Shown one piece after another: positions 1 through 62,642 of a stretch of 62,642 nt of DNA. The first letter of the stretch is position 1, and each line of letters starts with the position of its first letter. Where the stretch lies: NCBI GenBank assembly GCA_019116445.1, contig DXBP01000031.1, positions 1 to 62,642 of the forward strand, written 5' to 3'. This stretch comes from Candidatus Gemmiger excrementigallinarum. GTDB taxonomy: Bacteria; Bacillota; Clostridia; Oscillospirales; Ruminococcaceae. The notes beneath the pieces were generated by a model. That model was given only the letters and a program-made list of their open reading frames with translations. It did no database searches and was not told the DNA's origin. A program made the translations under genes and the position numbers.

Positions 1-364
1 CGCCGTTGAGCATCGTCATCAGCTGCAGTTCGTCGATGGCCTTTTCCACGCCTTCAACCGCCTGTTCGCCTTCACTGGCCAGCGAAGGATCATTTTCTTC
101 CTCAATCATCTCCAGCAGCGTTTCGGCTTCCTCGTACTGGGTCGACAGCTTGCCGAACCGCTCCAGCTTGTTCTTGACCTCGCCCATCTCGCTGATGACG
201 CGCTGGCTCTTCTCCTGATCATCGTAAAAACCGGGCAGCGTCATCTGATGTTCCAGCTCCGCCAGGCGCTTTTCGCTGGCTTCGATGGAGAGCGCTTCCC
301 GCAGGTCTTCGACGGAGGTTTTCATGCCGCCGAGTTTTGCTTTCAATTCGTCAATGGTGATCAT
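1..364 (-). CDS. prfB: Peptide chain release factor 2, N-terminal part (cut by window edge)
   Basis: The 121 visible residues match the N-terminal helical domain of RF2, which releases the finished peptide at UGA and UAA stop codons. The segment LPGFYDDQEKSQRVISEMGE is the typical RF2 signature, usually seen as PDFWDDQEKAQKVI. The GGQ and stop-recognition domains lie outside the window. The ATG at 362-364 has an AAGGGG ribosome site upstream. In many bacteria prfB carries an in-frame TGA near codon 25 that needs a +1 frameshift. Here the frame reads through that region (DLREALSIEASEK) without a stop, so this copy appears to lack the autoregulatory frameshift. Confidence 0.85.
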   Translation of the reverse strand, partial: MITIDELKAKLGGMKTSVEDLREALSIEASEKRLAELEHQMTLPGFYDDQEKSQRVISEMGEVKNKLERFGKLSTQYEEAETLLEMIEEENDPSLASEGEQAVEGVEKAIDELQLMTMLNG

Positions 365-486
365 ATCGTTACCCCTTGGTTGGCATAAATTCACATAATA
401 ATAGTATAAACCATATCGGTGAGGTTGTAAAGGGGCTCTTGGCCCCCAAAAAGGCGCCGGAACAGCCAAACTTCATAGAAAATTCT

Positions 487-515
487 TTGCATTTATGGCG
501 ACGATGCGGTATAAT
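487..515 (+). promoter_or_regulatory. Sigma-A promoter for the RING/DUF2628 gene
   Basis: TTGCAT at 487-492 and TATAAT at 510-515 are separated by 17 bases. A GGGAGGA ribosome site and the ATG at 546 follow. Confidence 0.8.
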
Positions 516-545
516 GGCTCTATGCTATTGGGAGGACACATACAC

Positions 546-1577
546 ATGGCACGTTACACTGGAAACCACTGTCCTGTTTGCGAACAGGCTTTTACCGACG
601 ATGATGATATCGTCGTTTGCCCCGACTGCGGCACCCCGTACCATCGCGCCTGCTGGCAGAAAGTCGGTGCTTGTCTGCATCAGTCGGAACACGCCGCCGG
701 TTTTGAATGGAAGCCGGAGTTCGGGCCTGAGGCGGAGGCGGCTGCCCATGCGGCAATCTGCCCCAATTGCGGCACCCACAACGAACCCGGTGCTGCCCGC
801 TGCAGCCACTGCGGCGTTCCCCTGCCCCGACCGGAAAACGACGCCCAATCCCCGGAACAAGCCCAGGAGTCCGGACCGATCTACGCCCGGAACCCCGGGG
901 CTTATGCCCCGCCTGCCGGGAACACGGCCCGGCAGGCTCCCGGCCCGCATATAGATGCCTTCGGCACCGGCGCTGACGGCGCCATTTACCGGCGGGAAGT
1001 CGGCCCCGAAGACCCTATTGACGGCATCAAGGCCCGCCATTGGGCTATCTTCCTGGGGCGCTCCCCGATGTACTATCTCATGCAGTTTTTCCGCATGAGC
1101 GAAACCAAACATCGTATCACCTTCTCGTTCGCAGCCTTCTTCTTCGGCCCTGCGTATCTGTTGTACCGCAAGATGTGGAAAGAGGGAATCCTGACCGCGC
1201 TGCTGTCGGTACTGTTCTATCTGCCGGGGCTGCTGGATTTTGTGGCTTACTATAATCCCGACTTTTTCGGCAGTATGCCCATTGGCTGGCTGCCCGTTGC
1301 TTCCACCATCGGAGAGATCGCCAGCTGGGCGCTGCGTATTGTGCTGGCCCTGTTCGCGGTTTCCTGGTACGAGAAGCACGCCAAAAGCCGCATCGAGAAT
1401 GTCTGCAGCCAGTGCCCCGAAGGACCGGAGCGCACCGAGGCACTGTCCCGCAGCGGCGGCACCAATGTGCTGGCGGCCATTCTGTATTTCGGCCTGATGG
1501 CACTGCTCGAAGTCGCCTTTTTGTATATGGCAGGCCCCGCCTTTATGAACCTGCTGATGTACAGCATTGGCGGATAA
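546..1577 (+). CDS. RING-finger/zinc-ribbon membrane protein with DUF2628-like C-terminus
   Basis: A 343-residue protein of unknown function. Residues ~5-45 hold a RING-like zinc site (CPVCEQ...CPDCGTPYHRACW), as in the prokaryotic RING family. A zinc ribbon follows at ~75-95 (CPNCG...CSHCG), then a Pro/Ala-rich linker. The C-terminal half has about four membrane helices and the AFFFGPAYLLYRKMW motif typical of DUF2628 proteins. The ATG at 546 is chosen over an in-frame ATG at 495 because it follows GGGAGGA and because the promoter -10 box lies downstream of 495. It is probably an envelope protein with cytoplasmic zinc domains. No function can be assigned from context. Confidence 0.75.
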   Translation: MARYTGNHCPVCEQAFTDDDDIVVCPDCGTPYHRACWQKVGACLHQSEHAAGFEWKPEFGPEAEAAAHAAICPNCGTHNEPGAARCSHCGVPLPRPENDAQSPEQAQESGPIYARNPGAYAPPAGNTARQAPGPHIDAFGTGADGAIYRREVGPEDPIDGIKARHWAIFLGRSPMYYLMQFFRMSETKHRITFSFAAFFFGPAYLLYRKMWKEGILTALLSVLFYLPGLLDFVAYYNPDFFGSMPIGWLPVASTIGEIASWALRIVLALFAVSWYEKHAKSRIENVCSQCPEGPERTEALSRSGGTNVLAAILYFGLMALLEVAFLYMAGPAFMNLLMYSIGG

Positions 1578-1585
1578 ACGAAAAA

Positions 1586-1610
1586 TTCCGGCCCTTGTGA
1601 AACGGCCGGG
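1586..1610 (+). terminator. Possible weak terminator or processing hairpin
   Basis: CCGGCC and GGCCGG form a short stem around a ~10-base loop just after the RING gene. No clean T-tract follows, so termination would be partial and read-through into the nucleotidyltransferase gene is likely. Confidence 0.35.
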
Positions 1611-1651
1611 CCAATAATAAAACGCATTTTTGTGAAAAGCAGGAGGAACCT

Positions 1652-2581
1652 ATGAAAACAGCATTGGTTATCATGGCAGCCGGCATCGGCTCCCGTTTCG
1701 GCGGTGGCATCAAGCAGCTGGCCGCTGTCGGCCCCAACGGCGAGATCATCATGGACTACTCCATCCATGATGCCATTGAAGCCGGTTTTGACAAAATCGT
1801 CTTTATCATCCGCCATGACATCGAGCAGGCCTTCAAGGAAGCCATCGGCGACCGCATCGAAGCCACCTGCAAGGAGTTGGGCGTGGAGATTGCCTACGCC
1901 TTCCAGGCGTTGGAGAACGTACCGGAAGGTTGTTCTGTTCCGGAGGGTCGCACCAAGCCCTGGGGTACCGGCCAGGCCGTGCTGGCCTGCAAGGGAATCC
2001 TGCAGGAGCCTTTCGCGGTTATCAACGCCGACGACTACTACGGCAAGGAGGCGTTTGTGCAGCTGCACGACTTCCTGCAGGGATATGATCCCGCCGAGCC
2101 CGGTAAACTGTGCATGGCCGGTTTTGTGCTGAAAAACACCCTGAGCGACAACGGCGCCGTGACCCGCGGCATCTGCCAGATGAACGACGAACAGTATCTG
2201 ACCGGCGTTCTGGAAACCAGCGGCATTGAAAAGACCGCGGACGGCGCGGCTGCCGGCGGTAAATCCATTGACATCAACAGCCTTGTTTCGATGAATATGT
2301 GGGGCCTGACTCCTGCTTTCGTGGATCTGCTGGAAGCCGGGTTTGTGGAGTTTTTTGAAAAAGCCGCACCCGTCAACCCGCTGAAGGCAGAATACCTGCT
2401 GCCCATCTATATCGATGAATTGCTGCACGCGGGTAAGGTCAGCGTGAAGGTGCTGCCCACCCACGACAAGTGGTTCGGTGTCACCTATGCCGAGGACAAA
2501 CAGCTCGTCATCGACAGCTTTGCCAAACTGGTGGCCGACGGTGTCTACCGCAAAGACCTCTTCAGCGATCTGAAAAAATAA
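1652..2581 (+). CDS. Sugar-1-phosphate nucleotidyltransferase-like protein
   Basis: A 309-residue protein with the GT-A nucleotidyltransferase fold. The N-terminal motif VIMAAGIGSRFGGGIKQL is the NTP-binding loop, and INADDYYG at ~130 matches the metal-binding aspartate region. Relatives transfer a nucleotide from UTP, CTP or similar to a sugar phosphate for polysaccharide or glycolipid precursors. The exact sugar and nucleotide cannot be read from the sequence. The start has a strong GGAGGA site. It lies 75 bases after the RING protein gene and ends in a strong terminator. It is not a canonical GalU, lacking that family's typical spacing. Confidence 0.75.
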   Translation: MKTALVIMAAGIGSRFGGGIKQLAAVGPNGEIIMDYSIHDAIEAGFDKIVFIIRHDIEQAFKEAIGDRIEATCKELGVEIAYAFQALENVPEGCSVPEGRTKPWGTGQAVLACKGILQEPFAVINADDYYGKEAFVQLHDFLQGYDPAEPGKLCMAGFVLKNTLSDNGAVTRGICQMNDEQYLTGVLETSGIEKTADGAAAGGKSIDINSLVSMNMWGLTPAFVDLLEAGFVEFFEKAAPVNPLKAEYLLPIYIDELLHAGKVSVKVLPTHDKWFGVTYAEDKQLVIDSFAKLVADGVYRKDLFSDLKK

Positions 2582-2592
2582 AATTCCTGCCT

Positions 2593-2628
2593 ATCCCCTG
2601 CCGGTTTTATATCGGCAGGGGATTTTTC
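2593..2628 (+). terminator. Intrinsic terminator after nucleotidyltransferase gene
   Basis: ATCCCCTGCCG and CGGCAGGGGAT form an 11-bp stem followed by TTTTC. Confidence 0.9.
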
Positions 2629-2629
2629 A

Positions 2630-2658
2630 TTGACAATGGTACGACAAAATGCGACAAT
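2630..2658 (+). promoter_or_regulatory. Promoter for WG-repeat lipoprotein gene
   Basis: A consensus TTGACA (2630-2635) is followed after 17 bases by GACAAT (2653-2658). It starts right after the preceding terminator. Confidence 0.6.
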
Positions 2659-2716
2659 AAAAGAAAGATAACAGCCCCTTCTCTATCGCACAAAATGGCG
2701 AAAGGTGGTGCCGGTG

Positions 2717-4081
2717 ATGAAACGTCTTGTCCTTCTTTCCGCGTTGCTTCTGGGATTGTCTGCCTGTACGCCCGCCTTGCAGAAGCCGCCTCTCGCTGAC
2801 ACGCCGGAAACTGCCGGCACACAGGAAACCGCAGAAGAGACCCTCTCTGCTTCTTCCGGCAGTACTGTTCCGGAGGCTGCCGTTTCGATGCCGGAATCGT
2901 TGCAAGCCATGGATCTGGATGTACTGCCCTACGAAGAAATCCGGCTGGTCTACCATTTCACCCAGTTTGATCCGCCGCTCAGCGGCTACTATACCATGTC
3001 CCAAAACGGGCGCTGGGGATTGATGCGCAACGACGGCAGCATGGTCTTACCCTGTGAATTTGATCAGCCTATTGCCATGTGCTCCGACGGTGCGCCCCAA
3101 CAGCCCGCCTGGCTCGCCTTCAAAGAGAATGCCGACGCCTCTTTCTGGACCTCTACCGGGCAATACCTTACCACGGTGGGGGAAGGGCGTATCTGCCACG
3201 GAGAGCATTGCGGCCCCGGTTATGAGCTCTATTTTTGGGACGAATCCACTGACCGTATGTTTGCCTACATCGGCAGCCTGGGCCCCGGTATGCCCACGCA
3301 CATTTCTCCCGGCCAGCAGGAAAGTCGCGGCTGGTGGTTTCCCACCCGACCCGGCACGCTGATTCAGGAAAGCTGGGGGCTGACTGTAGACTATGATGCC
3401 GGCGCTGCCTTCCGCTATCGTTCCGCGGAAGGCACGCCCCTCAACAACTACGAATACCAACAGGCCGAGTTATTCTATAACGGTGCTTTATTAGCAGCGG
3501 CACGGCGCGGCAACAAATGGGTCTACCTGGACGGTTACGGCAGAGAAGTAACTTTCCCGGTCTATGATCCGGTGTACTGGAGCATCTGGGCCGATACCGG
3601 CTACGCTTCTCCCCTGCTGAACGGATACGCCGCCGTAAGCCGCGATGGAAAATATGGTCTATTGGACAGTGCGGGACTGGAATACCTGCCCTGTGAGTAC
3701 CAGGGGCTTGTGTGGGACGGCGGTCTTGGCTGGCTGAAGATGGATGACGGTTGGCATGCATTCCGGATTCCCAGTGCCGCGGTCCCGACCCTGGCACCTT
3801 ATGGACAAACCGATGAAGAAGACGACCTGTGCCTGGTCCCGCTGACCACCGTTTTCCCGGACACCTATCCGGGCAACGGACGCCGTACCGACTACACTAC
3901 CATACGGGATGACAACCTGAATGTACGCGCTGGTCCCGGCACCCAATATGAAAAAATCGGCAGCATACCGCCGGGGTCCGCCGTGCGGGAGCTGGGGACC
4001 AGCAGCACGGTTCCCGGCTGGACGTTTGTGCTGTACCAGGACTGGCTGCGTGGTTGGGTCAGCACCCAATATCTGGAATAA
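2717..4081 (+). CDS. WG-repeat lipoprotein with C-terminal SH3b domain
   Basis: A 454-residue predicted lipoprotein. The signal peptide MKRLVLLSALLLGLSAC ends in a lipobox with Cys17, so the protein should be anchored on the outer face of the membrane. WG/KWG-type repeats occur at ~85-105 (MSQNGRWGLMRNDGSMVLPC) and ~300-325 (DGKYGLLDSAGLEYLPC). A bacterial SH3 domain fills the last ~60 residues (NLNVRAGPGTQYEKIGSIP) and probably binds cell wall. The ATG at 2717 is preferred to an upstream GTG because AAAGGTGG lies at the right distance. It is a clear paralogue of the lipoprotein at 60111-61202. The substrate or partner is unknown. Confidence 0.8.
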   Translation: MKRLVLLSALLLGLSACTPALQKPPLADTPETAGTQETAEETLSASSGSTVPEAAVSMPESLQAMDLDVLPYEEIRLVYHFTQFDPPLSGYYTMSQNGRWGLMRNDGSMVLPCEFDQPIAMCSDGAPQQPAWLAFKENADASFWTSTGQYLTTVGEGRICHGEHCGPGYELYFWDESTDRMFAYIGSLGPGMPTHISPGQQESRGWWFPTRPGTLIQESWGLTVDYDAGAAFRYRSAEGTPLNNYEYQQAELFYNGALLAAARRGNKWVYLDGYGREVTFPVYDPVYWSIWADTGYASPLLNGYAAVSRDGKYGLLDSAGLEYLPCEYQGLVWDGGLGWLKMDDGWHAFRIPSAAVPTLAPYGQTDEEDDLCLVPLTTVFPDTYPGNGRRTDYTTIRDDNLNVRAGPGTQYEKIGSIPPGSAVRELGTSSTVPGWTFVLYQDWLRGWVSTQYLE

Positions 4082-4199
4082 TGTTGCCTTGTGCATGAAA
4101 ACTGCAAAAGCATGACACGCAGTGCTATGGAAAACGGAGGTTTTTTGCGGTATGGTTAGTACAACAGAACCGAAAACACACCGCTACAGGAGGGCAACT

Positions 4200-5783
4200 A
4201 TGGCAAACAAAGAATTTGACTGCACGGCATTGACCCCGGAACAGCGCGATGCACGTCTGGCCTTGGACGTGGAGCGCCTGCTGCGTTTCGGACGCAAGCA
4301 CAAACTCATCAAAGATCTGGATGTTCTGGTGGCACGCAACACCTTGCTGGATCTGCTGGCTCTGAGCGCGCCCAGCGAGGCAAAGCCCCCGAAAGAAAAT
4401 CCCGAAACGCCCGCGGCACTGCTGGACGAGATGGTCGAACTGGCGGCCCAGAAAGGCCTGTTTGACGGTGCGGTGCCTCAGTTCCGTATCAACTTCGAAA
4501 CTCGTCTGATGGGCGCGCTGATGCCCCGTGAGAGCGAAGTATGCAAGAAGTTCAAAAAGCTGTACGAGCGCAAGGGCGCCAAGGCAGCTACCGACTGGTT
4601 CTATGATCTGTGTGTGGTTTCCAACTACATCCGCACGGCCCAGATCGCCAAGAACATTCAGTGGACGACGGATACCCCCTATGGTGATCTGGAAATTACC
4701 ATCAACCTTACCAAGCCGGAAAAAGACCCCAAGACCATTGCGCTGGAGCGCCTGCAGCCGAAGTCCGGTTACCCTGCCTGCATGCTCTGCAAAGAGAACA
4801 TCGGCTATGCGGGCCGCATCAACTTCCCCGCACGCCAGACCCATCGCATCGTGCCCATCACGCTGGCAGGCCAGCAGTTCTATCTGCAGTACAGCCCCTA
4901 TGCGTACTTCCATGAGCACTGCATCATGCTGCATGAAACCCACAAGCCTATGGAGATGGACCGCCAGACTCTGGCGGAGATCTTTGATTTCGTTTCACAG
5001 TTCCCCCATTACACTTGTGGTTCCAACGCCGATCTGCCTATTGTGGGCGGCAGCATCCTGAGCCACAGCCATTTCCAGGGCGGTCGGTATGTGTTCCCCA
5101 TGCAGAAGGCTTCCGTTGCCGTACCCATGACTGATATCCGCTATCCCGGTGTCAAGGCCGGCATCCTGAACTGGCCAGTTTCCGCCGTTCGGCTGGTTGG
5201 CCGCAGCAGTCAGCAGATGCAGATCGTGGCCAACAACATCCTGACCGCATGGCGCAACTACGACGATGAAAGTGTAGGGGTTCTGTCCCATACCGGGGAT
5301 ACCCCCCACAACACCGTAACGCCTATCCTGCACTATGACGAAAAGGACGGTTATATCCTGGATCTGGCGCTGCGCAACAACCGCACCAGCGAGGAGTACC
5401 CCGACGGCATCTTCCATCCTCATAAGGAATACCACAATATCAAGAAAGAAAATATCGGCCTGATCGAAGTCATGGGCCTGGCGATTCTGCCTGCCCGACT
5501 GAAAGACCAGGGCGCCCAGATTGCCGAGATCCTGGCCGGGCAGCAGCCCAATACCAGCCGAGAAGAAGGTTCTCCGCTGGCGGTACACGCCGACTGGATC
5601 GACCAGCTGATTGCCAAATACGGCACCAACCTGGCCCCGCAGGACGCCAACAACGTTGTGAAGCGGGAAATCGGCACGGTGTTCAGCCATGTGCTGGAGA
5701 ATGCCGGCGTCTTTAAACAGGACAAGGAAGGCCAGGCCGCGTTCCTGCGCTTTATGCAGAGCGTCGGTTTTAAAGCCATCTGA
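4200..5783 (+). CDS. galT: UDP-glucose--hexose-1-phosphate uridylyltransferase, class II
   Basis: A 527-residue GalT of the class II type found in Firmicutes. It swaps UMP between UDP-glucose and galactose-1-phosphate in the Leloir pathway. Supporting segments are ACMLCKENIGYAGR, the nucleotide-site run GGSILSHSHFQGGRYVFPMQ, and the N-terminal dimer region with VERLLRFGRKHKLI. The length fits class II and not the ~350-residue class I enzymes. The ATG at 4200 has GGAGGG upstream; an in-frame ATG at 4122 lacks a good site. galK and galE are not in the window. A strong hairpin terminator follows. Confidence 0.92.
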   Translation: MANKEFDCTALTPEQRDARLALDVERLLRFGRKHKLIKDLDVLVARNTLLDLLALSAPSEAKPPKENPETPAALLDEMVELAAQKGLFDGAVPQFRINFETRLMGALMPRESEVCKKFKKLYERKGAKAATDWFYDLCVVSNYIRTAQIAKNIQWTTDTPYGDLEITINLTKPEKDPKTIALERLQPKSGYPACMLCKENIGYAGRINFPARQTHRIVPITLAGQQFYLQYSPYAYFHEHCIMLHETHKPMEMDRQTLAEIFDFVSQFPHYTCGSNADLPIVGGSILSHSHFQGGRYVFPMQKASVAVPMTDIRYPGVKAGILNWPVSAVRLVGRSSQQMQIVANNILTAWRNYDDESVGVLSHTGDTPHNTVTPILHYDEKDGYILDLALRNNRTSEEYPDGIFHPHKEYHNIKKENIGLIEVMGLAILPARLKDQGAQIAEILAGQQPNTSREEGSPLAVHADWIDQLIAKYGTNLAPQDANNVVKREIGTVFSHVLENAGVFKQDKEGQAAFLRFMQSVGFKAI

Positions 5784-5796
5784 TCATTGTACACAA

Positions 5797-5836
5797 AGCC
5801 CCGGGAAAGGCAAATGCCCTTCCCGGGGTTTTATAT
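5797..5836 (+). terminator. Terminator after galT
   Basis: CCCCGGGAAAGG pairs with CCCTTCCCGGGG and is followed by TTTTATATATTTT. Confidence 0.88.
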
Positions 5837-5949
5837 ATTTTCGGAAAGTGTGTATACCAAGAAAGGTCCGTAGTCCTGGTCTGAGTAAATCGGGAATTTT
5901 GATCTGCAGGTATAGGACCTTCTGTTTTTGGCTGTATCTATTGTGATAA

Positions 5950-5985
5950 ACAAAAAAACTCCGAACCAAAGCGGTTCGGAGTTTG
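5950..5985 (-). terminator. Terminator of tRNA-Ala
   Basis: On the minus strand ACTCCGAACC and GGTTCGGAGT form a 10-bp stem followed by seven T residues. Confidence 0.9.
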
Positions 5986-6061
5986 TGGTGGAGATGAGGG
6001 GGATCGAACCCCTTACCTCCTGCATGCCATGCAGGCGCTCTCCCAGGTGAGCTACACCCCC
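5986..6061 (-). tRNA. tRNA-Ala(GGC), CCA encoded
   Basis: A 76-base cloverleaf on the minus strand begins GGGGGTGTAGCTCA. The anticodon stem is CCTGC/GCAGG around the loop ATGGCAT, so the anticodon is GGC (alanine). The T-loop GGTTCGATCCC and a genomic CCA end are present. It has its own consensus promoter and terminator and is a single-gene transcript. Confidence 0.95.
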
Positions 6062-6095
6062 ACGGGTTTTGCTGTTTATTTCTGACAGCTTTATT

Positions 6096-6124
6096 ATTAT
6101 AGCAACGACGTTCCGAAATGTCAA
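6096..6124 (-). promoter_or_regulatory. Consensus promoter of tRNA-Ala
   Basis: TTGACA (6119-6124) and TATAAT (6096-6101) on the minus strand are separated by exactly 17 bases. Confidence 0.92.
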
Positions 6125-6183
6125 GCACATTTTAAAATAAAATTGCCTTTTTTGGCATTATTTTCAAAGGTGCTCCCCATTGC

Positions 6184-6225
6184 TTGACAAGGACGTGGAT
6201 ACACCTTATAATGAACATTGTTCAT
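6184..6225 (+). promoter_or_regulatory. Promoter and overlapping TetR operator
   Basis: TTGACA (6184-6189), a 17-base spacer and TATAAT (6207-6212) form a perfect promoter. The last bases of the -10 box run straight into the palindrome ATGAACATTGTTCAT (6211-6225). The same TGAACA-W-TGTTCA site recurs at 6874-6886 before the next gene, so it is the likely operator of the TetR protein encoded here. Confidence 0.85.
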
Positions 6226-6239
6226 ATTGAGGTGATGCT

Positions 6240-6821
6240 ATGAAGCCCGCTGCTACATCCAAAGAGGAAATCCTTGCCGCCTGCCGGGAATTGATTCACC
6301 GGCAAGGCGGCACCGCGCTCAACGTACGCGAAGTTGCTGCTGCCTGCGGCATTTCGGTGGGAACGGTCTACAATTATTTCGGCTCCAAGGCTGACCTGGT
6401 GGGGGCCGCCGTGGAAAGCGTATGGTACGACATTTTCCGCTGCGCTGACGATGGCAGTGCCTTTGCCACCACGCAGGATTGCGTACGCTGGTTGTTTGAG
6501 CGCCTTGCCTATGGCAATGCCCAGTATCCGGGATTTTTTACCCTTCACTCTGCCAGTTTTGTGAACCAGGACCGACCGGAAGGCAAAGTACGGATGCAAA
6601 AAACCTGGGAACACATTATGGAAATGTTGTGCAAGGTTTTACAGCAAGACCCTTTGATTCGTCCCGGCGTATTCTGCGATGCCTTTACAACGGAGCAGTT
6701 TGCAGACATTCTGTTTTCCTTGATATTGGCGGCGCAGCTGCGCGGCCAATATAGCGCAGACACCGTACTGCAACTGGTGGATCGGATGCTCTATCAAATG
6801 CCCTGCACCGGCACTGCATAA
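6240..6821 (+). CDS. TetR/AcrR-family transcriptional regulator
   Basis: A 193-residue repressor. The N-terminal helix-turn-helix is clear at ~8-50: ILAACRELIHRQGGTALNVR, then EVAAACGISVGTVYNYFGSK, the standard TetR DNA-binding signature. The C-terminal helical ligand domain is not recognisable to a specific class. The promoter carries a palindromic operator overlapping the -10 box, so autorepression is likely. A copy of the operator sits in the same position before the downstream membrane protein gene. The two genes probably form a repressor-target pair that responds to a small molecule. The effector is unknown. Confidence 0.9.
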   Translation: MKPAATSKEEILAACRELIHRQGGTALNVREVAAACGISVGTVYNYFGSKADLVGAAVESVWYDIFRCADDGSAFATTQDCVRWLFERLAYGNAQYPGFFTLHSASFVNQDRPEGKVRMQKTWEHIMEMLCKVLQQDPLIRPGVFCDAFTTEQFADILFSLILAAQLRGQYSADTVLQLVDRMLYQMPCTGTA

Positions 6822-6838
6822 CTCTTTTGTACCGCAAG

Positions 6839-6860
6839 CCTCCCCCGCGGGGAGGTTTTT
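6839..6860 (+). terminator. Terminator of the tetR gene
   Basis: CCTCCCC and GGGGAGG form a 7-bp GC stem with a CGC loop, followed by TTTTT. Confidence 0.88.
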
Positions 6861-6868
6861 CATAGCTC

Positions 6869-6886
6869 TAAAATGAACAATGTTCA
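6869..6886 (+). promoter_or_regulatory. -10 box and second TetR operator before the 6912 membrane gene
   Basis: TAAAAT (6869-6874) runs into TGAACAATGTTCA (6874-6886). The geometry is the same as at the tetR promoter. No good -35 box is visible, which would suit a weak or activator-dependent promoter. Confidence 0.7.
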
Positions 6887-6911
6887 AAAAGCATCAGAAA
6901 GGACTCTTTTT

Positions 6912-7577
6912 ATGCAAGCCATTATGGAAACCACCTTTGACGCGGTCTATCTCGTAACTGTCATCACCCTGGGAATTCTTATGATACGTCAGCCTAAAGC
7001 GGCCAAACAGTTCCGTCTGTTTGGCTGGATGGCAATTGTACTCGGCGCCGGAGATGCTTTTCATCTGGTCCCCCGCGCCTGGGCGCTTTGCACCACCGGC
7101 CTGGAAAATTACACCTTTGCGCTGGGCCTGGGTAAAGCCATCACCTCTGTAACAATGACCGTCTTTTATGTACTTCTGTATTACGTGTGGCGGCTGCGCT
7201 ACCATGTACAGGGCCAAAACACGCTGACCGCAGCGATTTACGCTTTGGCCGGGCTGCGCGTACTGCTTTGCCTGATGCCGCAAAATCAGTGGTTCAGTGC
7301 CGCGGCACCGCTCTCCTGGGGAATTTACCGCAATATCCCGTTTGCCTTATTGGGCCTGCTGATCATCATACTGTTCTACCGCAGCGCCAAAGCGCAGCAA
7401 GACAAAGCCTTCCGCTGGATGTGGCTTACCATCGTGTTGAGTTTTGCCTTCTACATTCCGGTGGTTCTGTGGGCAGACACAATTCCCATGATCGGTATGC
7501 TGATGATTCCCAAGACCTGCGCCTATGTCTGGACGGTGGTGATTGGCTACCGTGCCATGAAGCAGGAAACGGCATAA
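6912..7577 (+). CDS. Multi-pass membrane protein, probable TetR target
   Basis: A 221-residue integral membrane protein with about six to seven hydrophobic helices, for example VYLVTVITLGILMI, ALLGLLIIILFY and TIVLSFAFYIPVVLW. I do not recognise the family. The ATG at 6912 follows GAAAGGA with good spacing. An upstream in-frame ATG at 6873 lies inside the palindromic operator and is an unlikely start. Because the TetR operator precedes it, the protein may be an effector-induced transporter or membrane sensor. A terminator hairpin follows the stop. Confidence 0.65.
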   Translation: MQAIMETTFDAVYLVTVITLGILMIRQPKAAKQFRLFGWMAIVLGAGDAFHLVPRAWALCTTGLENYTFALGLGKAITSVTMTVFYVLLYYVWRLRYHVQGQNTLTAAIYALAGLRVLLCLMPQNQWFSAAAPLSWGIYRNIPFALLGLLIIILFYRSAKAQQDKAFRWMWLTIVLSFAFYIPVVLWADTIPMIGMLMIPKTCAYVWTVVIGYRAMKQETA

Positions 7578-7586
7578 CATTTTTCT

Positions 7587-7622
7587 AAGGGCAGTCCGCC
7601 AGGGCTGCCCTGTTATATTTTC
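7587..7622 (+). terminator. Terminator after the 6912 membrane protein gene
   Basis: AGGGCAG and CTGCCCT pair around a ~10-base loop. The tail is T-rich but interrupted (TGTTATATTTT). Confidence 0.65.
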
Positions 7623-7956
7623 CGTGTAAGGTTTCTTTTTACAAGGTGTAAGAGTGTTCTTCGGGCGTTCCCTTCCTTGTTTCTCCGGATTCTGGAACGA
7701 TTACAGGAGACCGCTTCTTCTTATCTGCCCTTTATAAGAAAACCCCATTGCGCAATAAGGCAAAACTGAAAAGGATTGCTCCCCCCCTCTCCCTGCTGCA
7801 AAGCCCTCTGCCGGTTGCTTTGCAAAGCAAAAATCCTCCGGGGCGGCCACACCTTTGCAAGCACATAAGAAAAGGCCGGAAGAAGCCGCTTTCCCTTCGG
7901 GAGCGGCCTGTTCCGGCTTTTGCGGTTTGCTGCAAACTTTTCAGAAGAAAAAGAAA
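7623..7956. other. Gene-poor interval with palindrome and nested hairpin
   Basis: No convincing gene lies in these 334 bases. Short open frames exist on both strands but have no ribosome sites and low-complexity composition. Two structures stand out. One is the perfect 16-bp palindrome TTGCTTTGCAAAGCAA at 7815-7830. The other is a nested hairpin at 7871-7921, with GCCGGAA/TTCCGGC outside GCCGCT/AGCGGC and CCC/GGG. It has T-runs on both strands, so it may be a bidirectional terminator or the 3' end of a small RNA. Confidence 0.4.
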
Positions 7957-7999
7957 AACCTTATCTGTACCCAACGTTTGGGCTTAGATAAGGTTTTCA
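7957..7999 (-). terminator. Terminator of tRNA-Val
   Basis: On the minus strand ACCTTATCT pairs with AGATAAGGT, with an inner CCCAA/TTGGG stem, and TTTTTC follows. Confidence 0.88.
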
Positions 8000-8076
8000 T
8001 GGTGGAAGATTAGGGACTCGAACCCAAGACCTCTGCGATGTGAACGCAGCGCTCTAACCAGCTGAGCTAATCTTCC
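8000..8076 (-). tRNA. tRNA-Val(CAC), CCA encoded
   Basis: A 77-base cloverleaf on the minus strand begins GGAAGATTAGCTCAGCTGG. The anticodon arm CTGCG/CGCAG encloses TTCACAT, giving anticodon CAC (valine). The T-loop GGTTCGAGTCC and a CCA end are present. Confidence 0.95.
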
Positions 8077-8097
8077 ATAATGGGGTCAACGCTAGAT

Positions 8098-8126
8098 ATT
8101 ATACGGCATCTCTGCCGTTTTGTCAA
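8098..8126 (-). promoter_or_regulatory. Consensus promoter of tRNA-Val
   Basis: TTGACA (8121-8126), a 17-base spacer and TATAAT (8098-8103) on the minus strand. Confidence 0.92.
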
Positions 8127-8153
8127 CCCCATTTTGGGAGATTTTTGCAGAAA

Positions 8154-9308
8154 TTACTTGCTCAGAGCTTCGGCCATTTCATCCAGCTGGGCACGGCTGG
8201 CGGCATTCAGTGCGCTCTTGATGCTGACGGTCTGATCCAGAATCGTCAGGTTCTTGCTGTTTTCCAGCATCTTGCGCATCACACGACCGGCAGTAGGCGC
8301 CCACGTACCGTTTTCGATGATCGCTACCGTACGGTTCTGATAGTTGCGCTCCGTCAGGTGCTCAATGAAGCAGCGGGTGAACGGGAAAACTTCTCCATTG
8401 TAAGTCGGAGAGGCCAGCACCAGCTTGCTGTAACGGAAAGCCTGGGCCACGGCCTCGGCCATATCACAGCGGGCCAGATCCATCACGGTGACGTCCACGC
8501 CGTTGGCACGCAGCTTTTCGCCCAGTTCCTCGGCAGCCTGCTTGGTATGGCCGTAGATGGAGCTGTAAGCCACCAGCACACCTTCCGTTTCGGGGCGATA
8601 AGCGCTCCATGCATCATAGGCAGCCAGCACATCTGCCAGCTGCTCTTTGTGCAGCACGGGGCCATGCAAAGAGCAGACAGTTTCGATGTCCAGACCGGCA
8701 GCCTTCTTCAGCACGCCCTGCACCTGCTGGCCGTATTTGCCCACAATCCCGATGTAATAGCGGCGAGCCTCCGGCAGCCATTCTTCCTCCACGTCCAAAG
8801 CACCGAACTTGCCAAAAGCGTCAGCGCTGAACAAAACTTTATCGGTGGAATCATAGGTCATGATGACTTCCGGCCAGTGAACCATCGGCGCGGTTACGAA
8901 GTGCAGCGTGTGGCTGCCCAGTTCCAGCGTGTCGCCCTCCTTGACGATCAGGCAGCGGCTGGTAAAGTCGGCATCAAAAAACTGCTGCATGATGGCAACA
9001 GCCTTGGCAGACGCCACGATCTTGGTATCGGGATAAGCCTGCGCGAAAGAGAAAACAGAACCGGAATGGTCGGGTTCCATGTGCTGCACGATCAGGTAAT
9101 CCGGCGCACGCTCCCCCAGCACAGAGGCAATATTGGTCAGCCAGGCATCGGTAAAGTGGGCATCGACAGAATCCATGACAGCCACTTTCTCATCCCGGAT
9201 GAGGTAAGAATTGTATGCCATGCCGTTGGGCACTTTATACTGCCCCTCGAACAGGTCAACGTCATGGTCGTTGACGCCTACGTACAAAATATCTTTGGTG
9301 ATCTCCAT
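8154..9308 (-). CDS. fprA: Flavodiiron protein (FprA-type O2/NO reductase)
   Basis: A 384-residue A-type flavodiiron protein, a cytoplasmic enzyme that reduces O2 to water or NO to N2O and protects anaerobes. Residues ~1-245 form the metallo-beta-lactamase-like domain with the diiron ligands HMEPDHSG, HWPEV and SADAFGKFG. Residues ~250-384 form the flavodoxin domain with the FMN loop YSSIYGHTKQAA. It usually takes electrons from rubredoxin or a reductase. It lies just downstream of the rnf operon on the same strand but has its own promoter, which contains a conspicuous dyad, so it is probably redox-regulated. Confidence 0.93.
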   Translation of the reverse strand: MEITKDILYVGVNDHDVDLFEGQYKVPNGMAYNSYLIRDEKVAVMDSVDAHFTDAWLTNIASVLGERAPDYLIVQHMEPDHSGSVFSFAQAYPDTKIVASAKAVAIMQQFFDADFTSRCLIVKEGDTLELGSHTLHFVTAPMVHWPEVIMTYDSTDKVLFSADAFGKFGALDVEEEWLPEARRYYIGIVGKYGQQVQGVLKKAAGLDIETVCSLHGPVLHKEQLADVLAAYDAWSAYRPETEGVLVAYSSIYGHTKQAAEELGEKLRANGVDVTVMDLARCDMAEAVAQAFRYSKLVLASPTYNGEVFPFTRCFIEHLTERNYQNRTVAIIENGTWAPTAGRVMRKMLENSKNLTILDQTVSIKSALNAASRAQLDEMAEALSK

Positions 9309-9346
9309 TGTGGTAAACCTCCCAGCAGTTTATTACAAATTTACCT

Positions 9347-9384
9347 ACAGAGAACAGTATACCATACTTAGACTGTTCTGTCCC
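9347..9384 (-). promoter_or_regulatory. Flavodiiron promoter with inverted-repeat operator
   Basis: On the minus strand GGGACA (9379-9384) and TATACT (9356-9361) are 17 bases apart. The 8-bp arms AGAACAGT and ACTGTTCT (9351-9358 and 9372-9379), 13 bases apart, bracket the spacer and overlap both promoter boxes. This layout is typical of a repressor site. Confidence 0.75.
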
Positions 9385-9413
9385 CTGTTTTTTCAAAAAA
9401 ATCGGCTGAAATA

Positions 9414-9442
9414 CAAAAATTCCCCGCCTTGCGGCGGGGAAT
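9414..9442 (-). terminator. Terminator of the rnf operon
   Basis: On the minus strand ATTCCCCGCC and GGCGGGGAAT form a 10-bp stem with a short loop and a T-run directly after the rnfB stop. Confidence 0.92.
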
Positions 9443-9455
9443 GCGGTGCAAAGAA

Positions 9456-10292
9456 TCAGTGCACTTCCGGAGCGGGCACCGGTGCGTCCATAGGACGCGG
9501 TGCGCCTTCGACCCACTGGATCGCTTTCTTGGGGCACTTGGTCACACAGGTGCCGCAGCCATTGCACTTGGTGTAGTCGATAACAGCCACGTTATCCTTG
9601 AGGAAAATCGCCTGCTGCGGGCAGTTGCGCACACACAAACCACAGGCAATGCAACCGACCTTGCAGGTCTTGTTGACCACAACGCCCTTATCTTTGTTGG
9701 AACACTTGACGGCAGGCTGCGGCGCAATAGGCTTCATCTGGATCACCTTGCGCGGGCAGACAGCCGTACAGGCAGTGCATCCGGTGCACTTGCTGCGGTC
9801 TACAACCGCCACACCGTTGACCACATGGATGGCATCAAATTTGCAGGCGCGGGTGCAGTCGCCCAGGCCCAGGCAGCCATAGGAGCAAGCGCTGGGACCA
9901 CCAGCCACGGCAGCCGCAGCAGCGCAAGTCTGGATGCCCTTGTAATCAAAGCGCTTGCCGCAGTTTTCACCGCCGGCGCAGATGACGGTAGCACGCATAC
10001 TGGGACGGTCAGATTCCTCTGCCCCCATAATGCGGTTGATGGCATCAGCGGTCTTGTCGCCGCCGGGAGCGCACTTAAAGGTAGGTGCGCCGTCCTCAAC
10101 GATGGCCTTGGCGTAATCGGCGCAGCCGGCATAGCCGCAGCCGCCGCAGTTGGCACCGGCCAGGCAGTCGGTGATTTCCGCGATGCGGGGGTCCTCATAC
10201 ACGGCCATGAACTTGGAGGCCAGCACCAGGATAAAGCCGCCGATCAGGCCCAGCACCACCAGCACGACGATAGCAAATACGATCGGGTTCAT
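9456..10292 (-). CDS. rnfB: Rnf electron transport complex subunit B
   Basis: A 278-residue iron-sulfur subunit of the ion-translocating ferredoxin:NAD+ oxidoreductase, the likely entry point for electrons from ferredoxin. An N-terminal membrane helix (VFAIVVLVVLGLIGGFILVL) is followed by the Fe-S motif CLAGANCGGCGYAGC at ~45. The C-terminal half has several ferredoxin-type clusters (CTGCTACTAVCP, CIACGLCVRNCP, CNGCGTCVTKCP). It is the last gene of rnfCDGEAB, 18 bases after rnfA. Confidence 0.96.
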   Translation of the reverse strand: MNPIVFAIVVLVVLGLIGGFILVLASKFMAVYEDPRIAEITDCLAGANCGGCGYAGCADYAKAIVEDGAPTFKCAPGGDKTADAINRIMGAEESDRPSMRATVICAGGENCGKRFDYKGIQTCAAAAAVAGGPSACSYGCLGLGDCTRACKFDAIHVVNGVAVVDRSKCTGCTACTAVCPRKVIQMKPIAPQPAVKCSNKDKGVVVNKTCKVGCIACGLCVRNCPQQAIFLKDNVAVIDYTKCNGCGTCVTKCPKKAIQWVEGAPRPMDAPVPAPEVH

Positions 10293-10310
10293 TCTCTTTA
10301 TTCCCCTTTC

Positions 10311-10952
10311 TTACAGAATCGCGTTGATGATGTTTTCGACCAGACCGCCGAATCCCATGAAGCTCAGCGACGTAATGGCCGCAGCAACCAAGGTGATGGG
10401 CAGGCCTTTGAAACTTTCAGGCGGGTTGGCGTTTTCCACGCGCTGACGCACGCCGCAGAACAGCAGCATAGCTACCAGGAAGCCCACACCGGCGCCGGCA
10501 GCGCAGATCAGCGCTTCGGCGTAGGCCAGGCCGAAACCGGAGGTTTCCACCACAGCAGAGTAATCCTGCACGGCCAGGATGGTAACACCCAGCACGCAGC
10601 AGTTGGTGGTGATCAGCGGCAGATAGACGCCCAGCGACTGATACAGGGCCGGGACGTAGCGCTTCAGCGTGATCTCGATGAGCTGAACGAGGACGGCAAT
10701 GACCAGAATGAAGATGATGGTCTGCATATAGCCCAGGTCAAAGGCATCCAGCAGGAAGATCTGCAGCGGGAAAGTAACTGCCGTGGCGATGACCATGACC
10801 ACAATAACGGCCAGGCCCATACCCACAGAGGAATCCAGTTTTTTGGAAACGCCCAGGAACGGGCAGATGCCCAGGAACTGTACCAGAACGTAGTTGTTGA
10901 CCAGGATCATGCTGAAGAAGATCGTGGCAAACGTTGCAATCTGAGAACTCAT
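10311..10952 (-). CDS. rnfA: Rnf electron transport complex subunit A
   Basis: A 213-residue integral membrane subunit with about six helices. The N-terminal segment FFSMILVNNYVLVQFLGICP and the mid-protein LITTNCCVLGV are hallmark RnfA/NqrE sequences; their cysteines bind a 2Fe-2S centre at the RnfA-RnfE interface. It passes electrons across the membrane during ferredoxin oxidation coupled to ion pumping. Its start overlaps the rnfE stop by four bases, which implies translational coupling. Confidence 0.96.
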   Translation of the reverse strand: MSSQIATFATIFFSMILVNNYVLVQFLGICPFLGVSKKLDSSVGMGLAVIVVMVIATAVTFPLQIFLLDAFDLGYMQTIIFILVIAVLVQLIEITLKRYVPALYQSLGVYLPLITTNCCVLGVTILAVQDYSAVVETSGFGLAYAEALICAAGAGVGFLVAMLLFCGVRQRVENANPPESFKGLPITLVAAAITSLSFMGFGGLVENIINAIL

Positions 10953-11641
10953 TCTTCAGCGCCCCCTTTCTGTTCGGCCTTGGCAGCGTCGATCTGGTCC
11001 AGCACCACGTCGCCACAGGTTTTGCGTTCGATGGGCTTGTTGAGCTTGCGCTCCAGCCAGACGCAGCCGGCCATCAGGCATCCGAACACGAAGAAGCCGC
11101 CGGGGGCCGAGTTCATGATGGTCATACGGTCGATGCTTTCGGGAATGACGGTAATGCCAAGCCAGGTGCCGCTGCCGATGATCTCACGGATGGAAGACAT
11201 CAGGGCCATGGTCAGGATATAACCGATGCCCATGCCCAGGCCATCCAGGGCGGAATCAACCACCGTATTCTTGCAGGCGAACATCTCGGCACGGCCCAGA
11301 ATGATGCAGTTGACGACGATCAGCGCCAGGAAAACGCCCAGCGATTTGTACAGTTCCGGCACAAAAGCCTGCAGCACCATCTGAACCACCGTAACGAAGG
11401 TGGCGATGATGACGATATAGCACGGCAGGTGCACCTTGCCGGGAATCACCTTGCGCAGTGCCGAGATAACGATGTTGGAGCACACCAGCACGAAGGTCAT
11501 GGACAATCCCATGCCGACAGCGCCGGAAACGGTGGTGGTAACGGCCAGTGCGGAGCAGCAGCCCAGCACCAGACGCAGGACGGGGTTTTCACGAATGATG
11601 CCCGCGGTAAAAACTTTCCATTTGCTCGGTTTTTCAGCCAT
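10949..11641 (-). CDS. rnfE: Rnf electron transport complex subunit E
   Basis: A 230-residue membrane subunit homologous to RnfA but inverted in the membrane. Typical motifs are NPVLRLVLGCCSALAVT near the N-terminus and LALIVVNCIILGRAEMFA. The conserved cysteines in these two loops complete the shared 2Fe-2S site with RnfA. The final 30 residues are charged and cytoplasmic. It overlaps rnfA by four bases and starts two bases after the rnfG stop. Confidence 0.96.
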   Translation of the reverse strand: MAEKPSKWKVFTAGIIRENPVLRLVLGCCSALAVTTTVSGAVGMGLSMTFVLVCSNIVISALRKVIPGKVHLPCYIVIIATFVTVVQMVLQAFVPELYKSLGVFLALIVVNCIILGRAEMFACKNTVVDSALDGLGMGIGYILTMALMSSIREIIGSGTWLGITVIPESIDRMTIMNSAPGGFFVFGCLMAGCVWLERKLNKPIERKTCGDVVLDQIDAAKAEQKGGAEE

Positions 11642-11643
11642 CG

Positions 11644-12219
11644 TTACATACCCCCTTTGATCTCGTTGGTATAGCAGTCGATGGCCGCATTCACGGCAGA
11701 AAAGACCGCATTGCTGGAATACGTGGCGCTGGCAACGCCGTCTACCGGCGCGCCGCTGGATACCTCACCGCCGTTCCAGCCGATGAAGCCGGAGGTGAAG
11801 CTCTCCTCTGCCACCTTGGAACCGATGCCGGTGGTCTGGGTGGAAGCATCCACGCTGATGTTGGAGATCGCGCCGGTGGCATCAAAGGCCACATACACCG
11901 TGACGTCCTTGCCGGAGTAACCGGAGGAGGCTGCCTTGACGGCTGCCGCGCCGGAGGAAGTGGTCACTGCCCCCTGGACGTCGGGGGTGGTCAGGCCTTC
12001 GAGTTCGGTCATATCGGCGTCGGTCGTGCCTTCAGGCAGCACCGACAGATACGCCGCCAAGGTTTCGGCCTTGGTGTTTTCTTCAATGATCGGAGCGGTC
12101 ACATCGTTAAGGACCGCCAGCAGGGCACTGCATACGAGGCAGATGACCACCAGCACGATGACCGGCAGTACCAGCTCCTTAAAGGCACTCTGCTTTTCCG
12201 GGGTCTGGTTATTTGCCAT
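11644..12219 (-). CDS. rnfG: Rnf electron transport complex subunit G (FMN-binding)
   Basis: A 191-residue subunit with one N-terminal helix (VLPVIVLVVICLVCSALLAV) and an outward-facing FMN-binding domain. The segment GVASATYSSNAV holds the threonine that receives covalently bound FMN; the usual motif is SGATYS, so Gly is Ala here. The ApbE-type flavin transferase needed for attachment is not in the window. It overlaps the rnfD stop by one base. Confidence 0.94.
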   Translation of the reverse strand: MANNQTPEKQSAFKELVLPVIVLVVICLVCSALLAVLNDVTAPIIEENTKAETLAAYLSVLPEGTTDADMTELEGLTTPDVQGAVTTSSGAAAVKAASSGYSGKDVTVYVAFDATGAISNISVDASTQTTGIGSKVAEESFTSGFIGWNGGEVSSGAPVDGVASATYSSNAVFSAVNAAIDCYTNEIKGGM

Positions 12220-13181
12220 CAGTCAGCGCCCCCTTCCTTTTTGGCCTTTTTCGCTTTTTTGAAGCCCAGCGGCACCTGATGGCCCCAGGCATTGAACCAC
12301 GGCGTCATAAGGTTGCCCAGCAAAATGGCAAAACTCATGCCCTCGTTCATGCTGGCAAAGTGACGGATCAGGAAGGTCACCAGGCCGATGAAAATGCCGT
12401 AGAACAGCTTACCCTTGGTGGTGAAGGGGCTGGTGACGTAGTCGGTGGCCATAAAGACCGCGCCGAACAGCAGGCCGCCGGCCATGCACTCCATCAGCGC
12501 CACATAGGGATCGCCGGTGTAAAGCAGCGTCAGGACGTAGCAGGTGGCCACAATGCTGACGGGGATGGTCGCCTGGATGGTGCCCGTGGCCAGCAGAATG
12601 GCAAAGCCGGCCAAGATGGCCAGGACGCAGGTTTCGCCCAGCATACCGCCGTGCAGGCCCAGGAACATATCCATGAAGCTGACAGCGTTCAGATCCACAC
12701 TGGAAGCCAGCGGCGTGGCAGAGGCCAGTGCATCCACCGCCATATCCGGATAGACGTAGGCGGTCATGCGGGAGGTGAAGCCGAGGAACAGCACGATACG
12801 GCCTACCAGGGCGGGGTTGGCGAAGTTATAGCCGATGCCGCCGAACAGCTGTTTGATGATGACGATGGCGACAAAGGCGCCCACCACTGCGATCCACAGC
12901 GGCATACCGACCGGCATATTGAGGGCGAGGATGATACCGGTCACAACTGCGGACAGGTCCCCCACCGTGTTCTGCTTATGCAGCAGCAATTCGTACAGAT
13001 ACTCAAACGCCACGCAGGCAAAGGTGGTCACCACGACCAGGACCAGCGCCTGCACGCCGAAAATCAGGGCCGAAGCCAGGACGCAGGGCAGCAGGGCGAT
13101 GACTACATTGCCCATGAGGCCGCGGGTCGTGGAACAATCCCGAATATGCGGCGAGGCGGTTACAAGCAAACGTTCTTCCAT
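12219..13181 (-). CDS. rnfD: Rnf electron transport complex subunit D
   Basis: A 320-residue membrane subunit with about nine to ten helices, similar to NqrB. The N-terminal LVTASPHIRDCSTTRGLMGNV is characteristic. ALASATPLASSVD matches the covalent-FMN threonine motif, normally SGATPL; Thr is kept and Gly is replaced by Ala, as in RnfG. RnfD is thought to form part of the ion channel. It lies between rnfC and rnfG with almost no spacing. Confidence 0.95.
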   Translation of the reverse strand: MEERLLVTASPHIRDCSTTRGLMGNVVIALLPCVLASALIFGVQALVLVVVTTFACVAFEYLYELLLHKQNTVGDLSAVVTGIILALNMPVGMPLWIAVVGAFVAIVIIKQLFGGIGYNFANPALVGRIVLFLGFTSRMTAYVYPDMAVDALASATPLASSVDLNAVSFMDMFLGLHGGMLGETCVLAILAGFAILLATGTIQATIPVSIVATCYVLTLLYTGDPYVALMECMAGGLLFGAVFMATDYVTSPFTTKGKLFYGIFIGLVTFLIRHFASMNEGMSFAILLGNLMTPWFNAWGHQVPLGFKKAKKAKKEGGAD

Positions 13182-13184
13182 TTG

Positions 13185-14522
13185 TTATTTGCCTCCTTTC
13201 CGCAGTTCTGCCATGTACCACGCCTTGGCCAGCGTCATGGTCTGGCTGACAGGGCGCTTGGCCGGGCAGGCATAGCTGCAGCTGCCGCAGGCCACACACA
13301 GATCCACGCAGCGGGCTTTCAGGGCATCGAAGTCCTTATTGTTAAAAGACTCTGCCACCACAACCGGCTCCAGACCCATGGGGCAGGCGTCGATGCAGCG
13401 GCCGCAGCGGATGCAGGCGGATGCTTCCGGCAGAGCGGCAGCCTTTTTGCTGAACAGCAGCAGGCCGTTATTCTGCTTCAGAACCGGGAAATCTGCGCTG
13501 GGCGCAGCGCCGCCCATCATGGGGCCGCCGAAAACGATCTTGCCCAGTTCCACATCGGATTTGATACCGCCGCAAGCCTCGATGACATCGCGGTACAGCG
13601 TGCCGATAGGCACTTCCACATTCTGCGGTTTGGCGATGGCGTCGCCTTCCACGGTAACGCGCTTGGTGGTCAGCGGCATACCGGTCTTGAGGAACTTGCC
13701 CAGCGTCGAAACGCTGGTTACGTTCATGATGACGCAGCCCACATCGGCGGGCAGACCCGGTTTGCCGGAAGGACCTACCTGGGGCACTTCCCGCCCGGTG
13801 CAGGTTTCGACCAGCGTTTTTTCGGCGCCCTGCGGGTACCGGGTGGGCAGCGGCTTGACGCTGACGCCGGGCATACCGCGCACCAGAGAATTCATCTGGT
13901 CGATGCACTCGGGTTTGTTGCGCTCGATACCGATGATGCAGGTGGGAATGTTGCAGTACTTCATTACAGCAGTAATGCCCGAGATGATCGTATCGCTGCA
14001 TTCCAGCATTTCGCGGCAGTCGGTGGTCAGATAGGGCTCACACTCGGCCGCATTGATCAGCAACGTGTCGATGGTGTCAGCCGCCAGCTTGACGTGGGTC
14101 GGGAAGCCTGCACCGCCGACACCCACCAGACCACAGGCCTGGATAGCTGCCAGCAGACTGGCTTTGTCGGTGACCGTGGGCGGCACGCAGGCCGGATCCA
14201 CCGTCTGCTGCCCGTCGGTCTTGATGGCAATGGCCGTGGTCATGGCCCCGTTGACCATACGCATCGGCGCAACATCCTGCACAGTGCCCGATACGCTGGA
14301 GTGGATGTTGGCACTGACAAAGCCAGCCGCTTTGCCGATCAAGGTGCCAACCATAACGGTGTCGCCCTTCTTGACGACGGGTTCTGCCGGTGCGCCGATG
14401 TGCATCGACATGGGAATGATGACGTGCTCGGGAACCGGCATTTTTACAGTCGGCTGCCCTGCCGTCGCCTTCACATGCGGCACGCTTGCGCCTTTGGCAG
14501 AACGCTTTAGGGACTTGAACAA
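13185..14522 (-). CDS. rnfC: Rnf electron transport complex subunit C
   Basis: First gene of the operon; a 445-residue soluble subunit that carries NADH-binding and FMN-type regions plus two 4Fe-4S clusters (CIRCGRCIDACP, CVACGSCSYACP) near the C-terminus. VGVGGAGFPTHVKL and INAAECEPYLTTD are typical RnfC/NuoF-like segments. I chose a TTG start at 14520-14522, preceded by a G-rich site, because the product MFKSLKRSAKGASVPHVKAT aligns with the usual RnfC N-terminus. A GTG 14 codons upstream (14564) is an alternative. Confidence 0.93.
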   Translation of the reverse strand: MFKSLKRSAKGASVPHVKATAGQPTVKMPVPEHVIIPMSMHIGAPAEPVVKKGDTVMVGTLIGKAAGFVSANIHSSVSGTVQDVAPMRMVNGAMTTAIAIKTDGQQTVDPACVPPTVTDKASLLAAIQACGLVGVGGAGFPTHVKLAADTIDTLLINAAECEPYLTTDCREMLECSDTIISGITAVMKYCNIPTCIIGIERNKPECIDQMNSLVRGMPGVSVKPLPTRYPQGAEKTLVETCTGREVPQVGPSGKPGLPADVGCVIMNVTSVSTLGKFLKTGMPLTTKRVTVEGDAIAKPQNVEVPIGTLYRDVIEACGGIKSDVELGKIVFGGPMMGGAAPSADFPVLKQNNGLLLFSKKAAALPEASACIRCGRCIDACPMGLEPVVVAESFNNKDFDALKARCVDLCVACGSCSYACPAKRPVSQTMTLAKAWYMAELRKGGK

Positions 14523-14614
14523 TCTATTTCCCCCATTTCCTTTTTTACTGGGCAGCGCAGCCACTCCGCAATGTGCGGCGTCTCTCCCTGCTATGCCCCA
14601 AAGTATACCTATTC

Positions 14615-14642
14615 ATTTTACCATTTTGCGGCGGCAAGTCAA
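14615..14642 (-). promoter_or_regulatory. Promoter of the rnf operon
   Basis: On the minus strand TTGACT (14637-14642), a 16-base spacer and TAAAAT (14615-14620). Confidence 0.75.
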
Positions 14643-14652
14643 GATTTCCGAC

Positions 14653-14717
14653 TGGACAGGGATTGGCATTTTGTCCAAGAGCGCAATTTCTGCAACAATT
14701 TGCGCAAATGTTGCAAA
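14653..14717. promoter_or_regulatory. Candidate operator region between rnf and the 14803 small gene
   Basis: This divergent region holds a dyad, TGGACA and TGTCCA 13 bases apart (14653-14677). It also holds two direct repeats of the form GCGCAAWTKYTGCAAM starting at 14681 and 14702, exactly 21 bases (two helical turns) apart. The second repeat overlaps a near-palindrome centred on TTTGCGCAAA. These look like binding sites upstream of both promoters. The factor is unknown. Confidence 0.5.
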
Positions 14718-14730
14718 GCATGTACGAAGC

Positions 14731-14759
14731 TTGCATCCTGATGCCGTTTATGGTAGTAT
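14731..14759 (+). promoter_or_regulatory. Promoter for the 44-residue membrane peptide
   Basis: TTGCAT (14731-14736), 17 bases, TAGTAT (14754-14759). Confidence 0.7.
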
Positions 14760-14802
14760 GTTGGTAATAAACGTTCCACAGCTATTTTTTAAGGAGGCAG
14801 AT

Positions 14803-14937
14803 ATGAAAACGTTGGGTAAGATCCTGGTAATTCTGACCGCAGCCGGCAGCCTGCTGGCGCTCACCGCATTGCTCTGCCGCCGCAAGCGCCGCCAGCGGCG
14901 CGCCTGCTATATCACACTGTTCCGTTACGATTCCTGA
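14803..14937 (+). CDS. 44-residue membrane peptide, unknown function
   Basis: A short gene with a perfect ribosome site (AAGGAGG) and its own promoter, divergent from rnf. The product starts MKTLGKILVILTAAG, has one hydrophobic helix (~5-25, ending LLALTALLC) and then a cluster of basic residues (RRKRRQRR) before a short tail. By the positive-inside rule the tail is cytoplasmic. A strong terminator follows. I do not recognise a family. The shared regulatory region with rnf suggests, but does not prove, a link to the Rnf complex or to membrane stress. Confidence 0.6.
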   Translation: MKTLGKILVILTAAGSLLALTALLCRRKRRQRRACYITLFRYDS

Positions 14938-14945
14938 AACTGCAC

Positions 14946-14986
14946 AACCGCCCCGATGCGCACAAGGCACCGGGGCGGTTGTTCTT
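14946..14986 (+). terminator. Terminator after the 44-residue peptide gene
   Basis: AACCGCCCCG and CGGGGCGGTT form a 10-bp stem; the tail GTTCTTTTG is T-rich. Confidence 0.8.
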
Positions 14987-15004
14987 TTGTTTGGGGATGC
15001 TGCG

Positions 15005-16402
15005 TTACAGTTCGATCTCCTGCAGGCGCAGCAGTGCCAGAATATAGATCTTCAGCGCTTCAATCAGTTTTTCAAACGGGGCGCCTTCGTTGGCACCGTG
15101 CATCGGTCCCGCAAAATCGGGGATAGCCAAATCCGTGTGTTCCGGACCGAAGCTGACCGCATACGGGAAGTGGCGCGCATAGGTTCCGCCGCCCATGGTG
15201 AAGGGGGTCTTGTTCTCCCCTGTCACGTCATTGTAGGTGGTGATCAGCGTCTGGATGGCAGGGCTGTCGGCCGCAATGTAAAACGGAATCCGGCTGGTCA
15301 GATTCTCCAGGTGGGCCGCCGTACCGCAAACCTTTTCCATAGCAGCCTGCATCTTCTCGGGGGCGGTGTTGGTGGGATACCGGCAGTCAAAGCTCTGGCG
15401 GATCACGCCGTCTTTCATCTCAATGGTACCGCCGATGATGGTCAGAGGATCGAACAGGCCGTCGTTGGCGGCAATTCCCAGCGTGCTGCCATCGTTGGCC
15501 GCATGCAGCGTTTGCAGTACCTTTAAATAGGCTTGCTCCTGCTCGGTGCAGATATCACTCTCCAGCAGGCAGTTTACCAGCAGACCAATGGCATTGACCG
15601 TACCTTCCGGCATGGCCGCATGGCCGCTTTTGCCCCAGCCACGCAGCACGGTGGTGCCGCTTTCACCAGCTTCCGCCGTCACACCATCCACGAGCTTGAT
15701 GGCCTCCGGGGCCACCCGGACCGTGCAGGAAGCCCGGTCCGGTACGGCATTGCGTGCCACACCGCCGGCAAATGCCGTGATCACGCCGCCTTCCAGCTTG
15801 GGGCTGACGATTTCACCGTTAAAGCCGCCCTTTTCCCCGTTGCATACCGGGAACTCGGCATCCGGTGTGAAACAGAACGCCGGCATAGGATAATGCTCGG
15901 CATAGTAATCCACATCGTGCATATTGGTTTCTTCGTTGGTGCCCAGCAGTGCACGCACGGGGTATTTCAAGGCTACGCCGCTGTCCTTGAGGTATTTCAG
16001 CGCATAAAGGCACAGGATACTGGGGCCTTTGTCATCGGCCACACCACGGCCCAGAATCCAGCCATCCCGTACCCGCACCGTGTAAGGGTCTGCGTCCCAG
16101 CCGTTGCCTTCCGGCACAACGTCGGTATGGGTAATGGTAGCCAGATATTTCTGCCCCTCGGCAATGGGGCCGGTTTCGGCCCAACCGATATAGCCCTCGG
16201 CGTCATGGGTGGCAAGCCCCAGTTCCGAGGCGATCTCCAGCGCCTTGTCCAGCGCGGCTTTGGGGCCTGCGCCAAAAGGAGCACCGGGTTCCGGCGTGCC
16301 CTCAACACTGGGTACGGCAACAAGACGGGTGATGTCCCGCAGAATGTTTTCACGGTTTTGTTCAGCAAAGGCGTCAATGGACGCCCAACGCGGATCGTTC
16401 AT
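15005..16402 (-). CDS. M20-family dipeptidase (PepV/Sapep-like)
   Basis: A 465-residue zinc peptidase of the PepV/Sapep group, expected to cleave dipeptides in the cytoplasm. Metal ligands and catalytic residues are visible in order: HTDVVPEGNGWDADPY (His and Asp), GRGVADDKGPS (bridging Asp), GTNEETNMHD (catalytic and metal Glu), PDAEFPVCNGEKG, and a C-terminal His in FGPEHTD. The length and the long lid domain fit PepV. The start has GGGAGG upstream. It is a single gene, with the nearest plus-strand promoter (PadR) diverging from it. Confidence 0.88.
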   Translation of the reverse strand: MNDPRWASIDAFAEQNRENILRDITRLVAVPSVEGTPEPGAPFGAGPKAALDKALEIASELGLATHDAEGYIGWAETGPIAEGQKYLATITHTDVVPEGNGWDADPYTVRVRDGWILGRGVADDKGPSILCLYALKYLKDSGVALKYPVRALLGTNEETNMHDVDYYAEHYPMPAFCFTPDAEFPVCNGEKGGFNGEIVSPKLEGGVITAFAGGVARNAVPDRASCTVRVAPEAIKLVDGVTAEAGESGTTVLRGWGKSGHAAMPEGTVNAIGLLVNCLLESDICTEQEQAYLKVLQTLHAANDGSTLGIAANDGLFDPLTIIGGTIEMKDGVIRQSFDCRYPTNTAPEKMQAAMEKVCGTAAHLENLTSRIPFYIAADSPAIQTLITTYNDVTGENKTPFTMGGGTYARHFPYAVSFGPEHTDLAIPDFAGPMHGANEGAPFEKLIEALKIYILALLRLQEIEL

Positions 16403-16477
16403 GGAAGTACCTCCCAGGATAAAATATCACTGTGTACTAGTATAGCACAGCAAGGTGAAATGTAAAGGGGGCGGCCC

Positions 16478-16527
16478 TTGACAGGGCTTTCTATTTATGA
16501 TATAAAATACTTAGTAAACCTAAATAT
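16478..16527 (+). promoter_or_regulatory. padR promoter with overlapping dyad operator
   Basis: TTGACA (16478-16483), 17 bases, TATAAA (16501-16506). Immediately downstream lies the imperfect dyad ATACTTAG-TAAAC-CTAAATAT (16507-16527), a likely site for PadR autorepression. Confidence 0.75.
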
Positions 16528-16543
16528 AAAAAGGAGGTGCTCC

Positions 16544-16912
16544 ATGGCCGCTGACAGTGAGCAGCGCTTTGTACAGCAATTGAAAAAAGGCGTGCTGGAA
16601 ATGCTGGTGCTGCAGCTTTTGACCCACCAACCATGCCACGGTTACGAACTGATCGTACGACTGCGGGATGCTGGCAGCGGGCTGCTGGACCTGAAAGAAG
16701 GTACCTTGTACCCGATTTTGTACCGGTTGGAGGAGGAAGGCGCCATCTCCTCGGCCTGGAGCAGCCCGGAACCCGGCATACGCCCCGGCAAAGTGCCCCG
16801 TCGCATTTACACTGTAACCCCACGGGGGACGGCGCTGCTGGAACAAGAAACCGAACTTTGGCACACATTTACCGCCTGCGTGGACCAGGCACTGGAGAGG
16901 GATCAACCATGA
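16544..16912 (+). CDS. PadR-family transcriptional regulator
   Basis: A 122-residue regulator made almost entirely of the PadR winged helix. Supporting segments are KKGVLEMLVLQLL, HGYELIVRLR and KEGTLYPILYRLEEEGAIS, followed by RRIYTVTPRGTALL, the classic wing. The ATG at 16544 follows AAAGGAGGTG. The upstream in-frame ATG at 16478 lies in the -35 box and is rejected. The stop overlaps the start of the following HAAS gene (ATGA), so the two are translationally coupled. PadR-HAAS pairs commonly sense envelope or antimicrobial stress, though the effector here is unknown. Confidence 0.93.
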   Translation: MAADSEQRFVQQLKKGVLEMLVLQLLTHQPCHGYELIVRLRDAGSGLLDLKEGTLYPILYRLEEEGAISSAWSSPEPGIRPGKVPRRIYTVTPRGTALLEQETELWHTFTACVDQALERDQP

Positions 16913-17649
16913 AATGGAAAATTGGCAACAAAACGGTGGACATATTGCCGCCGGTAAAACGGTACATGAACGCCATTGAGCGTCGCCTGCGGGCGGATCG
17001 CCGCACCCGGGTGCGCATTATGACGGAACTGGCCGGAGATTTTGAGAGCCGTCGGGAGGCAGGCCAGAGCGACGAGCAGATCATGGCTGAGCTGGGCACT
17101 CCTGATGAGGTGGCTGCACAGTTCAACATCGCCATGGGTGCGTCCGGCAGGCCCAGCCGGTGGCGCTGGGCCTTTGTTGCACTGGCTGTGGTGGTGCTGG
17201 CTGTCGTATCGCTGCCGATGCTGGCCAGCCAATTTACCGCCGGGCAGGCAGCTTCTGTCGGCGTGATCGGTGGTGCAGATGGCCCCACAGCTATTTATGT
17301 AACTGCCAGTCCGGAACAAAGCCTGATCGGAGCCTTGCCCTGGTTGCTGGGCTGTGCTGCCGGCTTTTTGCTGCCCACCTGGCGTGATCGCCATGCCTGC
17401 AAGGGATATGGGCCCTCCCTGCTGCTGAGCGGACTCGGCCTGCTCCCCCTCTGCCTGGTCATGATGGAACTTGTGGTTGTGGCCTATACCACCGAACTGC
17501 CTGCCGCGCAGTTGGGCGCTGCCTGCTGGGCCTTGCTCTCAGGATTTTTCAGCAATGGTGAATGGTTGTGCGCCGCTGTATTTGGCTGGGGATGTCTGGC
17601 CAGAAACCGGGGCAAAAAGGCAGCAGAACAGGATTGCAAAAAAAATTAA
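16909..17649 (+). CDS. HAAS/DUF1700-like membrane signalling protein
   Basis: A 246-residue partner of the PadR regulator. Residues ~15-75 form a HAAS-type helical domain (VKRYMNAIERRLRADRRTRV, then QIMAELGTPDEVAAQFN), the usual cytoplasmic partner domain of PadR operons. Four hydrophobic segments follow, starting with AFVALAVVVLAVVSLPML at ~85, with an external loop rich in small residues. The start codon lies inside the padR stop. A terminator hairpin that also carries the next tRNA promoter follows closely. Confidence 0.8.
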   Translation: MKWKIGNKTVDILPPVKRYMNAIERRLRADRRTRVRIMTELAGDFESRREAGQSDEQIMAELGTPDEVAAQFNIAMGASGRPSRWRWAFVALAVVVLAVVSLPMLASQFTAGQAASVGVIGGADGPTAIYVTASPEQSLIGALPWLLGCAAGFLLPTWRDRHACKGYGPSLLLSGLGLLPLCLVMMELVVVAYTTELPAAQLGAACWALLSGFFSNGEWLCAAVFGWGCLARNRGKKAAEQDCKKN

Positions 17650-17661
17650 AGAAAAAGCGGA

Positions 17662-17688
17662 AACCGGGCTTGACAAGCCCGGTTTTCC
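17662..17688 (+). terminator. Terminator of the PadR-HAAS operon
   Basis: AACCGGGCTT and AAGCCCGGTT form a 10-bp stem with a GAC loop, followed by TTCC. The stem shares bases with the -35 box of the next promoter. Confidence 0.85.
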
Positions 17689-17698
17689 ATGCTAAAAT
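17670..17698 (+). promoter_or_regulatory. Promoter of the serine tRNA pair, embedded in the terminator
   Basis: TTGACA (17670-17675) lies in the terminator loop and stem; TAAAAT follows at 17693-17698 after 17 bases. Confidence 0.8.
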
Positions 17699-17726
17699 AA
17701 TACTCGCATTTGGCGGCAGCCACTGT

Positions 17727-17817
17727 GGAGAGGTGTCCGAGTGGTTTATGGAACTGGTCTTGAAAACCAGCGATTCGCGTGAGCGGACCATGGGTTCGAA
17801 TCCCATCCTCTCCGCCA
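17727..17817 (+). tRNA. tRNA-Ser(TGA), CCA encoded
   Basis: A 91-base class II tRNA with a long variable arm. It starts GGAGAGGTGTCCGAGTGG. The anticodon arm CTGGT/ACCAG encloses CTTGAAA, giving anticodon TGA (serine). It ends with the T-loop GGTTCGAATCC and CCA. Confidence 0.96.
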
Positions 17818-17857
17818 TTTTGTATAACAAGTGAATATTCCAATCACTTTGACTTGT

Positions 17858-17948
17858 GGAGTAATACTCAAGAGGTCGAAGAGGCGCCCCTGCTAAGGGC
17901 GTAGGGTCCGAAAGGGCCGCGAGAGTTCAAATCTCTCTTACTCCGCCA
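17858..17948 (+). tRNA. tRNA-Ser(GCT), CCA encoded
   Basis: A second 91-base class II serine tRNA 40 bases downstream. It starts GGAGTAATACTCAAGAGG. The anticodon arm CGCCC/GGGCG encloses CTGCTAA, giving anticodon GCT. It is likely co-transcribed with the TGA tRNA. Confidence 0.96.
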
Positions 17949-17950
17949 AC

Positions 17951-17997
17951 AAAACCCGCGATTCATCCTTGGATGGTCGCGGGTTTTGCATTTTTTC
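17951..17997 (+). terminator. Terminator of the serine tRNA pair
   Basis: AAAACCCGCGA pairs with TCGCGGGTTTT, with an inner CATCC/GGATG stem; TTTTTT follows shortly after. Confidence 0.9.
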
Positions 17998-18007
17998 TGC
18001 CAACAGC

Positions 18008-18042
18008 AAAGGCCCTGTCTGCCGACAGGGCCTTTTTCTTAT
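18008..18042. terminator. Probable bidirectional terminator
   Basis: AAAGGCCCTGTC and GACAGGGCCTTT form a 12-bp stem. A T-run follows on the plus strand; on the minus strand it lies just beyond the stop of the 18062-18649 gene. Confidence 0.75.
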
Positions 18043-18061
18043 TTTCCCAGGGGCCACCCTA

Positions 18062-18649
18062 TTATTCGCAGCATCTTTTACAGGGCGTGTAGCCGCTTGC
18101 CTCCGCTTCGGACCGAGAAATCCCCATGGGATCTTTCATATTGCTGCAATCGGAAACAAGATGATACTTTTTTCCGTTTCCGCTGCCGGACACATACACG
18201 GTATCGTTTTGCCCGATAGCGTTCTGTTCCTCATCTTCTGCCGCCGCCACAGGTTCCGATGCAGGGACCTGTGTTGCAGATGGCTGCGGTGCAGCGGATA
18301 TTTCCGGCGCTGCGACGGAGGCAGAAGAATTTGCGGATATCTGCGCCGGACTGGGGGTAACCGTTGCCACGGGGAGCGTTTTATCTGGGGTCGCACCTTG
18401 TTCTACCGCCGCAGGAGAAGCTGCCAACAGGAGCAGAAACGCGGCGGCCAGGATTGCTTCTTTCGCAAAGCGCGGGGAATCCGGCGGAAGGATCAACTTC
18501 CACAAAAATCGGCTCGGTGCAATCGGCAGCGCCAAAACGGCAATCCCCAATCCCGTCACCCCCGACACGGAGAAAAGGCCATAGGCCAACAACGCCGTAA
18601 GGCACAGTGCAATCAGAATCCAGCGAAGAATCGTCTTTAGGATATGCAT
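18062..18649 (-). CDS. Membrane protein with C-terminal Cys/His motif, unknown function
   Basis: A 195-residue protein with two hydrophobic N-terminal segments (~8-45 and ~65-80), a Ser/Ala/Pro-rich stretch and a C-terminal module of ~40 residues. The module reads KKYHLVSDCSNMKDP, then SRSEAEASGYTPCKRCCE. It resembles the Cys-rich, Ada-like metal-binding module often attached to secreted nucleases and surface proteins (YHxxxCxxM ... GYxPCxxC), which suggests zinc or another metal. It has a good ribosome site (GAGGAA). No operon partner is evident. Confidence 0.6.
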   Translation of the reverse strand: MHILKTILRWILIALCLTALLAYGLFSVSGVTGLGIAVLALPIAPSRFLWKLILPPDSPRFAKEAILAAAFLLLLAASPAAVEQGATPDKTLPVATVTPSPAQISANSSASVAAPEISAAPQPSATQVPASEPVAAAEDEEQNAIGQNDTVYVSGSGNGKKYHLVSDCSNMKDPMGISRSEAEASGYTPCKRCCE

Positions 18650-18679
18650 GGCAACTTCCTCATCATGAGCTCCTGTGCC

Positions 18680-19687
18680 TTAGTTTTCCGCCGGGAGCAA
18701 AATGTCGTGTGCTACCGGCGTAAGGAACCGGGTGCGGAACGCATCCAGATCGGGGCACTGCGGCAGCAGGTGCATCGTCTTGGTGACTACCGCTTCCAGA
18801 GTCATATCATAGGCTTCAATGACGCCGTAGTTCTGCTTGATCTGATGCCCTACCTGGTAAACACTCATATCGCTGCCCTCGTAGATGACCTGGGTTGTCA
18901 TGATGACAACCTTGCCGGCTTCGATCCAGGCGCCGACTTCCCGGGCAAAATCTGCCGTGGCGTAGTATGGTACACCACCGACGCCGAATCCCTCCACGAT
19001 AAGCGCGTGATAGGCCGGCCGCAACAGGCGCAGCACATCCGGCTGAATACCGGGAATCAGTTTGAGTACAAATACCGCCGGGTCCAGTTCCAGGCTGACC
19101 GCCGGACGTCCCAGCCCCTGCGGTCTGGGCAACACCGGGTACACGTTTCGGTCCCGGATGCGGGCTACCTCCGGGTAACCGATGCTGGAAAACGCATGGT
19201 AGCTTTTGGTGCGCAGCTTTTTGGCGCGGGTCCCCAGCATCACCTGGCCGTCAAACACAATGGTCACTCCCCAGGCGCAGCCCGAGGAGGCATACAGAAA
19301 GGCATCCAGCAAATTGCGCCGGCCATCGGTTTCCCGTTCGCCGATGGAGTTCTGGGCGCCCGTCAGCACAATGGGTTTGCGCGAATCCGGCAGCATATAA
19401 CTCAGGGCGGCCGCCGTATAGGCCATGGTATCGGTGCCGTGGGTGACCACAAAACCGTCAAAAGCATCATACTGCTCGCGAATGGCCCGGGCGATCGTTT
19501 TCCAATGTTCGGGATGCACGTTGGTGCTGTCCAGCTGGAACAACTGTCTTGTTTCTACCTGGCAGATTTCCCGGATTTCCGGCACGGTGCGCAGCAGTTC
19601 CTGGGAGGTCAGCTGTGGCACTTTTCCTTCTTCAGTTTTCAGGGTTGCAATGGTGCCGCCGGTGGCCAGCATCAAAATCTTTTTCAT
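18680..19687 (-). CDS. ansA: L-asparaginase, type I
   Basis: A 335-residue enzyme that hydrolyses asparagine to aspartate and ammonia, probably cytoplasmic as no signal peptide is present. The first catalytic motif MLATGGTIA (Thr of TGGTI) is at the N-terminus. The second, VVTHGTDTMAYTAAAL at ~85, holds the Thr-Asp pair; a Lys follows in GTRAKKLRT. The segment LTGAQNSIGERETDGRRN replaces the more common LTGAQ-P-DGPRN. The ribosome site AAGGAAG precedes the ATG. It is a separate transcript from the genes upstream, judging by the hairpin at 19783-19810. Confidence 0.9.
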   Translation of the reverse strand: MKKILMLATGGTIATLKTEEGKVPQLTSQELLRTVPEIREICQVETRQLFQLDSTNVHPEHWKTIARAIREQYDAFDGFVVTHGTDTMAYTAAALSYMLPDSRKPIVLTGAQNSIGERETDGRRNLLDAFLYASSGCAWGVTIVFDGQVMLGTRAKKLRTKSYHAFSSIGYPEVARIRDRNVYPVLPRPQGLGRPAVSLELDPAVFVLKLIPGIQPDVLRLLRPAYHALIVEGFGVGGVPYYATADFAREVGAWIEAGKVVIMTTQVIYEGSDMSVYQVGHQIKQNYGVIEAYDMTLEAVVTKTMHLLPQCPDLDAFRTRFLTPVAHDILLPAEN

Positions 19688-19782
19688 GACTGATTACTTC
19701 CTTTTGTTTCCCCGGTTATTTTCTCGCGCCGGGCCGCCACTGAACTGTATAGTACCATATCCTGCTGCAATTGTACACAGGA

Positions 19783-19810
19783 AACCCGCCCGGGAAATCC
19801 CGGACGGGTC
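19783..19810 (-). terminator. Terminator of the nifS-thiI-cinA-chimera operon
   Basis: On the minus strand ACCCGTCCGGG and CCCGGGCGGGT pair around ATTT and are followed by a short T-run. It lies just after the stop of the 1138-residue protein gene. Confidence 0.75.
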
Positions 19811-19816
19811 ATTTGA

Positions 19817-22800
19817 TCAATAGGTTGTGATGGTGGTGCCGGGATAGTAGTGCAACAGGATGTCCTGGTATCCCCAGCCGTTCTGGGCGTATCCGATAGC
19901 ACCCCACTGGCTCATGCCGCAGCCGTGGCCGTAGCCGTACACATCAAAGATGAAGCAGTCCAGGCTGGCGTCATAGCTGACGGTAAAGCACTGGCTGCGC
20001 AAGCTGCGTCCGTCGACGCTCTGCCGGGCCAGCAGATTTTCACGGAACCAGCGGCCGCTGACGGTTTCGCTGTTGCCATCGGGACCGACCTGGATCTTGG
20101 CTACCCAGCCATACTGGTTGGTGGAAAGGATCTTGAACCAGTTGTTGGGGTCTACGCCGGAAAGGTCGATACCCAGTTCCGATTTGATGCGGTCCTGCAG
20201 CGTCTGGCGGGAGAAGCGCGCCGTGCCGCTGGTGCTGCCGTTGGTGTGCCAGTTGGTAGCCACCGACTGATCGTACGGGCTGTCCACCGCCTGCAGCCAG
20301 GGGCGATCGTTGCCCCAGACATCAGCCGCAGAGGCAGTACCGGTACTGGCCGATGCAAAATACGGCGTAAAGCAGACCTGCCCGTTATAAGTAACCAGCA
20401 CCCGGGCAACTTCCTGGGCCGCCGCGAGCGCTGTGGCGCCGGGCGTCGTGCCTACTACCGACGGGTAACCGGACTGACTGAGAATCCAGCAATGAGTGGC
20501 CACGCACTGTGCTTTATAGGCTTCTGCCGGTGCGTTGGGACCCAGCTCATTCTGGGCGACCATGGCCAGGCATTGCACAAGATCCATCGTCTGCGCGGTG
20601 CCGTTCATCGTAACGTTGATGGTTTCTCCGCCGGAAGAGCCACTGCCGGAATCCGTGGAGGAACTGCTGCTTCCGCCATCGCCGGAAGAAGAATCACCAG
20701 ATACGGATTCGCTGGACGAGGGTGCCTCTGTGGGAGCCGGTGTGGGAGTGGCAGCCACCTGATCTACGGTGACAACCTGCTCCGGCAGGCCGCCCTCGGC
20801 GCCCTGATTCAGGTCGGATTCCGCCTCGTTGCCGGAACCTGCCACATCGGTCAGACCGGCTAGCAGCTTATCGGTACTGGCAAGAATGGCATCCGTCTGG
20901 GCTTGCATATCTGCGATCTGATCATCCAGGTTGCTGCCCTCTTCTTCCTCCTGGGACTGGGCGCTGTTCCGGTTGGCCGCGCTGGCTGCGCTTTGCTGGG
21001 CATACCGGTCAACGCTGGCACTCAGCAGGCTGCTGACGGTGGGCATCGGCTGATTTTTGCTTTGGTACTGCAGGGCTGTCAGAAGCGGTTCTTCCGCCGC
21101 CGTGATGGAAGCACCATCCAGCGCCGCAGCTTCTTCCCCTTCGATCAGGCGTCCCGTTACGCAAAGGAGAACGCCTTCTTCGCTGGTCGTGCTGGTCAGC
21201 GTGAGGAAGTGGGAATCGTCACCGATCTCTACATTGGTCTGCCACAGGCTGCGCGCCTGAATACCGGCCACGAAGGAAAGGTAATCGTAGTAGTTGGAAA
21301 GGTCGGTGGCACCGTAAAGGTCGAAGGCCCCCTCCCCTTCCTCGGTGGGGTCAAGGTAATAGACGGCTACCATTTTGAAACGATAGGTGCCATCCTGCAG
21401 ATACAGCGTAAAGCCACTGTTCTGTTTGACAACTTCCTCCTGCGCCAGGGCGGCGTAGGTATCCCCCGTGCATTCCAGCACGGTGTTGCCGGGCGTTGCG
21501 GAATTCAGCGAACTGGCCGTGGCAAATCGAGTGATCACAGCCGGACTGCTGCTTTCCCGGGTTTCCGGTTCCGTCCCGGCCGCATATACCAGCGTACCGT
21601 CCAGACCCGGCCAGCCCAGGAATCCGACCGCACCGGGACGTTTTTCCAGCGCGTTGGTCAGATAGGCTTCCGCCGTTTCATCATACACGGTGGTACCGTA
21701 ATTTTTGGCCGCGGGGCGGGTACCGAGATCATTGCGGAAGAACCACCACAGGCCTGCTGCACCGGCAAGGAGCAGCAATACAAGAATCACCAGCACCGCT
21801 GTAACTGTACGTTTGCGGCGGCGCTCGGTGCGCTCGATCATGGCAAGACTGCGGTTGCGGATGCTGTTGGAGGCAGCCGGCGATTTTGCCTGCGGGCGGC
21901 TGTTTCTTTCCGGTTCTGCCCTGCGACGGCGGTTCTGCGCCGCCGCCAGTTCGGCTTCGTCCTCCTCGGTAAACAGCCGCGTGGCTGCTTTACTGAATTC
22001 TTCGGCAGTGGTAGTACGGCCGGCCGCAGCGTCAGCGTCATCCGCCGCCTGGGCGGCTGCCAGTGCTTCAGGGTCGATCTGGGCCGAAAAATCCGGGATC
22101 TCATCATCCAGAAGGGACGGCGCCGGGGCGCTGCGTTCCTCGATATACAGCGGTGTGGCATACTCATCCGAAACGGATGTGCGGCGACGGCGGGCAGCAC
22201 TGGCCGCCTGCGGACCAGCTGTTTCAATGTTCATGGGATCGGTGTTGACATCTTGCGCCTCATCGAAATCCGTTTCAAACTGGATGGTTCCCACCGGAGC
22301 TGCACTGCCGGACGGCTGCCGGGAAGTTTCCCGGACATTTTGTGCCGGGGCATTGTAGCGCGGCGGCATTTCCGGCTCAGCCGTGTTAAAGTCCATCATC
22401 GGCTCAAAGTCCGCCGTGTGGTCGACATCCTGGGTGGCGGGAGTTCTGCGGCGCAGCGAAAAACGCACAGTGTTGCTTTTTTCCCGTCCGGCTTCAGAAA
22501 CCAGCAGCAGAGGATGTTCCCGCCCCGGGCGGAAGGTGATACAGGAATCCGTCAGACGAAGCCCCTGCAGGCGGCGGCGCAGCAGATCCAGAATCTGATT
22601 GCCGATGGCTGCATCGGTGAGATCCGGCGGCAGTGCGCAGGCAGCGGCGCCGTGCCGGTCACAGATCAGCACAAAGGGACACTGCCCCACGGTAGCGGGC
22701 ATATAGGCTGCTGCAAAATCGGCCCCCGTAACCTGCAGAGCCGACAGCGCATGACCGGCCGCCGCCTGCACCACATCACCGGGGAACTTTTTGAGCAGCT

Positions 22801-23233
22801 GGGGCGGCACCTTGATCTGGCGCTCCCGCTGCGGGTTGGCATAACTCTCGGTACCGAAGTCGAACACCGCTTCGCTGTGGGCCAGCGGCTGCAAAAGATT
22901 CCCCAGCAGCCGGCCGGTGGTTTCATCCACAGCCACCAGCAGTTTGCGCTTCTTCAGCAGCAGATCCAAAGTTGCCTGGGCCAGGCTGGTTTCGCCAGTA
23001 GCAAAAACATCATCGCCGAATTTGGCACTGAGCTTCTGCACCCATTTATCACAATATTGTTCAGCCATCGCCCGGTTGGGAGCGCTGACCTGCACGCAGA
23101 CGGCAAACTCACCGTCCCGTTCCAGCAGACGCAGCCCCGGACAGCCATCGTCGCGGGTCTGCCGCAGCACAGCCGACACTTCGGCCGACGTCGGGCCGAA
23201 TACGCGTAAAATTTTGAGTTGTGTGTTGACCAT
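19817..23233 (-). CDS. CinA-like / sortase-B-like / SpoIID chimeric membrane protein
   Basis: A 1138-residue protein in five parts. Residues 1-~260 resemble the middle and C-terminal domains of CinA, encoded upstream, but the amidase motif AESCTGG has become AVDETTGR. Residues ~260-470 are an Ala/Glu-rich cytoplasmic linker. A helix follows at ~476-498 (VTAVLVILVLLLLAGAAGLW). Residues ~525-697 look like class B sortase (FTLYLQDGTYRFKMVAVYYL, FVAGIQARSLWQTNVEI, FLTLTST), but the Cys of TLSTC is Thr682 and no YGHH motif is present. A Ser/Gly-rich linker leads to a SpoIID domain (~871-1138) with Glu896 in AQNELG and YGHGCGMSQWGA. It may couple a cytoplasmic sensor to cell-wall remodelling. Function is not established. 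Confidence 0.8.
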   Translation of the reverse strand: MVNTQLKILRVFGPTSAEVSAVLRQTRDDGCPGLRLLERDGEFAVCVQVSAPNRAMAEQYCDKWVQKLSAKFGDDVFATGETSLAQATLDLLLKKRKLLVAVDETTGRLLGNLLQPLAHSEAVFDFGTESYANPQRERQIKVPPQLLKKFPGDVVQAAAGHALSALQVTGADFAAAYMPATVGQCPFVLICDRHGAAACALPPDLTDAAIGNQILDLLRRRLQGLRLTDSCITFRPGREHPLLLVSEAGREKSNTVRFSLRRRTPATQDVDHTADFEPMMDFNTAEPEMPPRYNAPAQNVRETSRQPSGSAAPVGTIQFETDFDEAQDVNTDPMNIETAGPQAASAARRRRTSVSDEYATPLYIEERSAPAPSLLDDEIPDFSAQIDPEALAAAQAADDADAAAGRTTTAEEFSKAATRLFTEEDEAELAAAQNRRRRAEPERNSRPQAKSPAASNSIRNRSLAMIERTERRRKRTVTAVLVILVLLLLAGAAGLWWFFRNDLGTRPAAKNYGTTVYDETAEAYLTNALEKRPGAVGFLGWPGLDGTLVYAAGTEPETRESSSPAVITRFATASSLNSATPGNTVLECTGDTYAALAQEEVVKQNSGFTLYLQDGTYRFKMVAVYYLDPTEEGEGAFDLYGATDLSNYYDYLSFVAGIQARSLWQTNVEIGDDSHFLTLTSTTSEEGVLLCVTGRLIEGEEAAALDGASITAAEEPLLTALQYQSKNQPMPTVSSLLSASVDRYAQQSAASAANRNSAQSQEEEEGSNLDDQIADMQAQTDAILASTDKLLAGLTDVAGSGNEAESDLNQGAEGGLPEQVVTVDQVAATPTPAPTEAPSSSESVSGDSSSGDGGSSSSSTDSGSGSSGGETINVTMNGTAQTMDLVQCLAMVAQNELGPNAPAEAYKAQCVATHCWILSQSGYPSVVGTTPGATALAAAQEVARVLVTYNGQVCFTPYFASASTGTASAADVWGNDRPWLQAVDSPYDQSVATNWHTNGSTSGTARFSRQTLQDRIKSELGIDLSGVDPNNWFKILSTNQYGWVAKIQVGPDGNSETVSGRWFRENLLARQSVDGRSLRSQCFTVSYDASLDCFIFDVYGYGHGCGMSQWGAIGYAQNGWGYQDILLHYYPGTTITTY

Positions 23234-23254
23234 GATGTGCCTTTCTTTGCGTAA

Positions 23255-24556
23255 TCATATATCACTCTGTTCCGGTGGTGTATCCTGCGTAACGGCAAGG
23301 CCGTCGGGGACCGGAAGCCCCAGCGCCATACGGCGCAGCAGGTCCAGCGCATACAGCGCTGCACGGGTGCGGATGATTCCCCGGTCATGATAACCGCCCA
23401 ACGTCAGCCGCATCAGCCAGCCGGTGCCGGTACGGGTATCGGCACCGGCCAGATAGACGGTGCCCACCGGTTTGCCGGGCAGTGCTCCGCCGGGACCGGC
23501 GATACCGGTAATCCCCACAGCCAGTTCGGCGCCCGATGCCTTCGCAGCGCCAAAAGCCATGGCAACAGCCACCGGCCCGGACACCACATTGTACCGCTCG
23601 ATCAGCGCAGCATCCACCCCCAGCAGTTTCTGCTTGGCAGCCTCCGCATAGGTGACAAAACCGAAGCCGAACACTTCACTGGCGCCAGGCACGTTGGTCA
23701 GCCGCTGGGCGACCATGCCGCCGGTACAGCTTTCCGCCGTGGCCGCGTGCAGACCTTTTTGCCGCAAAACGCGCACTACCGTGTATTCCAGGGCGGGCAC
23801 GTCCACATCGTAAGCAGCGTCGCCCAGGATGTCACGGAATTTTTGCAGATATTCATTGCAGGCGCGCTCCGCCGCTTCGGGGGTGGCTTCCCGTGCGGTA
23901 ACACGGATCTCGCTCTCTCCCGTTTTGCAGTAAATCGCCGCGGTGGGGTTGGCGTTTTCAAACAGCGGCGCCACTTTGCTGGCAATACTGCTCTCTCCGC
24001 CCAATACCCGCAGAGTGCGGGAGTGAATCGTGCAATTCTGGCGCTTCTGCAGTGCCGGGCGGACCTGCTCGGTCCACATGGCTTTCATTTCCCGGGGAAC
24101 GCCGGGCATCAGCACGGCGCAATGGCCCTGTTCATCCTCAAACCAGGCACCGGGGGCGGTACCGTGGTCGTTGATGATCTTATGCCCCCGGGTGGGGACC
24201 ATAGCCTGTTTGCGGTTGTTGGGGGTAGGATTGCGGTTGGTGCGGGCGAAAAAGGAAACGATCTTGTCCCATTCTTCCTCATCAAAGTGCAAGGTATCCC
24301 CGAATGCCTCGGCGACTGTTTCCTTCGTCAGGTCATCCTCGGTAGGCCCCAGCCCGCCCGAAAACACCAGCAAATCGCTGCGGCGGCGGGCCTGACTCAC
24401 CAGTTCCCGCAGCCGTTCGGGATTATCCCCGATCACATACTGATGCAGGACGCTGATGCCCAGTTCCGCCAATTCCCGGCTCAGGAACTGGGCGTTGGTG
24501 TTGACAATGTCCCCCAGCAGCAATTCCGTACCTACACAAATGATTTCTGCAGTCAC
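23255..24556 (-). CDS. cinA: CinA-family nicotinamide-nucleotide amidase
   Basis: A 433-residue full-length CinA. Residues ~1-170 form the MoCF-type domain (CVGTELLLGDIVNTN, FSGGLGPTEDDLT). A KH-like middle domain follows at ~185-255. The C-terminal NMN amidase domain has TAESCTGGMVAQRL, the catalytic serine motif, and VGITGIAGPGG. The enzyme deamidates NMN in pyridine nucleotide salvage. The start overlaps the thiI stop (ATGA). The next gene begins 21 bases after its stop and carries a decayed copy of its last two domains. Confidence 0.93.
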   Translation of the reverse strand: MTAEIICVGTELLLGDIVNTNAQFLSRELAELGISVLHQYVIGDNPERLRELVSQARRRSDLLVFSGGLGPTEDDLTKETVAEAFGDTLHFDEEEWDKIVSFFARTNRNPTPNNRKQAMVPTRGHKIINDHGTAPGAWFEDEQGHCAVLMPGVPREMKAMWTEQVRPALQKRQNCTIHSRTLRVLGGESSIASKVAPLFENANPTAAIYCKTGESEIRVTAREATPEAAERACNEYLQKFRDILGDAAYDVDVPALEYTVVRVLRQKGLHAATAESCTGGMVAQRLTNVPGASEVFGFGFVTYAEAAKQKLLGVDAALIERYNVVSGPVAVAMAFGAAKASGAELAVGITGIAGPGGALPGKPVGTVYLAGADTRTGTGWLMRLTLGGYHDRGIIRTRAALYALDLLRRMALGLPVPDGLAVTQDTPPEQSDI

Positions 24557-25746
24557 AGCAGATCATCCTCTCCCATCCGGATGGCGATTTTCTCCACCTG
24601 TTCGGCAGCTTCGGCTTCCAGGGCCTTCAGTTCCGGCATACCTTCCTCGGCTGCCAGAATCTCAGCCAGCGTGGGGTTAGTCTTGGGATGGGGCGGCGTA
24701 AAGATCGTGCAGCAGTCCTCGTAAGGTTCGATGGAGGTTTCAAAGGTGCCGATCTTGCGGGAAATCGAGATGATTTCCGTCTTATCCATGCCGATGCAGG
24801 GCCGCAGCACCGGCAGGTCCTGGGCTTCATCGGTGCAGGCCAGGGCCGCCATGGTCTGGCTGGCCACCTGAGCCAGGCTTTCACCGGTAATGAGGGCCTG
24901 CAGTTCCAGTTTATCAGCCACCTGCTTTGCAATGCGCAGCATACTGCGGCGCATGAGCACCGTGAACAGCACATCGGGTGCATGATCGCGGATATATTCC
25001 TGGGGTTTGGTGTAAGGTACCACGAACAGTGTGCAGTTGCCGGTGTATTCCACCAGTTCCTTGGCCAGTTTCTGTACCTTGAGTTTTGCGCGCAGGCTGG
25101 TATAGGGCGGGCTGGCAAAATGGATGTGATGCAGCGCCAGACCGCGGCGCGCCATACACCAGGCTGCCACGGGGCTGTCGATACCGCCCGAAAGCAAGTT
25201 CAGGGCCCGGCCGCTGGTGCCCACCGGCAAACCGCCGGCCGCTTCCACCTTGGGGCCGTGGACATAGGCGGCATGGTCACGAATCTCCACCATGATCTCC
25301 AACTGGGGATGGTGGACATCCACCCGCAGGTGATGGTGTTTATCCAGCAGATAGGCACCCAGTTCCCGGCAGATTTCCGGGCTCTTCATCGGGTAGGACT
25401 TATCAGCCCGTTTGGCCTCCACCTTAAAAGTGCGCAGACCGCGCAGTGTCTGGCCAAGGTAGGCTTCCGCTGTTTCGCAGATGGCGGAAAACTCCTTGTC
25501 ACATTCCACGGCGCGGCTCATCTTTACGATGCCGAACACACGGGACACACGGCGGAATGCCTCGTCCATATCCAGGTTTTCCTCCAACGGTTCGATAAAA
25601 ACCGTGCTCTGGGCCTGGTACACTTTGAATTTGCCCAGCGGCTCCAGCCGCCAGCGAATGATCTTGGCAAGACGTGCTTCAAACTTGCCGCGGTTCAGGC
25701 CCTTGAGGGTCATTTCGCCCTGATAGGCCAGGATGATTTCTTTCAT
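24553..25746 (-). CDS. thiI: tRNA 4-thiouridine synthase
   Basis: A 397-residue ThiI. It has an N-terminal ferredoxin-like and THUMP region (LRTFKVEAKRADKSYPMKSP) for tRNA binding, then the PP-loop ATPase signature LLSGGIDSPVAAWCMARRG at ~185. It activates U8 of tRNA with ATP and inserts sulfur. The C-terminal rhodanese domain of the E. coli enzyme is missing, as in Bacillus, so sulfur should come directly from the cysteine desulfurase encoded upstream. It overlaps cinA by four bases. Confidence 0.94.
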   Translation of the reverse strand: MKEIILAYQGEMTLKGLNRGKFEARLAKIIRWRLEPLGKFKVYQAQSTVFIEPLEENLDMDEAFRRVSRVFGIVKMSRAVECDKEFSAICETAEAYLGQTLRGLRTFKVEAKRADKSYPMKSPEICRELGAYLLDKHHHLRVDVHHPQLEIMVEIRDHAAYVHGPKVEAAGGLPVGTSGRALNLLSGGIDSPVAAWCMARRGLALHHIHFASPPYTSLRAKLKVQKLAKELVEYTGNCTLFVVPYTKPQEYIRDHAPDVLFTVLMRRSMLRIAKQVADKLELQALITGESLAQVASQTMAALACTDEAQDLPVLRPCIGMDKTEIISISRKIGTFETSIEPYEDCCTIFTPPHPKTNPTLAEILAAEEGMPELKALEAEAAEQVEKIAIRMGEDDLL

Positions 25747-25774
25747 GGGAATTGCCTTTCCTTTGGGAATTGGT

Positions 25775-26932
25775 TCAGATATGCTGCAGACTCTGCAGGC
25801 CGTTTTTCAGGCCGTCCAGCAGGGCATCCACATCCGCGGCGGTGTTATCAGCGCAGAAGCTGACACGCAGCGCTGTGTGAATGGTACGCTCATCACAGCC
25901 CATGGCTTCCAGCGTATGGCTGGGTTCCCCCTTGTCGCAGGCGCTGCCGCCCGAAACCAGAACGCCACGGGTGTTGAGATAATTGATAAAGGTCTGGCTG
26001 TTGATACAGCCGGTGGAGAAGTTCACGACCTCCGGCACCGCATCCGCCGGGGAATTGATGTGGATACCCGGCAGCGCGGCCAGCCCCTCCCGCAGACGGT
26101 GATTCAAGGCTTCCATTTGCTGGGAACGGGTACGCATGGACTGGTAGCCTTTGGCAGCCGCCAGGCCCAAACCGACGATATAGGGTGTATTCTCGGTACC
26201 GGGGCGCAAGCCGCGTTCCTGATGGCCGCCGCAGTAGGGCGGGCGCAGGGTCTGGCGCTGGCTGTCCCGGATGAACAGCGCACCGATGCCTTTGGGCGCA
26301 TGGATCTTATGGCCCGATACCGCCAGTGTGTCCACCCCGGCCCATTTCTGCAGATCAATGGGGATCCGCAGCCACGCCTGCACCGCATCCACATGGAAAT
26401 GGGTACGGCTGTTGCGGGCCTTGATGCCTGCCGCCAGCGCCGCAATATCCTGCACGGCGCCGGTTTCATTGTTGACCGCCATGCAGGAGGCCAGCACAGT
26501 GTTTTTGTCCACCGCCGCCAGGAATTTGTTCACGTCCAGATGGCCGTCCGCTTCCGGCGGAATCTCCACCACCTGGAAGCCTTCGTTTTTCAGCGCGCGG
26601 GCCGCAAGCTGCACGCTGGGATGCTCAAATCCGGATACCACGACCTTGTTGCCCCAATGCCGCCGGGGCATGGCCGCGCCCCATACCGCCATATTGTTGC
26701 CCTCGGTACCGCAGCCGGTGAAATAGATCTCATCGCTGCGGCAGTGCAAAGTTTTTGCGATACGGGTCCGGGCGTTTTCGATGCCGTCCTGTGCAGCCAC
26801 CGCCGGGTCGTACAGGCTGCTGGGATTGGCCCACAATTCCACCAGCGCATCGTGGATGACCTCGGTCACCGCCGGGTCGATGCGGGTGGTTGCGGCATTG
26901 TCCAGATAATGAAGCTGGGGGTCGGAAAGCAT
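25775..26932 (-). CDS. nifS: Cysteine desulfurase (NifS/IscS family)
   Basis: A 385-residue PLP enzyme that removes sulfur from cysteine. It begins with YLDNAATTRIDP. The lysine that binds PLP is in LAVSGHKIHAPKG. The persulfide cysteine is in SGGSACDKGEPSHTL, with Asp-Lys in place of the more common Ser residues. GGHQERGLRPGTEN is also typical. It is the first gene of the apparent nifS-thiI-cinA operon, so its main role is probably sulfur supply to ThiI for s4U in tRNA. Confidence 0.93.
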   Translation of the reverse strand: MLSDPQLHYLDNAATTRIDPAVTEVIHDALVELWANPSSLYDPAVAAQDGIENARTRIAKTLHCRSDEIYFTGCGTEGNNMAVWGAAMPRRHWGNKVVVSGFEHPSVQLAARALKNEGFQVVEIPPEADGHLDVNKFLAAVDKNTVLASCMAVNNETGAVQDIAALAAGIKARNSRTHFHVDAVQAWLRIPIDLQKWAGVDTLAVSGHKIHAPKGIGALFIRDSQRQTLRPPYCGGHQERGLRPGTENTPYIVGLGLAAAKGYQSMRTRSQQMEALNHRLREGLAALPGIHINSPADAVPEVVNFSTGCINSQTFINYLNTRGVLVSGGSACDKGEPSHTLEAMGCDERTIHTALRVSFCADNTAADVDALLDGLKNGLQSLQHI

Positions 26933-26972
26933 ACTGATTCCTCACATTTTTGCACAAAATTATACAGGATAA

Positions 26973-27001
26973 ATTATACACGCCCGAAGCCTGAAAAACA
27001 A
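26973..27001 (-). promoter_or_regulatory. Promoter of the nifS operon
   Basis: On the minus strand TTGTTT (26996-27001), 17 bases, TATAAT (26973-26978). A second TATAAT lies at 26959-26964. Confidence 0.65.
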
Positions 27002-27035
27002 CAGCCTGCACAAAAATTTTTCCGGTTTTTGGCAC

Positions 27036-27072
27036 AGAAAAACCGCGGCACAGCCTTAAGGTGTGCCGCGGT
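27036..27072 (-). terminator. Terminator of the aldo/keto reductase gene
   Basis: On the minus strand ACCGCGGCACA and TGTGCCGCGGT form an 11-bp stem followed by TTTTC. Confidence 0.9.
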
Positions 27073-27084
27073 GAACAGGTGCGC

Positions 27085-28098
27085 TTATTCGCCGAAATCT
27101 TCAGCCGCTTTTTTCATCATGTTGCGGATGGGCAGGTTGTAGGGGCAGCGGGTTTCGCACGCACCGCACTGCACGCAGGCACCGGCCTTGACAGAAAGCG
27201 TGGCGTAACGCTCACGTCCCCAATTTTCCAGGCCGTACCGGTTGAGATAGCCCTGGAACAGGAACACATTGGGAATGGAAATTCCCACCGTGCAGGGAGC
27301 GCAATAGTTGCAGCGGCGACAGAACTGGGTGCCCAGTGCGTCCCGCACCTTCTGGCAGGCAGCTTCCTCTTCTTCGGTCAGCGGGTCGATGTTCTCTGCT
27401 CCCTTGACGTTCCCCTCCAGTTCTTCGATGGCCGCCATGCCGGGGATGGCCACCGTCACGTTGGGGTTGGACAACACATAGCGCAGTGCCAGACGGCCAT
27501 CCTCAATGGCACCGCCCGCCAGCGGCTTCATATCGATAAAGCCCTTGCCGGCTTTGGCGCAGCGCTCAATGAGTTCGGCCCCCTGCTGTTCCACAATGTT
27601 GTACGGGAACATGATGGTTTCGATCTCGGGGACTTCCAGCGCCGCCTCAAACACCGCCGCCAGATGGGCTGTCAGACCGATATGCCCTACCACGCCCCGG
27701 GCTTTGGCCTCCAGCAATGCCTCCATGGAACCGCCGGGCGCCAGGATCTTTTTCAGGTCCTCCATACTGGGGTTATGGAACTGATAGAGTTCAATGTGAT
27801 CGGTGCGCAGATTTTTCAGGCTTTGGGCCAGTTCGGCTTCCATATCGGCCTTGGTCAGTGCACGGCACTTGGTAGCCAGCACAAATGCATCCCGCAGCCC
27901 CAATTCCTCCAGGGACTGGCCGATCCACTCCTCGCTCACAGTGTAAGCCCGGGCGGTATCAATGTAATTGACCCCCATCTCGTGTGCGGCCTTGAGCAGT
28001 TCCCGTGTGCCGGGCTGATCAATGCGCTGGATGGGAATGCCTCCGAATCCAAGGCGGGAAATCTTCAGGCCGGTCCGGCCCAGTTCTACATATTGCAT
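27085..28098 (-). CDS. Aldo/keto reductase with C-terminal 4Fe-4S domain
   Basis: A 337-residue oxidoreductase. Residues ~1-240 form the AKR barrel: GRTGLKISRLGFGGIPI, YIDTARAY (Asp and Tyr), and a Lys in ATKCRAL. The C-terminal ~90 residues carry cysteine clusters CRRCNYCAPC and CVQCGACETRCP, typical of the anaerobe-specific AKR-ferredoxin type. It probably reduces an aldehyde or ketone with NAD(P)H or ferredoxin electrons. The substrate is unknown. It is a single gene divergent from proC. Confidence 0.9.
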   Translation of the reverse strand: MQYVELGRTGLKISRLGFGGIPIQRIDQPGTRELLKAAHEMGVNYIDTARAYTVSEEWIGQSLEELGLRDAFVLATKCRALTKADMEAELAQSLKNLRTDHIELYQFHNPSMEDLKKILAPGGSMEALLEAKARGVVGHIGLTAHLAAVFEAALEVPEIETIMFPYNIVEQQGAELIERCAKAGKGFIDMKPLAGGAIEDGRLALRYVLSNPNVTVAIPGMAAIEELEGNVKGAENIDPLTEEEEAACQKVRDALGTQFCRRCNYCAPCTVGISIPNVFLFQGYLNRYGLENWGRERYATLSVKAGACVQCGACETRCPYNLPIRNMMKKAAEDFGE

Positions 28099-28137
28099 AC
28101 AGTTCGCCTCTTTTTGCTGTTTTTATGCTCTGTTTGT

Positions 28138-28143
28138 ATTATA
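28138..28143 (-). promoter_or_regulatory. -10 box for the aldo/keto reductase gene
   Basis: TATAAT on the minus strand, 40 bases upstream of the start codon. The -35 region (CTGGAA) is weak. Confidence 0.5.
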
Positions 28144-28185
28144 GCAAATTCTGCACGAATTTCCAGTCCCCTGCCCACCTTTTGA

Positions 28186-28240
28186 TTGACAAAAGCAACC
28201 GGGTGCGATACCATTACAGGTATACTTTATATAGGTATAC
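28186..28240 (+). promoter_or_regulatory. Promoter and GGTATAC repeats before proC
   Basis: TTGACA (28186-28191) and TACCAT (28209-28214) are 17 bases apart. Downstream are two GGTATAC copies (28219-28225 and 28234-28240), 15 bases apart. They are candidate regulatory boxes. No T-box leader is seen. Confidence 0.5.
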
Positions 28241-28317
28241 ATTTTCTATGCAACCGAAGGGAACGCAAAGATCATAAAGACAATGGAAATGCCAGATCAT
28301 AATGGAGGAAAACGGTT

Positions 28318-29121
28318 ATGAAATACGGTTTTATTGGCTGCGGAAACATGGGCGGCGCCGTTGCGCGTGCCGTCTGTAAGGGCGCCGGCGCCGCAGATGT
28401 TCTGCTGGCCAACCGCACCCCGGCCAAAGCCCAGGCGCTGGCCGAAGAATTGGGCTGTGCCTGCGGTACCAATGAACAGGTAGCCAGTATCTGTGATTTT
28501 ATTTTCCTGGGCGTAAAACCCCAGATGATGGAAGATATGCTGGATGAGCTGGCACCGGTACTGGAATCCCGCGCCGAAAGCCGTCCCTTTGTGCTGGTAA
28601 CGATGGCCGCCGGGCTGTCGATGCATCAGATCCGCCAGATGGCGGGCAGCGGCTATCCCATCATCCGGATGATGCCCAACACACCTGTGGCCCTGGGGTC
28701 CGGCATGATCCAATATTGCTACGACGACGTGGAGCCGGAACAGCTTCAGGAATGGCTGGGCGCCATGGCGCCGGCCGGGCAGCTGGATGAGGTGCCGGAG
28801 CATCTCATCGACGCGGCCAGTGCTGTATCCGGCTGTGGCCCTGCCTGGGTGTATCAGTTTATCGAAGCGTTGGCCGATGGCGGCGTAGCTGTCGGTCTGC
28901 CCCGTGCCAAGGCCCAGGAATATGCCGCCCAGACAGTACTGGGCAGCGCCCGTATGGTGCTGGAAAGCGGCCAGCACCCCGGCGCCCTGAAAGACGCCGT
29001 ATGCAGCCCGGGCGGCTCCACCATTCAGGGCGTGCGCCTGCTGGAGCAGCGCGCCTTCCGCGGTGCCGTGACGGACGCCGTACTGGCTGCTTATGAAAAG
29101 ACAAAGGAATTGGGGAAGTAA
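28318..29121 (+). CDS. proC: Pyrroline-5-carboxylate reductase
   Basis: A 267-residue enzyme that makes the last step of proline synthesis with NAD(P)H. The N-terminal Rossmann motif is GFIGCGNMGGAVARAVCKGA. LGVKPQMM and the C-terminal signature DAVCSPGGSTIQGVRLLEQ are diagnostic. GGAGG lies upstream of the ATG. It opens the proC-proB-proA operon, with only three bases before proB, an unusual order since proC is often separate. Confidence 0.95.
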   Translation: MKYGFIGCGNMGGAVARAVCKGAGAADVLLANRTPAKAQALAEELGCACGTNEQVASICDFIFLGVKPQMMEDMLDELAPVLESRAESRPFVLVTMAAGLSMHQIRQMAGSGYPIIRMMPNTPVALGSGMIQYCYDDVEPEQLQEWLGAMAPAGQLDEVPEHLIDAASAVSGCGPAWVYQFIEALADGGVAVGLPRAKAQEYAAQTVLGSARMVLESGQHPGALKDAVCSPGGSTIQGVRLLEQRAFRGAVTDAVLAAYEKTKELGK

Positions 29122-29124
29122 ATC

Positions 29125-29901
29125 ATGCGAATCGTTGTAAAGGTCGGCACCAGCACCCTGGCTCATCCGGGCGGGCGGCTGAATATCCGCCATACCGAAG
29201 CCCTCGTCAAGGTTTGGAGCGACATCAAAAATGCCGGCCACGAACTGATCGTGGTTTCCTCGGCCGCCACCGGTCTGGGGGTGGGCAAACTGCAGATCCA
29301 GAAGCCCAAAGATATTACCACCAAACAGGCTGCCGCTGCGGTGGGTCAGTGTGAACTGATGTACACCTATGACCGGCTGTTCAGCCAGTATAATCACACG
29401 GTGGCGCAGATGCTGCTGACCTGGGAAGACTTCGACCACGAAAACCGGCTGCGCAACCTGTGCACCACGCTGGAACGTCTGCTGCAGTTGGGGGCCATTC
29501 CCATCATCAACGAAAACGACCCCATCGCCATTGAGGAATATTCCCTGGGCGATAACGATACGCTGGCGGCTCTGGTGGCCCAGTGTATTCATGCGGACCT
29601 GGTAGTGCTGCTGTCGGACATTGATGGTCTGTACACCGCCGATCCGCACAGTGACCCCAATGCCCGGCTGATTCCGGTGGTGGAGGAAATCACCCCCGAG
29701 ATCGAGCGCCTGGCGGGCGGTGCCGGTTCTTCACTGGGGACCGGCGGTATGCTGACCAAGGTGGTGGCAGCCAAGCGCGCCACCCACGCAGGTGTGGATA
29801 TGATCATTGCCAACGGTGCCAACGCCGGTGTACTGTACGACATTCTGGACGGAAAACCTGTTGGCACCCGCTTTATCGGGAAAAAGGAGGGCTTTCAATG
29901 A
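29125..29901 (+). CDS. proB: Glutamate 5-kinase, PUA-less short form
   Basis: A 258-residue amino acid kinase that phosphorylates glutamate in the first step of proline synthesis. [14 protein letters not shown] starts the fold, [13 protein letters not shown] and [12 protein letters not shown] follow, and [19 protein letters not shown] is the nucleotide site. The length equals the kinase domain alone. The C-terminal PUA domain of the E. coli enzyme is missing. The stop overlaps the proA start, so the two products, which act as a complex, are coupled. Confidence 0.95.
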
Positions 29902-31190
29902 CCACCCGGGAAATTTTGGAGTTGGCGCAAGGCGCCCGGATGCCGTTGGCGCTGGCCGACACTCATGTAAAAAACGAGGCGCTGGAAGCCATGGCTGTAG
30001 CCTTGGTAGCCGCCCAGGACGAGATTTTGGCGGCCAACAAACGGGACCTGGATGCTGCACGCGGCCGGGTCAGTGATGTGATGCTGGACCGGTTGGCCCT
30101 GACCCCGGGCCGCCTGACCGACATGGCCAAAGGGATGCGGGAAGTGGCGGCTCTGCCCGATCCGGTGGGAGCCGTTCTGCGCAAGATCGTACGTCCCAAC
30201 GGTCTGGTTATCGAAAAGACCGCTGTTCCCATGGGCGTGATCGCCATTATCTACGAAAGCCGCCCCAATGTTACCAGCGATGCCGCCGCTTTGGCCCTGA
30301 AGGCTGGCAGCGCCTGTGTATTGCGCTGCGGACGCGACGCCTGGAGCAGCTGCAATGCCATTGTGCAGGCGCTGCGCGCCGGGCTGCGCAAGGTCCACTT
30401 GCCGGAATGTGCGGTCAGCCTGATTGAGGATACCAGCCATGCCAGTGCCAACGAGCTGATGACCGCCAACGGTCTGGTGGATCTGCTGATTCCCCGCGGC
30501 GGCGCCGGTCTGATCCGTGCCTGTGTGGAAAATGCCACGGTTCCCTGCATTCAGACCGGTACCGGCATCTGCCATGTGTATGTGGATGTTGCCGCTGATC
30601 TGGACATGGCGCTGCGCATCGTAGAAAACGCCAAAACCAGCCGGCCCAGCGTTTGCAACGCAGAAGAAGCATTGCTGGTACATCGCGATGTTGCCGGCAC
30701 CTTCCTGCCGATGCTGAAAAAGTGCCTGGTGGATGACCGGGCGGCCGCCGGTTTGCCCCCGGTGGAACTGCATCTGGACCCGGGCGCTGCTGCTATCATT
30801 GAGGGCGTACCCGCAGCCGCCGAAGACTTCGACACAGAATATCTCGACTACAAACTCAGCGTGGCGGTTGTCGATTCTTTGGAACAGGCTATCGCCCACA
30901 TTGCCAGACACTCGACCCATCACAGCGAGGCAATCGTGACGGCAGACACGCTTGCCGCCCAGCGCTTTGCTTCCTGTGTGGACAGCGCTGCCGTGTATAT
31001 CAACGCCAGCACCCGCTTTACCGATGGCGGTGAATTTGGCCTGGGCTGTGAAATGGGGATCAGTACCCAGAAGCTGCATGCCCGTGGCCCCATGGGGCTG
31101 GCGGAACTGTGCACCTACAAGTACATCATTCATGGCAGCGGCCAGACCCGCGGCGGGGCGGCTTCGATGCTGCAGACGCCTTGCCACTGA
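29898..31190 (+). CDS. proA: Gamma-glutamyl phosphate reductase
   Basis: A 430-residue aldehyde dehydrogenase-fold enzyme that converts gamma-glutamyl phosphate to glutamate semialdehyde with NADPH. Hallmarks are [31 protein letters not shown] and the catalytic cysteine in [35 protein letters not shown] lies near the C-terminus. It overlaps proB by four bases and is followed by a strong terminator. Confidence 0.96.
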
Positions 31191-31220
31191 TATTGCCCAG
31201 AACTCCCAAAACTAAAGAAA

Positions 31221-31260
31221 AAATCCCGCAGGGCTCGTTATACCCCTGCGGGATTTTTAT
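31221..31260 (+). terminator. Terminator of the proline operon
   Basis: AAATCCCGCAGGG pairs with CCCTGCGGGATTT and is followed by TTAT. Confidence 0.92.
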
Positions 31261-31270
31261 AGAGTACAAA

Positions 31271-31302
31271 AGCAGCGGTCCGGAAGGTTCCGGGCCGCTG
31301 CT
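31271..31302 (-). terminator. Terminator of the GH25 lysozyme gene
   Basis: AGCAGCGG and CCGCTGCT, with an inner TCCGGAA/TTCCGG stem; the minus strand has TTTTG after it. It faces the proline operon terminator. Confidence 0.8.
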
Positions 31303-31316
31303 TTGCTTTTGGGAAA

Positions 31317-33356
31317 TCAGCCGATGTTCATATCGACTGCGGTCGAGATGCCGTTGACACGGCCCGAACCGGTATACTGCCAGATGTTGTACTTATAGTT
31401 AAAGCTCAGGGTATCGCGATACTGCGCGATCCAGATGTTGTACTTGCTGATGTTTGCAAAGTTCAGTGCATTGTAGAACCAGCTTGCATAGGAGTAAACA
31501 CCCGCTTTATAGCCGGCATTGCGGATCGTTTCGCAGAAGGCAACCGCGCAAGCAGTGCGCTGGGCGGCGCTGATGGCATTGGCACGGCCGCCAGCCACAG
31601 ATTCGGTGTCATAATAGACGCCGAGCGGCAGCGAATAACCGCTGACAAGGCTCAGAACCATGCTGGCTTCCTCCACGGCTTCCGCCTCGTTGATGGCCTG
31701 GCTGTAGAAGTAGACACCGACTTTCAGGCCCGCATTGATGGCGCCCTGGATGTTCTGTCGATAGGTGGAATCTTCTACCAGAGCACCCGTACCGTAACCG
31801 CGGTAACCGCAGCGGATGATGGCGAACGTGATGCCGTCCGCCTTGACGGCATTCCAGTCGATGGTTCCCTGGAACTTGGAAACGTCGATGCCGCGGGCCG
31901 TGCGATTGAGTGCACCGTCGGCACCAAAGGTATACACATCCCCTTGAATGACCTGATTGCCGGTCACAGGTTCATGGGTGACGGGATCATAATAATATGT
32001 AACGCCGTCGATCTGCTGCCAGCCCGTGTAAACATACTCGATCTTCTCGGTGCTGGTTACTGCAAAATTGTATTCAGCCAGTTTGCTGGCCTCGATCGTG
32101 CTGGGCCAATCCGCCGTGGGATCCTTGGCCGGCGTCGGGGTGGGAGCCTCCGTCGGAACGGGGGTGGCCGTCTGGCTGGGGGTCGGGGTCGGCGTTGCAG
32201 TGGGCGTTACGGTCGGTGTGGCCGTAGGCGTCGGGGTAGGTGTGGCAGTCGGCTCCGGTGTAGGTGTCACAGTGGGCGTCGGCTCCGTGCTGGGAGAAGG
32301 CTCCGCCGTGGGAGTTGTTTCGGGGTTGGGTGTTGCAGTGGACCCGTTCCCCTCTTCCAGAACCATCGCGCCGTCATCCGTGCGGTGCGCCATACTCATC
32401 GTGCGGCTGGTACCGCCCAGGTTCACAATGGAATCTGCCGCACCGGGCAGCCATACGGACATAGCACTGTATCCCGTATAGCCACTGTCACGTGTGGCAC
32501 CGGTCAGCTCCTGGGTGCCATCTTTGTAAACCGGCAGATACGGCGATTCCTGGCCATCATTAAAAAGCAGATGACCGCTGCTGCTCAGTTTGGCGGTATA
32601 AACCGTCGTGCGGCTCTTTTCTTCTTTCGCGCTCTCCGCATACTGGACCGTATCGGTCACTTCTTCAGCAATCGGCGCTGAACCGGCGGTATTCACCGCG
32701 GAGTCCTCGGCGCTTTCATTGACCTGACTGGACTGCATGATCTTGTCTTTGACGGCGTCCACGTCGGCCTGATACACTACCTTCTCTTCAACGGTCACCG
32801 TGGTGCTTTCCGGCACGATATACCCCTCGATGGGCTGGATCGTCACGGTATACTCACCGGGTTCCACTTCCTCTGCCAGCGCCGTACCAGTTTCGGTATC
32901 TACCGCATAATCGGTGGCTTCGCCTTCGGAATCGGTCAGAGTGACCGTTGCCGCCACACCGACCAGCGGGATCTTGCCTTCCATCAGGCTCTCTTCCGTT
33001 TCATCGGCGCCAGAAGCGTCAGACGGTGTCGGGGACGGCGTCTGCGCATTTTCAGCCGTCTGTTCTTCCATCGTATAGAGCTGAACGCCCACATCCTGCT
33101 GGATCACACTGATGTCGGCCAGCAATTCCACATCCGGCTCCGGTGTCGGCGACGGCGTCGGTGTTGCCGTAACCACCGGTTCGGGCGTCGGAGTTGCTTC
33201 CGGTGCCTGGCCCGGCACAAAGGAAGCCGCAAAAACTCCCAGGCCGATGCTTGCCGTCAATACGACCGCCGAACTGCCCGCCACCAATTTGTACAGTGGT
33301 AACCGCGCAAAGGCGTTACCGGAAAAATATTTCATCGGATTCCGCTTGTTGAACAT
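31317..33356 (-). CDS. Secreted/anchored GH25 lysozyme with Thr-Pro linker
   Basis: A 679-residue cell-wall hydrolase. One N-terminal helix (~18-42) exports or anchors it. A large extracellular region with a fibronectin-like part follows, then a Thr-Pro-rich stalk (~345-430) and a choline-binding-like repeat (GWQQIDGVTYYYDPVT). The C-terminal GH25 muramidase domain (~487-679) has RGIDVSKFQGTIDW and the DxE motif in GVYYDTES. It should cut the MurNAc-GlcNAc bond of peptidoglycan. The ATG at 33356 is preferred to an upstream in-frame start because the promoter lies upstream of it and the hydrophobic helix then falls at the N-terminus. Confidence 0.88.
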   Translation of the reverse strand: MFNKRNPMKYFSGNAFARLPLYKLVAGSSAVVLTASIGLGVFAASFVPGQAPEATPTPEPVVTATPTPSPTPEPDVELLADISVIQQDVGVQLYTMEEQTAENAQTPSPTPSDASGADETEESLMEGKIPLVGVAATVTLTDSEGEATDYAVDTETGTALAEEVEPGEYTVTIQPIEGYIVPESTTVTVEEKVVYQADVDAVKDKIMQSSQVNESAEDSAVNTAGSAPIAEEVTDTVQYAESAKEEKSRTTVYTAKLSSSGHLLFNDGQESPYLPVYKDGTQELTGATRDSGYTGYSAMSVWLPGAADSIVNLGGTSRTMSMAHRTDDGAMVLEEGNGSTATPNPETTPTAEPSPSTEPTPTVTPTPEPTATPTPTPTATPTVTPTATPTPTPSQTATPVPTEAPTPTPAKDPTADWPSTIEASKLAEYNFAVTSTEKIEYVYTGWQQIDGVTYYYDPVTHEPVTGNQVIQGDVYTFGADGALNRTARGIDVSKFQGTIDWNAVKADGITFAIIRCGYRGYGTGALVEDSTYRQNIQGAINAGLKVGVYFYSQAINEAEAVEEASMVLSLVSGYSLPLGVYYDTESVAGGRANAISAAQRTACAVAFCETIRNAGYKAGVYSYASWFYNALNFANISKYNIWIAQYRDTLSFNYKYNIWQYTGSGRVNGISTAVDMNIG

Positions 33357-33410
33357 CCTTACCTCACCGTTCACATTGCCAATACTCAAAGATATAAAAC
33401 TACAAATAGA

Positions 33411-33440
33411 ATCATAGCATAAATGAACCTGCCCATGCAA
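33411..33440 (-). promoter_or_regulatory. Promoter of the GH25 lysozyme gene
   Basis: On the minus strand TTGCAT (33435-33440), 18 bases, TATGAT (33411-33416). The untranslated leader is ~50 bases. Confidence 0.65.
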
Positions 33441-33724
33441 GGGCCACGGCCGGTAAATCGGAGAATTTCCCCTGTAAAATTTTGACAATTTTTTCTTTGG
33501 TTTGCAGCAGTCTGCCACACAAAACTTTCCTTTTTGACGCTGTTTTTCACGCATTTGGGGGATTTCTTTTTCTTGCAGCACCACAGATGGTATTGTTCAC
33601 AACCACGAACCTGCGTTTTTTCGCCGCGAGGTGTTTGTCGATTTTCTATTACCTTATTATATATGGGGCGGTATTCCTGATCTCATATTTTCGAAAAGCA
33701 GCACAACTTTTTCTTTTCTTCAAC
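33441..33724. other. AT-rich interval without a recognisable gene
   Basis: These 284 bases lie between the divergent GH25 and thiT promoters. They are markedly more AT-rich and T-run-rich than the surroundings. A 90-codon frame from 33482 has no ribosome site and runs into the thiT promoter and riboswitch, so I do not call it. I see no RNA gene. Confidence 0.5.
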
Positions 33725-33752
33725 TTGACAAACGACTCGGGCCGTGTATACT
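33725..33752 (+). promoter_or_regulatory. Promoter of the TPP riboswitch-thiT transcript
   Basis: TTGACA (33725-33730), 16 bases, TATACT (33747-33752). Confidence 0.8.
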
Positions 33753-33770
33753 GAGTACTGGACATAAAAA

Positions 33771-33866
33771 CAGGGGCGCTGAGGGGCATCCTCGGCTGAG
33801 ATCGAAGCAAACCGCAGCTTCGGGTCACCTTGAACCTGATCCGGATAATGCCGGCGTAGGAAGTTT
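33771..33866 (+). promoter_or_regulatory. TPP riboswitch aptamer
   Basis: A THI-box aptamer. The conserved pyrimidine-sensor CTGAGA is at 33796-33801, and the pyrophosphate-sensor part ACCTTGAACCTGATC, then GGATAATGCCGGCGTAGGAAG, is at 33827-33863. It binds thiamine pyrophosphate. It sits upstream of a terminator and the thiamine transporter gene, so it should stop transcription when TPP is plentiful. Confidence 0.95.
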
Positions 33867-33895
33867 GACCCCCATAGATGTGTCATGCTGCGTTT

Positions 33896-33930
33896 GCGCC
33901 TGCAATTTTTGCAGGCGCTTTTCTTGTTTT
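33896..33930 (+). terminator. Riboswitch-controlled terminator
   Basis: GCGCCTGCAA and TTGCAGGCGC form a 10-bp stem with a TTT loop and TTTTC tail. It lies between the TPP aptamer and thiT and is the expression platform. Confidence 0.9.
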
Positions 33931-33967
33931 TATGTACCTTTTATTTCTTGGGGAGGAGTATGAACTT

Positions 33968-34534
33968 ATGACCAAAACCTATTCCAAAACGCGCACCCTG
34001 GTGGAGTGTGCCCTGATGATTGCCCTTGGCACCGTACTGGCAAACATCAAAATCTATGAACTGGCAAACGGCGGTTCCGTTACCCTGTTCAGTATGCTGC
34101 CCTTTATTCTGATTTCTTTCCGGCATGGTGTGAAATGGGGCCTGTTCACCGGTTTTGTAAACAGCCTGCTGCAGATGCTGCTGGGCTTTTATGCGCCCCC
34201 CGCGCCCGGCCTGCTGCCGCTGGTGGGAATGATCCTGCTGGACTACGTGCTGGCGTTCACGCTGCTGGGACTGGCCGGCGCGATCGCCAAACCGTTTGCC
34301 AATCGTATGGCCGGTGTGGCTGTCGGTACTGCTGCGGTCTGCGCCCTGCGCTTTTTGTGCAGCTTCTTGTCTGGCGTTCTGATCTGGGGCAACCTGAGTG
34401 ACGGTCTGCCCGCCTGGATCTACAGCCTTACCTACAATGGCAGCTATATGTTGCCGGAAACCATTCTTACCACAGTGGCTGCCGTTGTGATTTACAAGGC
34501 AGCTCCCCAGCTTTTTGCGGCACAACAATCCTGA
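33968..34534 (+). CDS. thiT: ECF thiamine transporter S-component ThiT
   Basis: A 188-residue membrane protein with six predicted helices, the thiamine-binding subunit of an ECF transporter. ECFMALIALGT-type start is represented by LVECALMIALGTVLANIKI, and YSLTYNGSYMLPE near the C-terminus matches the thiamine pocket helix. It needs a shared EcfT-EcfAA' module, not in this window. The TPP riboswitch upstream supports the substrate. The ATG at 33968 follows GGAGG by 11 bases; an ATG at 33960 opens only a three-codon frame. Confidence 0.92.
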   Translation: MTKTYSKTRTLVECALMIALGTVLANIKIYELANGGSVTLFSMLPFILISFRHGVKWGLFTGFVNSLLQMLLGFYAPPAPGLLPLVGMILLDYVLAFTLLGLAGAIAKPFANRMAGVAVGTAAVCALRFLCSFLSGVLIWGNLSDGLPAWIYSLTYNGSYMLPETILTTVAAVVIYKAAPQLFAAQQS

Positions 34535-34546
34535 TTTTTACCACCA

Positions 34547-34576
34547 GCAGCCCTGCTACGGCAGGGCTGTTTTTAT
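34547..34576 (+). terminator. Terminator of thiT
   Basis: AGCCCTGC and GCAGGGCT with a four-base loop, followed by a TTTTT run. Confidence 0.88.
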
Positions 34577-34848
34577 TCATGTTTTTCTTACCTCAGTAGG
34601 CGTTATAAAAATAACTTTCATTTTGTTGTTTTCAATTTTCACTTTTTTGCGCACGATTTCTAATTTTGTTAACATATTGCCCAATTTTAAGGTCGTTTTT
34701 TCGTTCTTTTGACAAATCGTTTAAATTTGCTTTCTTTTTTATGAAGAATATGTTAATATGTAGACAACAGGGTGCGCGGTTATAAGAACCAGAACAACCG
34801 CATACCACGTTATTAGAGGAACCATCTGAATTTTGGAGGAATGCTTTT
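34577..34848 (+). other. AT-rich leader region of the GlcNAc PTS gene
   Basis: These 272 bases hold T-runs and a TTGACA near 34710 without a good -10 box. TAATAT at ~34755 is a possible -10 box. A small hairpin GCGGTT/AACCGC (34776-34801) lies in the likely untranslated leader. No antiterminator target or known riboswitch is recognised. Confidence 0.4.
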
Positions 34849-36345
34849 ATGATGAAGTATCTGCAAAAGCTCGGCAAGGCATTGATGCTGCCTGTCGCCG
34901 CGCTTCCTGTCTGCGGCATTCTCATGGGTCTGGGCTATGCACTGGCTCCGGCTGCCATGGGTGCTGAAGGTGCAACGACCGGTTTCGCTTACACGGCCGG
35001 TTTCATTCTGATCAAGGCCGGCGGCGCCCTGATCGACAACATGGCCTGGCTGTTCGCCGTTGGCGCTGCTGTTGGCCTGTCCGATGACCATGACGGCACT
35101 TCTGCTCTGGCCGGTCTGGTCAGCTACCTGATGATGACCCAGCTGCTCAGCACTGGCGTGGTCAGCGCTCTCCCCTTCATGAACCTGACGGAAGGCACTT
35201 CCACCTACATCGCCTTCCAGAAGACCGCCGGCAATGCCTTCATCGGCATCCTGGCTGCCATCATCGGTTCTGCCTGCTACAACAAGTTCAAGAGCACCCA
35301 GCTGCCTGACTGGCTGGCCTTCTTCAGCGGCAAGCGCTGCGTGGCCATCGTCACCGGTCTGGTTTCCATTGTGGTCTCTGTCATCCTGCTCTTCGTCTGG
35401 CCGCTGATCTTCAGTGCCCTGGTTTGGATTGGTGACGGCATCGTCAGCCTGGACGGCGTGGGCGCCGGTCTGTACGCCTTCTTCAACCGCCTGCTGATCC
35501 CCACCGGTCTGCATCACGCCCTGAACAACGTGTTCTGGTTTGATACCATCGGTATTGGTGACCTGAGCAATTACTGGGCCGGTTTCGTCACTGGCGATGT
35601 GGGTACCAACGGTGAAGTCATCGACTGGAGCCTCGGCATGTACATGTCCGGCTTCTTCCCCTGCATGATGTTCGGTATCCCCGGCGCGGCGCTGGCCATG
35701 GTCCACACCGCCAAGAACAAGAAGGCCGCCATCGGTCTCGTGACCTCCGCTGCTATCTGCGCGTTTGTCTGCGGCGTTACCGAGCCCTTCGAGTTCGGCT
35801 TCATGTTCCTCTGCTTCCCGCTGTACGTTGTGTACGCCCTGCTGTACGGTATCTTCACCGTCATCACCTACTACGTTGGTTTCCGTGCCGGCTTCATGTT
35901 CTCTGCCGGTGCTACTGACCTGGTCTTCTCCGCTTCCCTGCCGGCTCATGCCAACACCTGGATGATCATTCCTCTGGGCATTGCCGCTTTCGTGGTCTTC
36001 TACGTTGTCTTCCGTTTCGCCATCACCAAGTTCAACTTGGTGACTCCGGGCCGTGAGGATGAGGATGCCGAAGCCGCCGAGGCCAACATCACCCTGGCCA
36101 ACAACGACTTCACCGCGATTGCCAGCGGCGTTCTGAGCGCTGTCGGCGGCAAGGGCAACGTTTCCAACGTTGACTACTGCGCCACTCGTCTGCGCTTTGA
36201 AGTCAAGGACAGCACCGCTGTGGATGAAAAGGCCGTTAAGGCTGCCGGCGCCGCCGGTGTCATTCGTCCCAGCAAGAACGCCTGCCAGGTCGTTATCGGC
36301 CCCAAGGTCCAGTTTGTCTACGACGAATTGAAGAAGATGCTGTAA
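34849..36345 (+). CDS. nagE: N-acetylglucosamine-type PTS transporter, EIICB
   Basis: A 498-residue permease of the glucose/GlcNAc PTS family. The EIIC domain (~1-400, about ten helices) begins KALMLPVAALPVCGILMGLG and has TGLHHALNNVFWFDTIG, a substrate-site region. A short linker leads to the EIIB domain with the phosphorylated Cys444 in DYCATRLRF. No EIIA domain is fused, so phosphate must come from a separate EIIA. It takes up and phosphorylates the sugar, probably GlcNAc, since nagB and nagA follow. Confidence 0.9.
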   Translation: MMKYLQKLGKALMLPVAALPVCGILMGLGYALAPAAMGAEGATTGFAYTAGFILIKAGGALIDNMAWLFAVGAAVGLSDDHDGTSALAGLVSYLMMTQLLSTGVVSALPFMNLTEGTSTYIAFQKTAGNAFIGILAAIIGSACYNKFKSTQLPDWLAFFSGKRCVAIVTGLVSIVVSVILLFVWPLIFSALVWIGDGIVSLDGVGAGLYAFFNRLLIPTGLHHALNNVFWFDTIGIGDLSNYWAGFVTGDVGTNGEVIDWSLGMYMSGFFPCMMFGIPGAALAMVHTAKNKKAAIGLVTSAAICAFVCGVTEPFEFGFMFLCFPLYVVYALLYGIFTVITYYVGFRAGFMFSAGATDLVFSASLPAHANTWMIIPLGIAAFVVFYVVFRFAITKFNLVTPGREDEDAEAAEANITLANNDFTAIASGVLSAVGGKGNVSNVDYCATRLRFEVKDSTAVDEKAVKAAGAAGVIRPSKNACQVVIGPKVQFVYDELKKML

Positions 36346-36364
36346 GAGTTCTTACAGCGCCAAG

Positions 36365-36434
36365 ATAAAGGTTCTGGTTCCCTTTATCACCTCCGCCGGG
36401 GGCGGGCGCAAAGCCTGTCCCCGGCATTTATTTT
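36365..36434 (+). terminator. Two hairpins between nagE and nagB
   Basis: GATAAAGG/CCTTTATC (36365-36388) is followed by a GC-rich stem GCCGGGG/CCCCGGC and ATTTATTTTC. The second is a probable terminator, so nagB would mainly use its own promoter. Confidence 0.65.
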
Positions 36435-36476
36435 CAAAAATGTTCCCTATCTGCTGTTTCTTGCCCGCAACCGTGC

Positions 36477-36482
36477 TATAAT
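36477..36482 (+). promoter_or_regulatory. -10 box of the nagB-nagA operon
   Basis: TATAAT 50 bases upstream of nagB; the -35 region (CTGTTT, 17 bases upstream) is weak. Confidence 0.55.
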
Positions 36483-36532
36483 AGCAGTAACAACCGGGGC
36501 TTGTCCCCTACAAACTTCAGGAGGCTATACTC

Positions 36533-37261
36533 ATGAAAATCATCCGTGCAAAAGATTACTACGATATGTCCCGCAAAGCGGCCAACATTATCTCCGCTCA
36601 GGTCATCATGAAACCCAACTGCGTGCTGGGTCTGGCTACCGGCGGTACCCCTGTGGGCACTTACAAACAGCTGGTGGAATGGTACAACAAGGGTGATCTG
36701 GACTTCTCTGAAGTGACGACCGTCAACCTGGACGAGTACCGTGGTCTCCCCCGCGAGCATGCCGAGAGCTACTGGAGCTTCATGCACCGCAATCTGTTCG
36801 ATCTGGTCAATATCAACCCCGCTTCCATCAACCTGCCCGATGGCACCAACATGGACGCCGAAGCGGAATGTGCTCGTTATGACTACGTCATTAAGCGTGT
36901 GGGCGGCATTGATCTGCAGTTGCTGGGCATCGGCCATGACGGCCATATCGGTTTCAACGAGCCGGGCGAGGCTTTTGAGCTGGGCACCCACTGCGTTGAC
37001 CTGAAGCCCGAAACCATCGAAGCCAACAAGCGCTTCTTTGAGGGTAACGAGGATCTGGTTCCGAAGCAGGCTTACACCATGGGCATCAAGACCATCATGC
37101 AGGCCCGCAAAGTCCTGATGGTTGCCAACGGCAAGGACAAGGCAGAGATTGTCAAGAAGGCTTTCTTTGGCCCCGTTACGCCGGAAGTTCCCGCCAGCAT
37201 CCTGCAGATGCACCCCGATTTCACGCTGGTTGGCGATGAAGAAGCCCTGAGCCTGATCTGA
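36533..37261 (+). CDS. nagB: Glucosamine-6-phosphate deaminase
   Basis: A 242-residue enzyme that converts glucosamine-6-phosphate to fructose-6-phosphate and ammonia. LGLATGGTPVGTYKQL binds the sugar phosphate, NLDEYRGLPREH holds the catalytic Asp-Glu, and LGIGHDGHIGFNEPG carries the ring-opening His. It follows nagE and precedes nagA by 19 bases. Together they feed imported GlcNAc-6-P into glycolysis. The AGGAGG site is strong. Confidence 0.96.
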   Translation: MKIIRAKDYYDMSRKAANIISAQVIMKPNCVLGLATGGTPVGTYKQLVEWYNKGDLDFSEVTTVNLDEYRGLPREHAESYWSFMHRNLFDLVNINPASINLPDGTNMDAEAECARYDYVIKRVGGIDLQLLGIGHDGHIGFNEPGEAFELGTHCVDLKPETIEANKRFFEGNEDLVPKQAYTMGIKTIMQARKVLMVANGKDKAEIVKKAFFGPVTPEVPASILQMHPDFTLVGDEEALSLI

Positions 37262-37280
37262 GGGCAGGAGGAAACATAGT

Positions 37281-38411
37281 ATGATTATCCGTAATGCGAA
37301 AGTCTTTACCGATAGCTGCCGCTTTGTGGAAAAAGATCTTGTGATCCGTGACGGACGCATCGTATTTGGCGCTGCCCCGCAGGCAGATGAAGAAGTCATC
37401 GACGCGAATGGTGCCTATGCCCTGCCCGGCCTGGTGGACATCCACTTCCACGGTGCTGTGGGCCATGATTTCTGCGATGCCGATGAAGCCGGTTTGCAGG
37501 CGATTGCCGATTTTGAAGCAAGCAAAGGTGTGCTGGCCATCTGCCCCGCTACCATGACCTTCAGCGAGGAGATCCTCAACGGCATCATGGATGTGGCCGC
37601 TGCCCACAAGAACGAGCGCGGTGCCGATCTGGTCGGTATTAACATGGAAGGCCCTTATATCAGCCCCGACAAGGTCGGCGCTCAGAACCCCAAATATGTG
37701 ATGGCAGCTGACGCCGGTATGTTCCGTCGCCTGCAGGCTCGCAGCGGGGGGTTGATCCGCCTGGTTGATGTGGCCCCCGAAGTGCCCGGCAACCTGGACT
37801 TCATCAAGGAATGCCACAATGAGGTACGTATCTCCATCGCCCATACCTGCGTGGACTACGAAACCGCCAAGACGGCTCTCGCCGCCGGCGCTTCTCACAT
37901 GACCCATCTGTACAATGCCATGCCCGGTATCACCCACCGTGCCCCCGGCCCCATCATCGCAGCCCTGGAAGACGGTGCCGAGGTGGAACTGATCACAGAT
38001 GGTGTACATATTCATCCTGCGATGGTTCGTTTCACCTTCAACACCTTCGGTGATGACCATGTGATTCTGATTGCCGACAGCATGATGGCCTGCGGCCTGC
38101 CGGATGGAGAGTATTCTCTGGGCGGGCAGGCGGTTACCGTACGCGGTCCCCGTGCCACCCTGACTGAGCAGCCCGGCACCATCGCGGGCAGCGCCACCTG
38201 CCTGTACGACTGCATGAAGCACGCCGTGCTGGAGATGGGCGTTCCTTTGACCAGCGCCGTGCGCGCCGCTTCGCTGAACCCTGCCCGCAGCATCGGTGTG
38301 GATGCCGATTACGGCAGTCTGGAACCGGGCCGTTGGGGCAATGTGATCCTGGCGGACGAAAAACTCAACATTGTAAAGGTCATCCGCAAGGGTGAAGTGA
38401 TTTCCGGCTGA
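37281..38411 (+). CDS. nagA: N-acetylglucosamine-6-phosphate deacetylase
   Basis: A 376-residue amidohydrolase that removes acetate from GlcNAc-6-P, the step before NagB. GLVDIHFHGAVGHDF, INMEGPYISPDKVGAQ (metal Glu), SIAHTCVDY, HMTHLYNAMPG, HIHPAMVR and LIADSMMACG (catalytic Asp) follow in the usual order. It lies 19 bases after nagB with its own AGGAGG site. There is no terminator before the ireB promoter. Confidence 0.95.
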   Translation: MIIRNAKVFTDSCRFVEKDLVIRDGRIVFGAAPQADEEVIDANGAYALPGLVDIHFHGAVGHDFCDADEAGLQAIADFEASKGVLAICPATMTFSEEILNGIMDVAAAHKNERGADLVGINMEGPYISPDKVGAQNPKYVMAADAGMFRRLQARSGGLIRLVDVAPEVPGNLDFIKECHNEVRISIAHTCVDYETAKTALAAGASHMTHLYNAMPGITHRAPGPIIAALEDGAEVELITDGVHIHPAMVRFTFNTFGDDHVILIADSMMACGLPDGEYSLGGQAVTVRGPRATLTEQPGTIAGSATCLYDCMKHAVLEMGVPLTSAVRAASLNPARSIGVDADYGSLEPGRWGNVILADEKLNIVKVIRKGEVISG

Positions 38412-38451
38412 CAGTATTCATAATTTTGTATAAAAATTTATGACCGGGCCA

Positions 38452-38480
38452 TTGCAAATTGTGCACACTTTTGTTATAAT
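38452..38480 (+). promoter_or_regulatory. Promoter of ireB
   Basis: TTGCAA (38452-38457), 17 bases, TATAAT (38475-38480). Confidence 0.85.
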
Positions 38481-38515
38481 ATAGGTATTATTAAGCTGAG
38501 AAAGGGGAACTGGAT

Positions 38516-38767
38516 ATGCCGATCTCTGAGCCGACTGCCGTATTTTCTATTCGTGATGATCGCGATATGGAGATCAAACAGGCAGTGCTGCAGGTTTATC
38601 GCGCGCTGGAAGAGAAGGGCTACAACCCCATCAACCAGCTGGTAGGCTACATCCTGTCCGAGGATCCGACCTATATCACGACATACAAAAATGCCCGTGC
38701 GATCATTCGCCGCATTGATCGTGACGATTTGCTGCAGGCCTTGGTACGCGATTACGTCAAAGGGTAA
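38516..38767 (+). CDS. ireB: IreB-family regulatory phosphoprotein (UPF0297)
   Basis: An 83-residue protein of the DUF965/IreB family. GYNPINQLVGYILSEDPTYI and ARAIIRRIDRDDLL are nearly invariant in the family. In Enterococcus, IreB is phosphorylated by the PASTA kinase IreK and affects cephalosporin resistance. The Thr-rich N-terminus (SEPTAVFSI) is the likely phosphosite region. In many Firmicutes ireB is followed by ruvX; here it stands alone between its promoter and a strong terminator. Confidence 0.93.
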   Translation: MPISEPTAVFSIRDDRDMEIKQAVLQVYRALEEKGYNPINQLVGYILSEDPTYITTYKNARAIIRRIDRDDLLQALVRDYVKG

Positions 38768-38778
38768 ATCCTCCAAAA

Positions 38779-38817
38779 GAAAACTCCCGTGTGCTGTTGA
38801 GCACACGGGAGTTTTTG
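38779..38817. terminator. Bidirectional terminator after ireB
   Basis: AAACTCCCGTGTGC and GCACACGGGAGTTT form a 14-bp stem with T-runs on both strands. It serves ireB and the convergent minus-strand gene. Confidence 0.92.
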
Positions 38818-38829
38818 TTGTCCGATTAT

Positions 38830-40089
38830 TCAGGCAAAGAAGGCATTCTGTACAGCGTTCAGCACCGCGGCACGGCCAGCAGTAAAGTTGACGCCACCCT
38901 GCAGATAGCAGGTGTAGGGCGCGCGCAGCGGGCCATCACAGGAAATCTCAATGGTGCTGCCCTCGGTGAAGCTGCCGGAGGCCATAACCACTTTGTCGGT
39001 GTAGCCGGGTTCATCGGCCGGTTCCGGTGAGGCAAAGCTGTCGATGGGGCTGTTATGCTGGATACCCGCACAGAAACCGGTCAGTGCCGCGGCGCTGCCA
39101 GAATCGAAGCAGGTCACAATATCATTGTGATCCTCGGTATAGCGGGGCACCGGATGGACCCCCGCCAGCTCCAACAGACATTGGGCGTAAATGGCTGTTT
39201 TCAGGGCCTCACATACAACCCCAGGTGCGTAATAAAAGCCCAGGAAAGTGTCCCGCAGGCTGTCCTGCGTGCATCCCAGATCCGCGCCGATGCCGGGGGC
39301 CGTAAAACGGTGGCTGCATTTTTCTACCAGGTCAGCGCGGCCGGCAATGTAACCGCCGGTGGGCGTGATGCCGCCGCCGGGATTTTTGATGAAACTGCCT
39401 GCCATGAGGTCAGCTCCCACAGCCAGCGGTTCCCGCGTCTGGGTGAATTCGCCATAGCAGTTATCCACAAAAATGATGGCCTTGGGGTTTGCTTTGCGGG
39501 CTGTTTCGGCTACTTTGCGGATGGTTTCCAAATCAAAGGCGTTGCGCTGGGTATACCCGCGGCTGCGCTGGATATGCACCACCGTAGCCGTTTTGGCCTT
39601 TTCGGCAATCAATTCATAGTCCGGCATATAGTCCGGCAGCAGTGGGCACTCATCATAATGGACACCGTACTCCCGCAGCGTACCACAGCCCTTTCCCGCT
39701 TCGCCGATGCCGATGACGCCTTCCAGCGTATCGTAGGGGCGCCCGGTGGCGGCCAACAGGGTATCACCGGTGCGCAGCAGGCCGAACAGCGCCACCGTCA
39801 GCGTGTGGGTGCCGCTCATGAACTGGGGACGTACCAACGCGGCTTCCGCGCCCATGCAGCGGGCAAACACTTCTTCCAGCTTGTTGCGGCTGTCATCCCA
39901 GACACCGTATCCGCTGGACCCCCAGAAATGCCGTGCTTCCACACCACAGTCGGTGAAAGCACGCAGCATCTTGAGTTGGTTGTAATCGCGGATCTCCTCC
40001 ACATGGGCAAACTGCTCACGGCAAAGCTCCATCGCCTGCCGGTCTAACGCCAGCACTTCGGGTTTAATATCATAAAACTGTTCGATCAT
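38830..40089 (-). CDS. Methionine gamma-lyase-family PLP enzyme (YnbB-like)
   Basis: A 419-residue PLP protein of the family often labelled aluminium-resistance or methionine gamma-lyase-like. HFWGSSGYGVWDD, AALVRPQFMSGTHTL and IIFVDNCYGEF are conserved; the PLP lysine is in GSFIKNPGGG. The true reaction is not known for most members. I take the ATG at 40089, which overlaps the upstream gene's stop (ATGA); an ATG four codons earlier is also possible. It is coupled to the GNAT gene. Confidence 0.85.
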   Translation of the reverse strand: MIEQFYDIKPEVLALDRQAMELCREQFAHVEEIRDYNQLKMLRAFTDCGVEARHFWGSSGYGVWDDSRNKLEEVFARCMGAEAALVRPQFMSGTHTLTVALFGLLRTGDTLLAATGRPYDTLEGVIGIGEAGKGCGTLREYGVHYDECPLLPDYMPDYELIAEKAKTATVVHIQRSRGYTQRNAFDLETIRKVAETARKANPKAIIFVDNCYGEFTQTREPLAVGADLMAGSFIKNPGGGITPTGGYIAGRADLVEKCSHRFTAPGIGADLGCTQDSLRDTFLGFYYAPGVVCEALKTAIYAQCLLELAGVHPVPRYTEDHNDIVTCFDSGSAAALTGFCAGIQHNSPIDSFASPEPADEPGYTDKVVMASGSFTEGSTIEISCDGPLRAPYTCYLQGGVNFTAGRAAVLNAVQNAFFA

Positions 40090-40868
40090 ACTTTTTCCCA
40101 TTCCCGTGTATATTGTTGTATCGTGCCCGACTGAAGAAATCCCAGGCGGGTGTAGAAAGGCTGCAGCGCGGGTGCGCTGGCAAAGCGTACCGTACGTTTG
40201 GCAGCCAGTTCATTGGCCAGTTGCACGATCAGCCAGCCGGCCAGTCCCCTGCCCCGCCACTCCGGGGCGGTAACCCCGGCCGCCATGTAGGATTCTCCAT
40301 CGCTTTGCTCATAACAGCCCACCGTGCAGACAGGCGTATGATGGTACATCAGCACCCGGCAGCAGCCGATGCCATGGGCGACGGCTGTACAGGCCAGCGA
40401 ATAGAATTGTTCCTGTTCCGCTTCGCTATCCGGAAACACCAGGCGACTGACCGGCAGCATGGCGGGCTGCTTATTAAGTTGCAATTCCGCAGGCGGTGCA
40501 GCAGGCAGCGGCAGCGCGTTCCCCTGAGGAAGTTCCCACAACAGTAAGGATTCGGCCGGTTGCCAGCCCTCCAGGGGGTGCTGTTCACTCAGCAGGCGGT
40601 CCACTTGTATAAAACGCAGGAATCCCTGCAATTCTTCCGCTGCTTCCTCCCCCGCTTCCCCCGCAGGCAGCTGCCCGCAAAGTGTCGCTGTGCCGCCGCG
40701 CAGTGCCAGGGCAGCCGTTCCGGGCAGCAGATAAAAACTCCATCCGCTGGCAGGATGTTCGCCAAACAGCGCACAATGGGTGCCCATGGTAGCTTCAAAA
40801 TAGGGTTTGTTCCGGATACGCCGGGCAAACTCTGCCCGGTATTCCGGAGTGCTGACGGATTGAATCAT
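40086..40868 (-). CDS. GNAT-family acetyltransferase
   Basis: A 260-residue protein. The C-terminal half carries the GNAT acetyl-CoA fold: SYMAAGVTAPEWRGRGLAGW has the R/Q-x-x-G-x-G/A loop, and APALQPFYTRLGF is the typical final motif. The N-terminal ~130 residues are not recognised and may set substrate choice. The substrate is unknown. It lies between murD and the methionine-gamma-lyase-like gene, overlapping the latter by four bases, so the three are probably one transcript. Confidence 0.75.
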   Translation of the reverse strand: MIQSVSTPEYRAEFARRIRNKPYFEATMGTHCALFGEHPASGWSFYLLPGTAALALRGGTATLCGQLPAGEAGEEAAEELQGFLRFIQVDRLLSEQHPLEGWQPAESLLLWELPQGNALPLPAAPPAELQLNKQPAMLPVSRLVFPDSEAEQEQFYSLACTAVAHGIGCCRVLMYHHTPVCTVGCYEQSDGESYMAAGVTAPEWRGRGLAGWLIVQLANELAAKRTVRFASAPALQPFYTRLGFLQSGTIQQYTREWEKV

Positions 40869-40896
40869 AGGGATTCCTTATACAGATTTATTTTGC

Positions 40897-42294
40897 TTAT
40901 TGCAGTGCCATCACGATGCGTTTGTAGTCACGCCCGCGAACTTCAAAGTTTGGATACAGGTCAAAGGATGCGGACGCCGGCGAAAGGCTGACTACATCCC
41001 CCGGAACCGCTGCTGCACGGGCTTTCTCGACGGCATCCTGCATACCGTCGGCGTGCAGGATTGTCAGGCCGCTTTCCGCAAAATCCGGGTGCTCCCGCAG
41101 GGCTTTTTCAATGCGGGGACCGGTGGCGCCCATAAGTACCAGCGTCTTCACGTGGGCCAGAATTTCCGGTGCCAGCGGCTCATAGGGAATCTTTTTGTCG
41201 TAGCCGCCTGCGATGAGGATGATCTTCTGATCGAAACTGCGCAAGCCCGCAATGGTACGGGTGGGGCTGGAGGCAATGGAGTCATTGTAGTAGGTCACAC
41301 CGTCCAGCGTGCGGACCGGCTCAATCCGGTGCTCCACGCCGGTAAAGGTGGAAGCAACCCGCCGCATGGCTTCCACCGGTGCACGCCCCCAGACCGCTGC
41401 AATAGCGGCCAGCAGATTTTCCACATTGTGCAAGCCCCGCAGTTTTACATCCTGACGGGATACCACCGGTGTTACCGTACCATTTTCGGCATAGCAGAGC
41501 ATATCGTCCTCTGCGCGCAGGAAAGCTCCGTTATCGGTTTCGTGCAGGCGGGTGAACCAGACTTGCTCACCCTTGCAGTCGCTCTGCATGGCACGGCTGA
41601 TCTCGTTTTCATAGCCCAGGACCGCACGGCAGGGCGGCTCTTGCCAGAGCAGGATATTGCGCTTTGCGTCGATGTACTCCTGCATATCTTTGTGATGGTC
41701 CAGGTGGTTGGGCGTCACATTGGTGACCACCGCCACTTTCGGACTGCGGCGCATACTGATCAGCTGGAAGCTGGACAGTTCCACTACAGCCACGGCGTCC
41801 GGCGTGACGTCTGCCAATTGCGGCAGCAGCGCAGCGCCGATGTTGCCACCCAGGAAAACTTTACGACCCGCAGCCTCCATCATCTTGGAGATCAACGTCG
41901 TTGTGGTAGTCTTGCCGTCGGAGCCGGTGACGGCGATGATCTCACAGGGGCAGAACTCAAAGAAGAGTTCCACCTCGCTGGTCACCATAGCGCCCGCTTT
42001 CAGGGCCGCCTGCAATTCAGGCTTATAGTATTCATAGCCAGGCGTACGCATAATGATATCCTGACCGGCGAATCCATCGGTATAATGCTCCCCCAGGCTC
42101 AGGGATACATTCAGGCGGCGCAGTGTATCGGCGTATTCACCGAAATCATCCAGGCTCTTTTTCTGGTCACAGAGCGTGACCAGAGCCCCCAGCTCCACAA
42201 ACTGTTCAATGCAGCGCTTATGGCTGACACCCGCGCCGATAAAGGCAACTTTTTTGCCGCGGATCAATTCCTGCAACTGTTCGATGGGCAGCAT
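40897..42294 (-). CDS. murD: UDP-N-acetylmuramoyl-L-alanine:D-glutamate ligase
   Basis: A 465-residue Mur ligase that adds D-glutamate to UDP-MurNAc-L-Ala in peptidoglycan precursor synthesis. The ATP loop is VTGSDGKTTTT at ~115; VVELSSFQL, VTNVTPNHLDHHKDM and HRIEPVRTLDGVTYYNDSIA with PTRTIAGL are typical MurD segments. The ATG at 42294 follows GGGGAGAG. It is isolated from the division and cell-wall cluster where murD usually lies. Confidence 0.94.
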   Translation of the reverse strand: MLPIEQLQELIRGKKVAFIGAGVSHKRCIEQFVELGALVTLCDQKKSLDDFGEYADTLRRLNVSLSLGEHYTDGFAGQDIIMRTPGYEYYKPELQAALKAGAMVTSEVELFFEFCPCEIIAVTGSDGKTTTTTLISKMMEAAGRKVFLGGNIGAALLPQLADVTPDAVAVVELSSFQLISMRRSPKVAVVTNVTPNHLDHHKDMQEYIDAKRNILLWQEPPCRAVLGYENEISRAMQSDCKGEQVWFTRLHETDNGAFLRAEDDMLCYAENGTVTPVVSRQDVKLRGLHNVENLLAAIAAVWGRAPVEAMRRVASTFTGVEHRIEPVRTLDGVTYYNDSIASSPTRTIAGLRSFDQKIILIAGGYDKKIPYEPLAPEILAHVKTLVLMGATGPRIEKALREHPDFAESGLTILHADGMQDAVEKARAAAVPGDVVSLSPASASFDLYPNFEVRGRDYKRIVMALQ

Positions 42295-42365
42295 TGTGCA
42301 TCTCTCCCCTGCTGTTGAATTTTCGTCTTTCTTATTATACTCAAGGACCGAGTCCACTGCAACAA

Positions 42366-42391
42366 AATCGGCCCGCCTGCGCGAGCCGAAA
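42366..42391 (-). terminator. Terminator of the PRPP synthetase gene
   Basis: On the minus strand TCGGC and GCCGA flank a GC-rich loop and are followed by TTTTG. Confidence 0.65.
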
Positions 42392-42405
42392 AGAAACTTT
42401 ATGCG

Positions 42406-43575
42406 TTAGTCCTGACCGCCCATGGGGATGCCGTGCTTTTCCAGCAAAGCGCGGATCTTGGTCATGGGGTCAATGATGCTGGAAACGCTCTTGTCGTGGT
42501 TGATGGCGGCAATAAAGTAGGCCGTGTACTTGGAAACGTCCACATCGTAGTACCAGGGACGCTCCAGCAGTTCCGGCTTGCGGTAAGTCAGGTTGGTACC
42601 CAGCACCGCCTTGAGGATGCCGTCATTGTAAGCCTTGTCGAACTTCTCAAGACCGGCGGTGAACAGCGGGAACGTAGCGCAGGTGAAGATGTTGCGGGCA
42701 CCGCGCATCTTCAGCTCGTAGGCGATATCCAGCATAGACTCACCGGAAGCGATAATGTCATCGGCAATGAATACGTCCTTATCCTTGACGCTCTCGCCCA
42801 GGTACTCATGGGCAACAATGGGGTTACGGCCGTTGACAACACGGCTGTAATCGCGGCGCTTGTAGAACATACCCAGGTTGCAGCCCAGCACGCTGGAATA
42901 ATACATATTGCGGTTCATTGCGCCTTCATCAGGAGAAACGATCATGAAATGATCCTTGTGGAAGCTCACATCGGGCACATGATGCAGCAGGCACTTGAGA
43001 ACCTGGTAGGTAGGCATAACGTTATCGAAGCTCATAGTGGGCACAGCGTTCATAACGCGGGGGTCATGGGCATCGAAGGTGATGATGTTCTTGACGCCGA
43101 CAGAGCGCAGCTGCTGCAGGGAGAAAGCGCAGTCCAGGCTCTCACGGCTGACGCGGCGGTGCTGACGGCCACCGTACAGACTGGGCATGATCACGCTGAT
43201 GCGGTGCGCACGGCCGGAAACCGCCTGGATCAGGCGCATCAGGTTCTGGAAGTGGTCATCGGGAGAGAGATGGTTCTCATACCCGAACAACTGATAGGTA
43301 ACGCTGTAGTTGCCCGGATCGACAAAAATAAACAGGTCATCGCCACGGGTGGAGGCCTTTACCAGACCTTTTGCGTCGCCGGACTGAAAACGCGGGCAAT
43401 CCGAAGGGATAATGAACGAGTCTACATCCAGACCGACTTCCTTTGCCCAACGAACCAGATGGCCGTCCACCAGCTTGCAGAGTTCCTCTGCACCGGGACA
43501 GGCGATCAGGCCCAGGTCAGCAATTGCATCTTCTTTGGCAAAAAAGTCGCGCGGGCCAAGATTTTGTTCAGCCAT
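42406..43575 (-). CDS. prs: Ribose-phosphate pyrophosphokinase, long variant
   Basis: A 389-residue PRPP synthetase, ~70 residues longer than the usual 315-320. It makes PRPP from ribose-5-phosphate and ATP for nucleotide, His and NAD synthesis. ISVIMPSLYGGRQHRR matches the ATP-binding flexible region, TFDAHDPRV the metal site, and DVFIADDIIASGESM the PRPP-binding loop. The signature around MIVSPDEGAMNR is altered from the common VSPDVGG. The extra length is N-terminal and in internal loops. It may belong to a divergent Prs branch in Clostridia. Confidence 0.85.
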   Translation of the reverse strand: MAEQNLGPRDFFAKEDAIADLGLIACPGAEELCKLVDGHLVRWAKEVGLDVDSFIIPSDCPRFQSGDAKGLVKASTRGDDLFIFVDPGNYSVTYQLFGYENHLSPDDHFQNLMRLIQAVSGRAHRISVIMPSLYGGRQHRRVSRESLDCAFSLQQLRSVGVKNIITFDAHDPRVMNAVPTMSFDNVMPTYQVLKCLLHHVPDVSFHKDHFMIVSPDEGAMNRNMYYSSVLGCNLGMFYKRRDYSRVVNGRNPIVAHEYLGESVKDKDVFIADDIIASGESMLDIAYELKMRGARNIFTCATFPLFTAGLEKFDKAYNDGILKAVLGTNLTYRKPELLERPWYYDVDVSKYTAYFIAAINHDKSVSSIIDPMTKIRALLEKHGIPMGGQD

Positions 43576-43653
43576 ACGTGTTTGCTCCTTACTTCCATCA
43601 TAAAATTGTTATTGTTTTTAAGAGGGCACACCTGCCCATTTATTAGTATTGTA

Positions 43654-43841
43654 GCACAGCGGCCGCATAAAATCAGCCCTGATACGCAAGTTTTTCGACA
43701 TTTTTAGCATTTTCTGCGTTTTAAATATGAATACTTCGACCCTTTGTGATGTTTTCTGTCGGATTTTACAAAAAATTTGCAAATTCCCGAAAAGCCCTCC
43801 TCCGGATGGTGTTGCCAGCATACAAAAGCCCACACAGACAA
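43654..43841. other. Interval between the prs promoter and rplQ terminator
   Basis: No gene is seen. A TACAAT -10 box on the minus strand (43648-43653) is the likely prs start region, with a poor -35 box. The rest is AT-rich non-coding sequence. Confidence 0.45.
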
Positions 43842-43875
43842 CAAAAAACAGCGTTTGCTGTTACGCAAACGCTGT
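43842..43875 (-). terminator. Terminator of the ribosomal protein operon
   Basis: On the minus strand ACAGCGTTTGC and GCAAACGCTGT form an 11-bp stem followed by a TTTTTT run, directly after rplQ. Confidence 0.92.
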
Positions 43876-43890
43876 AAAGAATCCAGTCAA

Positions 43891-44232
43891 TCAGACCAGT
43901 TCGATGATCGCCATCTCGGCAGCATCGCCGCGACGGGGGCCGATCTTGTAGATGCGGGTGTAGCCGCCGTTACGGTCGGCATACTTGGGGCCGTACTCGT
44001 CGATGACCTTCTTGGCGATATCCTCCTTGGTGATGTAGGAGAAAACCTGACGCTTTGCGTGCAGATCTTCCTGCTTACCGAGGGTGACCATCTTCTCGGC
44101 CATGGAACGAACTTCCTTGGCGCGGGTAACGGTGGTCTCGATCTTGCCGTTCTCAAACAGATAGGTCACCATCGCGCGCAGCATGGCGTTGCGGCTGTCG
44201 GTGGTACGACCGAGTTTTCTGGTACCGGGCAT
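43891..44232 (-). CDS. rplQ: 50S ribosomal protein L17
   Basis: A 113-residue L17, last gene of the alpha operon. The N-terminal [20 protein letters not shown] is diagnostic, and [19 protein letters not shown] closes the protein. It sits at the exit-tunnel side of the 50S subunit. An AAGGAG site precedes the ATG, and the operon terminator follows the stop. Confidence 0.97.
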
Positions 44233-44275
44233 TCCGTTTCACTCCTTATACTTGGTATCCGCGTGTCGCGGGGGG

Positions 44276-45235
44276 TTAGTTTTCGTCGTCCTTGGTCAGA
44301 GAGAAACCAAGGCTGTCCAGCTTGGCCATGACTTCCTCCAGGCTCTTACGGCCCAGATTGCGAACCTTCATCATTTCGTCTTCGCTCTTGTTGATGAGGT
44401 CGCCCACCGTGTTGATGCCGGCGCGCTTCAGGCAGTTGAAGGAACGGACGCTCAGGTCAAGTTCTTCAATCGTCATCTCCAGCGCCTTCTCACGGCCCTG
44501 ATCGTCGTTGTCGACCATGATCTCGGTCTCGCCGGTTTCGTCGCAGAGGTTCACAAACAGGTTCAGATGCTCGGTCAGCACACGGGCCGCCAGGCTCAGG
44601 GCTTCCTGCGCATTGCAGGTGCCGTCGGTCCAGACCTCGATGATGAGCTTGTCATAGTCGGTGATCTGGCCTACACGGGTGTGATCCACGGTGTAGTTGG
44701 CTTTGAGCACGGGGGTATAAATGCTGTCGACGGGCAGGGTGCTGATGTCGTTTTTCTCGATCAGCGCCAGTTTGTTGCGCTCAGCGGGGACATATCCGCG
44801 GCCCTTGTCGAAGGTCAGTTCCATGACCAGCTTGGCACCCTCGCCCAGGGTGGCGATATGCCACTCGGGGTTCAGGATCTCCAGGTCATCGCCGCCCTTG
44901 ATGGAACCGGCAATGAGCTCGCAAGGACCAACGGCCTCTACACGGACGGTCTTGGGGCTTTCGCCGTAAATCTTGGCGGCGATGCCCTTGAGGTTCAGGA
45001 CGATCTCGGTCACGTCCTCACGTACGCCCTCGATGGTGGAAAACTCGTGCACCACGCCGTCAATCTTGACGCTGGTGACAGCCACACCGGGCAGAGAGGA
45101 CAGAAGCACACGACGCAAGCTGTTGCCCAAGGTCGTGCCGAAGCCGCGCTCCAGCGGCTCGACTACGAACTTACCGTAGCGACCATCCGGGGAAAGGCTG
45201 GCCGTTTCGATCTTGGGGCGTTCGATCTCCATCAT
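44276..45235 (-). CDS. rpoA: RNA polymerase alpha subunit
   Basis: A 319-residue alpha subunit. The N-terminal assembly domain begins [20 protein letters not shown] and includes [20 protein letters not shown]. The C-terminal domain (~250-319) with [20 protein letters not shown] binds UP elements and activators. It lies between rpsD and rplQ, the normal alpha-operon position, so polymerase and ribosome synthesis are coupled. Confidence 0.98.
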
Positions 45236-45310
45236 AAAAACCCTCCTTGTTTCGCTGGCACCGGAACGTGCCAGTCAGGTTGGAAAAATCGTAGAATAAA
45301 GCTAAGAGGA

Positions 45311-45913
45311 TTACTTGGAGTACAACTCGACGATGAGGTGCTCAGCGATGGGCACATCGATGTCCTCGCGCACGGGCATCTTGACGACAGTGCCCTTCAG
45401 AGCGTTCTTATCGCGCTCCAGCCAGGAGGGCAGCAGCACGACGGGAGCGTCCTCGCCCAGCAGCTTGCTGAACTTGACGGAGGAACGGCTGGACTCGATG
45501 ACTTCGATCACATCGCCCGGCTTAACCAGGTAAGAGGGGATGTTGACACGCTTGCCATTGACAGTGAAATGGTTGTGGGAAACCAGCTGACGAGCGTCGC
45601 GGCGGGTCTTGGCAAAGCCCAGACGGTACACGACGTTGTCAAGACGGCGCTCGACCAGAACCAGCAGGTTGACACCGGTCTGACCCGGCATACGGGTCGC
45701 GGTTTCGTAGTAGGTATGGAACTGCTTTTCCAGAATACCGTAAACGAACTTGACCTTCTGCTTCTCGTTGAGCTGGGTGGCGTACTCGCTCTTCTTCTTT
45801 CTCATCTGGCCGCCGGGGTTACGATTGGTGGTCTTCTTGCCGTAACCCATAACAGCAGGAGAAATGCCGAGAGCACGGCAACGCTTGGCGATCGGTTGGG
45901 TATTTTTAGCCAT
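45311..45913 (-). CDS. rpsD: 30S ribosomal protein S4
   Basis: A 200-residue S4, a primary 16S rRNA binder and 30S assembly initiator. RRLDNVVYRLGFAKTRRDARQLVSHNHFTVNGKRVNIPSYLV is split across the S4 RNA-binding domain at ~95-150. The N-terminus lacks the zinc-cysteine motif seen in some S4 proteins. It lies in the alpha operon, where S4 is a known translational regulator in other bacteria. Confidence 0.97.
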   Translation of the reverse strand: MAKNTQPIAKRCRALGISPAVMGYGKKTTNRNPGGQMRKKKSEYATQLNEKQKVKFVYGILEKQFHTYYETATRMPGQTGVNLLVLVERRLDNVVYRLGFAKTRRDARQLVSHNHFTVNGKRVNIPSYLVKPGDVIEVIESSRSSVKFSKLLGEDAPVVLLPSWLERDKNALKGTVVKMPVREDIDVPIAEHLIVELYSK

Positions 45914-45933
45914 AACTCAAATTCTCCTTTCAA

Positions 45934-46338
45934 TCAAACGCGGCGGCGTTTGGGCGGGCGGCAGCCATTGTGCGGAATGGGAGTCACGTCACGGATCATG
46001 GTGACTTCCAGACCGGTTGCCTGCAGGGCGCGGATGGCGCTTTCACGGCCGGAACCGGGGCCTTTGACGTAGACCTCAACGGTCTTCATGCCATGCTCGA
46101 TGGCGGCCTTGGCGGCGACTTCAGCAGCGCTCTGGGCGGCGTAAGGGGTGCTCTTGCGGGAGCCGCGGAAGTTCAGCGCACCAGTGCTGCACCAGGAAAC
46201 GGTGTTGCCCTGAGTATCGGTGATGGTCACAATGGTGTTGTTGAACGTGCTCTGAATGTGAGCAGCACCGGCGCTGATATTCTTGCGCTCTCTTTTCTTA
46301 GTGCGGGTTTTTGCCGCAGTAGCTTTATTAGCAGCCAT
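45934..46338 (-). CDS. rpsK: 30S ribosomal protein S11
   Basis: A 134-residue S11 of the 30S platform. [20 protein letters not shown] and the C-terminal [17 protein letters not shown] are invariant features. The [14 protein letters not shown] loop contacts rRNA. A strong GGAGG site precedes the ATG. Confidence 0.98.
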
Positions 46339-46352
46339 GTCTCAGTTCCTCC

Positions 46353-46724
46353 TTACTTCTTTTTGTTCGCGACGGTGCGCTTGGGACCTTTGCAGGTACG
46401 CGCATTGGTCTTGGTGCGCTGGCCGCGGCAGGGAAGGCCCTTGCGATGGCGCACACCACGGTAGCACTGGATCTCGGTCAGACGCTTGATGTCAAGCGCG
46501 ACGTTGCGGCGCAGGTCGCCCTCTACCATGATGTTGTTTTTGTCGATGTAGTCGCGGATCTTTGCTTCTTCGTCAGCAGACAGATCCTTGACGCGGGTAT
46601 CAGGGTTAATTCCGGTTCCGGCGAGAATCTCGTCGGCGGTGGACTGACCAATACCGTAAACATAAGTCAGACCAACCTGGATCCGCTTCTCGCGAGGCAG
46701 ATCAACACCAGCAATACGTGCCAT
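46353..46724 (-). CDS. rpsM: 30S ribosomal protein S13
   Basis: A 123-residue S13 of the 30S head. [20 protein letters not shown] starts the protein and [19 protein letters not shown] forms the basic C-terminal part that reaches the tRNA sites. The ATG at 46724 with GGAGG upstream is preferred to an in-frame start nine codons earlier. Confidence 0.98.
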
Positions 46725-46837
46725 AAAGCACCTCCATAAATAACATCCCATGTCCTAGTCGGGGCCTGCGCCGGGAATCTACGCACTTGGCCCCCAAGCG
46801 TTTTGGGTACGGTTTCCGCGGAATGCTCCGCGGACCT

Positions 46838-46951
46838 TTAGCCCTGACGCTGCTTATGCTTCGGATTGGCGCAGATGATCATCACACGGCCTTTGCGCTT
46901 GATGACCTTGCACTTCTCGCAAATGGGTTTCACGGAAGGTTTTACCTTCAT
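46838..46951 (-). CDS. rpmJ: 50S ribosomal protein L36
   Basis: A 37-residue zinc-type L36, too short for most ORF scans. It reads [15 protein letters not shown], then [19 protein letters not shown], with the C-x2-C ... C ... H zinc ligands intact. AGGAGG precedes the ATG. A short GC hairpin (TCCGCGG type) lies between its stop and rpsM. Confidence 0.96.
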
Positions 46952-46988
46952 GATGTTAACCTCCTTTTCAAAACACAAGGCGCTTCAA

Positions 46989-47225
46989 TTACTTGGAACG
47001 CCAGGTGATCCGGGCCTTGGTCAGGTCGTAGGGTGACATTTCCATCGTGACTTTGTCGCCGGGCAAAATACGGATGAAGTTGGTCCGCAGCTTACCGGAA
47101 ATGTGAGCCAGCACAGTGTGGCCGTTGGGCTTGCCCTCTTTGTTGAGCAGCTCGACCTTGAACACGGTGTTGGGCATGGCCTCCCGTACGATACCTTCTA
47201 CTTCAATGACATCTTCTTTAGACAA
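46989..47225 (-). CDS. infA: Translation initiation factor IF-1
   Basis: A 78-residue IF-1. I take a TTG start at 47223-47225, which follows AAGGAGG; the product begins [20 protein letters not shown] and ends with [20 protein letters not shown]. It blocks the A site during initiation. The loop KEGKPNG before [10 protein letters not shown] is a few residues longer than usual. Confidence 0.95.
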
Positions 47226-47251
47226 GCTGATTGCCTCCTTGAAGGGTTCCG

Positions 47252-47503
47252 TCAGTCTGCACAAACCGCATCGTAAGCGGCAATGGCATCACTGAGTGAT
47301 TGATCGCTTTTCAGAAGCTCGTTCGCAAGAACAGTGGTCGTGGGAGCCACATGCTTGGCTTTTTTCCGCTTCGGGTCCCCTACCTTGCGCAGGTTTCCGT
47401 CCGCGAGCCAGAGCATAGGCCCGTCCACGGCCAAAACAGCCAGCGTGCGGGTCTTATCCCGCCCGGCCTTGGAGCGTACCAGCTGACCTCTTACAAAGTC
47501 CAT
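47252..47503 (-). CDS. KOW-domain RNA-binding protein (L14e-like)
   Basis: An 83-residue protein with a KOW-type start ([20 protein letters not shown]) and a basic middle part [12 protein letters not shown]. It resembles the small KOW/L14e-like proteins found between map and infA in many Clostridia. A role at the ribosome is likely but unproven. It overlaps the end of map by 13 bases and is coupled to it. Confidence 0.85.
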
Positions 47504-48264
47504 CCGGGTTCCTCCCAGCCTTGGGTCAGGACTTCCGCACCGGCCGCTGTGATGGCGAGGGTGTGCTCGAAGTGAGCTGCCAAACCACCGTCACAGGTTT
47601 TGACCGTCCAGCCGTCCTTTAACGTCTTTACCGCATACTTGTACTGGCATACCATGGGTTCCACCGCAATGCACATACCCGGCACCAGCCGCGGACCGCG
47701 GCCGGCATTGCCGAAATTGGGCACTTCGGGGTCCTCGTGCAGTTCCTTGCCGACACCGTGGCCGACAAAGGTACGCACAACGGAGAATCCGTTCTCTTCC
47801 ACGTAGCTCTGCACCGCGTGGCTGATATCCCCGACCCGGTTGCCGCCCCGGGCCATTTCAATGCCGCGATGGAGGCTTTCCTTGGTCACATCCAGCAGCC
47901 GCTGGGCTTCCAGGTCGAGCTTGCCGCATCCGTAGGTGCAGGCATTGTCGCCGTTGAAACCATCGATCTTGCAGCCGGTATCAATCGAAACGATATCACC
48001 GGGCCGGATCTGCTGCTGCCGATTAGGGATACCATGAATGACCGTGTCATTCACACTGATGCACGCCGTGGCCGGGAAGCCGTACAGGTGCAGGAAGTTG
48101 GGTCTTGCACCGTGACGCACGATAAAGTCGTAGATGATTTTGTCGATCTCTGCCGTGGTAATACCCGGTTCGATCGCTTCGCCGCCGGCTTTCAAAGCGG
48201 CTGCGCTGATGGCGCAGGCTTTCCGCATTTTTTCCAGTTCAGCGGCATTCTTGATTTGGATCAT
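47491..48264 (-). CDS. map: Methionine aminopeptidase, type I
   Basis: A 257-residue enzyme that removes N-terminal Met. The five metal ligands appear in order: DTGCKIDGFNGDNACTYGCG (two Asp), GHGVGKELHEDPEVPNF (His), and C-terminal CIAVEPMVC and LAAHFEHTLAIT (Glu). No SH3-type N-terminal extension is present (type Ia). It lies downstream of adk by seven bases. Confidence 0.96.
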   Translation of the reverse strand: MIQIKNAAELEKMRKACAISAAALKAGGEAIEPGITTAEIDKIIYDFIVRHGARPNFLHLYGFPATACISVNDTVIHGIPNRQQQIRPGDIVSIDTGCKIDGFNGDNACTYGCGKLDLEAQRLLDVTKESLHRGIEMARGGNRVGDISHAVQSYVEENGFSVVRTFVGHGVGKELHEDPEVPNFGNAGRGPRLVPGMCIAVEPMVCQYKYAVKTLKDGWTVKTCDGGLAAHFEHTLAITAAGAEVLTQGWEEPGWTL

Positions 48265-48271
48265 GGATGAA

Positions 48272-48904
48272 TTAAGCCTCCAAAAGCTTGAGAAGGAACG
48301 CGGTGGTGGCCTCGATGGAACCCTGGTCGGGAACCTCGACGAGCTTGCCGCGCTGACGGTAGAACTCCACCAGTGGTTCGGTCTGCTCGTGATAGGCTTT
48401 CAGCCGGTCCAGCACGGTGGCAGGCTCGTCATCCTTGCGGATGACAAGCTCACCGCCGCAGCGGTCACACACACCCTCTTTGGCGCTGGGTTTGTTGATG
48501 ATATGATAGCTTGCACCACACTTGGCACAGACGCGGCGGCCGGACATCCGCTTGGTGATGGCTTCGTCAGCCACAACCAGATTGATGACCTTGTCAATCT
48601 CCACGCCCATCTGCTCCAGGGCTTCGCCCTGCGCAATGGTACGCGGCATGCCGTCCAGGATGAATCCCTTGGCACAGTCAGGCTGTGCCAGGCGCTCCTT
48701 TACGATACCGACGATGACGTCGTCAGGCACCAGAGCACCTGCGTCCATAAAGCTCTTAGCCTTTTGGCCCATAGGCGTGCCCTCTTTGACAGCGGCACGC
48801 AGAATGTTACCGGTCGAGATGGTGGGGATACCCAGCTTATCGCAGAGGATCTCTGCCTGAGTACCCTTGCCGGCGCCAGGGGCGCCCAAAAGGATCATTT
48901 TCAT
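48272..48904 (-). CDS. adk: Adenylate kinase, zinc-lid type
   Basis: A 210-residue kinase that equilibrates AMP, ADP and ATP. The P-loop is LLGAPGAGKGTQAE. The lid holds the zinc site CAKCGASYH and CDRCGGEL, as in other Gram-positives. DGMPRTIAQGEAL is the AMP-binding region. It sits between secY and map, the Firmicutes order. Confidence 0.97.
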   Translation of the reverse strand: MKMILLGAPGAGKGTQAEILCDKLGIPTISTGNILRAAVKEGTPMGQKAKSFMDAGALVPDDVIVGIVKERLAQPDCAKGFILDGMPRTIAQGEALEQMGVEIDKVINLVVADEAITKRMSGRRVCAKCGASYHIINKPSAKEGVCDRCGGELVIRKDDEPATVLDRLKAYHEQTEPLVEFYRQRGKLVEVPDQGSIEATTAFLLKLLEA

Positions 48905-48919
48905 CGCACATTCCCTTTC

Positions 48920-50224
48920 TTATTCCAGGAACCCTTTGTGGTAACGGGCGGTCATATAACCTTCCAGCGCACGGCCGGTTTCCAGCGCAACACCCACAAC
49001 GATCAGCAGGCTGGTACCACCCAACTGGATGGAGGTGCCGGTGATGTTGCCGAGGATGATGGGCAGGCCCGCGACGATGGCCAGGAAGATGGCACCGATG
49101 AGGGTGATCTTGGACAGCGTCTTGGTGATGAAATCACTGGTGGGCTTGCCGGGACGGATACCGGGAATCGTACCGTTGTTTTTACGGAGCTGGTTGGCGA
49201 TATCTACGGGATTGTACTGAATCGCAACATAGAAATAGTTGAATGCCACGATCAGCAGCACATAAACGATGAGGTAGAGCACGCTGTTGTAGTTGAACGC
49301 ACTGAAGAAGGCGTACAAATACGGATGTGCAGCGGCGTCCAGATTGATGAACCGGAAGATCAGGCCCGGCAGGCTGCACAGCGTCGAGGCAAAGATGATC
49401 GGCATAACACCGGTCATGTTGACCTTGATGGGAATGTAGCTGGCCTGGCCGCCGTACATCTTGCGGCCCACAACACGCTTGGCGTACTGCACCGGAATGC
49501 GGCGCTCCGCGTTGGTCAGGACCGCCACGAAGATCACCGCCACCAGGGCGAGAACCAGCAGAGCGGGCAGGAAGAAGTAGAACTGGGGTTCACCGTTCTG
49601 CGCACGGCCCACGATGTTGGTCACCGCACTGTAGACGGAAGACCAACGGGCCACGATGCCGGCGAAGATCAGCAGCGAAATACCGTTGCCGATGCCTTTG
49701 GAGTCAATCTGGTTACCCAGCCAGGTGCAGAGCTGCGAACCGGCGGTGAAAGCCAGAATGATAACCACGGCCGTGAAGATACCGGCGAAACCGTCGGTGT
49801 ACTTCAGTGCGCCCATGTTGCGGATGATGAAGTAGTAGCCGATGGACAACATCAGACCGATACCCGCGCCAACGTAGTTGGTGATGCGGCGCATCTTGCG
49901 CTGTCCCTCCTCACCTTCCTTGGTGAGGTTTTCCAGATACGGAATGGCTACTGCCAGCAGCTGCATAATGATGGAGGCATTGATGGCGGGCTGCACGCCA
50001 AGAGCGAAGATGGTACATTCGCTCAGAGCGCCGCCGGACATCATGTTGAGGTACTCCAGCATATCGCCAGTGCCGCCGGCAAACATGGAGGACAGCGCGC
50101 TGGCCGTGATATACGGCACAGGAATCGCGCAGCCCAGGCGGAACAAAACGAGGATCAGGAAGGTGAACAGGAGCCGTTTACGGAGATCATCGATCTTCCA
50201 GGCATTCCGGAAGGTTTCAAACAC
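48920..50224 (-). CDS. secY: Protein translocase subunit SecY
   Basis: A 434-residue, ten-helix channel of the Sec translocon. LLFTFLILVLFRLGCAIPVP is helix 1, ALGVQPAINASIIMQLL the plug/TM2 region, and GIRPGKPTSDFITKTL a cytoplasmic loop. It exports unfolded proteins with SecEG and SecA. It starts one base after the rplO stop. Confidence 0.98.
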   Translation of the reverse strand: MFETFRNAWKIDDLRKRLLFTFLILVLFRLGCAIPVPYITASALSSMFAGGTGDMLEYLNMMSGGALSECTIFALGVQPAINASIIMQLLAVAIPYLENLTKEGEEGQRKMRRITNYVGAGIGLMLSIGYYFIIRNMGALKYTDGFAGIFTAVVIILAFTAGSQLCTWLGNQIDSKGIGNGISLLIFAGIVARWSSVYSAVTNIVGRAQNGEPQFYFFLPALLVLALVAVIFVAVLTNAERRIPVQYAKRVVGRKMYGGQASYIPIKVNMTGVMPIIFASTLCSLPGLIFRFINLDAAAHPYLYAFFSAFNYNSVLYLIVYVLLIVAFNYFYVAIQYNPVDIANQLRKNNGTIPGIRPGKPTSDFITKTLSKITLIGAIFLAIVAGLPIILGNITGTSIQLGGTSLLIVVGVALETGRALEGYMTARYHKGFLE

Positions 50225-50225
50225 C

Positions 50226-50663
50226 TTACATCACCTCAGCCTTCCCGCCTGCTTTCTCGATTTTTTCCTTGGCAGAGGCAGTGTAGGCAGCGACCTTGAC
50301 GTTGACAGCCTTGGTCAGCTCGCCATTGCCCAGCACCTTGACGCCGTCCAGCGTCTTGGAGATGATGCCGGCCTTGAGCAGGGCCTCGGCATCCACGGTC
50401 GCGCCGGCCTCGAACTTCTCGAGGTCAGATACCTTGATGGTAACATACTTGGTCGCGAAAATGTTGTTGAAACCGCGCTTCGGCAGACGACGCTGCAGAG
50501 GCATCTGGCCGCCTTCGAAACCGGCCTTCTTCACGCCGGAACGGGCTTTCTGGCCCTTGTGGCCGAAGCCAGCGGTCTTGCCGTTGCCGGAACCGGCACC
50601 GCGGCCCTTACGGGTCACGGCCTTGCGGGCGCCAGCGGACGCTTTCAGTTCATGAAGTTTCAT
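50226..50663 (-). CDS. rplO: 50S ribosomal protein L15
   Basis: A 145-residue L15. The glycine-rich N-terminus GRGAGSGNGKTAGFGHKGQK binds rRNA, and GFEGGQMPLQRRLPKRGF is invariant. The ATG at 50663 follows GGAGG; an earlier in-frame start is rejected. It is followed immediately by secY. Confidence 0.97.
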   Translation of the reverse strand: MKLHELKASAGARKAVTRKGRGAGSGNGKTAGFGHKGQKARSGVKKAGFEGGQMPLQRRLPKRGFNNIFATKYVTIKVSDLEKFEAGATVDAEALLKAGIISKTLDGVKVLGNGELTKAVNVKVAAYTASAKEKIEKAGGKAEVM

Positions 50664-50680
50664 GCTTGCACCTCCTTGCA

Positions 50681-50860
50681 TTACGCCTTGGTCACGACGA
50701 CCAGGTGCGCGATCTTGGCGATCTTGCCCTGGGTAGCCGCGTTGTCAGGCTGCTCGGTAACCTCACCGGGACGGTTCAGGCCCAGAGAGTGCGCAACGGC
50801 GATCTGCTCTTTGCCGCGGCCGATCAGGCTTTTGGCGAGACGAATGGTAACTTTTTCCAT
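50681..50860 (-). CDS. rpmD: 50S ribosomal protein L30
   Basis: A 59-residue L30, starting MEKVTIRLAKSLIGRGKEQI and containing HSLGLNRPGEVTEQPD. The ATG at 50860 has AGGAGGG upstream. The short length is normal for the bacterial protein. Confidence 0.96.
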   Translation of the reverse strand: MEKVTIRLAKSLIGRGKEQIAVAHSLGLNRPGEVTEQPDNAATQGKIAKIAHLVVVTKA

Positions 50861-50873
50861 TGTAGTACCCTCC

Positions 50874-51377
50874 TTAACCCAGGATCTCGGCAACAGTCTT
50901 GCCGCGCTTGGCCGCGACGCTCTCGGCGTCGGTCAGGCCGCACAGACCTGCGAAGGTGGCAGCAGTGACGTTGATGGGGTTGTTGGAGCGCAGGCTCTTG
51001 GCACGAATGTCCTTGATGCCGGCGCACTCGAGCACCGCACGGACGGGACCACCGGCCAGAACGCCGGTACCGGGAGCAGCGGGACGCATCAGAACGCGGC
51101 CGGCGCCAAACTCGCCAACGATCTCGTGAGGAATGGTGCTGCCCTTCATGGCGATCTTGCGCATGTTCTTCTTGGCAGCGCCTTCACCCTTGCGGATGGC
51201 CTCGGGAACTTCGCCGGACTTGCCGACGCCGTAGCCGATGTTGCCCTTGCCGTCGCCGACGACGATCAGCGCGGCGAACTTCATGACGCGGCCACCCTTG
51301 ACGGTCTTGGAAACGCGGTTGATGGAGACGACCTTGGTGATCATGCCGTCATCTTGTTCTCTTCTCTGCATGGCCAT
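50874..51377 (-). CDS. rpsE: 30S ribosomal protein S5
   Basis: A 167-residue S5 at the mRNA entry and decoding region. [20 protein letters not shown] starts the dsRNA-binding fold, [20 protein letters not shown] follows, and [15 protein letters not shown] forms the second domain. It is a site of spectinomycin-resistance changes in other bacteria; nothing unusual is seen here. Confidence 0.97.
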
Positions 51378-51395
51378 TGTATCTTCTCCCTCCTC

Positions 51396-51755
51396 TTACA
51401 GTTTCAGGCCGGCTTCGCGGGCGCCCTCAGCAAGCGCCTGGACGCGGCCCTGGTAGACGAAACCGCCGCGGTCGTAGACCACTTCGGTAATGCCCTTCTC
51501 GAGGCACTTCTTGGCGATGGCCTCGCCAACCTTCTTAGCGGCCTCAATGTTGCCGCCGTAAGCGTTGAAATCTTTGTCCATGCTGGACGCGCTGGCCAGG
51601 GTGACACCCTTGGTATCATCGATAACCTGGGCGTAGATGTGCTTGGCAGAGCGGAAAACATCCAGACGGGGACGCTCGGCGGTGCCGCTGATCTTGCCGC
51701 GGACGCGGCGGTGACGGCGAAGACGAGCTTCGTTCTTATCAGCCTTATTGACCAT
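51396..51755 (-). CDS. rplR: 50S ribosomal protein L18
   Basis: A 119-residue L18, which binds 5S r[22 protein letters not shown] and [19 protein letters not shown] are typical, with [18 protein letters not shown]-like C-terminal residues ([19 protein letters not shown]). It lies in the spc operon between rplF and rpsE. Confidence 0.97.
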
Positions 51756-51773
51756 AATGTTTCTCCTCTCCTA

Positions 51774-52322
51774 TTATTTACCCTTGCCGGCTTTGCCTTC
51801 CTTGCGGATGACATACTCGCCAACATAGCGGATACCCTTGCCCTTGTACGGCTCGGGCGGGCGTTTGCCGCGGACTTCAGCGGCATACTGGCCGACTTCC
51901 TGCTTGTCGATACCGACGATGCTGAAATGCAGAGCATCCTTCAGTTCGATCTTGATGGTGTCGGTTTCCTCGAACTCAACGGGGTGAGAGAAGCCCAGGG
52001 TCAGGACCAGCTTGTTGCCCTGCTTGGCGGCACGGTAGCCGACACCCTGGATTTCCAGATCCTTGCGGAAGCCTTCGGTAACACCGACCACCATGTTGTG
52101 GATGATGGTGCGGGTCAGGCCGTGGAGGCTGCGGGCCTCCTTCTCGTCATTGGGGCGGGTAACCAAAATCTCATTGCCCTCAACGTTGACGTTCATGAGG
52201 GGATGGTATTTGGAATGCAGGGTACCCTTGGGGCCCTTCACGGTGATGGCGTGCTCGGCCGCGTCGACCTTGACTTCCACACCCGCGGGAATGACGATGG
52301 GTTTTCTTCCAATTCTCGACAT
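51774..52322 (-). CDS. rplF: 50S ribosomal protein L6
   Basis: A 182-residue L6 near the GTPase centre. It begins SRIGRKPIVIPAGVEVKVD, repeats its fold twice, and ends with RGKRPPEPYKGKGIRYVGEY, which is diagnostic. A standard ribosome site precedes the ATG. Confidence 0.97.
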   Translation of the reverse strand: MSRIGRKPIVIPAGVEVKVDAAEHAITVKGPKGTLHSKYHPLMNVNVEGNEILVTRPNDEKEARSLHGLTRTIIHNMVVGVTEGFRKDLEIQGVGYRAAKQGNKLVLTLGFSHPVEFEETDTIKIELKDALHFSIVGIDKQEVGQYAAEVRGKRPPEPYKGKGIRYVGEYVIRKEGKAGKGK

Positions 52323-52339
52323 TGTCTATTGCCCCTTTC

Positions 52340-52738
52340 TTACCACACAAAGGCGAGGACTTCACCGCCGACATGAGCAGCACGGGCAGCCTTGTCGGTC
52401 ATGACGCCTTTCGAGGTGGAGATGATCGCGGTGCCCAGGCCCTTCATGACCTTGGGCATATCTTCGCAGTTGGTGTAAATACGCAGGCCCGGCTTGGAAA
52501 CGCGCTTCAGGCCGGCGATAACCGGCGTACCATTTTCCTGGTACTTGAGGGTCAGGGTGATGGTCCCCTGCTTGTTGTCCTCGGTCACTTTCATACCCTT
52601 GATGTAACCCTCATCAACCAGGATCTGGCAGATCGCCTTCTTCAGGTTGGAAGCAGGGATATCCACGGAAGGGTGTTTGGCAGTGCTCGCGTTGCGGATG
52701 CGGGTAAGCAGGTCCGCGATGGGATCGGTGATTTGCAT
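52340..52738 (-). CDS. rpsH: 30S ribosomal protein S8
   Basis: A 132-residue S8, a primary 16S rRNA binder. [20 protein letters not shown] starts it and [20 protein letters not shown] ends it. In E. coli S8 regulates the spc operon; no mimic site was identified here. Confidence 0.97.
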
Positions 52739-52806
52739 GCCACTAACCTCCTTAGGTTGTGTTTCTCAAAGTGTTGATTTTCGTTCAGACAGAAGCAATC
52801 AAGGGC

Positions 52807-52992
52807 TTACCAGGAAGCCTTCTTGACGCCGGGGATCTCGCCCTTGTAGGCCAGCTCACGGAAGCAGATACGGCAAACACCGTACTTGCGCAGGTAAGCA
52901 TGGGGACGGCCGCAGATCTTGCAGCGGTTGTAAGCGCGGGTCGAGAACTTGGCGGGACGCTGCTGCTTGAGCTTCATAGAAGTTTTTGCCAT
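52807..52992 (-). CDS. rpsZ: 30S ribosomal protein S14, zinc type
   Basis: A 61-residue S14 of the short C+ form. [20 protein letters not shown] holds both halves of the C-x2-C ... C-x2-C zinc site. The C- paralogue, used under zinc shortage in other Firmicutes, is not in the window. Confidence 0.97.
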
Positions 52993-53006
52993 TATGGTTC
53001 CCTCCC

Positions 53007-53546
53007 TTAGTTAGCGAACGGAGCGCCCAGAGCCTTCAGCAGCTCCTTGGCTTCCTCGTCGGTCTTGGCGGTGGTGACGAAGCAGATGTCCATGCCGCGG
53101 ATCGCGTCGACCTTGTCGAAGTCGATCTCGGGGAAGATGATCTGCTCCTTCAGGCCGAAGGCGTAGTTGCCGCGGCCGTCGAAGGAGTTGCCGTTGATGC
53201 CGCGGAAGTCACGCACGCGGGGCAGCGCGACGTTGAACAGGCGATCCACGAACTCGTACATACGCTCACCACGCAGGGTGACCTTGGCGCCGATGGGCAT
53301 GCCCTGGCGCAGCTTGAAGTTTGCAACGCTCTTCTTGGCCTTGCAGACCACAGCCTTCTGGCCGGTGATCAGGCCCAGGTCAGCGACGATAGCGTCGATG
53401 ACCTTGGCGTTCTCTTTGGCTTCGCCGGCGGCAACATTGATGATGACCTTATCCAGCTTGGGGATCTGCATAACGCTCTTGTAGCCGAACTTCTTGTTCA
53501 GGGCCGGAGCGATCTCGTTGACATACTGTTCTTTCAAACGTGCCAT
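53007..53546 (-). CDS. rplE: 50S ribosomal protein L5
   Basis: A 179-residue L5, a 5S rRNA binder that contacts P-site t[41 protein letters not shown] and [20 protein letters not shown] follow the usual order. It is 14 bases upstream of rpsZ. Confidence 0.97.
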
Positions 53547-53560
53547 TGTGTACTCCTCCC

Positions 53561-53875
53561 TTACAGTTCAGCGCCGCACTTGCGGCAGACGCGGACGTTC
53601 TTGCCGTCCTTGACGGAATGGGCAACGCGGGTGGGCTTGCCGCACTTGGGGCAGACAGGCTGCACCTTGCAGGCGTAGATAGCGCCCTCGGCCTTGACAA
53701 TGCCGCCCTGCTCACCCTGACGGCGAGGCTTGACGTGCTTGGTGACCATGTTCAGGCCCTCGACGATGACCTTGCCCTCTTTCGGGGAAGTCTGCAGGAC
53801 CTTGCCGGTCTTGCCCTTGTCCTTGCCGGAGATGATCATGACGTTGTCGCCGGTTTTAACATGAAGATTGTTCAT
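53561..53875 (-). CDS. rplX: 50S ribosomal protein L24 with zinc-ribbon tail
   Basis: A 104-residue L24. The KOW start is [20 protein letters not shown]. The C-terminal part has [12 protein letters not shown] and CRKCGAEL, a C-x2-C pair set that probably binds zinc, a variant seen in several anaerobes. It initiates 50S assembly near the tunnel exit. Confidence 0.96.
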
Positions 53876-53891
53876 TCTTATTAAAACCTCC

Positions 53892-54260
53892 TTACAGCGA
53901 TTCGGGAGCCAGGCTCAGGATCTTGGTGAAGCCGGCGTCGCGCAGCTCACGCGCCACAGGTCCAAAGATACGAGTGCCCTTGGGGCTCTTGTCGGCCATA
54001 ACGATGACGGCGGCGTTCTCATCGAAACGGATGTAGGAACCGTCGTCACGGCGCAGGCCGTGCTTGCTACGGACGATGACGGCCTTGACCACGTCGCCCT
54101 TCTTCACGGTACCACCGGGAGCAGCCTTCTTGACGCTGCAAACCACGATGTCACCGATGTTTGCGTATCTCTTGCGGGTACCGCCCAGTACACGGAAGCA
54201 CATTAACTCCTTGGCACCGGTATTGTCGGCCACTTTGAGATAAGTTTGCATCTGAACCAT
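53892..54260 (-). CDS. rplN: 50S ribosomal protein L14
   Basis: A 122-residue L14. [20 protein letters not shown] and [20 protein letters not shown] are conserved. It contacts 16S rRNA across the subunit interface. The first ATG is used, giving the normal length of 122. Confidence 0.98.
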
Positions 54261-54293
54261 CTTTCAGGTCCTCCTTTCAAAGTACCAGGCTGA

Positions 54294-54548
54294 TTATTTT
54301 GCTTTCTCGATGATCTTGACCAGACGCCAGTTGACTTCCTTGGAAATCTTGCGGGTCTCCATGATCTCGACGCGGTCGCCGATGCCGGCTTCGTTGTTCT
54401 CGTCATGGGCCTTGAACTTCTTGGTGCGCTTCAAGATCTTCTTGTACAGAGGGTGCTGGACGCTGTCCTTGACGGCGACGACGATGGTCTTGTCCATCTT
54501 GTCGGAAGTGACGACGCCCACACGGGTCTTTCTCAGATTACGTTCCAT
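54294..54548 (-). CDS. rpsQ: 30S ribosomal protein S17
   Basis: An 84-residue OB-fold protein that binds 16S r[23 protein letters not shown] begins it and [20 protein letters not shown] ends it. Standard length and position between rpmC and rplN. Confidence 0.97.
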
Positions 54549-54563
54549 GTTTTACCCTCCCTC

Positions 54564-54761
54564 TTACGCGTTCTTCGCGTTCTTTTCCGCCATGACGGTC
54601 ATCACACGGGCGATGTCCTTCTTGACGGTGTCGATGCGCAGCGGGTTTTCCAGCTGGTTGATGGCGTGCTGAAAGCGCAGGTTGAACAGTTCGGCTTTCA
54701 GATCTTTGAGCTGCTTGGCCAGCTCAACATCGGTCATTTCGCGCAGTTCAGTGGCTTTCAT
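54564..54761 (-). CDS. rpmC: 50S ribosomal protein L29
   Basis: A 65-residue, two-helix protein at the tunnel exit. [20 protein letters not shown] and [19 protein letters not shown] are typical. It overlaps the end of rplP by four bases (ATGA). Confidence 0.97.
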
Positions 54762-55198
54762 TCAGCGTCGCCCTCCTTCACAGTGTCGAGTTCTTCGCGC
54801 TTGACGAACTTGCAGCGCACCGGCAGCTTATGGGAAGCCAGGCGCAGAGCCTCGCGGGCCGTGGCCTCGTCGACATCGGCGAGCTCAAACAGCACGCGGC
54901 CGGGCTTGACCACGGCCACCCAGTATTCCGGGCTGCCCTTGCCGGAACCCATGCGGGTGCCGGCGGGTTTTTCGGTAACAGGCTTGTCGGGGAAGATCTT
55001 GATCCAGACCTTGCCGCCGCGCTTGATATAACGGGTCATGGCAACACGGGAGGCCTCGATCTGGTTGGAGGTGATCCACGCGGGCTCGAGCGCGACCAGG
55101 CCGTAATCGCCCTGGTTGACCTTGTTGCCGCGCATGGCCTTACCGGTCATGCGGCCGCGCTGAACGCGGCGGTATTTAACACGTTTCGGCAGTAACAT
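54758..55198 (-). CDS. rplP: 50S ribosomal protein L16
   Basis: A 146-residue L16 near the A site. [20 protein letters not shown] starts it and [20 protein letters not shown] is diagnostic. Its start overlaps the rpsC stop by one base, so both are coupled. Confidence 0.98.
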
Positions 55199-55896
55199 TA
55201 CTGTTTGCCTCCTTCCTTCTTGGCAGCCGTCTTGGCGCCCTTGAGGATCTCGCCTTTGTAGATCCAGACCTTGACGCCGACCTTGCCGTAGGTGGTGTTG
55301 GCTTCCGCAAACCCGTAGTCGATATCCGCGCGCAGGGTCTGCAGGGGGATGGTGCCTTCGTGGTAGCTTTCCACGCGGGCGATGTCCGCGCCGGCGAGAC
55401 GGCCGGAGCAGGTCACCTTGATGCCCTTGGCGGGCACGCCGCCGCGGGGCTGCATAGCGTTGCGGATCGCCTGCTTCATGGCGCGGCGGAATGCGATGCG
55501 GCGCTCGAGCTGAGAAGCGACGTCCTCGGCCACGAGCTGGGCGTTGGTGCCGGTGCCCTTGACCTCAACAATGTTGAGGTTGACGTTCTTGCCGGTGAGC
55601 TTGGCCAGCTGTTTTTCCAGCTTGGCGCTCTCGGCGCCGCCCTTGCCGATGACCATGCCCGGCTTGGCGCAGAAGACGTTGACCTTGATGCGCGGGGCGC
55701 CGGTCTGGCTGTCCACCGTGCGCTCGATCTCGATCTTGGGGATGCCGGCGGAGTACAGCTGCTTCTTCAGAGTGGTGCGGATCTTGTGATCCTCGACCAG
55801 GGTGTCACCGAAGGCCTGCTTAGAGGTAAACCAGCGGCTGTCCCAATCTTTGATAACACCCACGCGCATGCCGTGGGGATTGACTTTCTGGCCCAT
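55198..55896 (-). CDS. rpsC: 30S ribosomal protein S3
   Basis: A 232-residue S3 at the mRNA entry. [20 protein letters not shown] starts it; the KH domain ([20 protein letters not shown]) and the C-terminal [12 protein letters not shown] follow. The start has AGGAGG upstream. Confidence 0.98.
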
Positions 55897-55908
55897 TTGT
55901 TTACCTCC

Positions 55909-56244
55909 TTACTCTTTCTCTTTCAGAACGACCGTCATGTGGCTGGTGCGCTTGAGGATGCGGTACGCACGGCCATGGTCGCGCGGCATGATGCGCTTGA
56001 GCGTGGGGCCGGGGCAGACATAGCATTCCGCCACATACAGGCTGTTGCGGTCCATGTTGAAGTTGTTTTCAGCATTGGCCGCAGCGGAGTTGACCAGCTT
56101 GAGAAGGGGCTCGCAGGCCGCCTTCGGGGTATACTGCAGAATAGCCAGCGCTTCGTCCAGAGGCTTGTTGCGGATGAGATCCATCACGATCGAAACCTTA
56201 CGCGGACTGATGCGGGCGTAACGGAGAATAGCCCGTGCTTCCAT
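55909..56244 (-). CDS. rplV: 50S ribosomal protein L22
   Basis: A 111-residue L22 lining the exit tunnel. [20 protein letters not shown] and the C-terminal [20 protein letters not shown] are typical. The tip of the tunnel loop shows no obvious macrolide-resistance insertion. Confidence 0.97.
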
Positions 56245-56261
56245 TGTTTGCTCCTCCTCTC

Positions 56262-56537
56262 TTACTTACCGGTGGTCTTGCCGCCCGCATGGCCGGTAAA
56301 CTTCCGGGTGGGGGCGAACTCACCGAGCTTGTGGCCGACCATATCCTCGGTGACATAGACGGGCACATGCTTGCGGCCGTCGTGGACGGCGAAGGTGTGG
56401 CCGACGAATTCCGGGAAGATGGTGGAGGCGCGGCTCCAGGTCTTGACGACGCTCTTCTTGCCGCTCTCGTTCATGGCTTCGACTTTCTTCATCAGAGAAG
56501 GCAGGACGTAAGGGCCTTTTTTGGTGCTGCGAGACAT
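56262..56537 (-). CDS. rpsS: 30S ribosomal protein S19
   Basis: A 91-residue S19 of the 30S head. [20 protein letters not shown] starts it and [20 protein letters not shown] closes it. It follows rplB by 15 bases. Confidence 0.98.
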
Positions 56538-56552
56538 AGTACTTTACCTCCC

Positions 56553-57383
56553 TTAACCTTTGGCGCGCTTGACGATGAACTTGTCGGAGCGAGCATGATG
56601 TTTGCGGGTCTTGAGGCCCAGGGCCGGCTTGCCCCACGGAGTGCGCGGGCTGGAATGGCCGACCGGGGCGCGGCCTTCGCCGCCGCCGTGCGGGTGATCG
56701 CAGGGGTTCATGACGGTGCCGCGGCTGCCGGGGCGCACGCCCATGTGGCGCTTGCGGCCGGCCTTGCCCAGGTTGACGTTCTCGTGGTCAAGATTGGAGA
56801 CGACGCCGATGGTCGCGATGCAGTTCAGCGGGATGTTGCGCATCTCGCCGGAAGGCAGGCGAACCAGCGCGTAGCCGTTCTCCTTGGCCATCAGCTGCGC
56901 CATAACGCCGGCGGAGCGGACCAGCTGGCCGCCCTTGCCCGGGTACAGCTCGATGTTGTGGATCATGGTACCGACGGGGATGTTCTCGAACGGCAGGGCG
57001 TTGCCGGGCTTGATATCGGCATGGGGGCCCGCCATGACCTTGTCGCCGACCTTGAGGCCGTCCGGCGCGAGGATGTAGCTCTTGACGCCGTCCTCGTACT
57101 GAACGAGAGCGATGAAGGCGGAACGGTTCGGGTCATATTCCAGCGTCATGACAGTGGCGGGGACGTCAAACTTGTTGCGCTTGAAGTCGATGACACGGTA
57201 CTTGACGCGGTTGCCGCCGCCGTGGTGGCGGACGGTGATCTTGCCGGTGTTGTTGCGGCCGGCATGCTTCTTTTTGGGCTGGAGCAGGCTGCGCTCGGGT
57301 TCGACCTTGGACAGCACGCTGTAATCAGTGACAGTCATGCCGCGGCGGCCGGGCGTAGTCGGCTTATACTTTTTGATCGCCAT
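56553..57383 (-). CDS. rplB: 50S ribosomal protein L2
   Basis: A 276-residue L2, needed for subunit joining and near the peptidyl transferase centre. [20 protein letters not shown] begins it; [20 protein letters not shown]-type residues ([20 protein letters not shown]) carry the conserved His. The ATG at 57383 follows AGAAGGAG. Upstream, a ~180-base repeat element separates it from rplW, unlike the short gaps elsewhere in the operon. Confidence 0.98.
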
Positions 57384-57407
57384 GTTGGTACTCCTTCTAA
57401 CTATCTT

Positions 57408-57586
57408 ATGACTTATTATCGGGGTCATATCCCCATAGCTGAATCCCTCGGCGGGGTTCCTGTTAAGGTGCGTCGGCTGCGCCGACGTGCGATGTTTCTG
57501 GAATTTTTTGCGGGACAAAAAATTGCGAAACATCGGATGACTTATTATCGGGGTCATATCCCCATAGCTGAGCCTTCGGCAGGCTC
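57408..57586 (-). repeat. Structured repeat element inserted between rplW and rplB
   Basis: Two identical 35-base direct repeats (57408-57442 and 57537-57571) flank a core with two hairpins. The core has CGTCGGC/GCCGACG (57471-57487) and a longer stem CGATGTTTC/GAAACATCG with inner AATTTTTTG/CAAAAAATT (57490-57535). Each repeat contains GGGG-TCATAT-CCCC and abuts another hairpin with a conserved GCCG loop, whose stem differs between copies yet still pairs. It lies inside a co-transcribed operon and encodes no protein. It looks like a small mobile or RNA-structured intergenic repeat. Confidence 0.75.
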
Positions 57587-57608
57587 GGAATGATCAGGCA
57601 GCGCCGGA

Positions 57609-57902
57609 TCAGGTCATGCTGGTGAAGAACTCGATCTCCTTGGAGTCGGGGGTCAGCGTGACGATGGCCTTCTTGGCCGCGGCGGTGTAGCCGCCGTGCA
57701 GGCCCTGGCGGCGGAAATGGCCGCGCACGTTCATGGTGTTGACCTTCGCAACCTTGACGCCGAACAGCTCTTCGACCGCACGGGCGATGTCGACCTTGGT
57801 GGCGTCGGTGGCAACCTTGAAGGTGTACTTCTTTTCCGCGATGCCCGCCATGGAGTTCTCGGTGATGACGGGGGCGAGAACGATATCCTGTGCGAATTTC
57901 AT
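57609..57902 (-). CDS. rplW: 50S ribosomal protein L23
   Basis: A 97-residue L23 at the tunnel exit, docking site for trigger factor and SRP. DIVLAPVITENSMAGIAEKK and KVNTMNVRGHFRRQGLHGGY are typical. Its start overlaps the rplD stop by one base. The stop is followed by the repeat element. Confidence 0.97.
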   Translation of the reverse strand: MKFAQDIVLAPVITENSMAGIAEKKYTFKVATDATKVDIARAVEELFGVKVAKVNTMNVRGHFRRQGLHGGYTAAAKKAIVTLTPDSKEIEFFTSMT

Positions 57903-58525
57903 CAGCCCAGTACCTCCTCAAGTTTCTTGGCCGCGTCCAGGCTGATGATCATCTTCTCGGCGTTGACAACGTCGTAGGTGTTCACGCTGGCGGCGGTGGT
58001 GGTTTTGACGCCCGGGATGTTGGCGGCGCTCTTGACGAACTTGGCGTCGACCACGTCGTTGACGACGAGGTTCTTCTTGCCGGCGCCGACGGCGGCCAGC
58101 ATGGCCACGACGGTCTTGGTCTTGTACTCCTCGGTGGTGAGCTTGTCGACCACGATCATGTTGCCGTTGGCAGCCTTGTCAGACAGCGCGCTGAGAACAG
58201 CGAGGCGCTTGACCTTCTTGTTGATGCGGTAGCTGTAGTCGCGGGGCTTGGGGCCCAGAGCGACGCCGCCGTGGGTCCACTGCGGCGCGCGGATGGAACC
58301 CTGGCGCGCATGGCCGGTGCCCTTCTGGCGCCACGGCTTCTTGCCGCCGCCGCGCACTTCCTTGCGGATCTTGGTGCTCTGGGTGCCCTGGCGCTGGTTG
58401 GCCAGGAAGTTGACGACCGCCTCGTGGACGGCCTTCTCGTTCGGGGTGATCCCGAACACGGCGTCGGAAAGCTCAACGGTGGAAACTTTCTTGCCGTTCA
58501 TATCGACGACATCAAATTTAGCCAT
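57902..58525 (-). CDS. rplD: 50S ribosomal protein L4
   Basis: A 207-residue L4. RQGTQSTKIRKEVRGGGKKP and GTGHARQGSIRAPQWTHGGV form the tunnel-lining loop. L4 represses the S10 operon in E. coli by binding its leader; whether it does so here is unknown, but the leader at 59651-59991 would be the place to look. Confidence 0.97.
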   Translation of the reverse strand: MAKFDVVDMNGKKVSTVELSDAVFGITPNEKAVHEAVVNFLANQRQGTQSTKIRKEVRGGGKKPWRQKGTGHARQGSIRAPQWTHGGVALGPKPRDYSYRINKKVKRLAVLSALSDKAANGNMIVVDKLTTEEYKTKTVVAMLAAVGAGKKNLVVNDVVDAKFVKSAANIPGVKTTTAASVNTYDVVNAEKMIISLDAAKKLEEVLG

Positions 58526-58539
58526 TGTGTTTTCCTCCC

Positions 58540-59172
58540 TTACGCTTTGACGCTGTCGTGGATCATCACCACAGAGCCCTTCGGGCCGGGGATGGCGCCC
58601 TTGACGGCGATCAGGTTGTTTTCAGCGTCGACCTTGACGATGCTGAGGTTCTGCACGGTCACACGCACAGCGCCCATATGGCCGGGCAGCTTCTTGCCCT
58701 TGAACACACGAGACGGGGTGGAGGTGGAGCCGTTGGAACCGGCGTGACGGCTGACGGGGCCGGTGCCGTGGCTCTCGCGCAGGCGGTGCTGGCCGAAGCG
58801 CTTGATAACGCCCTGGTAGCCCTTGCCCTTGGAGGTGCCGACCACGTCGACCTTGTCGCCGGCGGCGAAGACATCCGCCTTGAGGATGTCGCCGATGTTG
58901 ACGCTGCTGACGTCATCGAGACGGAACTCACGCAGGGTGCGCTTGGCGGCGACGTCCGCCTTGTCAAAATGGCCCTTGGCGGCCTTGTTGACCTTCTTGG
59001 CGGAAACTTCGCCGAAGCCGAGCTGCACGGCCTGGTAGCCATCGCTCTCGACGGTCTTCTTCTGCACGACGGTGCAGGGACCGGCTTCGATGACGGTGAC
59101 GGGAACGACCTTGCCGTTCTCGTCGAACAGCTGGGTCATGCCCAGCTTCTTGCCGATGATACCTTTTTGCAT
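58540..59172 (-). CDS. rplC: 50S ribosomal protein L3
   Basis: A 210-residue L3. [20 protein letters not shown] begins it and [20 protein letters not shown] lies near the end. The central [14 protein letters not shown] loop reaches the peptidyl transferase centre. It follows an unusual structured gap after rpsJ. Confidence 0.97.
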
Positions 59173-59338
59173 TGTGTTTGTCCTCCTAAAAAGGTTATTG
59201 GTTGGTGGGGTGGCCCATCAACATGACCTCTCCGCGGTCATTTTCTTGATCTTGCCTTTGCCTTTTGGGCGTCGCTTTGCCGGTGGTCAGCGTAACACGG
59301 TAGCTCGGACCGGCGTGAGCGCCGCTATTATAAAAGGT
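59173..59338 (-). promoter_or_regulatory. Structured spacer between rpsJ and rplC
   Basis: A 166-base gap, the second-longest in the operon. On the minus strand it ends in two hairpins just before the rplC ribosome site: TGACC/GGTCA and TTGATGGG/CCCACCAA, the latter followed by TAACCTTTTT. They could act as an attenuator or processing signal. No gene is seen. Confidence 0.5.
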
Positions 59339-59650
59339 TTACAGCTTGATCTCGATGTCGACACCCGCGGGGAGCTGCAGGCTCATCAGAGCCTCGACCG
59401 TCTTGTTGGACGGCTTCAGAATGTCGATCAGACGCTTGTGGGTGCGGGTCTCGAACTGCTCGCGGCTGTCCTTGTATTTGTGGACAGCGCGCAGAATCGT
59501 GACGACTTCCTTGTCGGTGGGCAGGGGGATCGGGCCGGACACGCGGGCGCCGGTGCGCTTCGCGGTTTCCACGATCTTGGCCGCCGCCGCGTCGATCAGG
59601 GACGCATCGTAGCTCTTTAACCGAATTCTGATTTTCTCTTTGACTGCCAT
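59339..59650 (-). CDS. rpsJ: 30S ribosomal protein S10
   Basis: A 103-residue S10, first gene of the ribosomal cluster and also the NusE transcription factor. [20 protein letters not shown] starts it, [18 protein letters not shown] and [20 protein letters not shown] follow. AGGAGG precedes the ATG. A ~340-base leader separates it from the promoter. Confidence 0.98.
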
Positions 59651-59991
59651 TACATTCGCCTCCTAAATTTGTTTTTGCCTTAGGCGAGCCGATAAATCAC
59701 ACACGCTTCCGGGTGTTCGACCTGTTTGCATGAGAAAATCCGGTGAACCGCTCAGCAGTTCCCCCGGAAAGAATCATCGCAAAGCATGGCGGACATTGGT
59801 CCGTGCCGCAGAATGCAGCGCCGTACATATCCCTTCGCATTCGTAATTCTTTCGCCCGGTTCTAAGATCGGACATACTCCGCGGAAAAACCCGCAGCTTC
59901 CTGTGGGCACAAGAAGTGCGGCAACCTCCCGCATCAACGCATATCGCCGGCTTGTTCTGAACGGATGTTCGTCACAAGCCGTTCGCAGCCA
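59651..59991 (-). promoter_or_regulatory. Structured leader RNA of the S10 operon
   Basis: An untranslated leader of ~340 bases with several stable stems: GAACGG/CCGTTC near the 5' end (59959-59984), a ~31-base hairpin at 59891-59921, CGGAC/GTCCG at 59790-59803, and a terminator-like stem TCCGG/CCGGA with TTTTC at 59733-59768. This suggests autoregulation by a ribosomal protein through attenuation. A short open frame in it has no ribosome site. Confidence 0.6.
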
Positions 59992-59997
59992 TGGGTA

Positions 59998-60026
59998 AGT
60001 ATAGCACACCCAGCCCGGCGTTGCAA
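59998..60026 (-). promoter_or_regulatory. Promoter of the S10 ribosomal operon
   Basis: On the minus strand TTGCAA (60021-60026), 17 bases, TATACT (59998-60003). Confidence 0.85.
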
Positions 60027-60110
60027 GTGTTTTTTGGCCGTTTTACAAAATTTTTTTGAAGATTTTTTACGTTTTGACCACTTGACAAGGACAAAAGCCC
60101 CAGACAGAAC

Positions 60111-61202
60111 TCAAAGCGGCAGCTCCGCCTGCCGCCAGGCGCCGTTTTCTTTCAGCCAGAGGGTCGTACCCTCCCAGGCGACGCCGGCCTGTTCGCAGGG
60201 GATGACTTCCGTTCCGGCGACATCCAGCAGGCCCCAGGCGTCGCCGCGGCGCACGGCGGCATAGCCGTTTTGCAGCGGGGCGGCGTAGAAGGGTTCGGTG
60301 GCGGGCGGGTCGCTGTACAGCCGCGTTCCGGTGGCGTAGGTGGGGTCGTAAAAGCCTTCGGTCACAGTGTGACCGGCGCGGTCCACATAGACCCAGCCGC
60401 CGGGCATCTGCACGGGGGCCAGCTGCTCATTATAAAAGAAACCTGCTATCTGGGCGTTGGGCACGAAGTAGAAATTCCCCTCCCGGCTGATGTACATATA
60501 CCGGTCCAGGCTGCCGTCCGCGTTCTCGGTGACAACCGGGTCGCCGGGGTAGCGCGGGTCGCCCTCCTCCCCTTCCTCGTGGGCGGTAAAGGCGGGCAGC
60601 CGGTCGCCGTAATGCTCCCACAGTTCATCGGTAACCGGCACAATGCTGCCGGGGCCATCGCTTGAGATATACACGCGCAGCGCCCCGGGGTCCAGCGCGT
60701 GGATGTCGCGGCCGGGGGCGTCGAGGTCATAGAAAAAGATGGTGCTGCCCGCGCCGTGGCCCTGGCAGAGGACGGGTTCACCGGCTTCTTCAAGCTCCGC
60801 GCTGATGGCGTCGATCTCCTCCCAGCCCATGCCGGAAACATTCCACATCCAGTGGTTCCCGTTGCCGCAGTTGGACACCGGGGCGGCGGCCCGGCAGGGC
60901 AAGAGCTCCGTCCCGTCGGCGCGGATGAGACCCCACAGGCCGTTTTGGCTGACCGTGAAATAGCCTTCCATCACCCCAAACGGCGTGCTGCCGCCGACCG
61001 CCACCAGGCGCAGTTCGTCATAAGCGAGCGTCTCCCCTGCCGGTTCCGGCGCAGGGGTGGGTTCCGGGGCCGCCGTGGGGGCCGGGGTGGCCGCCGGGGC
61101 AGCGGACGGGGCGGGCGTTGCAGCCGGGGCGGCAGGCCGCGCGGCGCAGGCCGTCAGCAGCAAAGACAGAGAGAGGGCAAGCAGTTTTTGGCAGGTACGC
61201 AT
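60111..61202 (-). CDS. WG-repeat lipoprotein, paralogue of the 2717 gene
   Basis: A 363-residue predicted lipoprotein. The signal MRTCQKLLALSLSLLLTAC gives lipobox Cys19, followed by an Ala/Pro/Thr spacer (~20-57). WG-type repeats follow: FTVSQNGLWGLIRADGTELL and RRGDAWGLLDVAGTEVIPC. The layout YDELRLV, then the WG repeat and LLPC, matches the lipoprotein at 2717-4081, but the SH3 domain is absent here. The ATG at 61202 is used because AAAGGAG lies at proper distance. Its function is unknown. It is followed by the partial gene upstream on the same strand, 96 bases away. Confidence 0.8.
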   Translation of the reverse strand: MRTCQKLLALSLSLLLTACAARPAAPAATPAPSAAPAATPAPTAAPEPTPAPEPAGETLAYDELRLVAVGGSTPFGVMEGYFTVSQNGLWGLIRADGTELLPCRAAAPVSNCGNGNHWMWNVSGMGWEEIDAISAELEEAGEPVLCQGHGAGSTIFFYDLDAPGRDIHALDPGALRVYISSDGPGSIVPVTDELWEHYGDRLPAFTAHEEGEEGDPRYPGDPVVTENADGSLDRYMYISREGNFYFVPNAQIAGFFYNEQLAPVQMPGGWVYVDRAGHTVTEGFYDPTYATGTRLYSDPPATEPFYAAPLQNGYAAVRRGDAWGLLDVAGTEVIPCEQAGVAWEGTTLWLKENGAWRQAELPL

Positions 61203-61298
61203 GGCGGGCACGCTCCTTTCGGTGGGGATCGGTTTAAGGGGAAGAGATCGCCGCGGAGGGATGAGGCGGGCATTTCCCCGCCCTGTCAGCCCAACCGG

Positions 61299-62642
61299 CT
61301 AGACCGCAAGCTCGGCTTCCGCGACACGCCAGCCATCGGCGGCAGGGACAAGCCGGATGGTGTGCCAGACGGCCCGTACCGGTTCGCTTTCTTCATAGGC
61401 GCGGGTGTCCTGCCCATCGCGTTCCAGCCCGAGCAGGCCAAAGACGACGCTGCCGTCGGCCTGTGTCACCGGTTCGGTACACAGCTGGGTCAAAACCAGC
61501 GGGCTGGTGCCGCGCTCGCCGACGCCGAAGCGCAGTTCGTCGTTGGTGCCGGGCAGATAGCCGAAATAAGCCTTGCGCTGCGCGTCATAGCCGCCGGATG
61601 CATAGCTTTCGGCCAGTTCCGGCGTAAAGACGGATGCGAGATGCGCCTTCAGTTCGCTGTAGCTGGTGAAGCGCGCCCCTTCGGCCGCCTGGTAGAGTTC
61701 GCCCCGCTCGTCTTCCACCTGTTCGGCTGGGGTATAGCCGGTCCTGACGCTGGAGTGCCAGAGAAAGTCCAGCGCTTCGGCAGCGACGATATACGCCTGT
61801 TCGTCGAGGCCGTCGGGCAAGGTATATGTATGGGTCCCCTGATACGTCTCCCACGGCAGCAGGATACGCACCGCCCGCTGCGCGTTCGGGTCGGGCAGAG
61901 CGTAGGCGGGGTCAAGCAGAAGCCTGTCCAGAATAACGCCGTCTTCGCGGACGCGCACATCGGGGTTGAGGGTTTGCAGCTCCTCCACCGTCATGTCGAA
62001 CCTGTCGGCAGCCTGCTGCCAGGTCAGACCGCTTTCCCCCACCAGCGGCAGGGTGTCCGGCAGCGGGCGGCCATTGCCCAGGCGGACCGATGCGCCCCAG
62101 ATCTGATATTCCGGTGTTTTATGGCCGCCCGCCCAGCCCGCACGCAGGATGGCCCAGCTGCCGTCCGCATTTTGGCGCAGCGTGTAGGTGATCTGCCGGT
62201 CGGGCCGCATCCACAGGCTGTTGCAGCCGCGGGCAATGGTCAGCGAAACGGCGCCGTCCGCCTTTTCTTCAAAGGCAGACATGCGGCGGTTTCGGCCGCC
62301 GTCGCCGGGGCTGGCCGCCAGCAGGAAAGTATCGGCGGCTTCGTCGTAAACACAGCCAAAGTTTTCATCGGTGAAAGCGGCGCCCCGGCGGTTTTTGAAG
62401 GCTTCCGGCACAAGGCCGAAGGCATCCTGCGCCTGCGCGGCCAGAATCTCCCCCGCCCAGACGCCGCTGCCCGGGCCGCCGGACGGTTCAAGGCCGCGCC
62501 CGGCGGCAAAGCCGGACAGATAGTAGGCAGTCCGCAGCGGCGGCAGGTCGTTGGCGTCCCGCCAGGGCTGGTCTGTGACCCAGGTGCGGAAGCTGCGAAC
62601 CGTTGTGTAGGCGCTGCCGGTCTGGGGCAGATAGTACGGCTG
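61299..62642 (-). CDS. Partial protein with LysM-like segment, unknown function
   Basis: The reading frame is open to the window edge, so the N-terminus is missing; 447 residues are visible. An internal GTG at 62411 could be read as a start, but the frame continues upstream without a stop, with protein-like composition (WVTDQPWRDANDLPPLRTAY). A LysM-like segment lies in the middle (LTWQQAADRFDMTVEELQTL, then NPDVRV). The C-terminal ~200 residues are not recognised. It is likely a secreted or anchored envelope protein paired with the WG lipoprotein. Confidence 0.65.
   Translation of the reverse strand, partial: QPYYLPQTGSAYTTVRSFRTWVTDQPWRDANDLPPLRTAYYLSGFAAGRGLEPSGGPGSGVWAGEILAAQAQDAFGLVPEAFKNRRGAAFTDENFGCVYDEAADTFLLAASPGDGGRNRRMSAFEEKADGAVSLTIARGCNSLWMRPDRQITYTLRQNADGSWAILRAGWAGGHKTPEYQIWGASVRLGNGRPLPDTLPLVGESGLTWQQAADRFDMTVEELQTLNPDVRVREDGVILDRLLLDPAYALPDPNAQRAVRILLPWETYQGTHTYTLPDGLDEQAYIVAAEALDFLWHSSVRTGYTPAEQVEDERGELYQAAEGARFTSYSELKAHLASVFTPELAESYASGGYDAQRKAYFGYLPGTNDELRFGVGERGTSPLVLTQLCTEPVTQADGSVVFGLLGLERDGQDTRAYEESEPVRAVWHTIRLVPAADGWRVAEAELAV

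Follow-up and report, generated by a model that had tools for sequence, protein, structure and literature searches.

The gene at positions 19817..23233 on the minus strand of the window, that is, the whole 62,642-nucleotide stretch of Candidatus Gemmiger excrementigallinarum DNA analysed here, represents one of the forms taken by a locus, iscS-thiI-cinA-srtB-spoIID, that recurs in much of Gemmiger's family. Its 1138-residue product is probably a membrane-anchored SpoIID-type glycan cutter that carries a cytosolic pseudo-CinA for docking and a pseudo-sortase on the wall side, both derived from a CinA-SrtB-SpoIID locus. CinA is a pyridine-nucleotide recycling enzyme, sortase B a protein-anchoring transpeptidase, and SpoIID a cutter of glycan strands; no paper joining the three was found in a literature search. 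The original prediction had described the gene as a chimera; it does not stand in isolation, being a conserved CinA-SrtB-SpoIID locus in a fused state and with some of its parts decayed.

The fused gene is a single frame running from an ATG at 23233 to a stop at 19817, and it begins 21 nt behind an intact, canonical cinA (23255..24556, minus strand) whose MoCF, KH, and CinA domains score above the Pfam and NCBIfam cut-offs (NF001813, 461.7 bits). Next to this lies thiI (24553..25746, minus strand; TIGR00342 above cut-off), the conserved upstream partner of the locus, which overlaps the start of cinA by 4 nt, followed by a gene for an iscS/nifS-type cysteine desulfurase (25775..26932, minus strand), the usual first gene of the locus, which reaches 337 bits against TIGR03402 and is thus below the equivalog cut-off of 530.75. 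The window accordingly reads iscS-thiI-cinA and then the sortase and SpoIID domains, all on one strand. From its N-terminus, the fused protein (all features on the minus strand) comprises a CinA KH-like domain (residues 7-78; 23000..23215), a decayed CinA/PncC NMN-deamidase domain (residues 82-223; 22565..22990), an acidic, presumably cytosolic linker without cysteine (residues 246-470; 21824..22498), a membrane helix at about residues 477-497 (21743..21805), a class B sortase fold (residues 508-712; 21098..21712), a linker in which S, T, P, G, Q, and N make up a fraction of 0.52 (residues 713-867; 20633..21097), and a SpoIID/LytB domain (residues 868-1138; 19820..20632). The helix was correctly foreseen as the only one between the domains: a single hydrophobic stretch, with a mean Kyte-Doolittle value of 2.8 over the 19 residues 477-495, comes directly after RRRK, an arrangement that would place the N-terminus inside.

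Chance can be excluded, given that the fused protein was matched in all 34 other Gemmiger genomes searched and that whole genes with the identical domain order, kept beyond the SpoIID part, lie behind an active-looking cinA or pncC in five further genera; in a sixth (L058), the copy runs off its contig behind the sortase. A frameshift or mis-assembly was likewise ruled out, as 29 of 30 Gemmiger loci, that of the window included, are single frames of 1076-1204 aa, and the one left over runs off its contig. The other five Gemmiger genomes (G003, G018, G023, G028, and G032) gave a match in pieces, with a 1230-aa frame in G028 and short frames or separate contigs elsewhere.

The identity of the N-terminal region bears out what had been predicted from the letters, namely KH-like and amidase domains of CinA devoid of the AESCTGG motif. 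Pfam CinA matches residues 82-176 with 27.1 bits (cut-off 23.5), CinA_KH covers residues 7-78 but falls short of its cut-off (22.5 against 27 bits), and the whole-CinA model PRK00549 spans residues 5-176 (E 1.7e-15) at 56.9 bits, far under the equivalog cut-off of 379. A profile of the pseudo-CinA finds the KH and CinA folds of 6mr3 (E 5.8e-15), and the domain is modelled at a pLDDT of 91.0. Neither AESCTGG nor, by Pfam, a MoCF/COG1058 domain was found in the fused protein. In AtCinA numbering, Ser31 has become Glu and Lys63 Arg, so that the Ser/Lys catalytic dyad is lost, as is the loop T105-P110, while Tyr58 and Arg145 are retained. A phage search with residues 1-265 gave no matches.

Among the explanations that compete with docking, that of the original prediction fares best, although we regard it as unlikely: a sensor-effector, in which a nucleotide or a nicotinamide compound, bound by the cytosolic CinA-like domain, would trigger a signal across the membrane to SpoIID. 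In its favour, two residues assigned to the phosphate side of the pocket in the AtCinA study (PMC5384747) persist in the Gemmiger-type fused copies, Arg145 in 45/45 and Tyr58 in 35/45 (Trp in the other 10); Lys63 is present in 13/45. Moreover, the CinA catalytic residues survive in comparable proteins of relatives such as L243, and the fusion ancestral to them could thus have been a reader of NMN or ADP-ribose. Against it, the catalytic Ser is replaced in all 45 copies and the T105-P110 loop, described in PMC5384747 as holding the ribose and nicotinamide, is gone; retention of Arg145 may itself be structural, since, according to that text, the melting point of AtCinA falls to 54 C on its loss. 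Hence, the pseudo-enzyme half of the predicted nucleotide- or NMN-binding pseudo-enzyme stands, and the NMN binding is unlikely as it was stated.

That the CinA-like and sortase-like parts are passive leftovers, kept only for preceding SpoIID in frame and carrying its helix, is less probable still. Both domains are without their catalytic residues, which such a relic would be expected to show, and in L255 CinA and SpoIID occur together with no sortase detected. The pace of change favours this reading for the pseudo-sortase and speaks against it for the pseudo-CinA. Across 20 Gemmiger genomes, dN/dS is 0.18 for SpoIID, 0.25 for canonical CinA, 0.29 for the pseudo-CinA, 0.44 for the pseudo-sortase (0.44-0.50 over two estimates), and 0.46 and 0.64 for the two linkers (residues 270-470 and 720-865, respectively). 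Purifying selection on the pseudo-CinA thus approaches that on the intact CinA encoded next to it, making it probably no neutral relic. An alignment of 23 sequences from several genera further holds 22 invariant columns, the start Met among them, and the predicted folds are well formed. In three further genera, a pseudo-CinA with a membrane helix follows a cinA bearing the ESCT motif, and the sequence stretches examined around it matched neither sortase nor SpoIID; the two parts together must therefore serve some purpose by themselves.

The pseudo-sortase presents a different picture. A class B sortase fold with Thr in place of the catalytic Cys had been anticipated, and the profiles and the model agree with it, the single-sequence match being weak: SrtB TIGR03064 covers residues 597-682 with E 2.5e-4 but at 20.4 bits, far under its cut-off of 153.75. 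By contrast, a profile restricted to 22 pseudo-sortases retrieves SrtB of C. difficile (PDB 4ux7) with E 1.5e-7, the pseudo-sortases align with the active sortases of the locus in hhalign (98.7%, E 1.4e-16), and residues 505-715 are modelled with a pLDDT of 90.1 and a pTM of 0.88. With both pseudo-enzyme domains modelled at a pLDDT of at least 90 and the domain order conserved outside SpoIID, neither result that would have overturned the original prediction was seen. In the aligned columns, the active-site His, Cys, and Arg are replaced by Asn, Thr682, and Leu. The catalytic residues have also been lost in L225, L240, L241, L242, and L245, as the passive-leftover explanation would have it, and are intact in L244 and L258. 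The claim that the domain binds the wall found no support, the domain evolving faster than the other two in Gemmiger; at a dN/dS of 0.44, like that of the linkers, it may do little in this genus, where its likely part is that of a spacer or of a domain for placement.

The C-terminal part was predicted to be SpoIID with Glu896 preserved, and so it proved. SpoIID_LytB TIGR02669 scores 107 bits against a cut-off of 83.3, Pfam SpoIID gives 16.7 bits (cut-off 23), and the spore_II_D equivalog TIGR02870 gives 110.6 bits against 234.75, so that the domain falls outside the sporulation SpoIID proper. Glu896 is invariant in 21/21 sequences (alignment A3), and the same column in the family survey reads Glu in 26 of 27 SpoIID rows, with a gap in the 27th. 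The host genome encodes a separate gene of SpoIID length (C35, a 332-aa frame), and SpoIIP, an amidase on whose product SpoIID acts, is present in 15 of the 16 genomes searched. By analogy with studied SpoIIDs, as characterised in PMC6221140 and PMC6635528, this domain would be expected to cut glycan strands.

The locus was surveyed in 47 genera of Gemmiger's family, one genome per genus, counting as linked those in which CinA is fused to a sortase domain, a SpoIID domain, or both, or has either or both at most 5 kb downstream. Linkage was observed in 32 genera, all 32 with thiI upstream, and in nine of the surveyed genera CinA, sortase, and SpoIID share one frame. The clearest case is L243, in which PncC, SrtB, and SpoIID_LytB all exceed their curated cut-offs within one protein and the active-site residues of all three are intact. 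The joints vary between CinA-sortase, CinA-sortase-SpoIID, and CinA-SpoIID, beside separate neighbouring genes. The remaining 15 genera have cinA with neither sortase nor SpoIID nearby; the link is therefore not obligatory. The collection scan for the SpoIID part covered at least 80 loci. When 157 genomes of the class were surveyed with L149, CinA frames among the matches listed were mostly of about 410-460 aa, with longer ones in G542 (809 aa) and G416 (1111 aa), so that fusions may also occur in other orders. The notion that these genes are neighbours merely for shared expression and were fused by accident, which the unlinked genera and the presence of the housekeeping genes iscS and thiI in the same row would favour, is improbable in view of linkage in 32/47 genera, where the genes either stand apart or are fused at one joint or another, and of the finding that no surveyed frame joined iscS or thiI to another searched part.

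Decay of the locus CinA goes with a second copy elsewhere. Taking ES[CL]T[GA]G as intact (the AESLTGG of G131 included), none of the nine linked genomes that carry an additional cinA has an intact motif at the locus, against 22 of the 23 linked genomes with a single copy. The nine degenerate CinAs have lost the catalytic Ser in seven cases; in L232 and L244 it is still present, but Cys32 is missing along with further residues of the pocket. G090 (91% complete), the one single-copy genome to deviate, likewise retains the Ser. G106, with two CinA copies, has another sortase 4.4 kb from its canonical cinA. Fisher's test gives p 4e-6 for 8/8 degenerate versus 22/24 intact (G106 grouped as single-copy), a value that overstates independence: the tree leaves 18 of its 41 inner branches unresolved, and only two relatedness-aware pairs fall on supported branches, neither opposite and together too few for significance. 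On this tree, the sortase changes number 3. L225, the nearest relative by the same weakly supported tree, has a lone CinA domain that is intact, so its function there cannot lie in docking to another CinA.

Set against known systems, the C-terminal 271 residues resemble the SpoIID/LytB lytic transglycosylases of C. difficile and B. subtilis, and the Waddlia SpoIID of the division septum, in passing TIGR02669, in the catalytic Glu, and in a single helix that would leave the enzyme outside. They differ in the 867 residues preceding them, with a cytosolic CinA-like domain, and in scoring under the equivalog cut-off of the sporulation SpoIID; a gene of ordinary SpoIID length stands apart from them in the genome. 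With CinA (the bifunctional NMN deamidase/ADP-ribose pyrophosphatase, e.g., T. thermophilus CinA 4ct8) and PncC, the protein shares the two N-terminal folds and its place adjoining cinA; unlike these, it is devoid of MoCF, Ser, and substrate loop and is joined to a membrane helix. Its likeness to class B sortases (C. difficile SrtB 4ux7 and 5gyj; TIGR03064) lies in the fold and in a relative from the same locus, L243, that passes the SrtB cut-off, and its unlikeness in the replacement of the whole catalytic triad.

The favoured reading is therefore that of a SpoIID-type peptidoglycan glycan cutter held at the outer face of the membrane, the Gemmiger form of which would go back to a fusion whose parts were all intact. 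Its pseudo-CinA would retain the protein-protein surfaces of CinA and act as a docking or dimerising module whose partner, most simply, would be itself or the intact CinA from the gene just upstream, and cytosolic CinA would then govern where the wall cutter sits or how active it is. What suggests the docking step is solely that CinA is a dimer and that a cinA gene is the neighbour. A broader and decidedly speculative extension is that the NAD cycle, or NMN-making DNA repair, is tied to wall cutting: dimers of the full-form CinA would read NMN or ADP-ribose and control the outer sortase and SpoIID within the same protein, and in Gemmiger the sensing would have moved to the separate intact CinA, pairing with the pseudo-CinA as a regulatory subunit.

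The recurrence of these parts as neighbours or intact fusions points, at the level of sequence, to a putative, hitherto undescribed link of CinA, sortase, and SpoIID, and its occurrence within a single large family of gut bacteria suggests that they take part in a common process. Nature has supplied variants in which the fusions are all intact, degenerate in CinA, dead in sortase, or both, and which show the parts that need catalysis and those retained for another reason. Gut commensals, Gemmiger formicilis for instance, thus lend themselves to a direct test of whether CinA has a role at the cell envelope.

The fused gene (19817-23233, minus strand) is a single ORF encoding 1138 amino acids, and a type I asparaginase gene (TIGR00519 above cut-off) lies directly 3' of it on the same strand at window 18680-19687. 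Residues 5-176 of the product are CinA-like, matching PRK00549 with an E value of 1.7e-15, Pfam CinA above the cut-off and CinA_KH slightly below it. SpoIID_LytB is matched above cut-off at residues 882-1136, and the class B sortase match obtained from the single sequence is weak (residues 597-682, E 2.5e-4). Since RRRK precedes the sole membrane helix (approximately residues 477-497), the CinA-like part should be cytosolic and the remainder outside the cell.

The identity of the decayed domains was supported by profile searches. A profile of 23 pseudo-CinA sequences retrieved solved CinA structures, including 6mr3 (E 5.8e-15) and T. thermophilus CinA 4ct8 (E 3.3e-6), and a profile of 22 pseudo-sortases alone found C. 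difficile SrtB 4ux7 (E 1.5e-7) together with other SrtBs. Antibody matches in the latter list were weak (E 0.014 and above) and were taken as chance. The pseudo-sortase profile also aligned to that of 19 active-looking sortases from related loci (98.7% probability, E 1.4e-16), which itself matched SrtB structures at E 7.8e-48. The AlphaFold2 models of residues 1-245 (pLDDT 91.0, pTM 0.88) and 505-715 (pLDDT 90.1, pTM 0.88) cannot count as evidence separate from the profiles, as their input alignments contained homologues.

In Agrobacterium CinA (AtCinA), S31 and K63 were reported as the catalytic dyad, R145 and Y58 as holding the phosphate and T105-G109 as contacting the amide and ribose, the C32A variant being still active (PMC5384747). 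The window protein carries Glu, Thr, Arg and Arg in place of S31, C32, G35 and K63, respectively, and has lost the T105-G109 loop, with Y58 and R145 retained. Across 45 fused copies (L004-L058), Ser is never found at the S31 position and Arg always at R145; the Y58 position holds Tyr in 35 and Trp in the other 10, and Lys persists at K63 in 13. Ser does occur at S31 in L065, a short copy that stands alone. In the pseudo-sortase of the window protein, Asn, Thr682 and Leu stand at the His, Cys and Arg positions, and the SpoIID Glu896 is invariant (21/21 sequences).

Matches to the fused gene were obtained in all 34 same-genus genomes searched; NCBI taxonomy lists Gemmiger under Oscillospiraceae, and 'family' here refers to the GTDB family. 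At 29 of 30 Gemmiger loci (own included) the gene is a single frame, with products of 1076-1204 aa, the other leaving its contig, and the upstream cinA bears the ESCT motif in all 20 Gemmiger loci checked (L004-L024 without L016). A search of 297 family genomes yielded 20 loci outside the genus, comprising 12 whole fused genes spanning five genera, four that leave their contigs, and four short forms of pseudo-CinA plus one membrane helix, the latter read from the alignment. These short forms, from other family genera, sit directly behind cinA (L060:1172-2023, L061:3849-4916, L062:3463-4410, and L063:3589-4446), and no sortase or SpoIID match was found in the stretches examined around them. CinA or PncC lies upstream in all 20 extra-genus loci, preceded by thiI in 19 (the contig of L060 stops there), with ESCT[GA]G in 17 and AESLTGG plus the Lys in L045-L047. 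At four loci carrying the fusion, the upstream CinA is cut down to its C-terminal PncC part in frames of 190-238 aa (L045:4823-5392, L046:5041-5610, L047:4395-5108, and L057:4487-5122).

Scanning with SpoIID as the query gave 80 loci of named genomes among the matches listed, of which 29 had sortase and SpoIID and 21 had matches of CinA, sortase and SpoIID type together on a single strand; YGHN and TLSTC, motifs of class B sortases, occurred at many of the loci listed. An even draw across the family comprised 62 genomes, 56 with CinA, and 47 genomes of 47 genera not previously examined were analysed. In 32 of these genera, CinA is either fused to a sortase and/or SpoIID domain or has one no more than 5 kb downstream on its own strand. 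Both are linked to CinA in 23 genomes; CinA is fused to the sortase in 17, to SpoIID in 10, and to both in one frame in nine, where the stretch from CinA to the sortase contains a hydrophobic window (mean 1.8-3.0). Among the 32 linked genomes, thiI is just upstream in all and iscS in 30. Given genomes of 2-3 Mb with roughly three SpoIID-type genes each, chance neighbourhood is estimated at below 1%. Order-wide, 60 of 66 CinA-bearing genomes were examined, 57 of them outside the family; a sortase adjoins or is fused to CinA in seven of the 57 (G039, G044, G050, G058, G367, G379, and G391), with SpoIID too only in G050 among those seven.

Other arrangements include a run of three class B sortases behind PncC and upstream of SpoIID (L090:3870-7319), and three around a 640-aa frame upstream of SpoIID (L110:1918-7088), with no CinA match in the stretch examined. 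In genome G106, 4.4 kb separate the second, canonical cinA from a 737-aa frame with the sortase His-Cys-Arg kept (L266:3092-5302). A charged motif, [KR]GDxxxE[IV]xRK, recurs in locus sortases or fusions (L215, L224, L227, L233, L234, L237, L246, L248, L257, L258, and L259), immediately precedes the membrane helix in L078, L088, L097, and L149, and is absent from the window protein.

Within one 1194-aa frame of a relative, L243, PncC, SrtB and SpoIID_LytB all exceed NCBIfam cut-offs, and the CinA residues, sortase His-Cys-Arg and SpoIID Glu are retained. L149 (Bacillota bacterium isolate JPNG_metabat.97) resembles it, with SrtB slightly below cut-off (147.3 vs 153.75). These triple fusions argue that the Gemmiger form is a decayed version of an architecture found elsewhere with every part intact. 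In a comparison limited by the shared ancestry of the genomes, the iscS-thiI-locus CinA is degenerate in all nine linked genomes that carry another CinA elsewhere (Ser lost in seven; Ser kept and other pocket residues lost in two), and CinA is intact in 22 of 23 single-copy linked genomes. Gemmiger fits the second-copy pattern, the intact CinA being the neighbouring gene. On a weakly resolved tree of locus SpoIIDs, at least six changes of CinA state and at least three of sortase state are needed, and L225, with CinA intact, sortase dead and SpoIID present, falls beside the Gemmiger clade (SH-aLRT 95).

Selection on the parts was gauged in 20 Gemmiger genomes by pairwise NG86, in which shared branches are counted many times and pairs with dS outside 0.05-1.5 were removed. 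The median dN/dS was 0.18 for SpoIID, and that of pseudo-CinA (0.29) lay near that of the intact neighbouring CinA domains (0.25), so that it is under constraint like that of a working protein. The pseudo-sortase (0.44; C-terminal half 0.37) is hardly more constrained than the two linkers (0.46 and 0.64).

SpoIID of C. difficile is reported to cut glycan strands stripped by SpoIIP (PMC6221140), and SpoIID is placed at the division septum in a non-sporulating bacterium (PMC6635528). SpoIIP was found in 15 of 16 genomes searched. Since the own genome has further SpoIID-type genes on contigs C35 and C62, the latter a 369-aa frame below the SpoIID_LytB cut-off (G000:C62:4272-5048), the fused SpoIID is probably an extra paralogue and not the ordinary sporulation enzyme. 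The open-access literature searched held no report of CinA, sortase and SpoIID together, nor a joint paper on CinA and SpoIID or on 'class B sortase' and SpoIID; the combination was likewise not found in the titles and abstract openings of related articles among the matches listed. CinA is described as dimeric, its KH and deamidase domains obeying one two-fold axis (PMC4246079). Given a pseudo-CinA constrained without catalysis, the simplest mechanism would be that it docks or dimerises, possibly with the neighbouring CinA.
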